From an uncultured Caulobacterales bacterium (GTDB lineage Bacteria > Pseudomonadota > Alphaproteobacteria > Caulobacterales > Maricaulaceae), in NCBI GenBank assembly GCA_938040095.1, contig CALHXF010000047.1, positions 1 to 39,682 on the forward strand: DNA of 39,682 nt, given 5' to 3'. Under the pieces are notes generated by a model that searched no databases, was not told where the DNA came from, and saw nothing but the letters and a program-made list of their open reading frames with translations. This document shows, in pieces, positions 1 to 39,682 of this stretch (position 1 is the stretch's first letter; every line of letters begins with the position of its first letter). Both the position numbers and the translations under genes were made by a program.

Positions 1-42
1 CGTGTGGTTGACATCGGGTTTACAGGGTCCACATGAACGCAC

Positions 43-1866
43 ATGCCACCAGATAATACAGCCCCAGACGAAGACGCCGTAGAACGCGGGATTTTCAAAC
101 AGCTTTTGGGGTTAGGACGCCTAAAGCCCTATCTTTGGCCCGCTGGGAATGTGGGATTTAAGGTCCGTTCGATCATTGCCTTGATCCTGACGGTGACGGG
201 GCAATTCGTGATTGTTGGGGCTCCGTTCATGTTGGGGCGCGCGATTGATGCGACGGATGTGGCGAAAGCCAGTGCGGCTGAGCAAGTGACTCTTATGATT
301 GTGGTTATGGCTCTGGGTTATGGGGGGCTTCGACTTCTATCGATCTTGTTCTCGGAAGGTCGCGAGTACATCTTTGCACCTGTGGCGCAAGCCGCCCAAA
401 GGGCCGTTGCGACGGCGACTTTCGCGCATATGCACAAATTATCTCTGCGTTATCATCTGGAAAAACGCACAGGTAAATTGAACCGCATCATCGAGCGTGG
501 CGTGAAATCGATTGATTTTCTCTTTCGTTTTCTACTGTTCAATATTGGGCCGACTTTTTTGAAACTCGGCGTCGTGGGTGTAGCTTTTGCGACTGTCTAT
601 GATTGGCGTTTCGCAGCTATCGCGGTTGTGATTGTGATCTCCTATGTGGCCTTCACAATCATTACGACTGAGTGGCGGCTAAAATTCCGCCGCGAAATGA
701 ACCGTCAAGATAATGAAGCTGCCGCCAAAGCCGTGGACAGCTTGCTAAATTATGAGACGGTGAAATATTTCTCCGCCGAGGATTTTGAAACTGGTCGCTA
801 TGACGTGGCGATGGGCGGTTATATGCGCGCTGCCATTCGCTCTCGCACGTCGCTCTCGACTGTCAATATCGGACAAGGTTTACTGATGAACCTCGGCTTA
901 GTGGCCGTAATGTTGCTGGCCGCAGATGGCATTTTAGGCGGCTCGGAAATGAGCATTGGCGATATCACCACAATTACATTTGTTATGCTGGATCTCTACC
1001 GCCCGCTGAATATTCTCGGTTTTGCTTACCGCGAGATCAAGCAGGCGTTGACGGACTTGGAAAATATGTTCGCGCTAATGGATCGTCGACCCGAAATTGA
1101 AGACAGCACTAATGCTGTGGACATTACCGATGTTGAAGGCCGCGTAACATTTGACGATGTGCATTTCCATTACGACCCTGATCGTGAAATTTTGAAGGGT
1201 ATTAATTTTACAATAGAGCCCGGGCAAACCGTTGCGATTGTTGGGCCGACGGGCGCAGGGAAATCGACACTCTCGCGTATTCTCTTCCGCTTCTATGATA
1301 TTGCGTCAGGGACAGTGCGGATTGACGGGCAAGATTTGCAAGGTTTGACGCAGTCCAGTGTGCGCCGTGTCTTGGGTATCGTCCCGCAGGACACGGTTCT
1401 GTTCAATGACACGATTGGCTATAATATTGGCTATGCGAAACCTGGCGCGACGCAAGATGAGATCGAGCAAGCCGCCCGCGATGCGCAAGTGCATGATTTC
1501 ATCGAAACACTGCCGAAAGCCTATGACACGGTTGTTGGGGAACGCGGATTGAAGCTGTCTGGCGGGGAAAAACAACGCGTTGCAATTGCGCGAACTCTGC
1601 TGAAAAATCCGTCGATCCTGATCTTGGACGAGGCCACCTCCGCGCTGGATTCCGCCACGGAGCGCGATATTCAAGCGGCCTTGGACCGCATTGCAACGGA
1701 CCGTACAACGCTGGTCATCGCGCATCGTTTGTCGACGATTATCAATGCGGACCAAATTCTAGTGATGGATGCGGGTCGTATTCGCGAACGCGGCACACAT
1801 GATGAGCTGCTCTCGCAAGACGGGCTTTATGCGCATCTCTGGACGCAGCAGGAAAAAGACGCCTAA
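43..1866 (+). CDS. ABC transporter ATP-binding/permease, Atm1/HMT1-type heavy-metal or glutathione-conjugate exporter
   Basis: 607 aa; N-terminal TM domain; Walker A GPTGAGKST, signature LSGGEKQRVAIARTLLKNP, Walker B ILILDEATSALD; Atm1-like segment VKYFSAEDFE. Confidence 0.9.
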   Translation: MPPDNTAPDEDAVERGIFKQLLGLGRLKPYLWPAGNVGFKVRSIIALILTVTGQFVIVGAPFMLGRAIDATDVAKASAAEQVTLMIVVMALGYGGLRLLSILFSEGREYIFAPVAQAAQRAVATATFAHMHKLSLRYHLEKRTGKLNRIIERGVKSIDFLFRFLLFNIGPTFLKLGVVGVAFATVYDWRFAAIAVVIVISYVAFTIITTEWRLKFRREMNRQDNEAAAKAVDSLLNYETVKYFSAEDFETGRYDVAMGGYMRAAIRSRTSLSTVNIGQGLLMNLGLVAVMLLAADGILGGSEMSIGDITTITFVMLDLYRPLNILGFAYREIKQALTDLENMFALMDRRPEIEDSTNAVDITDVEGRVTFDDVHFHYDPDREILKGINFTIEPGQTVAIVGPTGAGKSTLSRILFRFYDIASGTVRIDGQDLQGLTQSSVRRVLGIVPQDTVLFNDTIGYNIGYAKPGATQDEIEQAARDAQVHDFIETLPKAYDTVVGERGLKLSGGEKQRVAIARTLLKNPSILILDEATSALDSATERDIQAALDRIATDRTTLVIAHRLSTIINADQILVMDAGRIRERGTHDELLSQDGLYAHLWTQQEKDA

Positions 1867-1872
1867 ACGAAA

Positions 1873-1901
1873 ACACCCTCCATCAGTTACGAGGAGGGTG
1901 T
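1873..1901. terminator. Hairpin between convergent genes
   Basis: ACACCCTCC / GGAGGGTGT inverted repeat; followed by TTTTCGTTT when read on the minus strand. Confidence 0.6.
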
Positions 1902-1930
1902 GAATGTCTTCAGATAATTTGACGTCGGGT

Positions 1931-2716
1931 TTAGAACTTCCGCGAAACCGCCAATGAAACGGCATCTGAATCAGGGCCGTCAAAATCATAAACTGTGTAG
2001 TCTAAGCGAACGGCTGTGCGCGGGTTCACCGCATATTCGAGACCTGATCCATAGGCGAGACCATTTGTAGAATATTCACGGTCGAGCAAGACAGCTGTGT
2101 CTGACGATACCTTCTCGTCTAATTCTGTTTGGTGGTAACCTACGCGACTATACCCGCTGAATTTATTGAAAAGCGGGTAACGTAAGACACCGAAAGCTGC
2201 GATAGAGTTCTCAACGCCGACTGTCTGTTTTATCGTCGTCGCGCCCAAAGGAGTATCTGTACTATCTTTGGAGAGGCCCAGAGAACCTTCAACTTCGGCT
2301 CCGAAGTATTTATTGAGCTGATACCCAAAACGACCTTGAACGCCATATAGATCTTCGCCCGCTTCATAGTTGACGACGCCAAGAGTGCCATATGTGTGGC
2401 GTTTGAATGGAGCAGGTCCGCCGCGCAATCCGTGAGGCGCTGCGCCGTAAGTGGATGGTACATAATTCGCGTGTTGTTGCGTTCCATTATGCCCACGCTG
2501 ACTTTGATGACCCTGAACTGATGTTCCGTAGGCATGTGCGTCGGGAGCAACAGGGTATTGTGTTTTCACCGCGGGTGCGCCGTAATAATGCGGCATTTGT
2601 TGGCGTTGTAGATCCGCATATTCATCGGCAAAGAAATCGCCAGTGCCCGCCATTGAACATCCGGTTAGGGCTGTTCCGAGAATAAGAAAGGGTAAATATT
2701 TGACTGATGCTCGCAT
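1931..2716 (-). CDS. Outer-membrane beta-barrel (OmpA-like porin family) protein with lipobox
   Basis: 261 aa; signal with LTGC lipobox; C-terminal beta-strand repeats ending in SLAVSRKF (terminal Phe). Confidence 0.7.
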   Translation of the reverse strand: MRASVKYLPFLILGTALTGCSMAGTGDFFADEYADLQRQQMPHYYGAPAVKTQYPVAPDAHAYGTSVQGHQSQRGHNGTQQHANYVPSTYGAAPHGLRGGPAPFKRHTYGTLGVVNYEAGEDLYGVQGRFGYQLNKYFGAEVEGSLGLSKDSTDTPLGATTIKQTVGVENSIAAFGVLRYPLFNKFSGYSRVGYHQTELDEKVSSDTAVLLDREYSTNGLAYGSGLEYAVNPRTAVRLDYTVYDFDGPDSDAVSLAVSRKF

Positions 2717-2937
2717 GCGTTCGTTCCCAAATCCAAGACAGGACCAGCTTTACGCCGACCGTAATTTCCCAATCCATAACGTCGTATGTTTAATATCGGG
2801 TAAGTTGGCGCTTAACCTTTTGTCAAAACCTTAGGGCCGCGGTCACTATGCAATATAAGGCAGCCCTCCCTGCAATCGCGTGGCTTGCCCCGATAATGCT
2901 GGCGGCCTAGGTTTGATAGCAGAACATTGGAGATTTC

Positions 2938-3825
2938 ATGGGACTGAACGGTAAGACGATATTTATGTCAGGCGGCTCTCGCGGTATTGGCTTGGCAATG
3001 GCCAAGCGCTGTGCGCGCGATGGTGCCAATGTCGTGATTGCGGCCAAGACAGATACGCCCCACCCTAAGTTGGCGGGCACAATTCACACAGCCGCGGCTG
3101 AAATCGAAGCCGCAGGCGGAAATGCGCTTGGCGTGGTGTGCGACATTCGAGACGAAGACGCTGTTAAGTCCGCCGTCGATCAAGCCGTCGCCCGTTTCGG
3201 CGGTATCGATATTTGTATCAATAATGCTTCGGCAATCGCTCTGACGCCGACGCTCGTGACGCCGATGAAGCGCTATGATCTGATGAATGGCGTGAATGCG
3301 CGTGGAACGTTTCTGGTGAGTCAGACCTGCCTGCCGCATTTGTTGAAAAGCGAAAATCCTCACATCATGAACATTGCACCGCCATTGGATATGAATCCGA
3401 AATGGTTCAAACAACACACAGCCTACACGATGGCGAAATATGGCATGTCGATGTGTACTTTGGGTATGGCCGAAGAGTTCCGCGGCAAGGTCGCCGTTAA
3501 TTCGCTCTGGCCGATGACGGCGATTGATACGGCGGCTGTGCGGAATGTATTGGGCGGTGACGCAATGGCGAAAATGAGCCGTACGCCAGAGATTATGGCC
3601 GACGCGGCCTATGCGGTTTTGAACCAAGATGCGAAGACCTTTACGGGGCAATTCGTGATCGATGAATTTATTCTCGCCGATCAGGGTGAGACGGACTTTC
3701 TACAATATCAAGTTCCTGGATATGATGGCCCATTGGTCGCAGATTTCTTTGTGCCGCAAGAGATGTTGTCACGATCAAAATCTGAGATCGTCCAAGCGCC
3801 TGGATATGACGACGTGAAATCATGA
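2938..3825 (+). CDS. SDR family oxidoreductase (HSDL2-like)
   Basis: GGSRGIG nucleotide-binding motif, NNAS, YTMAKYGMS; HSDL2-like segment APPLDMNPKWFKQHTAY. Confidence 0.88.
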   Translation: MGLNGKTIFMSGGSRGIGLAMAKRCARDGANVVIAAKTDTPHPKLAGTIHTAAAEIEAAGGNALGVVCDIRDEDAVKSAVDQAVARFGGIDICINNASAIALTPTLVTPMKRYDLMNGVNARGTFLVSQTCLPHLLKSENPHIMNIAPPLDMNPKWFKQHTAYTMAKYGMSMCTLGMAEEFRGKVAVNSLWPMTAIDTAAVRNVLGGDAMAKMSRTPEIMADAAYAVLNQDAKTFTGQFVIDEFILADQGETDFLQYQVPGYDGPLVADFFVPQEMLSRSKSEIVQAPGYDDVKS

Positions 3826-4244
3826 GTGAAATTGCCGTTGATCCGCTCCCTGAGCAAGTGAAAGCCTTTCTCGCCAAACATCCTGAGGGTGAACCCGTCT
3901 ACATGTTGAACTTGCTAAAGTTCAAAACACGGGCGACCTATAAAGATGGGGAAAATATTTCGGGTGCCGAAGCTTACGGTCGCTATGGCGACGCCTTTGC
4001 GAAAATGGTGGCGTCCAAGAACATTGATGGCGCGCATTCTGTCTTTGGTGGAAACATGGGCGCATGGCTGATTGGTCAAGGTGAGGGGCAATGGGACGCG
4101 ATTGCGATCTTCCGATACCCTGATGCTAAGACCATGTTTGAAACTGTAAGTTCCGACGATTATCGCAAAATTCATAAGCACCGTAAAGCGGGCTTAGAAG
4201 GCCAGCTTTTGATTGCCTGTGACAATGGAAATGTTTTCGGTTAA
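3822..4244 (+). CDS. DUF1330 domain-containing protein
   Basis: 140 aa; PVYMLNLLKFK start and GAEAYGRYGDAFAKMV; 4-nt overlap with the upstream SDR gene. Confidence 0.75.
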   Translation: MSEIAVDPLPEQVKAFLAKHPEGEPVYMLNLLKFKTRATYKDGENISGAEAYGRYGDAFAKMVASKNIDGAHSVFGGNMGAWLIGQGEGQWDAIAIFRYPDAKTMFETVSSDDYRKIHKHRKAGLEGQLLIACDNGNVFG

Positions 4245-4293
4245 ACCTGCCTTTACGTTTAAGATGACACCCCTAAAATAAGAAGAAAACGAT

Positions 4294-5382
4294 ATGCAAA
4301 CTCTACTCGTCAATAAAACAGATTTCGCCGATGTCGCGATTGTGAATTACGATGAAGGTGAATTGCCAGACGGTCAAATACGTGTCGACATTGGCGATTT
4401 TGCGCTAACCGCTAATAATGTGACCTATATGGTGACAGGGGACCAAATTGGATATTGGTCCGTCTTTAACCCAATGGCCTATGATCTAACCAAAGATAAA
4501 GGGCAGGGACGTATGCCTGTTTGGGGATATGGCGTTGTTCGCGAGTCTAATTATCCAGGTATCGAAGTTGGTCGTAAAATGTATGGCTTTTTTCCTATCG
4601 CGAAATCTATGGATATGCAGCCAGGACGCCTAAGCGATCACGGTTTTACCGATATTGCAGAACATCGCTCTGGTCTCCACGGCCTTTATAGCGGGTATAG
4701 TTTCACGGATGCCGACCCAAGTTATGCCAAACATGTTGATCTGCAACCCGTTCTGCGTCCGCTCTTTACGACGAGTTTTCTGATTGATGATTTCCTTGAG
4801 GATGAAGCGTTCTTTGGGGCCGAGCAAGTTGTCCTCCTCTCCGCGTCTTCGAAAACGGCGCTGGGTACAGCCTATTGTTTAAAAGCCAACGGAAGCCGCC
4901 CTGTCGTGGGCTTGACCTCAGAAGGGAATAAAGCCTTCGTTGAGGGAACAGGTTTTTATAGCGAAACTTTCAGCTACGACTCCATCACCGATATGAACCC
5001 CGATGTTAAAACGGTCGTGGTCGATATGTCGGGCAATATGGGTGTCATCCGAACGCTTGAAGATCATTTCGAGGAAAACCTGACGTATATCTGCCGTGTT
5101 GGGATGTCCCATTGGCAAGAAGCCGCAAAGACTCCACCGAAGCGCACGGCCACACCGACCGCCTTCTTCTTCGCGCCTGATCGCGCGAAGCAACGAATTG
5201 GAGATTGGGGGCAGGCTGGCTTTGCGCAAAAGCTTGGCGCAAGCTGGATGCCATTCCTCGACAGTGCCAAAGACTGGCTGCATGTCGAAAAAGCAACAGG
5301 CGTTGAAGCCGTTTTAGAAAATTATAAAGCCCTACTCAATGGGCAGAGCGGTCCTGATAAGGGCTATCTCTTCACGCTTTAG
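4294..5382 (+). CDS. DUF2855 family protein (MDR-like fold)
   Basis: 362 aa; NNVTYMVTGDQIGYW, WGYGVVRES, LLSASSKTALGTAY, typical of DUF2855. Confidence 0.75.
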   Translation: MQTLLVNKTDFADVAIVNYDEGELPDGQIRVDIGDFALTANNVTYMVTGDQIGYWSVFNPMAYDLTKDKGQGRMPVWGYGVVRESNYPGIEVGRKMYGFFPIAKSMDMQPGRLSDHGFTDIAEHRSGLHGLYSGYSFTDADPSYAKHVDLQPVLRPLFTTSFLIDDFLEDEAFFGAEQVVLLSASSKTALGTAYCLKANGSRPVVGLTSEGNKAFVEGTGFYSETFSYDSITDMNPDVKTVVVDMSGNMGVIRTLEDHFEENLTYICRVGMSHWQEAAKTPPKRTATPTAFFFAPDRAKQRIGDWGQAGFAQKLGASWMPFLDSAKDWLHVEKATGVEAVLENYKALLNGQSGPDKGYLFTL

Positions 5383-5391
5383 GAGTCAGAA

Positions 5392-6234
5392 ATGTCATAT
5401 AAATGTTTTGATGTCGAAATCGCCGATGGCGTCGCGCATGTAAAAATGAACCGCCCCGAAAAACGCAATGCTATGATTGCGGAGTTCTGGGAGGAGTTGC
5501 CGCGGATCGTGCGGGACATCGACGAGAACGCGAAAGCTCGCGTCATTGTTTTGTCGTCAACCGGCCCCGTGTTCAGCGCGGGTATTGATGTCGGTATGTT
5601 CCAAGATATTGGCGGAGCGAAAGATAAAAATGCGCCGCAATATGGCGCAAATTTTTACATTGATGTGAAACGTCTGCAGGCGTCATTATCGTCATTGGAA
5701 GATTGCCGCATTCCTGTTCTGACCGCGATCCAAGGTGGTTGCTATGGCGGCGGTGTGGATTTAATTACGGCGTGCGATATGCGCTATGGCACCGCCGATA
5801 GTTTCATCACGATTTACGAAATCAATGTCGGCATGACCGCAGATGTCGGAACGTTCCCGCGTATCCTCAATCACATGCCAGAAGGTATCGTTCGAGAGCT
5901 GGCCTATACGGGTCGCAAGATGGGCGCGGAAGAATGTAAGTCACGCGGTCTGTTCAACGAAGTCTATGCCGATCATGACGCCATGATGACAGCTGTCATG
6001 GAGATGGCCCGAGAGATCGCAACGAAGCCACCATTGGCCGTTTATGGCTGCAAACGTGCGATCACATATTCACGCGACCACAGCACCGCTGATGCGCTTG
6101 ATAATATCGCAGTTTGGAACATGTCCATGTTGATTCCGTCAGAGATGATGGAGGCGATGATAGCTGGAAAGCAAAAACGAGCAGGTGATTTTAAAGACTT
6201 ACCCGTCGTCGTTACAAAAACCGCGTCGTCATAA
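5392..6234 (+). CDS. Crotonase/enoyl-CoA hydratase family protein (dienoyl-CoA isomerase-like)
   Basis: NRPEKRNAM, FSAGIDVGMF, GGCYGGGVDLITACDMRY, MTADVGTFPRI. Confidence 0.88.
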   Translation: MSYKCFDVEIADGVAHVKMNRPEKRNAMIAEFWEELPRIVRDIDENAKARVIVLSSTGPVFSAGIDVGMFQDIGGAKDKNAPQYGANFYIDVKRLQASLSSLEDCRIPVLTAIQGGCYGGGVDLITACDMRYGTADSFITIYEINVGMTADVGTFPRILNHMPEGIVRELAYTGRKMGAEECKSRGLFNEVYADHDAMMTAVMEMAREIATKPPLAVYGCKRAITYSRDHSTADALDNIAVWNMSMLIPSEMMEAMIAGKQKRAGDFKDLPVVVTKTASS

Positions 6235-6255
6235 GGCTTGAGCTATAAATACAAG

Positions 6256-6298
6256 AAGGCCGAAACGATGTTGCACCCCGCAACATCGTTTCGGCCTT
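6256..6298 (+). terminator. Terminator-like hairpin downstream of the crotonase gene
   Basis: Perfect 19-bp stem AAGGCCGAAACGATGTTGC / GCAACATCGTTTCGGCCTT with 5-nt loop. Confidence 0.75.
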
Positions 6299-6539
6299 TG
6301 TGTCCACACAGGTCATGACGCGCATTCAGATGTATTCTGAGGTTTGTCACGACCGTATATGTGGTTGCCCCACAACCACCCCCTAAACGAGTTCTTTCAG
6401 GATGAATTGTCCCTAGCGTTCATTTCATTTGTCATTTCTGATAATTATGTTTAGAAAAATCTCAACCGTACGAGAGGTTGAGCGTGGGACACTTACACAA
6501 CAGAATGGCCATACTCGACGTGTTTGAGCCCGTTTCTCT

Positions 6540-7592
6540 ATGAAAATGTCCGTCTCCTACCGCTATCTCAATACCAATTTGGACTTGCTTGAAGGGTTTG
6601 GCTTTCCACGGGAAATGTCTTTATCGACGTTAAATTTGACCGAAGGCATGCTTGAAGACCTTAACGGACGGATGTCTGTTGAGCTTTTTCTTAATTTGAT
6701 GAACCAAGCGGCGAAAACCCTTTCTGACCCACATATTGCTTTGCGTTTGGGGCATAAGTTTCGTGTCGCGACCTTTGCGGAAACAGGCAGTGTGTATGTG
6801 TACTGCAAGAACCTCGAAGACGTGATCAAGATGAATGGGAAATATCAGAAACTGGCGATAGACGTTGGAAACGTCGCCAGTGTTAATGACGGACCCGACC
6901 GAAACTTCATGACTTTTACCCCCTATTACGAAGATATGGAACGTTATCGACCAATAACGGATATTGTCATGGGGGCCTACTTCACGGCCTATCATTGGTT
7001 GTCTTGGGGATCAGGTGAAGAAATGTTGGGGGTGAAGCTACCCTATGCGGCGCCAGATGATTTAAAAACGCATGAGTCTATCTTTCAAATGCCGCTTCAC
7101 TTTAATGCGAAGCAAATTAGTCTGCAATTCTCAGACGCTGCCATGCGTGGCACGTTGATATCTTATGATCCTGAACGGCTCGCGCGTATTAAAACGAAAC
7201 TGGATGGTATTTTTAACCAAAATGCCTCCGTTGAGTCTTTCGAGACCTCAGTAGATGCCGCAATACGGGCCGCAATTAAAAATGGGCATATTACGTCTCA
7301 TGTGGTTGCAGATCGGATGGGATTGACATGGTCAGCATTTCGAACGGCGTTAAAGCGGTCTGGGCCTGTTTTTCGTGACCGTGTTGACGGCATACGTCAG
7401 ACGCTTTTTCAAGACTATGTCGCGGAGGGTCGGAGCTTCTCTCAAATCGCTATGGCACTCGCCTATAATGATCAGGCCGCTATGAACCGTGCTTTTCGAC
7501 GGTGGTATGGGATGACGCCAACGCAATGGAAAGCTGCGCATTTCGAAGAGGGCGCACGCGTTTCGAATGAAGTCCCTGTAGAGTCTGATTGA
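6540..7592 (+). CDS. AraC family transcriptional regulator (arabinose-binding-like N-terminal domain)
   Basis: C-terminal HTH: ADRMGLTWSAFRTALK ... FSQIAMALAYNDQAAMNRAFRRWYGMTPTQWK. Confidence 0.88.
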   Translation: MKMSVSYRYLNTNLDLLEGFGFPREMSLSTLNLTEGMLEDLNGRMSVELFLNLMNQAAKTLSDPHIALRLGHKFRVATFAETGSVYVYCKNLEDVIKMNGKYQKLAIDVGNVASVNDGPDRNFMTFTPYYEDMERYRPITDIVMGAYFTAYHWLSWGSGEEMLGVKLPYAAPDDLKTHESIFQMPLHFNAKQISLQFSDAAMRGTLISYDPERLARIKTKLDGIFNQNASVESFETSVDAAIRAAIKNGHITSHVVADRMGLTWSAFRTALKRSGPVFRDRVDGIRQTLFQDYVAEGRSFSQIAMALAYNDQAAMNRAFRRWYGMTPTQWKAAHFEEGARVSNEVPVESD

Positions 7593-7594
7593 GT

Positions 7595-8206
7595 TTAGGT
7601 GGCACGACCCCAGTAATTATATCCGAGGATTTTTGGTCCAGGAATATAGCCTTGTTTCAGATCGTGAACCGTCAAGTTGGCTTCCGTGAATAGGGCTGGA
7701 ATATCACGTCCACTGTGGCATCCGCCCGCGATTTTCTTCCACATTGGATCGACGCGTGCTTGCCAACGTGAGACCTTTGGATCGACGGATTGCCCATGTT
7801 CACAGAATAGAATTTCTCCGCGGGGACGCAATATCCGCCGCATTTCGCGCAGCGCTGCGACAGGGTCTGGGATCGTGCAAAGACTATAGGTCACGACAAC
7901 CGTATCCGCAGTATTGTCATCTAATGGGATCGACTCGCCTGATAGTCCGATGCGTTCGACAGGGAAATCTACGGCCGCACGGCGTTTCGTGCTGCGCGCC
8001 CAAATATGTTCGTCCGGATCAACGCCAATGACGCCCGTGACCCGAGACGGATCATAATGCGCAAGGTTTAGTCCTGACCCAATGCCGATTTCAAGAACTT
8101 GACCTTTGGCTTGCGGGACGATTTTAAGGCGCTGTTTTTCAACTGGACCTACGCCACAGGCCTTGTCCAAACAGATTGGTAGAATATGTCGACTGTAAAA
8201 CCCCAT
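7595..8206 (-). CDS. Class I SAM-dependent methyltransferase
   Basis: VLEIGIGSGLNLAHYD motif I; DTVVVTYSLCTIPDPVAALREMRRILRPRGEILFCEHG. Confidence 0.88.
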   Translation of the reverse strand: MGFYSRHILPICLDKACGVGPVEKQRLKIVPQAKGQVLEIGIGSGLNLAHYDPSRVTGVIGVDPDEHIWARSTKRRAAVDFPVERIGLSGESIPLDDNTADTVVVTYSLCTIPDPVAALREMRRILRPRGEILFCEHGQSVDPKVSRWQARVDPMWKKIAGGCHSGRDIPALFTEANLTVHDLKQGYIPGPKILGYNYWGRAT

Positions 8207-8208
8207 CG

Positions 8209-8718
8209 CTAGCGTCTCTCAAATCTAATGGTGTAATTCGCTTCCGTCTCGCGCAGGGTCATTTGTGTTTTCGTCAGGGCCAAAATATCAACAGATGACG
8301 GCTCCGCGGTCAATATTGTCTCTGTCATCTGGCGGGCAATCGCGGTGGCTTGTGGCGTTCCACTTGCCGTCGTGACATCGACGTCTGTTATGCTCTCGAT
8401 CAATTTTGAGTTCTCGATTTTCCATGTGCCTACGCTTTTAACGTCATAGGTGGACAGCGTCTCGGGAACATTTTCAATTTTGAGGCGGGCTGAGCTTTGC
8501 AAGGTTCCGTCGGATAAATAGCGTGTTGCAGACTCTGAGATTTTAAGACTCACACCAGCGTCAACAATCGATATGGTTTTGACCTGCGTCCAATCCCCGA
8601 CAATTAACTCATCGGGAGAACTGGTGACGTTGCATGCGCTGAGCGCAACAGCGCTAAGTAGTCCTATGAAAACCTGTCTTAGATATTGTCTCATGATCGA
8701 CATTTTCACTCTAGTCAT
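8209..8718 (-). CDS. Hypothetical lipoprotein, paralogue of the upstream gene
   Basis: Lipobox LSAC; Gly-Trp-Thr..G..L.. architecture shared with the 8715..9239 product. Confidence 0.65.
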   Translation of the reverse strand: MTRVKMSIMRQYLRQVFIGLLSAVALSACNVTSSPDELIVGDWTQVKTISIVDAGVSLKISESATRYLSDGTLQSSARLKIENVPETLSTYDVKSVGTWKIENSKLIESITDVDVTTASGTPQATAIARQMTETILTAEPSSVDILALTKTQMTLRETEANYTIRFERR

Positions 8719-9239
8719 TTTCTACGATACACATCTGTTATACCTCGATCTGTATCTTGCAAGATCAGTTGGGCTTTATCTGCGGCAATAATTATTTTCA
8801 CAGAGGCCGTTGGTTCTACCGCTTGTTTTTGTAATTCTTGTTTCTGTAATTCCTCTGCCCATTTGACCGACAACGCGTCGGGCGTGCGGGGTGTGATCAA
8901 GGTTGTTTCTACGGTTTGGATCAGTTGTCCGTCTTTCAGTTCCCATCGACCGCGTAGATCCACATTCAGATTGACGCCCTCGCGGGGGAGGCCTGCGCTT
9001 TGCAAATTTAGAACGCGAGACAGAGTCCCTTCACCGGTTTTCTTTAGTGTTAAAACGGTATCTGTTGTCGTTGTCTGCACCCCTCCAGACGTCATCGACA
9101 TGGGCGTCCCTTGAATCCAGGTTCCAATGATCACTTTTTCAACGGGCACCTCTCCAGAGCAAGCGGCCAAAGCTAAAGCTGCCGTGAATATCATCACGCG
9201 AAAGGCAGAAATAAAGCGATGTGTAGACGAATAGATCAT
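8715..9239 (-). CDS. Hypothetical lipoprotein
   Basis: Preferred start MIYSSTHRF at 9239 within ORF 8715..9329; lipobox LAAC; 4-nt overlap with the downstream paralogue. Confidence 0.65.
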   Translation of the reverse strand: MIYSSTHRFISAFRVMIFTAALALAACSGEVPVEKVIIGTWIQGTPMSMTSGGVQTTTTDTVLTLKKTGEGTLSRVLNLQSAGLPREGVNLNVDLRGRWELKDGQLIQTVETTLITPRTPDALSVKWAEELQKQELQKQAVEPTASVKIIIAADKAQLILQDTDRGITDVYRRK

Positions 9240-9364
9240 GCTTTCGCCTAACAGGACCTTGGTCTTGGGCAAAGCGGATTCACAAGGTTTCGAACGTGTT
9301 CTCAAGCCTTGATTTGGTATTTTTAACAAACGGCTGTATGCGTATATATCACATTGGGGATGCG

Positions 9365-9673
9365 ATGACGGATGAGGCTAAGGTAACGTGTTTCACGCCT
9401 GCGGAGGGACGCGATGCAGGTGTGAATATTCCCAAATGGAAATATGACTGTATTCGCCGCGCAATATTGGAATGTTTGGACGACAGAGAGAGCAACTCAA
9501 TGTTGTTCAAAGACCTAAACGAGGCCGTAACATTACGTTTGACGTCGAACCAACTGGCAAAACTTGGATCTGTCGGATGGCACGTCACCACTGTGAAATT
9601 GAATATGGAAGTTGAAGGCGAGCTGGTCCGTATTCACGGGGCTCGCCCTCAGACATTGCGTAAGAGCGTCTAA
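9365..9673 (+). CDS. DUF6958-like hypothetical protein
   Basis: Start MTDEAKVTC within ORF 9296..9673; IPKWKYDCIRRAIL ... GWHVTTVKLNMEVEGELVRI. Confidence 0.55.
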   Translation: MTDEAKVTCFTPAEGRDAGVNIPKWKYDCIRRAILECLDDRESNSMLFKDLNEAVTLRLTSNQLAKLGSVGWHVTTVKLNMEVEGELVRIHGARPQTLRKSV

Positions 9674-9707
9674 TCTCTACCCTGAACTCTCAGTCCAAGC
9701 GCTGAGC

Positions 9708-10678
9708 TTACATTGCAAGTCGGGAAAAGTTAAGTTTCCCCGCGAGCTCTTTAAATACCTTTTTCACCTCAGCCGCATTTTTCGCATCTTTATATTGATC
9801 TGGGCTAGTGGCGCAGGCGGTGAGAAGGCTCTTAGTCGATGCGGAAGAGGCATCCATACGATAGCCAATGGTAAAGATTTGAACGTCATCAGCCTTTGCG
9901 GCGTTGCAGAGCGCAAGTGTTTTTTTGGTCTGCGGCGCTTCATCTTGAAGGGGTCTCCATCCCCACATCACGCCAGCTGGCAAATATGTGTTACGCGAGG
10001 CCGTCATACTTTGGATGGTCGAGTTGGCTTTGCCCATTGACTTTGTGAGCTCACGGATCTCCGCTCCACAGGTCTTATTCATAAACCCTTTTATTCGGGT
10101 GCTGCCGAATGAAGCTTGCTCATCCAATGGCGCAGAGCGTGACCCCACACAGCCGCGCCACGTCTGTGTCGTTGTTTGCATGTTGTAGGTCTGTGTGCCC
10201 GTCAGTTCGGTCTGGCCACCTGTACAGTCTTGCTCCTCGTAGGAGCCTTCGCCCCTATACGGACCATCGTTGATGATATCATAGGTAATCGTGCGACCCG
10301 TTGCTGTGCAACAATTTGTAGCTCTTCACGCCCCACAATGCCCATGAAGAACGTGTTATATGCGGACGTCCCAGTAACATGAACGTTGTCATCGATGAGC
10401 TTCACTTCGAACGAAATCTTACCGTCTTTACCTTTGTTTCCATTATTATGCTCTTGGACAAACTTCTTGACGATGCCTTTGAGTTGATTCTCTTTGGGGG
10501 AATTGGGTTTGGTCGCAGCCAAGGTCGCGGAATCAACGATATCTTGGAGGTTTTGTTTCTGGCTTGTCGCGGCATTAAAATCTACCGCCGCTCCAACGCA
10601 GACCCGCATCGCTAAGACACTTACCGAAAACACCAGGGCAACATTACCCTCGGTATTCTTACAATATGACTTAAACAT
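9708..10678 (-). pseudogene. Degraded TadG-like pilus assembly/vWA protein
   Basis: ORF 10202..10678 has a TadE/G-like N-terminus (GNVALVFSVSVLAM..GAAVDFNAATSQKQNLQDIVDSATLAAT). A second frame (GRTITYDIINDGPYRGEGSYEEQDCTGGQTELTGTQTYNMQTT) continues into ORF 9708..10181 (WRGCVGSR..YLPAGVMWGWRPL). The vWA MIDAS start and the MTDGxN segment are both absent. Confidence 0.7.
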
Positions 10679-10772
10679 TCGAAATTCCTACATGAATTTC
10701 TGCTTGATAGATAACAAATAGCGGTTTCTATTTTACTTGGGCTTATGGTGAATATTGGGTTAATGAATCGGC

Positions 10773-11738
10773 ATGACCCAAACCCATTTGACCCAAAAAT
10801 TAAAACTCGCACTCCCGCAATTGGCTCCGATTTGGCTCTCGAGAGAGGCGGGACTCGCCCAAGTTACTCAAACGATTGCAGCGGCAGCTAAAGAAGAAGC
10901 TGACCTCATTGTTTTCTCGGAAAGTTTCGTGCCAGGTTATCCTTTCTGGCTCGACGGGACGGGCGGCGCGCGATTCAACGACCCTATGCAGAAAGAGATC
11001 TTTGCGCATTATGCTGACCAATCTGTGACCATAGAAGACGGGCATTTGGATGATGTATGCGCGGCTCTCGCAGCGGCTAAGATGGCGTGTTATCTTGGGA
11101 TCATCGAACGCCCGCGTGATCGCACAGGGCATTCGCTCTATTGTTCTTATGTTTACATAGACGCGACGGGCACAGTCCAATCTGTCCATCGGAAACTCCA
11201 ACCCACTTACGAAGAGCGGTTGGTCTGGAGCCCAGGTGATGGTCACGGCCTTGTCACGCATCGTCTTGGCGCGTTCACGGTGGGTGGCTTGAATTGTTGG
11301 GAAAATTGGATGCCGCTCGCGCGCGCCGCGCTTTATGGTCAAGGCGAAGATTTGCACGTCATGGGATGGCCTGGGAATGACCGTAATACGCGTGACCTCA
11401 CGCCAATGCTGGCAAAGGAAGGCCGCAGTTATTGCGTGTCTGTCTCTGCGATTATGCGCCCGCAAGATGTTCGCGATGATACGCCCTACGCCGATGACAT
11501 CCGCGCCGCGCTGGGTGATATGCCAGCCAATGGCGGATCTTGCGTCGCTGCACCCGATGGGAGTTGGGTGCTAGAGCCTGTCGTCGGAACAGCGGGTTTG
11601 CGTTTCTGCGACCTTGATCCTGCTTTTGTTGGTCGTGAGCGCCAGAATTTTGATCCAGCAGGACATTATTCGCGTCCAGACGTCACGCAGCTCACCGTTG
11701 ACCGTCGCCGTCAAACGACGACGATCTTTAAGGATTGA
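10773..11738 (+). CDS. Carbon-nitrogen hydrolase (nitrilase family)
   Basis: Glu-Lys-Cys triad context: VFSESFVPGYPFW, HRKLQPTYEERLVW, GLNCWENWMPLAR. Confidence 0.88.
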   Translation: MTQTHLTQKLKLALPQLAPIWLSREAGLAQVTQTIAAAAKEEADLIVFSESFVPGYPFWLDGTGGARFNDPMQKEIFAHYADQSVTIEDGHLDDVCAALAAAKMACYLGIIERPRDRTGHSLYCSYVYIDATGTVQSVHRKLQPTYEERLVWSPGDGHGLVTHRLGAFTVGGLNCWENWMPLARAALYGQGEDLHVMGWPGNDRNTRDLTPMLAKEGRSYCVSVSAIMRPQDVRDDTPYADDIRAALGDMPANGGSCVAAPDGSWVLEPVVGTAGLRFCDLDPAFVGRERQNFDPAGHYSRPDVTQLTVDRRRQTTTIFKD

Positions 11739-11743
11739 GCGAC

Positions 11744-13516
11744 CTAGTCGTTCAACGTGCCGACATCGCCAGAACTGGCGAATTCGGCATCTAATGCCCC
11801 TAATTTCAGGACGAGCCCTGTTTCCAACGCGTCGAGTTTGGCTTTGCGAATATGCGCTTCAGCCGTCGTAACGGGTAGGCCCGTGTTGCCCGAAAAATGC
11901 ATCCAGTTTTCACCTGTGTGCTGTGCCCATGCTGGCACGCCCATTTCCACCAAGTTTGTGCCGTTTGGATCACCTGTCTTGGCGAAATTTGTCCAAGCCG
12001 CAACCATGACATCCGTTAACGCTTCATCATCCTTAGAGAGTCCCAAAATGGATTCATTGCTGTCAAAGACGAAAGAGATTTCTGCAGCGTGAAATGCGCC
12101 TAAAGTCTGTTTCTCCGACGGCGGCGTACGGGAAAAGTGATAGAGCCAATTGGGCGAACCTGCGGCAGTATTGGCTTGCGCGGCATATCTCACGTTCACG
12201 CCAAATATATCATCGCCCATCATTTGCGTGCCACCTGCTGTGTAATCAGCGTTGAGCTTATAAACGGTCGCGAGCGTTTCACCTTGGTCGGGATAGTGTT
12301 TATTTAGCGTCGCAATCATCTCCGCACCGCCCTCGGGCATATCGGATTCCCAGACTGAGGGTTGCCCATCATCAGGAAAGAAGAGCGTGCCTTCGTCGGA
12401 ATTATAGCCTGAAATCATTGGGACGGAATGGATGTCGCCGTCGCGGAACGCGTGCCCGACATTTTTCGGAAAGACATAGCCGTCCCGAATGTGGTGAAAG
12501 GCTTCTTCGGCTTTCTCTGGCAAGTTCGCCATAATGTCAGCCGCAGGGACAGCGCGCAAATCTGCGGCTGTTGGATCGGTTAAACCGAGGGCGTCAGCGA
12601 CTTTCTCGCCCATGTTATACCCACTGGGCCAGCCCAATCCCTCGCCGTCCATCTGACCGAGGTGATAGGTTGATGCGCCACTTTGTAAAATGGCTTTGTG
12701 GAATTTCCCTTTTGCCAAAGGACTGGCCATCAGTTCAGTCACAGACCAAGCGCCTGCGCTTTCACCGAAGACCGTGATGTTCTCTGGGTCGCCGCCATAG
12801 CTGGCAATATTGTCGCGCACCCAATCTAGCGCGGCCATTTGATCGAGTGTGCCATAATTGCCTGACACACCATTTGGGTCTGCTGCAGACAGGGCGGGAT
12901 GCGCCATGTAGCCAAATGCGCCCAAACGATAATTGATGGTCACAAGCACAACATCTTTTTGGACCAGACCATTGGACTGGTAATAGGAAAAATCACTCGA
13001 CCCGAATTGATGCCCGCCACCGTGAATCCAAAGCATGACAGGTTGTTTTGTTTCGCCCGCAAGATTGCCCGTTCGCACATTGAGATAGAGACAATCTTCG
13101 CTGATAGGCGACGGTTTCTGTGCCGCGACGGCCTTTTTGATTAGGAAGTTCTTTGTCGCGCTTAACCCGTGACCTTCGATGAGGCGTTCGAAAAACCCGC
13201 CTTCTGTATCTGCGGGCTGCATGCAACGATCTCCGAATGTGTCAGCAACGCGTGTCTCTGACCATGTTGGCGCAGTGGCAGGCGGAGCCCACCGCAGATC
13301 ACCCGTCGGTGTGGCAGCAAAGGGCAAGCCTTTGAAGTTATAAATGCCAGCGTCATCTGTGTTCACGCCCTGCACAGGGCCTTGCGGCGTCGAGATCAAT
13401 GCGGCTTCGCTTACGCTCTCATTCGCGCTGTTGCAGGCTACAAGAGCCAAGGTGGCTGCGGATAACAGGACGGCCCGCATCGGTGAAAGTCGCATGATAT
13501 ATCTTTCTGATTTCAA
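11744..13516 (-). CDS. Carboxylesterase type B family lipoprotein
   Basis: Lipobox LVAC; oxyanion IHGGGHQFGS; FGESAGAWS nucleophile; GDPNGTNLVEMGVPAW C-terminal motif. Confidence 0.9.
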   Translation of the reverse strand: MKSERYIMRLSPMRAVLLSAATLALVACNSANESVSEAALISTPQGPVQGVNTDDAGIYNFKGLPFAATPTGDLRWAPPATAPTWSETRVADTFGDRCMQPADTEGGFFERLIEGHGLSATKNFLIKKAVAAQKPSPISEDCLYLNVRTGNLAGETKQPVMLWIHGGGHQFGSSDFSYYQSNGLVQKDVVLVTINYRLGAFGYMAHPALSAADPNGVSGNYGTLDQMAALDWVRDNIASYGGDPENITVFGESAGAWSVTELMASPLAKGKFHKAILQSGASTYHLGQMDGEGLGWPSGYNMGEKVADALGLTDPTAADLRAVPAADIMANLPEKAEEAFHHIRDGYVFPKNVGHAFRDGDIHSVPMISGYNSDEGTLFFPDDGQPSVWESDMPEGGAEMIATLNKHYPDQGETLATVYKLNADYTAGGTQMMGDDIFGVNVRYAAQANTAAGSPNWLYHFSRTPPSEKQTLGAFHAAEISFVFDSNESILGLSKDDEALTDVMVAAWTNFAKTGDPNGTNLVEMGVPAWAQHTGENWMHFSGNTGLPVTTAEAHIRKAKLDALETGLVLKLGALDAEFASSGDVGTLND

Positions 13517-13609
13517 CTAGGCGGGTGTCAGTTTGGGGTTTGCGCCCCAGGTCGCACATGATTGGCCTGAAACCGCAGTGATGACAAGTTTTCTGCCTTT
13601 CCGCCCTTC

Positions 13610-14707
13610 ATGCAATTGTGTAGAGCGCGGGCCGTGACTGATGTGCCGCATATCATTGTTATCGGCGCAGGGCTGATCGGGCTTTGCACAGCTGATGAAT
13701 TGACCCAACGCGGCGCAAAGGTGACCGTCATCGATGGGCGTGCTGGACCGTGTAAGGGCACGAGCTTCTCCAATTCTGGCATGATCCATCCCAGCCAAGC
13801 CCGCAGTTGGGACCCTGAAGTGGACGACACAGATGCAGTCCTAGATGCCGCCCGCGTAACAGTGGCCTTAGGGCAGTGTTCGAAAACTTTACTCACTTCA
13901 AAAATGAAACGATTTGGAATGCCAGAGCGGCCAGACGGCTGTATTCAACTCCTCCCGAGTTTGGATGCAGCGCGCGCGATGCAACTGACCCAGAATGCTA
14001 TAGGTGTTCGGACGGATGTATTAATGGATGAGGTCGAGAGCTTTGGTCGACCTGCCTGTCATTTTCCTGATGACAGTTCTGGAAATGCGCATTTATTTGG
14101 ATGTGCCTTGGCGGATGATTTGGGGGCGCGCGGCGTGACATTCATCTATGAGGCGCGAGGGCTAGATCTGCGTCGATCTGACGAGACGGTTGCTGTGAGA
14201 ACCTCTGAGCAACATTTTCAATGTGATCATTTAATCGTCGCGGCAGGGGCAGGTTCACCTGATATTCTGGCGAAGCTAGGCGTTAGACTGAACCTAAGCT
14301 TGATCAGTGGAGCCGCTGCAGACTTTACCTTGCCAAGAGACCTAAGGGGGCTGCCTTCGCGTCCGATTATGGACAGTGAAAGCCGCTCGGCTTTGACGGT
14401 TTTTGCGGATCGGTTACGTGTCTCGGGCGGGTGGAATGTAACGGACCCAACGGCTCTGATCACGCGGTGGCGCGAGATTGCGCCGCAGCTTTTTGAGCAA
14501 ATCGGACCTCCCATTTCTACGTGGACCTCAAAGCGCCCTATCAGCCCCGCGGGACGACCCTATATTAGTGCGACTTCTGTTCCCGGGCTTTGGGTCAATA
14601 CGGGACATGGGCATATGGGATGGACGCTCTGCGCGGGATCAGGTGAGCTGTTGGCGGAGATGATCTTAAACGGACGGCAAGACAACCGCTTTGCTTTTGC
14701 TGGCTAG
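13610..14707 (+). CDS. FAD-dependent oxidoreductase (DadA-like D-amino-acid dehydrogenase)
   Basis: IIVIGAGLIGLCTADEL dinucleotide fold; FSNSGMIHPSQA; GLWVNTGHGHMGWTLCAGSGELLAE. Confidence 0.85.
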   Translation: MQLCRARAVTDVPHIIVIGAGLIGLCTADELTQRGAKVTVIDGRAGPCKGTSFSNSGMIHPSQARSWDPEVDDTDAVLDAARVTVALGQCSKTLLTSKMKRFGMPERPDGCIQLLPSLDAARAMQLTQNAIGVRTDVLMDEVESFGRPACHFPDDSSGNAHLFGCALADDLGARGVTFIYEARGLDLRRSDETVAVRTSEQHFQCDHLIVAAGAGSPDILAKLGVRLNLSLISGAAADFTLPRDLRGLPSRPIMDSESRSALTVFADRLRVSGGWNVTDPTALITRWREIAPQLFEQIGPPISTWTSKRPISPAGRPYISATSVPGLWVNTGHGHMGWTLCAGSGELLAEMILNGRQDNRFAFAG

Positions 14708-14720
14708 TTGAAGACTACCC

Positions 14721-14966
14721 TTAGGCAATAATATCTGGCGTAATCTGGTTCTCGATGAAGGCGATGCGATCCTTCATAGCCAGCTTGATTTTCTTCATGC
14801 GGCGGAGTTTCAACATATCCATTACACCTGTCTCCGCGAGAGCTTTGATTTCATTATCAACGGCACGATGTTCCGTCCGTAGACGGTTTAAGAGCGCTAA
14901 AAGGTCTGCGTCTGACAAGCCCTCTGGACTCGTTTCATCGGGCATATCTGGCGTAAAATCGTCCAT
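14721..14966 (-). CDS. YdcH/DUF465 family protein
   Basis: 81 aa; LRTEHRAVDNEIKAL...LKLRRMKKIKLAMKDRIAFIE. Confidence 0.8.
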   Translation of the reverse strand: MDDFTPDMPDETSPEGLSDADLLALLNRLRTEHRAVDNEIKALAETGVMDMLKLRRMKKIKLAMKDRIAFIENQITPDIIA

Positions 14967-15169
14967 GCCGAACGTCTAGCCTTGATTGTTGAGGGGCGCA
15001 ACGTCTCTCGCCTGTAAAGAGCGAGGTACTTGATTCTGAAAAAATTACGTTTATTTTTAAGATGATATTCACCCTTAGTCTTAAATTTTGTTGAGACTTT
15101 CAACTTACGCGGGACTCTCCCTCGAAGTTCTGTTAGGCAAAATCATCAGACATTTAGAAGGAGCCTAGG

Positions 15170-15340
15170 ATGGCAGTATCGGCACATTTGGAAACATTGC
15201 ACAGCAAGCACACCAATTTGGAACAAAAAATCCAAGCCGAACTTCGAAGTCCGCTCCCCGACAACATACGAGTCTCGCAACTCAAAAAAGAAAAGCTTCA
15301 GATCAAAGAAACGATTCAGACTTTCTCTCAATCCAGTTAA
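15170..15340 (+). CDS. YdcH/DUF465 family small protein
   Basis: 56 aa, absent from the ORF track (below length cut-off): MAVSAHLETLHSKHTNLEQKIQAELRSPLPDNIRVSQLKKEKLQIKETIQTFSQSS; preceded by AGAAGGAG. Confidence 0.85.
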   Translation: MAVSAHLETLHSKHTNLEQKIQAELRSPLPDNIRVSQLKKEKLQIKETIQTFSQSS

Positions 15341-15410
15341 ACACACTCTAAACCCAGTGAAACGGTTGGGCCACATCTGTTGAAGGATACGGCCGGGTTC
15401 TATATGGTGC

Positions 15411-15455
15411 CTCCATTGGCCCTCATCAGGGGCTTGCCAGTGGGGGTTTATTTTT
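15411..15455 (+). terminator. Rho-independent terminator-like hairpin
   Basis: CTCCATTGGC / GCCAGTGGGG stem (two G-U pairs) followed by GTTTATTTTT. Confidence 0.65.
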
Positions 15456-15482
15456 GACCTCATATTCAGTTGAAGGAGGTCA
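15455..15482 (+). promoter_or_regulatory. Hairpin sequestering the Shine-Dalgarno of the downstream SDR gene
   Basis: TGACCTC (15455-15461) perfectly complements GAGGTCA (15476-15482), which contains the GGAGG RBS 5' of ATG 15485. Confidence 0.45.
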
Positions 15483-15484
15483 TT

Positions 15485-16288
15485 ATGTCTGACCGTGTTT
15501 TCATTATTACGGGTGCCGCGCGTGGCATTGGATTTGCCTGTGCGCAGCGTCTTGTCGAAGATGGTCATCGTGTCGTTTTGGCAGATCGTGACACAGATGC
15601 AGGTATGGCGGCGGGCAAAGACTTGGCCGCAGGCACAGAACGCGCGATTTTTGTTGAATGTGATGTCGCGGATCCGCTCTCGGTGCATAACCTCATCGCG
15701 GAAACACTGGGGGCTTATAATCGCATCGATGGTTTGATTAATAATGCGGGTATCGCCGTCAAAGGTGGCGCGCTGGATATGAGTATTGAGGATTTTGACC
15801 GTAACCTCGCTGTTAATTTACGCGGAGCGTTCCTTGTGTCCAAAGCTGTCGCGAAACATATGGTCGCTGAAATCGAAGACCGCTCGGATCGTTCGCGTTT
15901 GACTGAACGTCCTTATGCTATCGTCAACATGTCATCAATTAACGACACCGTCGCTATCCCTGATTATCTGGCTTATACGATTTCAAAAGGCGGCATGAAA
16001 CAAATGACCCGCGCGATGGCGATTGAGCTCGCGCCTTACGGTATTCGCGTCAACGGCATTGGTCCCGGATCGATCAAAACAGAAATGCTGGCCAGCGTTC
16101 TGTCTGATGCTAGTGCTATGAAGAAAATCACGCAACGCACACCGCTGGGCCGTCCGGGACTGCCAGACGAAATCGCAGCCGTCGCGGCGTTCCTGCTATC
16201 CGAGGAAAGCAGCTATATCACAGGTCAGCATATTTATGCGGACGGCGGACGTTTGGCATTGAACTACACGATGCCCGTGGATGATTAG
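15485..16288 (+). CDS. SDR family oxidoreductase
   Basis: MSDRVFIITGAARGIGFACAQRL; NNAGIA; YTISKGGMKQM; GPGSIKTEM; preceded by GGAGGT. Confidence 0.88.
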   Translation: MSDRVFIITGAARGIGFACAQRLVEDGHRVVLADRDTDAGMAAGKDLAAGTERAIFVECDVADPLSVHNLIAETLGAYNRIDGLINNAGIAVKGGALDMSIEDFDRNLAVNLRGAFLVSKAVAKHMVAEIEDRSDRSRLTERPYAIVNMSSINDTVAIPDYLAYTISKGGMKQMTRAMAIELAPYGIRVNGIGPGSIKTEMLASVLSDASAMKKITQRTPLGRPGLPDEIAAVAAFLLSEESSYITGQHIYADGGRLALNYTMPVDD

Positions 16289-16330
16289 CGAGGTTTGGCT
16301 TAACGGCGTCTGTTTCGCCCAACGCCCAAT

Positions 16331-16366
16331 AAAAAAGCCCGCTCTCAATTGAGAGCGGGCTTTTTT
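16331..16366. terminator. Bidirectional rho-independent terminator
   Basis: Perfect 16-bp arms AAAAAAGCCCGCTCTC-AATT-GAGAGCGGGCTTTTTT between convergent genes. Confidence 0.92.
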
Positions 16367-16386
16367 ATTCTTCTATTGTGTGAGCC

Positions 16387-17052
16387 CTAAGAGCCAGAGC
16401 TCGGCTTGAATAGGCTTTCCAATGTATGCTCGACCTTTGGCTTGTCGGCTTCAATTGGAGTTGGTGATGCGAGAGGTTCGAGCGGTGCGCCGCCTTCGGC
16501 TTCGAGTTTCGCTTGTTCTTTCGCGCGCTTATCTGCCGCCTTTCTGACGAGTGCGTCGAGGTCGATCTGACCACACAAGCCAAGGCTGACAGGGTCAGTT
16601 GGGTTGATCGTGTTGATTTTCCAATGTGTCCGATCACGGATAGCTTTGATCGTCGGCTTAGTTGTCCCGATGAGTTTAGAGATTTGCGCATCTGTGATTT
16701 CAGCGTGATTACGTACGATCCAAGCAATCGCGTCTGGGCGATCTTGGCGACGTGACAGCGGCGTATAACGCGGGCCTTTTTTCTTCGTCTTTGGCTCTAG
16801 CTTGTCCGAGTCAAAGCTGTTTGGCTTCATCGCGTAATTTGGATTGGCTTCAGCTTTCTCGATCTCTTCGCGAGAGATTTGGCCGTTAGCAATCGGGTCC
16901 GCGCCGCGGATACCTGCGGCAACGTCGCCATCGGCAATACCTTCAACTTCGAGGATGTGCAGGGCGCAGAATTCGGAAATCTGCTTGAAGGTCATACCGG
17001 TGTTGTCAATCAACCAAACGGCGGTCGCCTTGGGCATCAAAATCTGTGTCAT
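16387..17052 (-). CDS. trcR: Cell-cycle transcriptional regulator TrcR (DUF1013)
   Basis: MTQILMPKATAVWLIDNTGMTFKQISEFCALHILEVEGIADGDVAAGIRGADPIANGQISREEIEKAEANPNYAM, typical DUF1013. Confidence 0.85.
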   Translation of the reverse strand: MTQILMPKATAVWLIDNTGMTFKQISEFCALHILEVEGIADGDVAAGIRGADPIANGQISREEIEKAEANPNYAMKPNSFDSDKLEPKTKKKGPRYTPLSRRQDRPDAIAWIVRNHAEITDAQISKLIGTTKPTIKAIRDRTHWKINTINPTDPVSLGLCGQIDLDALVRKAADKRAKEQAKLEAEGGAPLEPLASPTPIEADKPKVEHTLESLFKPSSGS

Positions 17053-17116
17053 GTCTTTCCTCCAAGAGGGCCAGCTCACGTCCAAACAAAACATGTTCAA
17101 ACAAAAAGCAGGCATT

Positions 17117-17144
17117 AAAAAACCCCGCTCGGCGGGGTGGTTTT
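17117..17144 (-). terminator. Terminator-like hairpin upstream of trcR (possible attenuator)
   Basis: CCCCGC-TCG-GCGGGG; on the minus strand followed by TTTTTT, about 65 nt before the trcR ATG. Confidence 0.6.
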
Positions 17145-17257
17145 ACCAATTTTTGACCTTGTGATCAACTATTCGTGCCTTGCACATAATAGATTAACGT
17201 CCGTTTGGCAAGAGAGCCGCTTATTATTAGACGCAATCAGGGCAAGGGGTGTGTTCA

Positions 17258-17458
17258 ATGTCAATTTTTGGGGATGATCTGCCACAATCTGGGACACAAC
17301 CGCCGTGTCCTGGCGAAGATCTTTATGGCTTATCCGTGGACGAATTAGGGACACGTATCGCGCTCTACCACGCAGAGATTGTAAGGCTGGAGGCTGAACG
17401 GGTGAAAAAGCGTGCAGAGACAGACGCAGCTCACGCCATTTTCGGTAAAAAGAGCTGA
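17258..17458 (+). CDS. DUF1192 family protein
   Basis: MSIFGDDLPQ...DLYGLSVDELGTRIALYHAEIVRLEAERVKKRA. Confidence 0.85.
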   Translation: MSIFGDDLPQSGTQPPCPGEDLYGLSVDELGTRIALYHAEIVRLEAERVKKRAETDAAHAIFGKKS

Positions 17459-17633
17459 TTATAGTTAGGTTTTGAACCTGTGTGATGCGCTGGGGGTGTT
17501 TTTAACTCTGATTTGGCGTGACGCTTGCAAGTTCTTTTCCCACATTGCCTTGCAAAACAGGGCAGCCCCAGACACACTGACTTAAGAGACACTAAACATG
17601 GCTGCTTCCCCCTTGAGTATATCGCAACATACA

Positions 17634-18158
17634 ATGACCGACACGTTGACGCCGCAAGCGGAACAGCGCTTGCTCGCGTTCACGAAATCAGAACTTTTTG
17701 GTAAGACATTCCGTGAAGGCATGGATTTGGTCGAAGAGACCGCCGCCTATTTGGACGGACCAGGACGTCAGGATTCCAAACAACTGGGTCGCACCGATGC
17801 GCTGACCTATGCCAGCCAATCCATGCGTTTGACGACGCGCCTGATGCAGGTTGCGAGTTGGTTGCTGGTGCAACGCGCCCTCAAAGAAAGTGAAATGGAG
17901 CTGTCTGAAGCGCGTGCGGATAAATATCGCTTGGTCGCCGAGGAGAAAGCCGAAGGCACGCTGAGTTTCTCTGATCTTGCAAAAGATGCCTATGCCTTGC
18001 CCGCACGGTTGCTCGACCTTTTGGCGCGCTCTGAACAATTATATGAGCGCATCATGCGTCTTGATCGTTCGCTTTACGGATCAATTGCGGCGCAGGCTGG
18101 CAATACGGTTGCTGATCAAATTAGTCGTTTAGAAGCCGCATTTGGACGTTCCGCTTAA
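17634..18158 (+). CDS. DUF1465 family protein
   Basis: SELFGKTFREGMDLVEETAAYLDGPGRQDSKQL...MRLTTRLMQVASWLLVQRA; upstream in-frame ATG at 17598 also possible. Confidence 0.85.
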   Translation: MTDTLTPQAEQRLLAFTKSELFGKTFREGMDLVEETAAYLDGPGRQDSKQLGRTDALTYASQSMRLTTRLMQVASWLLVQRALKESEMELSEARADKYRLVAEEKAEGTLSFSDLAKDAYALPARLLDLLARSEQLYERIMRLDRSLYGSIAAQAGNTVADQISRLEAAFGRSA

Positions 18159-18194
18159 ATAACGCGACCTTCTATTTGGGGTTATTTGCCCAAT

Positions 18195-18223
18195 AAAAAA
18201 GGCTCCTCGAAGGGAGCCTTTTT
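18195..18223. terminator. Bidirectional rho-independent terminator
   Basis: AAAAAAGGCTCC-TCGAAG-GGAGCCTTTTTC between convergent genes. Confidence 0.88.
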
Positions 18224-18246
18224 CATATTTAAGGTGCGGTAATCGA

Positions 18247-18468
18247 CTAAGCGCCGAAACCTGCAAATTTGTCTTTGAAGCGTGACACGCGTCCACCGCG
18301 GTCCATCAATTTAGCGTCGCCGCCTGTCCAAGCTGGATGCGTCTTGGAATCGATGTCGAGGACGAGTGTGTCGCCTTCTTTGCCATATGTTGAACGTGTC
18401 TCATATGTAGAGCCGTCCACCATTTGCACATTGATCATGTGATAGTCTGGATGTGTATTCGTTTTCAT
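18247..18468 (-). CDS. rpmE: 50S ribosomal protein L31
   Basis: [29 protein letters not shown]...[13 protein letters not shown]...[17 protein letters not shown]. Confidence 0.95.
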
Positions 18469-18609
18469 GGTCTTTGCCTTATTTGGTCACGGGATTTCGT
18501 TGGGTGGCAATCCCGCTCGCGAGGGCGCGACATAGACGGGGATGGGAGCTTCGTCAAGTTAGCGATCTCAGGGTCCGATGGACGCGAAATAATTTGGCCA
18601 CAGATATTG

Positions 18610-18653
18610 ATATTTATCTATATATCTATAATTCCCGATATATGGATAAATAT
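18610..18653 (+). promoter_or_regulatory. Probable ArsR operator/promoter
   Basis: ATATTTATCTATATATC-[TATAATTCCC]-GATATATGGATAAATAT; arms match at 16/17, TATAAT lies in the spacer, the arsR ATG (18642) lies in the right arm. Confidence 0.7.
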
Positions 18654-18974
18654 GCTTCACTCTCTGCCTTTTCGGCCCTCTCTAACGCCGCACGATTGGA
18701 TGCCTTTCGTTTGCTAATTAAAGCAGGGGAGGCGGGTTTGCCGTCGGGTGAAATCGCAGAGCGTTTGGGCGCAAAGCAAAATTCAACCTCGACCAATTTG
18801 GCGATCTTGCAATCGGCCGGTCTCATCCACTCTGAGAGAGATGGGCGCAGCGTGAAATACCGCGCCGATATGTCGGGTGTGCGGGGGCTCTTGGAATTTT
18901 TGATGGAAGAGTGCTGTGGCGGAAACCCAGAACTCTGTGGTCCCGTTTTAGATAAGGTCGCCTGTTGTGAGTAA
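18642..18974 (+). CDS. arsR: ArsR/SmtB family metalloregulator
   Basis: 110 aa winged HTH; LSNAARLDAFRLLIKAGE..LPSGEIAERL..KQNSTSTNLAILQSAGLI; C-terminal EECCGGNPELCG...ACCE cysteines. Confidence 0.88.
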   Translation: MDKYASLSAFSALSNAARLDAFRLLIKAGEAGLPSGEIAERLGAKQNSTSTNLAILQSAGLIHSERDGRSVKYRADMSGVRGLLEFLMEECCGGNPELCGPVLDKVACCE

Positions 18975-19647
18975 TATCGACGACATTAAATTCACAGCGG
19001 CACAACGTTGGGCGTCTGAGGCGCTCGGGACGGCGTTCTTGCTCGCCACTGTTGTCGGTTCAGGGATCATGGCGGAGACGTTGTCAGGCGGCAATGTGGC
19101 TGTAGCACTCTTGGGCAATACGATTGCGACAGGCGCGATCCTCTATGTGTTGATTACAATTTTTGGACCAATCGGCGGCGCGCATTTCAACCCTGCTGTG
19201 ACTTTCGGGTTCTGGTTAAATAAATCTATCTCTGGCCGCGAAGGACTGGGCTATGTTGTGGCGCAAACTCTGGGCGGTGTGATCGGCGTCTATAGCGCCC
19301 ATGCCATGTTTAGCGCGCCTGTGTTTCAGACGGGCGTCAAAGAGCGCGCGGGGGCCGCGCAGGGATTCTCTGAATTTATCGCGACCTTTGGATTGATGCT
19401 CTGCATCTTTCTGGCTGTGAAGTTTAAACCCAAAGCCGTACCTATGACTGTCGGCCTTTATATCACGGCAGCCTATTGGTTCACGGCCTCCACCAGTTTC
19501 GCCAACCCCGCCGTCACTGTCGCGCGTAGCCTCAGCGATAGTTTCGCAGGCATCAGACCCATCGACGCGCCATTGTTTATCATCATGCAAATGATTGGCG
19601 CAGCGGTCGCGTTCTGGGCGTATCGGTTTTTTGTTCGTAGGGCGTAA
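18967..19647 (+). CDS. MIP family channel / aquaglyceroporin (AqpS-like)
   Basis: Two NPA motifs (GGAHFNPAVTFGFWL; FANPAVTVARSLSDSF); GTG start overlapping arsR. Confidence 0.88.
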   Translation: MSNIDDIKFTAAQRWASEALGTAFLLATVVGSGIMAETLSGGNVAVALLGNTIATGAILYVLITIFGPIGGAHFNPAVTFGFWLNKSISGREGLGYVVAQTLGGVIGVYSAHAMFSAPVFQTGVKERAGAAQGFSEFIATFGLMLCIFLAVKFKPKAVPMTVGLYITAAYWFTASTSFANPAVTVARSLSDSFAGIRPIDAPLFIIMQMIGAAVAFWAYRFFVRRA

Positions 19648-20163
19648 GGGCATCTAACCGTGCGTTTTAAACAATGATCCGCTTTTATAAGAATACCTAA
19701 ATCCTCACTTTCAATAGCTTACGCCTTATTTCAACAACATGATCCTCGCTATCAAAACCCATGATAGTGTGGACGGGTTCTTTCGGATACGGGACAGGCG
19801 GGGCCTCGCTTGCTGGTCCGAGAGACAGTGGGTCTGAGCGTTGGATGGTGAGACATCTGGAGGTGCCGGGGCTTTTAGAGTGAGCGCACGACATTGCGTG
19901 TCCGGGTCTGGAAGGCAGGCTCCGACGCGTAACTATGACCAGCTGTTACCGCTTTATCAAAAACCGCTGCTGCGTGGCCAATTTTCGCGTAAAAAACTTT
20001 TCTATCTTGGTATTCCATCGCGAATATCGACCACGCGGACTGTCCCGCCTTTTATTTGTCGCCACTGGATTGGCGATGGGAAAAGCCGCTTGCCTATAAG
20101 TCAGACGGCTCGATTGCGTCGTTTTCTATTTTCCTCCGTTCCCCAATCGTGCAGGACGTCTAC

Positions 20164-20715
20164 ATGTTAAACCTCATCCCACATCCAGAGATATTCAAGA
20201 GCGGTACGCGTGTTTTATATTTAGTGTCGCGGAATAAGGGCACGGATGTAAAGTCACGTGGCGCCATGAAAATTTCGCATGATGTGGCGCAATTTGATCG
20301 GAAACTGGCCCAGCTCATGGCTTATGCAGGGCCTGACCAACGAGTCTATGCGTCGGCGGAACCGCGCGACATTCAAAAGGCGATACGGTCATTGAAGATG
20401 GCGCAGTTGGACGCGGATTATGACGAAGATCCGACCAACTTCTATCGGCGTTTAGACGCGCGATGGGCGTCGGCGCTGATGCAACCTTCACATGCGATGA
20501 AGGGCGAGAAGCTCTGGTTGATTGATTGCGATAGTGAGGCGGAGGTCACGCAAGCCCGCGCGGCATTAGGGGAATTCTACACGCAGGATTACATCTATGA
20601 ATACGCCTCCAAAACGGGACGTCACATTTTGATCAAGCCCTTTAACCTCAGTAAATGCCTGTCGACGTTTCAGAATCTAATTCATAAAAATGCATTGATG
20701 CTGTGGGGGTATTAG
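20164..20715 (+). CDS. Hypothetical phage-like protein (possible primase/polymerase-like fold)
   Basis: Internal start MLNLIPHPEIF of ORF 20056..20715; VLYLVSRNKG, RVYASAEPRDIQKAI, KLWLIDCDSE, YASKTGRHILIKPFN. Confidence 0.55.
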   Translation: MLNLIPHPEIFKSGTRVLYLVSRNKGTDVKSRGAMKISHDVAQFDRKLAQLMAYAGPDQRVYASAEPRDIQKAIRSLKMAQLDADYDEDPTNFYRRLDARWASALMQPSHAMKGEKLWLIDCDSEAEVTQARAALGEFYTQDYIYEYASKTGRHILIKPFNLSKCLSTFQNLIHKNALMLWGY

Positions 20716-20746
20716 GGGCAATGATCGCCCCTAATTGGGTATCTAA

Positions 20747-21571
20747 TTAAACAGCTAAACGCTCTTTTAGCATCGGCAGGAGCACGGCGTTTGAGACGAT
20801 CGGATCACCTGAATAGGCCAGATCATCGGAACCCGACAGGCTCTCAACAATACAGCCCGCTTCTTGGGCGATGAGGAGGCCAGCAGCGACATCCCAAACG
20901 GCGAGGTCGCGTTCCCAATAGCCGTCGAAACGACCTGCCGCCGTGGCGACAAGATCAAGACTGGCCGCGCCCATTGTGCGCACGCCATAGCTGGAGCCCA
21001 TAACTTTATGCAATTCTTTGAGGAATCGCGCATGACCTGTACGGCCAATAAAGGGCGTGCTTGTAGCGAAGAGGCTTTCTTGGAAAATGTCACGTTGGGC
21101 AGGACGCAAACGACGGTCTGCGCCGCCGCGCGTGCCGTCATTGACAAAAGCGCCTTTGCCTTTTTCGGCCATGAACATTTCATCCGTGATTGGATTGTAG
21201 ACCATGCCCGCTACGACTTCCCGTGGGGTCTCATCAATCTCACGTTCCAATGCGATTGAAATCGCGAAATGCGGAATACCATGCGCATAATTCACCTTGC
21301 CCTGCATTGGGGCAATGATGAAGCGATGGGTCTTATCAGACCCTATAATTTCTCCGCCTTCTTCGAGAAGGAAACCATAACCGGGACGGCCTTCACCCAG
21401 CATTTCAACGAGTGTTCGCTCAGCCTTGATGTGGGCGCGGTTGACGAAATCTTTCGGACCCTTGCGAGCGATTTGTAAGTGCTCGACTTCGTTGAAATCG
21501 CGCAGCAAGTTGCGGGACGCTTTACGCGCCGCTTCTTGCATGATGGTCATGATAACTGACATTCCGCTCAT
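20747..21571 (-). CDS. Inositol monophosphatase (SuhB) family protein, predicted catalytically inactive
   Basis: Full-length family match ([45 protein letters not shown]) but DPxDGT is replaced by APMQGK. Confidence 0.88.
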   Translation of the reverse strand: [274 protein letters not shown]

Positions 21572-21750
21572 GATTTTTCCTTAGTTGCGATATATCGCAT
21601 TGAAATAAAAAACGTGCTCAAGAGGACACCAATACATAGTCCTAAAGGCAAGAGATTAACTTGAGGGTCGGCTAAATATCGGCCAACCAATGTGAAAACG
21701 AGGGGTATGCCTATGGCAAAAATGAGGATCGTTTTGACGTTATCCCTCAC
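21568..21750 (-). CDS. Small two-TM membrane protein
   Basis: 60 aa, two hydrophobic segments; packed directly between efp and the SuhB-family gene. Confidence 0.6.
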   Translation of the reverse strand: MRDNVKTILIFAIGIPLVFTLVGRYLADPQVNLLPLGLCIGVLLSTFFISMRYIATKEKS

Positions 21751-22314
21751 TCAGTCGGCTCGTTTCACGTAGCTACCATCATTTGTATTGATGACCAAAC
21801 GCTCGCCCGCATCTACAAATGGTGGGACGTTGGTACGTGCGCCATTTGACAGGGTTGCGGGTTTGAATGAATTGGCCGAGGTCTGACCTTTGACGACAGG
21901 TTCAGTTTCCTCAACCGTGAGGATCACCTGCTCTGGCAACGCAACTGTAATCGCGCGCTCTTCGTAAAATTCGACTTCGACTTCCATACCGTCTGTGAGG
22001 TACTGGGCTTGGTCGCCGACGAAGTCAGCTTGCAGATAGATTTGCTCGTAATTTTCAGCGTTCATGAAAACGAGCATATCGCCTTCAGGATAAAGATAAG
22101 TGTGTGTCTTTTGGTCTAGACGAATGCGTTCCACAGTTTCCGCAGAGCGAAAGCGCTCATTGAGCTTACGTCCGTCGAGGAGGTTCTTCAATTCGACCTG
22201 ATTAAAGGCACCGCCCTTACCGGGTTTCACCGCGTTACATTTCACCGCGACCCAAAGTGTGTCTTGGTGCTTGATGATGTTGCCGGGTTTAATTTCATTG
22301 CCGTTCATTTTCAT
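21751..22314 (-). CDS. efp: Elongation factor P
   Basis: [48 protein letters not shown]-terminal [20 protein letters not shown]. Confidence 0.96.
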
Positions 22315-22431
22315 GGGTCGGCTCCTTGTAGGCTGTGCGTCGCGCGGGCCTTATCAGCGCAGCGCCACATGAGCAAGGCGCAGTGAACAGATGAGTGAAC
22401 AGGTGAGGGGAGTCGCGTGCCGTGGCATGTG

Positions 22432-22463
22432 AAACAGCCGCTTCAAGGACGAAGCGGCTGTTT
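22432..22463. terminator. Intergenic hairpin between efp promoter region and the M1/ABC gene end
   Basis: AAACAGCCGCTTC / GAAGCGGCTGTTT 13-bp perfect stem; no strong T tract. Confidence 0.5.
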
Positions 22464-22484
22464 GAGCTTAGGCGGGTTGCGAGT

Positions 22485-25400
22485 TTACGGTTTGGACGCC
22501 GAGGTCTCACCGATTGTCTTGACGTTATCATCGACATTGCGTTCCAGCATAAGACGACGTGGATCGAGCGCGATGTGGGTCGGTTTTTCTGCGACATTAA
22601 ATATGAAGGTTTGCTCTGACTTCGTCACGCGAACCGTCTCTAAAGCGCTCCAAGCGCTCCAAAGTTTCTTTGGCACGTCGGTGTAGAGGCCAATTTCGAG
22701 CGGTTCATTCAGGACTTCACCGTCCATGTCAGACCAACTTTCGGAGGTCTTCATCTCTTCGGTCTTGATGTCCTTGTCTAAGCTGACATGGATTGTGACC
22801 TTCCATGTACCGTCGGCATTCTCGGTGAGAGTTGGGCCGTTATCACCAAAGGCGAACTTCCACCAGACCATGCGGTCCCATTGATCCGTGATGAGCTGAT
22901 CATATTCAGGACCTGCGGCTTCACGTAGAACATTGGTCAATGTTTTCGTCGTTGGATACGGCGCGCCCTTTAGGCCGTAATCGTCCAAGAAGCCTTTCAT
23001 CGCGTCGCGCATATTTTGCGGCCCGATATAATTTTTCAGACTCCAGAGTACCCAATCAGCTTTATTGTAAACCAAATATTGTTGGTCACGTGCTTTCGAC
23101 AGCGGGACTTCCTTTTCACTGTCCATGAACGCCAAACCTTGTAACCCCGCAATGGTCGAGTTTTCCAGGGCGTAATGGGTCTTGTCCCAGCCGTACTTCG
23201 CTTCATATGCGTCCATCGTCGCATAGGATGTCAAACCTTCGGAAAGGACATTATATCCACGGCTGAAACCTGGCACGATCTGATGGGCAAACCATTGATG
23301 CCCCATCTCGTGCATTGTCGTTTGTGAGGCGTTATCGAGCGTCTTCACATCGTCGGGGTCACCCGAGTCCATAATAAACCCTCGTTCGGAATAAGGAATG
23401 GTCCCTGCAAATGCTTGTGCGAAGCCGATGAAAGGGACTTCCATGATGCGGACATAATCATATTGGTAAGGCGAGAAATGCTCCGTGTAATGACTCAGTG
23501 AAAATTGTGTCGCCTCGATCATCTCCTGAACTGAAAAATCATGATGTTCTGCGTGATAGATACTGATCGGGATGACCTTGCCGTCAGGGGCTGTCCAACT
23601 ACCCGTAGTCACGGCGTATTCGCCCGACAACATAGAGAAGAAATTACTGATAGGTTGCGTCGTTTGATAGGTCCGACACGTCCGACCATCCTTCGTTTCC
23701 TCCGAGATCAGATTGCCTGGCGCAATCGGAATTTGCGGGGCTTCGGTGCAGATGTGACCTTCAAAATCGATCATATCCGCAGGACCTGTAATCGCCCCGA
23801 AGAGACTCATATCTGAACCTTCTGCCAGGGGTTCAGGGAGTTTCTCTAATTCTTCCAATCCCAACTTACGACGTTTCTTAGAACTCTGGATCGAAAAATC
23901 AGGTGGACCGAAGACGGGCACGACGCGTGGGCTGCCTCGAAAACCTGCGTAATTATTCATGAAGGTCCCGTTTTTGGAAACCGAGCTTTGATCTGCAAGA
24001 CGTGGCCCGTGTAAGAAAACTTCGAAGTCCAATTCTACCGTTTTACCAACGGCGAGAGGCGGCGAGAATTTGAACAGACGCACATCATATTCATTGATGG
24101 CTTCGATTGTATCGCCCTCCATGTTCTTGCCTGAAGTGACTTCTGTTGCACCTTCAACTGTCAGAACGCGCATGTCTTCTTCATGTCCTGTCGACGGCTG
24201 AACATAGAGTTCTGTGATCGGTTCGCCGCTGGAGTTCTGAAGCTGCATCGTTCCAGAAATAAGCGCCTCTTGACGAGACGGGAAAATCTGCGCGTCCACA
24301 TTTACCGCGCGTGTGTGCGGGCGAGGGAGTTTCATTTCAGTGGCAAAGAGTTTCTCGCCGTCAACTTGACGGGTTTCGCGGTCCTTCTGATTCATCCAAT
24401 CGACGGCGTCATAGGCTTTGTAAATATAAGTACCTGTGCCGATGAAGCCTGCAATCGCGAGTGCAAATATACCGCCAGAGGTTGGGCTGAAATTCCCGCG
24501 AAGGTTTTTCAACCGGATCCATAAGCTCGTCTGTAGTCCACGTCGCGCAAGCCAAACGCCCAGAACGACAAAGGCTAAGACAAACATGGCCCAGTATGTG
24601 TTGAACCATTTAAAGGCGATCCAATTATTATATGGCGAAATCTCTGACACACTTCCGGGCGACGTACCGCTGAAACCCATCAGAGGGTGGTAAAAGGGGA
24701 GCAGGCCAATGAAAAATGTTGCCGCGAGAACCCCGCCTGCGGCGAGCATACCGACGATGCGGTTAGGTGCGAAAATTTGTATGATCATGGCCAGCGCAGC
24801 CAAGAATAGATAATTCGGGAGTCGGCTCAGGAAGGTGTAGCGTAAGTAAAGCCCGAAATCGATGGGCGGACTATCAACTAACGTTTGGATTGCCATGCCG
24901 ATGAACATCCCGATAACGCAGAGGGTCGTGACGACGCCCATTAACGCAACCCATTTGGAAGTTAGGATAGGCCAATTTCTAACGCCAGTTGAATCAAGCA
25001 GTTCATTAAATTTGACACCTTTATCTCTGAATGTGATTTCGGCGGAGAAGAACGCCAAGATCATAATCATTGGGATCAAAAGACTGCCGAACCCAATTGC
25101 AGACATGAAGAGGGATGTCGGGACGAGTTTCTGAGGCGAGAAAAATACGGTCACAATAATCAGGAACGCAAAGAGGGCCGCCGCAAGACTCGCGAGGATA
25201 ATAAAAGGGACTGACTTTACCGTTGTAAGATATTCAAATTTGGTACGCGTCCAAAAGGCAGACACATCAGCCATGAACCCTGAGGATTGTGCAACACCCG
25301 TATATGCCTCACCCTTCGCGACCATGCCAGCGTCTCGGTTTAGCTTTGTCTTGCCTGTCAAAAGACCACGTTTAAATCGACCGAAAACTAAGGCTAAGGT

Positions 25401-26159
25401 ACCAATTGAAATGACAGCCCAAACGAGACGGTTCAATCCAACATATCCTGTCAGCGGTAACATCCGCGTATTCCGTTCGTCGGGTGACCAAAAATTTGTA
25501 TCCAAACTATAGGCCATACTACCGAAGGGATCGGTGACAGCCTGCACCCATTTGGGTGCATCAACTTCTGCTGTTAGGCCGATCATGATCGAATAGAAAA
25601 ACAACCCAATGGCAGAGACAAGCACGAGAACGCGGTTCTGTGTTAGCCCTGCAATTAAAGTAAAAAATGCCGTGACGAAGAGAGCGTTCACCAGAGTGAA
25701 AACCAAAAAGGGCTGGAGGTAATAGAGTGGACGAATTGGTCCTAAGGTTTCAGAATCAAGACTTGGGCTAAATTGCCCTAAAAACTGGGCGACTAAGAAG
25801 ACAAATGTCGAAAGCACAATCACCATGAAGATGCCAGCCATGCGAGAAAGGGTCATGTCGCGCGTGGTTACGGGCGTGGCGTGAATGATCTCCAGCATGT
25901 TGGAGGTTTTATCTCGTAAAATGCCTGTGACCGTGAAAATGCCGCCGAAGAAAATGATTGGGAGATAGGCTGCGGAGATGCCGCCTGCGATCATTTGCGC
26001 GCCATTTGCCTTTAGACGGGACCCTGAAAGCCCCGAACCAATGATGTCAGGGAGTAGCGTCGAGGCCGCGCCGTAGATCACCATCACGACCATCACGACC
26101 CAGAAGCCGATTTGTTTGGCTTGATAGCCCGTTTCGAATTTGAGCAGTTGCTTAAACAT
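22485..26159 (-). CDS. ABC transporter permease / M1 family aminopeptidase fusion
   Basis: 1224 aa; multiple N-terminal TM segments; C-terminal HEMGHQW...SEG zinc motif; EVPFIGFAQAFAGTIPYSE. Confidence 0.9.
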   Translation of the reverse strand: MFKQLLKFETGYQAKQIGFWVVMVVMVIYGAASTLLPDIIGSGLSGSRLKANGAQMIAGGISAAYLPIIFFGGIFTVTGILRDKTSNMLEIIHATPVTTRDMTLSRMAGIFMVIVLSTFVFLVAQFLGQFSPSLDSETLGPIRPLYYLQPFLVFTLVNALFVTAFFTLIAGLTQNRVLVLVSAIGLFFYSIMIGLTAEVDAPKWVQAVTDPFGSMAYSLDTNFWSPDERNTRMLPLTGYVGLNRLVWAVISIGTLALVFGRFKRGLLTGKTKLNRDAGMVAKGEAYTGVAQSSGFMADVSAFWTRTKFEYLTTVKSVPFIILASLAAALFAFLIIVTVFFSPQKLVPTSLFMSAIGFGSLLIPMIMILAFFSAEITFRDKGVKFNELLDSTGVRNWPILTSKWVALMGVVTTLCVIGMFIGMAIQTLVDSPPIDFGLYLRYTFLSRLPNYLFLAALAMIIQIFAPNRIVGMLAAGGVLAATFFIGLLPFYHPLMGFSGTSPGSVSEISPYNNWIAFKWFNTYWAMFVLAFVVLGVWLARRGLQTSLWIRLKNLRGNFSPTSGGIFALAIAGFIGTGTYIYKAYDAVDWMNQKDRETRQVDGEKLFATEMKLPRPHTRAVNVDAQIFPSRQEALISGTMQLQNSSGEPITELYVQPSTGHEEDMRVLTVEGATEVTSGKNMEGDTIEAINEYDVRLFKFSPPLAVGKTVELDFEVFLHGPRLADQSSVSKNGTFMNNYAGFRGSPRVVPVFGPPDFSIQSSKKRRKLGLEELEKLPEPLAEGSDMSLFGAITGPADMIDFEGHICTEAPQIPIAPGNLISEETKDGRTCRTYQTTQPISNFFSMLSGEYAVTTGSWTAPDGKVIPISIYHAEHHDFSVQEMIEATQFSLSHYTEHFSPYQYDYVRIMEVPFIGFAQAFAGTIPYSERGFIMDSGDPDDVKTLDNASQTTMHEMGHQWFAHQIVPGFSRGYNVLSEGLTSYATMDAYEAKYGWDKTHYALENSTIAGLQGLAFMDSEKEVPLSKARDQQYLVYNKADWVLWSLKNYIGPQNMRDAMKGFLDDYGLKGAPYPTTKTLTNVLREAAGPEYDQLITDQWDRMVWWKFAFGDNGPTLTENADGTWKVTIHVSLDKDIKTEEMKTSESWSDMDGEVLNEPLEIGLYTDVPKKLWSAWSALETVRVTKSEQTFIFNVAEKPTHIALDPRRLMLERNVDDNVKTIGETSASKP

Positions 26160-26162
26160 TCC

Positions 26163-27041
26163 CTATGCTCCGCGTCCGACAAGGCCGTGAAGATGGGCAT
26201 GATAGGCGTCCTCAAGCATAACGTCAGCCTGATCCCAACCTGCACCTGGTGAGGCTGTGTCCAAAACAGACACGATAACACCGCCCGAGAGGTGGCGAGA
26301 GGATAGGAAATTACCCTGCGCTTTGACCACCAAAGCCTCGTCTTTACTCACCCGCTTGCGCCAAACCTGACCTTCAATTTTTGCGATCAAGGTTTCAGGT
26401 GCGCCACGCGCCACGATTTCTCCTGCGCCCATAACGGCCATATCTGTACAAAGGTCTCGGACATCTTCGATGATATGTGTCGAAAGAATGATGACCTTAG
26501 TTTCGGCTTGCTCTGAGAGTAAATCGAGGAAACGTTGACGTTCCGTCGGGTCAAGACCCGCTGTCGGTTCGTCCACGATCAAGACTTTCGGATCTCCCAA
26601 TAACGCTTGAGCTACGCCAAATCGCTGACGCATACCGCCAGAATAGGTCGCCACATTCGCCGACGAATGGGTCAGTAAATTCACATGTTCAAGAAGTGAG
26701 CGAATTTGGGACTCTCGCGCGGCCTTATTCGTCACGCCCTTCAATACCGCGATATGATCTAGGAGGGCTTTCGCGCTCATCTTTGGGTAAACCCCAAAAT
26801 CTTGTGGGAGGTACCCAAGCACCGACCGCATGGACATCGGGTTGGCGATAATGTCGACGCCGTTTAATTTGATCTCGCCGCTATCTGGTTTCTGAAGGGT
26901 TGCCAGGGTTCGCATGAGCGTGGATTTACCAGCGCCGTTCGGCCCGAGGAGGCCAAAAAGACCCGGTTTCAAATCCAGAGACACATTTTTCAATGCGTGA
27001 ACGTCCCCAAAACTCTTAGAGATATTTTGAATCGACAACAT
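26163..27041 (-). CDS. ABC transporter ATP-binding protein
   Basis: GLLGPNGAGKST, YSGGMRQRFGVAQALLGDP, VLIVDEPTAGLDP; 3 nt from the M1/permease start. Confidence 0.93.
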   Translation of the reverse strand: MLSIQNISKSFGDVHALKNVSLDLKPGLFGLLGPNGAGKSTLMRTLATLQKPDSGEIKLNGVDIIANPMSMRSVLGYLPQDFGVYPKMSAKALLDHIAVLKGVTNKAARESQIRSLLEHVNLLTHSSANVATYSGGMRQRFGVAQALLGDPKVLIVDEPTAGLDPTERQRFLDLLSEQAETKVIILSTHIIEDVRDLCTDMAVMGAGEIVARGAPETLIAKIEGQVWRKRVSKDEALVVKAQGNFLSSRHLSGGVIVSVLDTASPGAGWDQADVMLEDAYHAHLHGLVGRGA

Positions 27042-27249
27042 GGCATTCCCCCGAACGCTAACGAATTTATTTTATGAGGTCTCTCTAAGCACGAACCATA
27101 TCGAAAAACAACAATAAATATCGATTAACGATAAGTTTCCGTGGGATTTAAGTGTCATAAGTGCCGCGAAGCTGTGCACTTAAAAGTCTCCGATTTGTCA
27201 CCTAGATATGCTTCCCTGCATCGGTTCAACGCGCTAGGCTCTAAATGAT

Positions 27250-28755
27250 ATGAAAGCTGAAACATCCCTCACTCCGCCTGTTGCGCCGCCCTTGTCTTAC
27301 GCCTTTGCGCGTTTGCATGGTGTTATTGTTGCGGAAGGTGACGCAGGTGTTCCTGTTCTCGCACATCGGCCAGGTGTTGCACGAGAAGCATTGCTGGAAG
27401 CGCGCCGTGTTTTTGGCCGACCTATTCGGCCTGAACCTCTAGACGCGACGGCGTTTACACATTTAATTGCGAAGACATATGCGCAGTCTGATCTGAATAG
27501 TTCAGCCGACGCCGCCATTGGCAATCCTGAAGACTTGTCATTGCTTGCATCTGGCCTGCCGAAATCATCAGACTTGTTAGATGACGCGGATGATGCCCCT
27601 GTTATTCGCTTGATCAATGGTATCCTGCAGGAAGCCATCCGTTCGCGCGCGTCCGACGTTCACGTAGAGCCATATGAAGAGCGCCTGTCTGTCCGTTTTC
27701 GGATTGATGGAACGTTGACGGAAAAGCTATCACTTCCCGCGCGCCTTGCACCCGTCTTGGTTAGCCGTGTCAAAGTTATGGCGCGTCTGGATATTGCCAA
27801 TAAACGAATTCCGCAGGATGGACGGTTCTCCTTTAATTTGGGCGAGCGTCAGATTGATGTGCGCGTGTCCACATTGCCCGCGCGCCATGGCGAACGGCTC
27901 GTGATGCGGATTTTGGAAAAAGATAGTCAAGGCATCGGCCTTTCAGAACTAGGTATGGACGCTGAGATGCTAATCGATTTTCAAGCAATGTTGGCGCGAC
28001 CCAATGGGATCATCCTCGTCACGGGTCCGACGGGTTCAGGTAAAACAACGACACTTTATGGTGCGCTATCGCGGCTGAACGATGGCACTCGGAATGTGCT
28101 GACAGTTGAAGACCCTGTTGAATATGCATTGGACGGGATTGGTCAAACCCAAGTGAACGATAAAGTAGGCATGAGTTTTGCGGCGGGATTGCGCGCCATT
28201 CTGCGCCAGGACCCCGATGTCGTGATGGTTGGTGAGATCCGTGATCCCGAGACAGCAGAGATTGCTGTGCAAGCGGCTCTCACGGGGCATCTTGTTTTAT
28301 CAACGGTGCATACAAATTCCGCCGTCGCGGCGATTGCGCGTTTACGGGATATGGGTGTGGAACCGTTCCTGCTGTCCTCAACAATTACGGCCTTGGTTGC
28401 GCAACGATTAGTGCGCAAGCTCTGCGATCACTGCAAGCAACCCTATCAACCCAACGCATCCGAATGCGCAGAACTAGGTGTGAAATCGGGCTCGGCATTT
28501 TACAAATCAACGGGCTGTATGAAGTGCCAAAATATCGGTTATCAGGGGCGTCTTGGCTTATATGAGATGGTCATCAATGATGATGCCTTGCGACAGATGA
28601 TTCATGATGGTGCATCGGAAACGGACATGGCCGCCTATGCCTTCAAGGCACGTATGACGCTCTTGCAGAGCGGTGCGGATGCTGTTCTTGCGGGGAGCAC
28701 GAGTTTCGAAGAAGTCCTGCGTGTCTGCTCTGCTAATGTTGCGGATGCACATTAG
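27250..28755 (+). CDS. gspE: Type II secretion system ATPase GspE
   Basis: GPTGSGKTTTLYGAL, VGEIRDPETAEIAVQAALTGHLVLSTVHTN, CDHC...CMKC zinc motif. Confidence 0.95.
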   Translation: MKAETSLTPPVAPPLSYAFARLHGVIVAEGDAGVPVLAHRPGVAREALLEARRVFGRPIRPEPLDATAFTHLIAKTYAQSDLNSSADAAIGNPEDLSLLASGLPKSSDLLDDADDAPVIRLINGILQEAIRSRASDVHVEPYEERLSVRFRIDGTLTEKLSLPARLAPVLVSRVKVMARLDIANKRIPQDGRFSFNLGERQIDVRVSTLPARHGERLVMRILEKDSQGIGLSELGMDAEMLIDFQAMLARPNGIILVTGPTGSGKTTTLYGALSRLNDGTRNVLTVEDPVEYALDGIGQTQVNDKVGMSFAAGLRAILRQDPDVVMVGEIRDPETAEIAVQAALTGHLVLSTVHTNSAVAAIARLRDMGVEPFLLSSTITALVAQRLVRKLCDHCKQPYQPNASECAELGVKSGSAFYKSTGCMKCQNIGYQGRLGLYEMVINDDALRQMIHDGASETDMAAYAFKARMTLLQSGADAVLAGSTSFEEVLRVCSANVADAH

Positions 28756-28757
28756 GC

Positions 28758-29996
28758 ATGGACGCGTTCGATTACAGCGCAATTGATGCGGGCGGTGTTA
28801 AACGCTCTGGCACATTAATGGCGGGCAGCGCGCGTGAAGCGCGGGATCTATTACGGTCCCGGGCGCTGACGCCACTGGAATTAAATCAATCCAGAAAAAG
28901 AGGTGTCAAAAAAGGCGAAATGTCGGCCTCCAACAGTTTTGGGCAAAGCTTTGGGGCAGGAAAGATCAAGCATAAAGAACTGACCCGCGCGACCCGGCAG
29001 CTCGCGATTTTGATAGATGCGGCAACCCCCATTGAAGACGCGCTACGCGTGACGGCGCTACAATTTGAAAAGTCACCAATGAAGGGCGTCTTGCTTTCTA
29101 TCCGTTCGCAAGTCGTGGAGGGCGCGACGCTCTCGCAAGCTCTGCGGAGTCAGCCGCAAGCCTTTTCCGATCTTTATACGGCGATGGTGTCATCGGGCGA
29201 AACTTCAGGAAAGTTACCAGAAGTTCTGCTGCGGCTTGCCGATGATCTAGAATCTGCCCAAGCTATCCGTCGTAAAATTGCAGGCGCGACGGCGTATCCC
29301 TTGGTGCTAACCGTCGTGGCGCTGGTTGTGATCGTTGTTCTGATGATTTTTGTCGTCCCAAAAGTCGTTGAGCAATTTGATACATTTGGACAGCAACTGC
29401 CGCCATTAACGCGGGCGACGATTTGGCTGTCAGAGTTCCTGCAAAATTATGGTCTGATCTTATTGGGCCTATTGATTGCACTGTTTGTGGGTTTGCGGTT
29501 CGCATTGAAAACGCCACGTATTCGCCGTCGCTGGGATGGGTTTAAATTGCGTATACCTATGACAGGACGTTTGCATCGCGACGTAAATGCGGCTCGATTT
29601 TCACGGACAATGGCGGGTCTTGTGAGCGCGGGGACACCCGCTTTGGCCGCAATGGATACGGCGCAGCACACATTGCGAAATACTGTGATGCAGGACGCCA
29701 TGACGGGAGCAGTAGAACGGGTTCGTTCAGGTGCGCCAATGTCGGCAGCTTTGAAGGAAACGGGTGTGTTCCCGCCACTCGTGACGCAAATGGTTATGGG
29801 CGGAGAGGCATCTGGCGATATGGGTAAAATGTTCGCAAAATCCGCAGATTATTTGGAAGACGAGTTTAACGCGCAAACAACCGTTTTTCTGACGCTTTTG
29901 GAGCCTGCAATAATCATTATGTTGGCGGGAGTTGTGCTGATGGTCGTAGCGGCTATCTTTCTCCCGATCCTGCAACTCAACACTTTAGCGTATTAA
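28758..29996 (+). CDS. gspF: Type II secretion inner-membrane protein GspF
   Basis: T2SSF repeats: TRQLAILIDAATPIEDALR; SGETSGKLPEVLLRLAD; GGEASGDMGKMFAKSADYLE. Confidence 0.94.
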   Translation: MDAFDYSAIDAGGVKRSGTLMAGSAREARDLLRSRALTPLELNQSRKRGVKKGEMSASNSFGQSFGAGKIKHKELTRATRQLAILIDAATPIEDALRVTALQFEKSPMKGVLLSIRSQVVEGATLSQALRSQPQAFSDLYTAMVSSGETSGKLPEVLLRLADDLESAQAIRRKIAGATAYPLVLTVVALVVIVVLMIFVVPKVVEQFDTFGQQLPPLTRATIWLSEFLQNYGLILLGLLIALFVGLRFALKTPRIRRRWDGFKLRIPMTGRLHRDVNAARFSRTMAGLVSAGTPALAAMDTAQHTLRNTVMQDAMTGAVERVRSGAPMSAALKETGVFPPLVTQMVMGGEASGDMGKMFAKSADYLEDEFNAQTTVFLTLLEPAIIIMLAGVVLMVVAAIFLPILQLNTLAY

Positions 29997-30010
29997 GGGG
30001 TTTAAACACC

Positions 30011-30436
30011 ATGACACACAAAACCGATGAAGACGGATTTACACTTGTTGAAGTGATGGTGACGCTGGTTATCATCGGCTTGCTGACGACATTCGTTGTA
30101 CTCAATGTTTTGCCCGCGCAGGGCAAAGCGCAGGTGCAAAAAGCGCGCGGTGATATCTCTGCAATCGAAACTGCATTGGAAATGTTTCACTTAGATATGA
30201 ACCAATATCCAACAGAGCAGCAAGGATTAGAGGCGCTCACAACACCACCGTCTGGCGCGAATGAAGCGGCGTACCGCACGGGCGGATACATCAAGAAAAT
30301 GTCACTCGACCCATGGGGTAACCCGTATGAGTATCGCAATCCAGGTGAACGCTCACAGATCGATATTTACTCGCTCGGCGCGGATGGTGAACCGGGGGGC
30401 GAAGAACAAAATGCGGATATCGGGAATTGGCAATAG
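30011..30436 (+). CDS. gspG: Type II secretion major pseudopilin GspG
   Basis: GFTLVEVMVTLVIIGLL; NQYPTEQQGLEALTTPP; DPWGNPYEYRNPG. Confidence 0.96.
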   Translation: MTHKTDEDGFTLVEVMVTLVIIGLLTTFVVLNVLPAQGKAQVQKARGDISAIETALEMFHLDMNQYPTEQQGLEALTTPPSGANEAAYRTGGYIKKMSLDPWGNPYEYRNPGERSQIDIYSLGADGEPGGEEQNADIGNWQ

Positions 30437-30930
30437 CTGCGCAGAAGACATCTCGTCGCGCGTGTGACGCGGGCTTTACGCTCGTCGAAATCCTTTGCGT
30501 ATTGGCGCTATTGGGTTTGACCGCGGGGCTTGTCGTTTTGAACTTGCCCAAGCCCAAGCCGCCCATCCAGTCGGAAGTGCAAATACTGGCGACGACCCTA
30601 AATGTTGCCGTGCGTAAAAGCGTAATTGATGGAAAAGTGCGCGCCATTGACGTCGACGTCGGTGGGATTGAATTATTTCTTTATGATGGCGAATGGGAAT
30701 CTGAAACCCGTCGGGACTTCTCTGAAATAGCACGGATTGATTTGGAGGTTGAAGACCATCGTGTCGACCTCAAAGCACGCGCGAAATCCAAAGTCGAATT
30801 GCCGCCTTTGATCCAATTTGAACCTACGGGAAATGTGACACCCTTCACGCTGTCTATGTCAGGGCGAGGTGGCAGTTTTGTTCTGTCTCCTGATCTGCGC
30901 GGAAACATCACAGTCGAGTTTCAACCATGA
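30427..30930 (+). CDS. gspH: Type II secretion pseudopilin GspH
   Basis: DAGFTLVEILCVLALLGLTAGLVVL; TTG start overlapping gspG. Confidence 0.85.
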   Translation: MAIAAQKTSRRACDAGFTLVEILCVLALLGLTAGLVVLNLPKPKPPIQSEVQILATTLNVAVRKSVIDGKVRAIDVDVGGIELFLYDGEWESETRRDFSEIARIDLEVEDHRVDLKARAKSKVELPPLIQFEPTGNVTPFTLSMSGRGGSFVLSPDLRGNITVEFQP

Positions 30931-31298
30931 AGGACGCAGGGTTTACACTCGTCGAAGTTATGGCAGCGCTGCTGATTTTCTCGGTAGCTATCGTTGGCCT
31001 GTCCCGTGTGGGCACGCAATCCGTGGCCCATACGCAACGCTTGACGGATAAAACCTATGCTGGGGTCGTCGCGGACAATCAACTCATTCGCGCGCGCATG
31101 CAGCGTCCACAAATCGGGACGACATCAGGTGAAGAAACCGCGGGCGGGCAGATCTATCGGTGGCAAATTGTAACGACTGAAACACCGCAAGCGGGGCTAT
31201 TGGAATTACAGGTCGAAGTCTCGCAAGGCGATGCTGTGTTCATCACTCGCCGCGCTTGGTTAAGTGCTGCAGTTACATCAACGACGGTTCAGCGATGA
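30927..31298 (+). CDS. gspI: Type II secretion pseudopilin GspI
   Basis: DAGFTLVEVMAALLIFSVAIVGL; 4-nt overlap with gspH. Confidence 0.9.
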   Translation: MKDAGFTLVEVMAALLIFSVAIVGLSRVGTQSVAHTQRLTDKTYAGVVADNQLIRARMQRPQIGTTSGEETAGGQIYRWQIVTTETPQAGLLELQVEVSQGDAVFITRRAWLSAAVTSTTVQR

Positions 31299-31924
31299 CA
31301 TTCGGAGGTAGTCGAACACGATCAGAGGCAGGCTTTACATTGGTTGAAGTCCTCGTCTCGCTCTTTATTTTTGCCGTTATCAGCGCGGGAACGATGACGG
31401 CAATGATGCAGACATTTTCTGCCAAAGACCGCTTGGATCAGGCGTCCACTGAACTCGCAGATTTAGCTCTGTTCCGATCTATCTTGCGGGCAGATATGGC
31501 AGCCTTTGATTTACGCCCTAGTCGCGACGGTTTCGGTGGGCGGGAACGTACACTTGTGACAACGGATGGTGATCCGCTTCTGACTTTTACGCGATTGGGT
31601 CGATCCAATGCGATGGGCGCGCAGCGTGGGCAGGCGGAACGTGTACGCTATGTGTTTCGTGATGGTCAATTCATTCGCGAAAGCTTGCCGCATGAAAACC
31701 CAGCAGAACTCGGCTTGTGGCGCGGGCGTGTCATTATGGAAGGTTTGCAAAATGTGGAACTGCAATATTTAACTCGTACAGCCAATATTGATTTGAAGCT
31801 CTCAAGTTGGACTGTTCCCAATACGCTCACTGAGGCACCCGTTTTCACGACGTCAGCCATCGAACTTATGGTCACCGACAGTCGCGGCAATGAAACCTCG
31901 CATTTATTTGAGTTAGGTCTGTGA
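31295..31924 (+). CDS. gspJ: Type II secretion pseudopilin GspJ
   Basis: EAGFTLVEVLVSLFIFAVISAGTMTAM; start chosen at ATGACATTC with 4-nt overlap. Confidence 0.9.
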   Translation: MTFGGSRTRSEAGFTLVEVLVSLFIFAVISAGTMTAMMQTFSAKDRLDQASTELADLALFRSILRADMAAFDLRPSRDGFGGRERTLVTTDGDPLLTFTRLGRSNAMGAQRGQAERVRYVFRDGQFIRESLPHENPAELGLWRGRVIMEGLQNVELQYLTRTANIDLKLSSWTVPNTLTEAPVFTTSAIELMVTDSRGNETSHLFELGL

Positions 31925-32952
31925 GCATCACGCGTAAAAACGAGACAGGCACAGTCCTGCTGACGACGCTGCTCGTCATGGCGGTCATGGCGGCTCTGAC
32001 TGTGGCGCTCATGGATGATATTCGTTTCGCGGTAAAACGCATGATAAATGTGAACGCCTATACCCAAGCAGATTGGCAGGCGAGGGGCGCGGAAGATTTC
32101 ATTCTGGCATTTCTTCAAAATGATTTTCGCGAAATTGATCCCGCAGCCAAGGCGATTTTGCTGCAGTCCCGCGAACCTCTCATCCTCCCGACGCCAGAGG
32201 GGGCGATTACTTTGACCCTGAAAGATGCGAGCCATTGCTTTAATATCAGCAGCGTCGTGACCCAAGCAGGCGGGCAAAATAGTCTTGCCGCGGCAGAGTT
32301 TGCAAATGTTGCGCAACTTCTCGGTCTACCGCGAAATCAGGCAAGCGCCTTATCCAGCACTCTCATTGATTGGCAAGATAAAGATCAACAGATGAGGTCT
32401 GGCGGAGCGGAAGATGGTACATATCTTCGCCGAGACCCGCCCTATCGCACTGCCGATACCGCGATGCGCAGTCCTGAGGAGATGCGGGCTTTAAACGGGA
32501 TGGACGAAGATTTGTGGGTGCTTTTCAAACCATTTGTGTGCACCGGTGGGGCAACGGTTAATCCGCAAGAACCTGAGGCGATTAATGTGAATGGTCTGCC
32601 CCCTGAGCGATTGATCCTTTTAGCGGCGGCTATGGCAGGACTAGGTTCGGCGGACGACGCAATTTCCGCAGCAGAAACATTGCTACGAGACAGGCCGATG
32701 ACGGGCTACGAAAGCACTGATGCCCTCAATGCCAAATTGACAGAAATTGGTTTTAAAATGGATACCCCTGCGCGCCTTGGTGTTGATGTTACAGCTGTCT
32801 TCGTTGAGGTCGTGACACAAGTGGGTCCTGCTGAACGTGTGCGGACATACCGATATGATGGACTGGACAAAGGGGTGCCGCAACTGACATATCGCGGGTG
32901 GGGGCGTGAAACCTTCAGGCCCGAGATCGAAATTGAATTGGACGCGCGTTAA
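31921..32952 (+). CDS. gspK: Type II secretion minor pseudopilin GspK
   Basis: GTVLLTTLLVMAVMAALTVAL; DWQDKDQQMRSGGAEDGTYLRRDPPYRTAD; INVNGLP. Confidence 0.93.
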   Translation: MSITRKNETGTVLLTTLLVMAVMAALTVALMDDIRFAVKRMINVNAYTQADWQARGAEDFILAFLQNDFREIDPAAKAILLQSREPLILPTPEGAITLTLKDASHCFNISSVVTQAGGQNSLAAAEFANVAQLLGLPRNQASALSSTLIDWQDKDQQMRSGGAEDGTYLRRDPPYRTADTAMRSPEEMRALNGMDEDLWVLFKPFVCTGGATVNPQEPEAINVNGLPPERLILLAAAMAGLGSADDAISAAETLLRDRPMTGYESTDALNAKLTEIGFKMDTPARLGVDVTAVFVEVVTQVGPAERVRTYRYDGLDKGVPQLTYRGWGRETFRPEIEIELDAR

Positions 32953-34010
32953 TGGCGGCACCGACTTTACTTATTCTGCCCGGATTAGATGGCGGCGAAG
33001 CGATTGTCGCGACAGTGTCGGGACAAGGTTACACCACGTCTCGTGTTACGGTGGCTGATATTCCAACCCTCGGACTATCTGAACCTACGGTCATTTTACC
33101 GGGCCAATGGGTTCGTGTTTTCGAGACGGAGTTGCCAAAAACGGGTCGGGCCCAACAGTTAAAAATGGCGCGATTTGCGCGCGAAGACGATATCGCTAAT
33201 GCTACGGATGAGCTGCACTTTGCGCTCTCTGAGGCCCAGCCGCCTGAGCTTGCGGTCGTGGATAAACAGGTTTTAGATCACGTGTTTGAAGTTCTCGGTG
33301 CGATGCGTCCTAAGGCCATTCACGCAGATTATACCTTGTTAATGGGCGACGCAGCGGTTCGCGTCATTGATCGTGCGGTAGAGCCCCAACGCGCTGCAAT
33401 TGATTTAGATTGGACCGATGAAACGTTGGTCACGCTGGAGGACCCGCAACTGGCGACAGCTTTCGCTGAGGGATTATATGCAGGTCGTGGATTGAATTTG
33501 ATGCAGGGCGATTATCGTGCGCGTTCCAATCTGAACCTGCCGCGTGTACCCCTGATACGCTTCGGCGCTTTGGCGGCGTCGGCGGCGCTCGTACTTTTCA
33601 TATGGAATGGCATTCAAGATCGGTCAGCGGCGGCGCAAGCCAAAGATTTACGGACGCAAACGGCGGCGGAGTATTTGTCACTGACGGGCGATCGTGCTCC
33701 ATCTAATCCTGGACGGGCGGCGGCTAAGTCGGTTCAATCTGGTCCGGTAAAACCCACTGGGTTTTTGGACCTTTCCTCTATTTTATTTACAGGGCTCTCC
33801 GCATTTGACGACCTGCGCGTTGATCAATTGAGATATAATGCCAAAGACGGCGTCCTTGCTCTGCGCCTTGTGTATCCCAGTTTCGACGCTGCGACCCGCG
33901 CAGAAGCAGCCATTGCTCAAGCCGGTGGTGTTTTGACAACAGGCGGTGTGCGGGAACAGAATGGTGCTTTTGTTGGCGAGGCAACGCTTAGCCTGGGAGA
34001 CCCGTCATGA
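32952..34010 (+). CDS. gspL: Type II secretion protein GspL
   Basis: 352 aa at the GspL position; LPGQWVRVFETELPKTGRAQQLKMARFAREDDIA; single TM near VLFIWNGIQD. Confidence 0.85.
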   Translation: MAAPTLLILPGLDGGEAIVATVSGQGYTTSRVTVADIPTLGLSEPTVILPGQWVRVFETELPKTGRAQQLKMARFAREDDIANATDELHFALSEAQPPELAVVDKQVLDHVFEVLGAMRPKAIHADYTLLMGDAAVRVIDRAVEPQRAAIDLDWTDETLVTLEDPQLATAFAEGLYAGRGLNLMQGDYRARSNLNLPRVPLIRFGALAASAALVLFIWNGIQDRSAAAQAKDLRTQTAAEYLSLTGDRAPSNPGRAAAKSVQSGPVKPTGFLDLSSILFTGLSAFDDLRVDQLRYNAKDGVLALRLVYPSFDAATRAEAAIAQAGGVLTTGGVREQNGAFVGEATLSLGDPS

Positions 34011-34456
34011 TGTCTTGGTTTCAATCTCGCGAGCCTCGCGAACGCGTTCTACTGATGATTATGAGCGCCATGCTTGCGCTCTTCGTGGCGTGGTTCTTGG
34101 TCAATCGCGAGTCAGGTCCAACAGGGCACTCCGAATTGGAAGCGGCGCAAATAGACCGCGAGCTCTTGGTGCGTGCCGCCCCCAAAATGAGTTCGACAGG
34201 CGCAATTGGCGAACGTGCTGCGTTCACGCGTGGAGCCTTGATCGATGTAGCTGGCAAACGTGGCGTCGAGCTATCGCGCATGCAGCCTCAATCGGGTGGA
34301 GGACTAACAGTCTGGATCGAAGATGTTGGGACCGCAGCCTTTTACGGTGTCATCAATGATTTGGTCTCGGGTTACACCGTCGATGTCGAGAATGTTGTGA
34401 TCAGCACGACCCCCAATGGGGTTTTGAATGCACAATTCACACTGGTTGAAATTTAA
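34007..34456 (+). CDS. gspM: Type II secretion protein GspM
   Basis: 149 aa at the GspM position; N-terminal TM SREPRERVLLMIMSAMLALFVAWFLV. Confidence 0.8.
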   Translation: MMSWFQSREPRERVLLMIMSAMLALFVAWFLVNRESGPTGHSELEAAQIDRELLVRAAPKMSSTGAIGERAAFTRGALIDVAGKRGVELSRMQPQSGGGLTVWIEDVGTAAFYGVINDLVSGYTVDVENVVISTTPNGVLNAQFTLVEI

Positions 34457-34464
34457 GCGCAGCT

Positions 34465-35526
34465 TTAATAATCTGTCTTTGTTGACTTGGTTTCTAAATC
34501 CAACAAATCACGTTTACGCTTTAGCCCACCCGCATAACCGCCCAAACCGCCATCTTTCGCAATCACGCGATGGCAGGGTATAATTAGCGCCAGACCATTA
34601 TTTGCATTGGCTGAAGCGACAGCTCTTATCGCAGCAGGCTTCCCTATCATTTCTGCCAATTGCGCATAGGAACGTGTTTGTCCATGCGGAATGGTCTGAA
34701 GTGCCGCCCATGTTTCGCGTTGGAAATCCGTGCCAGATGTCGCGAGAGGAGTTTTGAAATCTAGTAATTCGCCCTTGAAATAATCCGTCAATTCACGCTC
34801 AATCTGAGCCGTAATGTCAGTGCGACCCGGTAGAACAGGACGGCCTTGGACTTTTCGCAGGCGTTCAAATTGTCTGCGCATATTTTTACGGTTCGTGAAT
34901 TCTAGCAAATATAGCGCGACGTCATCCGCAATCACGATCATGCGTCCCAGAGGCGTTTCGATCCAATCAATGGAAAGCGGCGTGGGTTGGCCTTTAGCGG
35001 GGGCTGTCCCAAATATTTTGGCGTAGGCTGTTCGGAATCCTGATGGGCTATCAAATCCCGCGTCTAATTGCGCGTCCAACACGGAGCCACCTTTTGCGAG
35101 TGTTTGTGCGGCTCGTCCAAGACGTCGAGCGCGCGCGTAATCGGCAAAGCTCATGCCGAAACGTGATAGAAACTGCCGTCGCGCTGTTGAGGCATCAATT
35201 CCACGTTTAGCTAAGGTCGCTTGCGTGACCTTTAGCTCGGGTTCGTCTTCGACTAAGGTGATGAGCTGTTTGATCAGCACCGTATCACCGCCCGCAGGGT
35301 GACAGCGTTTGCAGGCCCGATACCCCGCAGAGAGCGCCGCATCTGCCGTCGGGTAAAAACTGCAATTCTCAGGTTTAGGCAATCGGGCAGGGCAGCCAGG
35401 TCGACAGAATATTCCTGTTGATGAAACGCCAACGAAAAGATGCCCGTCATAGGACAGGTCTTTCTCTCGGAAGATTTCATAACGGGCGTCATCTGTTGCG
35501 GGTTGTGGCGGCGAAAGTAGGTCCAT
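34465..35526 (-). CDS. ada: Bifunctional Ada regulator / O6-methylguanine-DNA methyltransferase
   Basis: FCRPGCPAR...CKRCHP zinc/methyl-acceptor site, AraC-type HTH, IPCHRVI active site. Confidence 0.95.
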   Translation of the reverse strand: MDLLSPPQPATDDARYEIFREKDLSYDGHLFVGVSSTGIFCRPGCPARLPKPENCSFYPTADAALSAGYRACKRCHPAGGDTVLIKQLITLVEDEPELKVTQATLAKRGIDASTARRQFLSRFGMSFADYARARRLGRAAQTLAKGGSVLDAQLDAGFDSPSGFRTAYAKIFGTAPAKGQPTPLSIDWIETPLGRMIVIADDVALYLLEFTNRKNMRRQFERLRKVQGRPVLPGRTDITAQIERELTDYFKGELLDFKTPLATSGTDFQRETWAALQTIPHGQTRSYAQLAEMIGKPAAIRAVASANANNGLALIIPCHRVIAKDGGLGGYAGGLKRKRDLLDLETKSTKTDY

Positions 35527-35656
35527 CTGCTCACCCTAGCAGGGGATTGCAGCTGACGTCGCCGAAAATCTAGCAAGACAGTCGAAAAGCGCGCGCGAAA
35601 CTTGCAACACGACGGCGTCCCGCCTAGAGACCTTATTCGACACGAAAGACCAAATT

Positions 35657-36286
35657 ATGACTGTGTATCTACATAAACATGACATTCCTGACGGACTGGA
35701 TTTCGGAAAATCCGTGGCCGTTGATACGGAAACTCAGGGACTTTCTTTGGTGCGAGACAAGCTCTGCCTTGTTCAACTCTCCTCAGGTGATGGTGATGCC
35801 CATATCGTGCAAATGGATCGCGAAAATTATGATGCGCCCAACTTAAGCAAATTGATGACCGATCCTGACGTCGTGAAGATTTTTCACTTCGCGCGGTTTG
35901 ATGTTGCCATGATGATGCGCGATATGAAAATCACAGTCGCGCCCGTGTTTTGTACAAAGATCGCATCGGGCCTCGTGCGGACCTATACGGATCGTCACGG
36001 TTTGAAAGATTTGACCAAAGAACTGATCAATGTTGATTTGTCCAAACAACAGCAATCTTCAGACTGGGCTGCGGATGAGCTCACCGAAGCGCAGCTCAAT
36101 TATGCTGCGTCTGACGTGCTTTATTTGCATCAGCTAAAGACGATTTTGTCTGGACGTCTCATGCGGGAAAATCGTTGGGATATTGCGCAAGGCTGTTTTG
36201 AATTTCTACCGACCCGCGCCATGTTGGATTTGAATGGTTGGGCTGATGTAGATATCTTCTCTCACCGTATGCGTCGACCCGATTAA
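35657..36286 (+). CDS. Ribonuclease D-like 3'-5' exonuclease
   Basis: VAVDTETQGLSL, FHFARFDVAMM, YAASDVLYLHQL; 209 aa, no C-terminal HRDC domains. Confidence 0.9.
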   Translation: MTVYLHKHDIPDGLDFGKSVAVDTETQGLSLVRDKLCLVQLSSGDGDAHIVQMDRENYDAPNLSKLMTDPDVVKIFHFARFDVAMMMRDMKITVAPVFCTKIASGLVRTYTDRHGLKDLTKELINVDLSKQQQSSDWAADELTEAQLNYAASDVLYLHQLKTILSGRLMRENRWDIAQGCFEFLPTRAMLDLNGWADVDIFSHRMRRPD

Positions 36287-36375
36287 TGAGCGACATGGGG
36301 CGCATTACGAATAGGTTATGCCTGCATATTATGTGTCGCGCCCTCGTGCGTGAGGCGCTATAGCTCGAACGTATT

Positions 36376-37533
36376 ATGTCTACTGCTTCCACCATATCAC
36401 AAAGTCCCGATCGTCGGGTCTCCGAGGGTCTAGGCCTCTGGGAGCCTAAGCGTGCCCTTACGCTTGAGGCAGCCCGTGCACATACGCAGCGTATCAAGCT
36501 CATGCGCTATGTCTTGATTGGCTTGTCCGTGGTGCTGGTCGGCATTTTGATTTGGCAGTTTTTATCGGACCGTGGCGGTTTTGATCCGATCAGTGACCCG
36601 ACCGAAAGTGTGAAGATGGTCAATCCACGATATTCCGGGCGTACAGGCGACGGACTTCCGTTTTACCTCACGGCGGATACGGCTGTGCGACGTATGGAAG
36701 ATCGGAATACTGTCTTGCTGCAAAAGCCTGTTCTGGAATTCATTCGCACCCGCGGCGCAGAAAGTAGTGCCGTCATCGCGAAGACAGGCTCCTATAATGA
36801 TATGGATAAAGTCCTCGAGCTAAACACTGACGTGAATTTACAAACAGATGACGGTAATAGCTGCGACACGACACATGCGCGAATTTTTAACGTTGAAAAG
36901 CGGATCGAGGGCGATGAGCCGATTGATTGTACGGGCGGCTTTGGTCAAGTGTCGGGCCAGACCTATGAAATCCAAGATGATTACAAAACCTTCGTTTTCA
37001 AAAACGGTATGGTCGCGAGACTAGAACGCGGTTCTGATGTAGCGGATTCAACGCCGATCGACACGGATGCTGAATTCGATTTTAGCTTTGGCGGCTCTGG
37101 CCCCGTCGACATTGTTGCGACGACAGGTATCTACAAAGGCAATTTCACCGACCTCGAAGGCAATGTTCGCATTGACCAAGAAGGGTCTATTATTACCGCC
37201 GACCAAATGGATATTTTTCGTGTCCAACAAGACGGCGCGGTCGAAGGCAGTGTCAAATTAGGCGCTATTCAAAAGATCGATGCCGAAGGTAACTTCCGCT
37301 ACATCACCGCAGAGAATGATATTCGGGGTAGTAAAGGCGTTTACGAACGCGAGAAAAGCCTTATGACCGTCACTGGGGATGTGATTGTTGTTCAACCTGG
37401 CGGGAACCGCTATGAAGCGCAAAAGCTAACCTACAACACGAAGAGTGGCGCTGTTCGGTTCTCGGGCAAATGTCTCGGACAGAATTGCGATGCAGGCGAA
37501 CGGGTCGCTATTATTATTCCCGGCAAGAACTAG
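36376..37533 (+). CDS. lptC: LptC with C-terminal LptA/OstA-like domain
   Basis: N-terminal single TM plus LptC-like region; residues ~234-385 align by eye with the downstream LptA (FRYITAENDIRGSKGVYEREKSLMTVTGDVIVV / FYYITPEQEVRGDKGVYTRDTESFIVTGDVVLL). Confidence 0.8.
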   Translation: MSTASTISQSPDRRVSEGLGLWEPKRALTLEAARAHTQRIKLMRYVLIGLSVVLVGILIWQFLSDRGGFDPISDPTESVKMVNPRYSGRTGDGLPFYLTADTAVRRMEDRNTVLLQKPVLEFIRTRGAESSAVIAKTGSYNDMDKVLELNTDVNLQTDDGNSCDTTHARIFNVEKRIEGDEPIDCTGGFGQVSGQTYEIQDDYKTFVFKNGMVARLERGSDVADSTPIDTDAEFDFSFGGSGPVDIVATTGIYKGNFTDLEGNVRIDQEGSIITADQMDIFRVQQDGAVEGSVKLGAIQKIDAEGNFRYITAENDIRGSKGVYEREKSLMTVTGDVIVVQPGGNRYEAQKLTYNTKSGAVRFSGKCLGQNCDAGERVAIIIPGKN

Positions 37534-37543
37534 GATTTGATTT

Positions 37544-38072
37544 CATGCGCAGTTTTCTAACCTTAATATCCGCAGCTCTTGTTGGGCTTGTTCCCGCACA
37601 GGCCTTTGCACAATTTTCCCCTGACTCATCGGCGGACACAGTTCTTTATGCAGATGATACGGTTTCATCTAATGGAGTTATTACCCTGACGGGGCAGGCG
37701 GATATCCGTCAAGGTGATGTCAGGCTGCTCGCCGATAAAATCCAAATTTATACTGAAGGAACAGGCGGCGGTTTGGTCTCGACGGATGGCTTTACCCGTA
37801 TGATCGCAACCGGTAATTTTTACTATATCACACCAGAGCAAGAGGTTCGTGGTGACAAGGGTGTTTACACACGCGACACTGAGAGCTTTATCGTGACGGG
37901 TGACGTCGTTTTACTTCAGGACGATAGCGTCGTGACAGGTAGCCGCTTGGATTACAATTTGTCGACACGTGCAGCTAAGGTTAAAGGCGACTGCAAAGGG
38001 CGCAGTTGCGCTAAAGAACAGCGCGTCGCGATTTTGATCAGGTCAAATAATTCCGCTCAAGGTACAAATTAA
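37544..38072 (+). CDS. lptA: LptA/OstA family LPS transport periplasmic protein
   Basis: Likely start MRSFLTLISAALVGLVPAQAFAQ (signal peptide) inside ORF 37470..38072; OstA-like beta repeats. Confidence 0.85.
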
Positions 38073-38839
38073 TGGCCGAAGCTGATCCACGTCTGAAACC
38101 TAAAATTATTACGCCACCTGCCACGGGCTTGGCGGCCAATAATATTGGCAAAGCCTATCGTGGACGCGTTGTTGTTAAAGACATCACGCTGACAGTTCAG
38201 CGCGGTGAAGTTGTTGCCCTTATGGGGCCGAACGGCGCAGGAAAGACAACCAGCTTCTATATGATCATGGGTTTGATTGAAGCTGACCGCGGTTCAATAT
38301 CATTGGACGGTCAAGACATCACAAAACTCCCGATGTATCAGCGCGCCCGCTTGGGTGTTGGCTACCTTCCGCAAGAACAATCTATTTTTCGCGGTCTCAC
38401 TGTCGAAGAGAACATCAAAGCTGTTGTTCAGCTGACCGAAAAAGATCGTTCAAAATGGGACGATAATGTTTCGGCCTTGTTGGACGAGTTAAATATCGGG
38501 CACATCCGTAAATCGCCAGCATTGGCACTATCCGGTGGTGAACGCCGCCGTGTTGAAATCGCGCGTGCGTTGGCATCGCGTCCAAGCTTCATTCTTTTGG
38601 ATGAGCCGTTCACAGGGATCGACCCAATCGCGATTGCAGATATCTCCGAACTTGTGCTGTATCTTAAAAAGCGCGGTATCGGCATCTTGATTACGGATCA
38701 TCGCGTGCGCGAGACACTAGATATCGTAGATCGTGCGTCGATCCTTTTCCAAGGCGAAGCTTTGTTCGAAGGTACACCAGATGAAATTCGCGCAAACCCA
38801 GACGTGCGACGTGTCTATCTAGGCGACAAATACGCGTAA
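38072..38839 (+). CDS. lptB: LPS export ABC transporter ATP-binding protein LptB
   Basis: GPNGAGKTTSFYMIMGLI, LPQEQSIFRGLTVEENI, LSGGERRRVEIARAL, LLDEPFTGIDPIAIADI. Confidence 0.96.
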   Translation: MAEADPRLKPKIITPPATGLAANNIGKAYRGRVVVKDITLTVQRGEVVALMGPNGAGKTTSFYMIMGLIEADRGSISLDGQDITKLPMYQRARLGVGYLPQEQSIFRGLTVEENIKAVVQLTEKDRSKWDDNVSALLDELNIGHIRKSPALALSGGERRRVEIARALASRPSFILLDEPFTGIDPIAIADISELVLYLKKRGIGILITDHRVRETLDIVDRASILFQGEALFEGTPDEIRANPDVRRVYLGDKYA

Positions 38840-38904
38840 CGTGAAAGTCGATCTGGGAGATCGATTTTCAGTTACGCCGATGCGTTTACGCATCAGCTAG
38901 AGCC

Positions 38905-39288
38905 TCACCTGTGGTAATTCGCCCAAACGTGGATGCGTTCCTCATTTTCGAGGAAAACGAATAGGTCGTCACAGTCTTTTATCCCTTCCTCTAGGTGGGT
39001 GCTTTTCGGGAATAACTCTGTTCGTTTCGATGGTCTGTTGGGCGCGTTTGCATCTTGACAAACTAATGTCTTTATAAATAATTCTGCATTTGTATCGAGG
39101 TTTTGAACTTCATGAATGTTGGTGGCCGTTTCAGGCACCCAATTTGGAATCCACCCTCTTGCTATAGCTCGATCTTCTATTACGTCCGAAAGCGTGTCGT
39201 AGGTGACATACATATGCTGCTCTGGCCCGTCGCAAGCCGTCAATAAGAACATAGGCGCGCAAATAATGGCGAGAGTTTTGGATGTCAT
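38905..39288 (-). CDS. Hypothetical lipoprotein
   Basis: Start MTSKTLAIICAPMFLLTACDG with lipobox LTAC. Confidence 0.6.
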   Translation of the reverse strand: MTSKTLAIICAPMFLLTACDGPEQHMYVTYDTLSDVIEDRAIARGWIPNWVPETATNIHEVQNLDTNAELFIKTLVCQDANAPNRPSKRTELFPKSTHLEEGIKDCDDLFVFLENEERIHVWANYHR

Positions 39289-39309
39289 ATCAAAGACCAA
39301 GATTTAACC

Positions 39310-39682
39310 TTACATATAACGCGAACTATCCCAGACTTGATCGAACGGTTTCGATCGTCCTGACGCTTGGACGATCAACAGATGTTCGCGTTGCATTTGG
39401 CGTGGCTCATCTACGCCACAGGCATGGGCGATAATTTCGACTTCTTTGATAATATTCTTGATATAATTATGGACCCGAACCGCTTTATTGGCCGGGTCGA
39501 GGCCCTTTTGTAATCTTGGATTATGGGTTGTGATGCCGGTAGGGCAGGTATTTTTATCGCACTTTAGGGCTTGGATGCAGCCGAGTGCGAACATGAATCC
39601 GCGCGCATTATTGACCATATCTGCGCCGGCGCAGAACGCCCAAGCGACATCCGCAGACGTTACCAATTTGCCCGAGGCAATA
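39310..39682 (-). CDS. FMN-binding glutamate synthase family protein, C-terminal part (5' end outside window)
   Basis: ADMVNNARGFMFALGCIQALKCDKNTCPTGITTHNPRLQKGL; reading frame open through the window edge. Confidence 0.88.
   Translation of the reverse strand, partial: IASGKLVTSADVAWAFCAGADMVNNARGFMFALGCIQALKCDKNTCPTGITTHNPRLQKGLDPANKAVRVHNYIKNIIKEVEIIAHACGVDEPRQMQREHLLIVQASGRSKPFDQVWDSSRYM

Follow-up and report, generated by a model that had tools for sequence, protein, structure and literature searches.

A putative SuhB pseudoenzyme under strong purifying selection in Litorimonas, with an apparently independent second case in the same genus

The stretch of DNA analyzed here (the window, 39,682 nucleotides) comes from a fragmented MAG of 2.7 Mb and 79% completeness that falls in the marine bacterial genus containing Litorimonas cladophorae KCTC 23968. 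An ORF on its minus strand (Table 1) encodes a protein that matched the Inositol_P Pfam family (PF00459) over its whole length (residues 8–268; E = 2e-41, 142.6 bits with a cut-off of 27), and the top NCBIfam match was PRK10757, inositol-1-monophosphatase, at 146.7 bits, below the equivalog cut-off of 332 bits. SuhB structures rank best among its PDB relatives, and the protein groups with SuhB, the CysQ-like and HisN-like genes being separate from suhB. The ORF is a SuhB orthologue of a Litorimonas species and was the one such orthologue found in this 79% complete genome. Where its relatives read SRAD and DPLDGT, the encoded protein reads DFVNRAH and APMQGK. The sequence-only reading of the window had claimed that both aspartates and the threonine of a DPxDGT motif are replaced and that the aspartate partner of this threonine is also gone. 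Alignment with a comparison set of 112 distinct intact orthologues bore out both statements: D87A, D90Q, and T92K fall at columns that are D, D, and T in 100% of the set, and D47H falls at a column that is D in 112/112. We take D47, D87, D90, and T92 to be the counterparts of D47, D90, D93, and T95 in human IMPA1 (human numbering). Two extra changes at invariant columns, G171S and R199T, were absent from that reading. Besides the kept residues listed in Table 1, E220 is retained as well.

Table 1. Coordinates of suhB, its altered and kept residues, and neighboring genes in the window
Feature	Position	Strand	Basis or remark
274-aa suhB orthologue (PF00459), catalytic site erased	20747..21571	-	ORF, profile match, ML tree
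APMQGK at residues 87–92 instead of DPLDGT; D87A and D90Q at metal ligands, T92K at the catalytic threonine	21296..21313	-	alignment
NRAH at residues 44–47 instead of SRAD, giving D47H	21431..21442	-	alignment
E70 and E71, kept; E70 aligned with human metal ligand E70	21359..21364	-	alignment
G171S; invariant Gly of the TG-P loop, altered in the dead clade alone	21059..21061	-	alignment
R199T; counterpart of R184 in E. coli SuhB, Arg in all 112 intact orthologues	20975..20977	-	
W226-D227, kept; D227 aligned with human metal ligand D220	20891..20896	-	alignment
60-aa hydrophobic ORF between efp and suhB	21568..21750	-	ATGA overlap with suhB start
efp, elongation factor P	21751..22314	-	ancestral neighbor of suhB across the family
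219-aa ORF convergent to suhB	20056..20715	+	
ArsR-type regulator, then aquaporin-like gene	18453..19647	+	
1224-aa fusion of ABC-2 permease and M1-type peptidase	22485..26159	-	
ATPase adjoining the fusion	26163..27041		

The distribution of this form, referred to below as dead, was examined in 18 genomes of the genus. The erasure is common to three genomes that are mutually closest, namely those of the window, L. cladophorae KCTC 23968, and the MAG G007. These three species (the dead clade) combine NRAH with APMQGK, APLQGK, or SPLQGK, with H47, Q90, and K92 fixed in 3/3, and the two other proteins are 95% and 91% identical to the SuhB of the window. In the dead clade, 29 of the 35 invariant columns are unchanged, as is the helix LLPMLKERL at the C terminus. 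Given the residues replaced, proteins of this clade would be predicted to lack phosphatase activity. The SuhB of a fourth Litorimonas genome, G005, reads HAAR and DPINGK and carries the replacements D47A, E51K, E71D, R199S, A203P, E220Q, and D227E; all remaining orthologues examined are catalytically intact. The G005 protein (L022, 1501–2313) also has a net charge of +1, compared with −4 to −7 in the 15 other Litorimonas SuhB proteins compared. Family, order, and class were scanned with a degenerate DNA pattern for P-x-x-G-K-x-N-[FY]-x-H, by which erasures without G-K would be missed. This pattern matched just the four Litorimonas genomes in sets of 137 family genomes and 398 order genomes, and matched the genome of the window alone in a class sample of 385 genomes that was without the other three dead genomes; no further dead SuhB of the G-K type turned up in any of these sets.

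As efp lies directly upstream of suhB in all Litorimonas loci examined and in nearly all family loci, where it adjoins catalytically intact suhB too, the earlier suggestion of a dedicated pseudoenzyme beside a translation factor loses its footing: the proximity is ancestral to the whole family and therefore uninformative about the dead form. The 60-aa ORF, which had no Pfam match, is also present in L. cladophorae (75% identity) and was not found at the suhB loci of the third dead species or intact relatives; it may be a small membrane protein of recent origin with translational coupling. The convergent 219-aa ORF is 74% identical in L. cladophorae and likewise had no Pfam match, and no homologue was found near suhB in the other species tested. 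The ArsR-type regulator and the aquaporin-like gene both have homologues near suhB in G009; in the L. cladophorae stretch a homologue of the former was found and one of the latter was not, and the pair looks like a small mobile arsenic-type module. The fusion of ABC-2 permease and M1-type peptidase is 85% identical in L. cladophorae and 74% identical in G009, with identities of 42% and 41% at the same place in G007 and G003, suggesting that in some lineages a divergent copy has taken its place.

Two further IMPase-family genes, one CysQ-like and one HisN-like, are intact in G005, G007, L. cladophorae, and the window genome. Both also occur in nearly all relatives whose genome coverage suffices; nothing was gained in the dead lineages, and we therefore rejected these genes as a compensating second IMPase. 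In all genus members seen, the CysQ-like phosphatases (L188, L063, L066, and L054) carry a conserved C-terminal extension of ~110 residues, LLHLVIGGELIDP...FILHAHDLIDPDGDGIIG. Inositol-1-phosphate synthase was absent in 18/18 genus genomes, so the name inositol monophosphatase implies no de novo inositol synthesis here, and there is no such pathway to call for the enzyme, which fits a dispensable phosphatase. Loss of inositol synthesis was likewise discarded as a trigger, as the synthase is missing genus-wide, intact species included, and its absence does not discriminate between them.

In an ML tree of SuhB, the APMQGK clade that the sequence-only reading had envisaged resolves as three species (support 100/100) nested in intact Litorimonas, with the intact G010 as nearest relative, and G005 groups with the intact G014 and G017 (100/97). 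After removal of the altered active-site columns, an AU test rejected a single origin of all four dead proteins (p-AU 4e-5), and in the EFP tree G005 likewise stands apart from the dead clade. The catalytic machinery of SuhB appears to have been lost twice independently within Litorimonas, in similar ways. Four positions changed in both lineages: D47; D90, now an amide (Q or N); T92, now K; and R199, now T or S. For four common columns among the 35 invariant ones, of which 6 and 9 changed, p = 0.027 under random choice, and the identity of the replacements is a stronger hint of parallel change than the column overlap. The stem of the dead clade carries 28 changes, many of them near the pocket (34, 40, 44–48, 87–96, 171–178, 195, 199, and 225), and 9 of the positions also changed in G005, an overlap that exceeds chance only weakly (p 0.046). 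The dead clade lost three acids and one arginine and gained one lysine, and G005 lost several acids and one arginine and gained two lysines; the pocket may have become less negative in both lineages, fitting a metal-free pocket.

Selection on the dead form was examined with pairwise and branch-based estimates. Within the dead clade, pairwise dN/dS values are 0.038, 0.060, and 0.064 at dS 0.78–0.95, similar to the 0.056 of the intact pair G014-G017. A purpose-written codon branch model with fixed topology and one omega per branch class, in which deeper branches have high dS, gave omega values of 0.058 for the background, 0.62 for the dead-clade stem, 0.053 for the dead crown, and 0.18 for G005 (2dlnL 41.9, 3 df, p 4e-9). 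With the changed active-site columns masked, the stem omega was still ~0.6, and the burst therefore reached beyond the catalytic residues. The earlier reading had contrasted a retained protein with simple decay, for which dN/dS near 1 with disruptions would be expected; neither was seen, as the dead crown equals the background and no frameshifts or stops occur in the four dead-suhB genomes. A burst on the stem followed by constraint in the crown as strict as in intact enzymes therefore points to a shift of function, not decay. The claim of a non-catalytic protein that is nevertheless selected has in this way gained support from a monophyletic clade, within-clade dN/dS of ~0.04–0.06, and a second independent erasure in the genus. 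Judging from these sequence comparisons, the dead SuhB is very probably a pseudoenzyme under selection.

A candidate for the retained function comes from E. coli. In two reports, the cellular role of SuhB is described as independent of its phosphatase activity (PMC6614801, PMC4807359), and the link between the two is left open in one of them (PMC4807359). The other describes RNA polymerase binding as needed for the cellular role, with variants that do not bind failing to complement, and states that NusB/S10 needs SuhB to enter the rRNA transcription complex stably; wild-type E. coli SuhB is also given there as a dimer (Huang et al., PMC6614801). The AF2 model of the dead protein shows a confident SuhB fold (pLDDT 87.9), and the top Foldseek matches were the SuhB proteins of Bartonella, Pseudomonas, and E. 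coli, including chains of the rrn antitermination complex 6tqn. NusA was not found in the window genome (a MAG that is 79% complete). In L. cladophorae (G013), G007, and G005, as well as in intact relatives, a repeat-like C-terminal region of NusA is visible by eye, though Pfam recognized just one weak HHH_5 match. K251, a NusA-contact residue of E. coli SuhB, is not conserved in intact Litorimonas either. In the rRNA leader, a TTTTCTTTGAACGC block is conserved between L. cladophorae, whose SuhB is dead, and the intact G009, and these two genomes also agree in a TTTTCTTTGAA block ~100 bases upstream of 16S. The exact E. coli boxA word was not found in the rRNA leader; the TTTTCTTTGAA block as a putative boxA is only a lead. 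Our literature search found no paper on SuhB as a Nus factor in Alphaproteobacteria.

The residue at position 199 bears on this candidate from the other side. The equivalent of E. coli R184, it is T in the window and S in G005, with R in 112/112 intact orthologues. R184 is said to lie at the dimer interface of E. coli SuhB and to be linked to dimer state and RNA polymerase binding, and the R184I variant was reportedly impaired in RNA polymerase sensitivity and complementation (Wang et al. 2007). Loss of this equivalent in both lineages counts somewhat against a Nus-factor role, and the replacement may mark an altered oligomer balance or a new partner. Taking all of this together, the retained role would most likely be that of SuhB as a Nus factor in rRNA transcription, an assignment that we consider evenly poised.

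The explanation that we favor, with confidence somewhat better than even, is a pseudoenzyme retained for a non-catalytic job, most likely the Nus-factor role. The ancestor of the three species would have dismantled its two-metal phosphatase site (D47H, D87A/S, D90Q, and T92K), most likely because a non-catalytic scaffold function alone was still needed. The SuhB fold would have been kept while the pocket no longer binds Mg2+ or substrate, with three acids fewer and one lysine more making up for the charge of the missing metals, and the outer surface would still dock to partners. By analogy with E. coli, a SuhB dimer on NusA/RNA polymerase would load NusB/S10 and shield the nascent rRNA. For Litorimonas, dropping the phosphatase twice while keeping the scaffold would be the simplest account. 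The stem acceleration beyond the active site counts against this explanation, as a pure loss of catalysis need not cause acceleration there. A bolder extension, which we advance only tentatively, is that SuhB was twice turned into a metal-free structural factor by one route: an amide at position 90, T92K replacing the charge of Mg2+, and loss of a dimer-tuning arginine.

The main rival holds that the protein is a neofunctionalized pseudoenzyme, in which a new ligand or partner binds to the altered pocket and dimer core (R199T/S), the protein serving for instance as a sensor or regulator, with the old surface role secondary or lost. This is a possible account, if a doubtful one: the high stem omega outside the active site, the many stem changes around the pocket that recur in part in G005, and the replacement of R199 in both lineages all fit it, but the overlap of changed positions between the lineages exceeds chance only weakly, and the strictly conserved remainder and the C-terminal helix are as they were. 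Improbable is a different active site built from K92, H47, and the kept E70, E220, and D227, by which the protein would still be an enzyme. Fixation of H47, Q90, and K92 in all three species, retention of E70, E71, E220, and D227, and a crown constraint as strong as in enzymes are what such a site would have in its favor, but of the four carboxylate metal ligands two have been lost, and G005 shares just K92 and the amide at 90, with E220 lost and D227 altered. The dead protein, as modeled by AF2, also lacks helix 92–96, which is predicted in the intact G010 control, and has a mean pLDDT of 54 at residues 91–100, versus 81 for the control with the same set of sequences. Plain decay, in which the phosphatase became useless and the gene is heading for loss, could draw on the high stem omega and the somewhat raised value in G005; it is already largely refuted by the background-like crown and the undisrupted reading frames, and the replaced residues have stayed fixed over dS near 0.9, leaving it very improbable. 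Hardly more credible is that the dead pocket arose once and that a segment passed between G005 and the dead clade by recombination: both cases do lie in one genus, share T92K, and have no counterpart in the family, order, and class genomes scanned, but the whole-gene and EFP trees separate G005 from the dead clade, and the motifs (APMQGK and SPLQGK vs DPINGK) and the other lost residues differ. A sequence or assembly error, conceivable for a window from a fragmented and incomplete MAG, is excluded in practice and has a negligible likelihood because the same erasure recurs with different synonymous codons in two genomes, that of an isolate and another MAG.

As judged from sequence, the pattern is real: a SuhB pseudoenzyme specific to one clade and strongly constrained by purifying selection, joined by another case of independent origin in the genus. 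Litorimonas bears on the question of why bacteria keep SuhB an active phosphatase, though its role in E. coli needs no activity, and offers a direct, natural separation-of-function experiment in which the lineage of a cultured type strain had its site erased and then strictly selected, with a second erasure in the genus. It is also a rare replicated case of the passage from enzyme to pseudoenzyme, in which both lineages altered some residues alike; our literature search found no paper pairing SuhB or inositol monophosphatase with the word pseudoenzyme. If the reading as a metal-free factor is true, the protein would be either a new regulator or a Nus factor that is dedicated to this role and permanently dimeric, and the path from enzyme to transcription factor would be a repeatable one.

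Among known systems, the fructokinase-like PAP proteins of the plastid RNA polymerase have a metabolic-enzyme fold within a transcription complex and have lost catalytic residues; their fold and organism are unrelated to those of the dead SuhB, and they serve as an analogy only. E. coli SuhB (PDB 2qfl, 6ib7, 6ib8, and 6tqn) is a full-length homologue, and the predicted fold has a TM-score of ~0.85 to the 6tqn chains. The E. coli protein is an active IMPase with a complete catalytic site, whereas the dead SuhB of Litorimonas is without D47, D87, D90, T92, and the R184 equivalent. The closest solved structure is that of the alphaproteobacterial Bartonella henselae SuhB (3luz and 3lv0; 44% identity in the structural alignment, E = 1.6e-71 by sequence), which reads DPLDGT and SQAD and, unlike the dead form, has kept every ligand. 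Intact Litorimonas SuhB, such as that of G010, is 83% identical to the dead form, of equal length, its sister in the tree, and also adjoins efp; it differs in having the full catalytic site.
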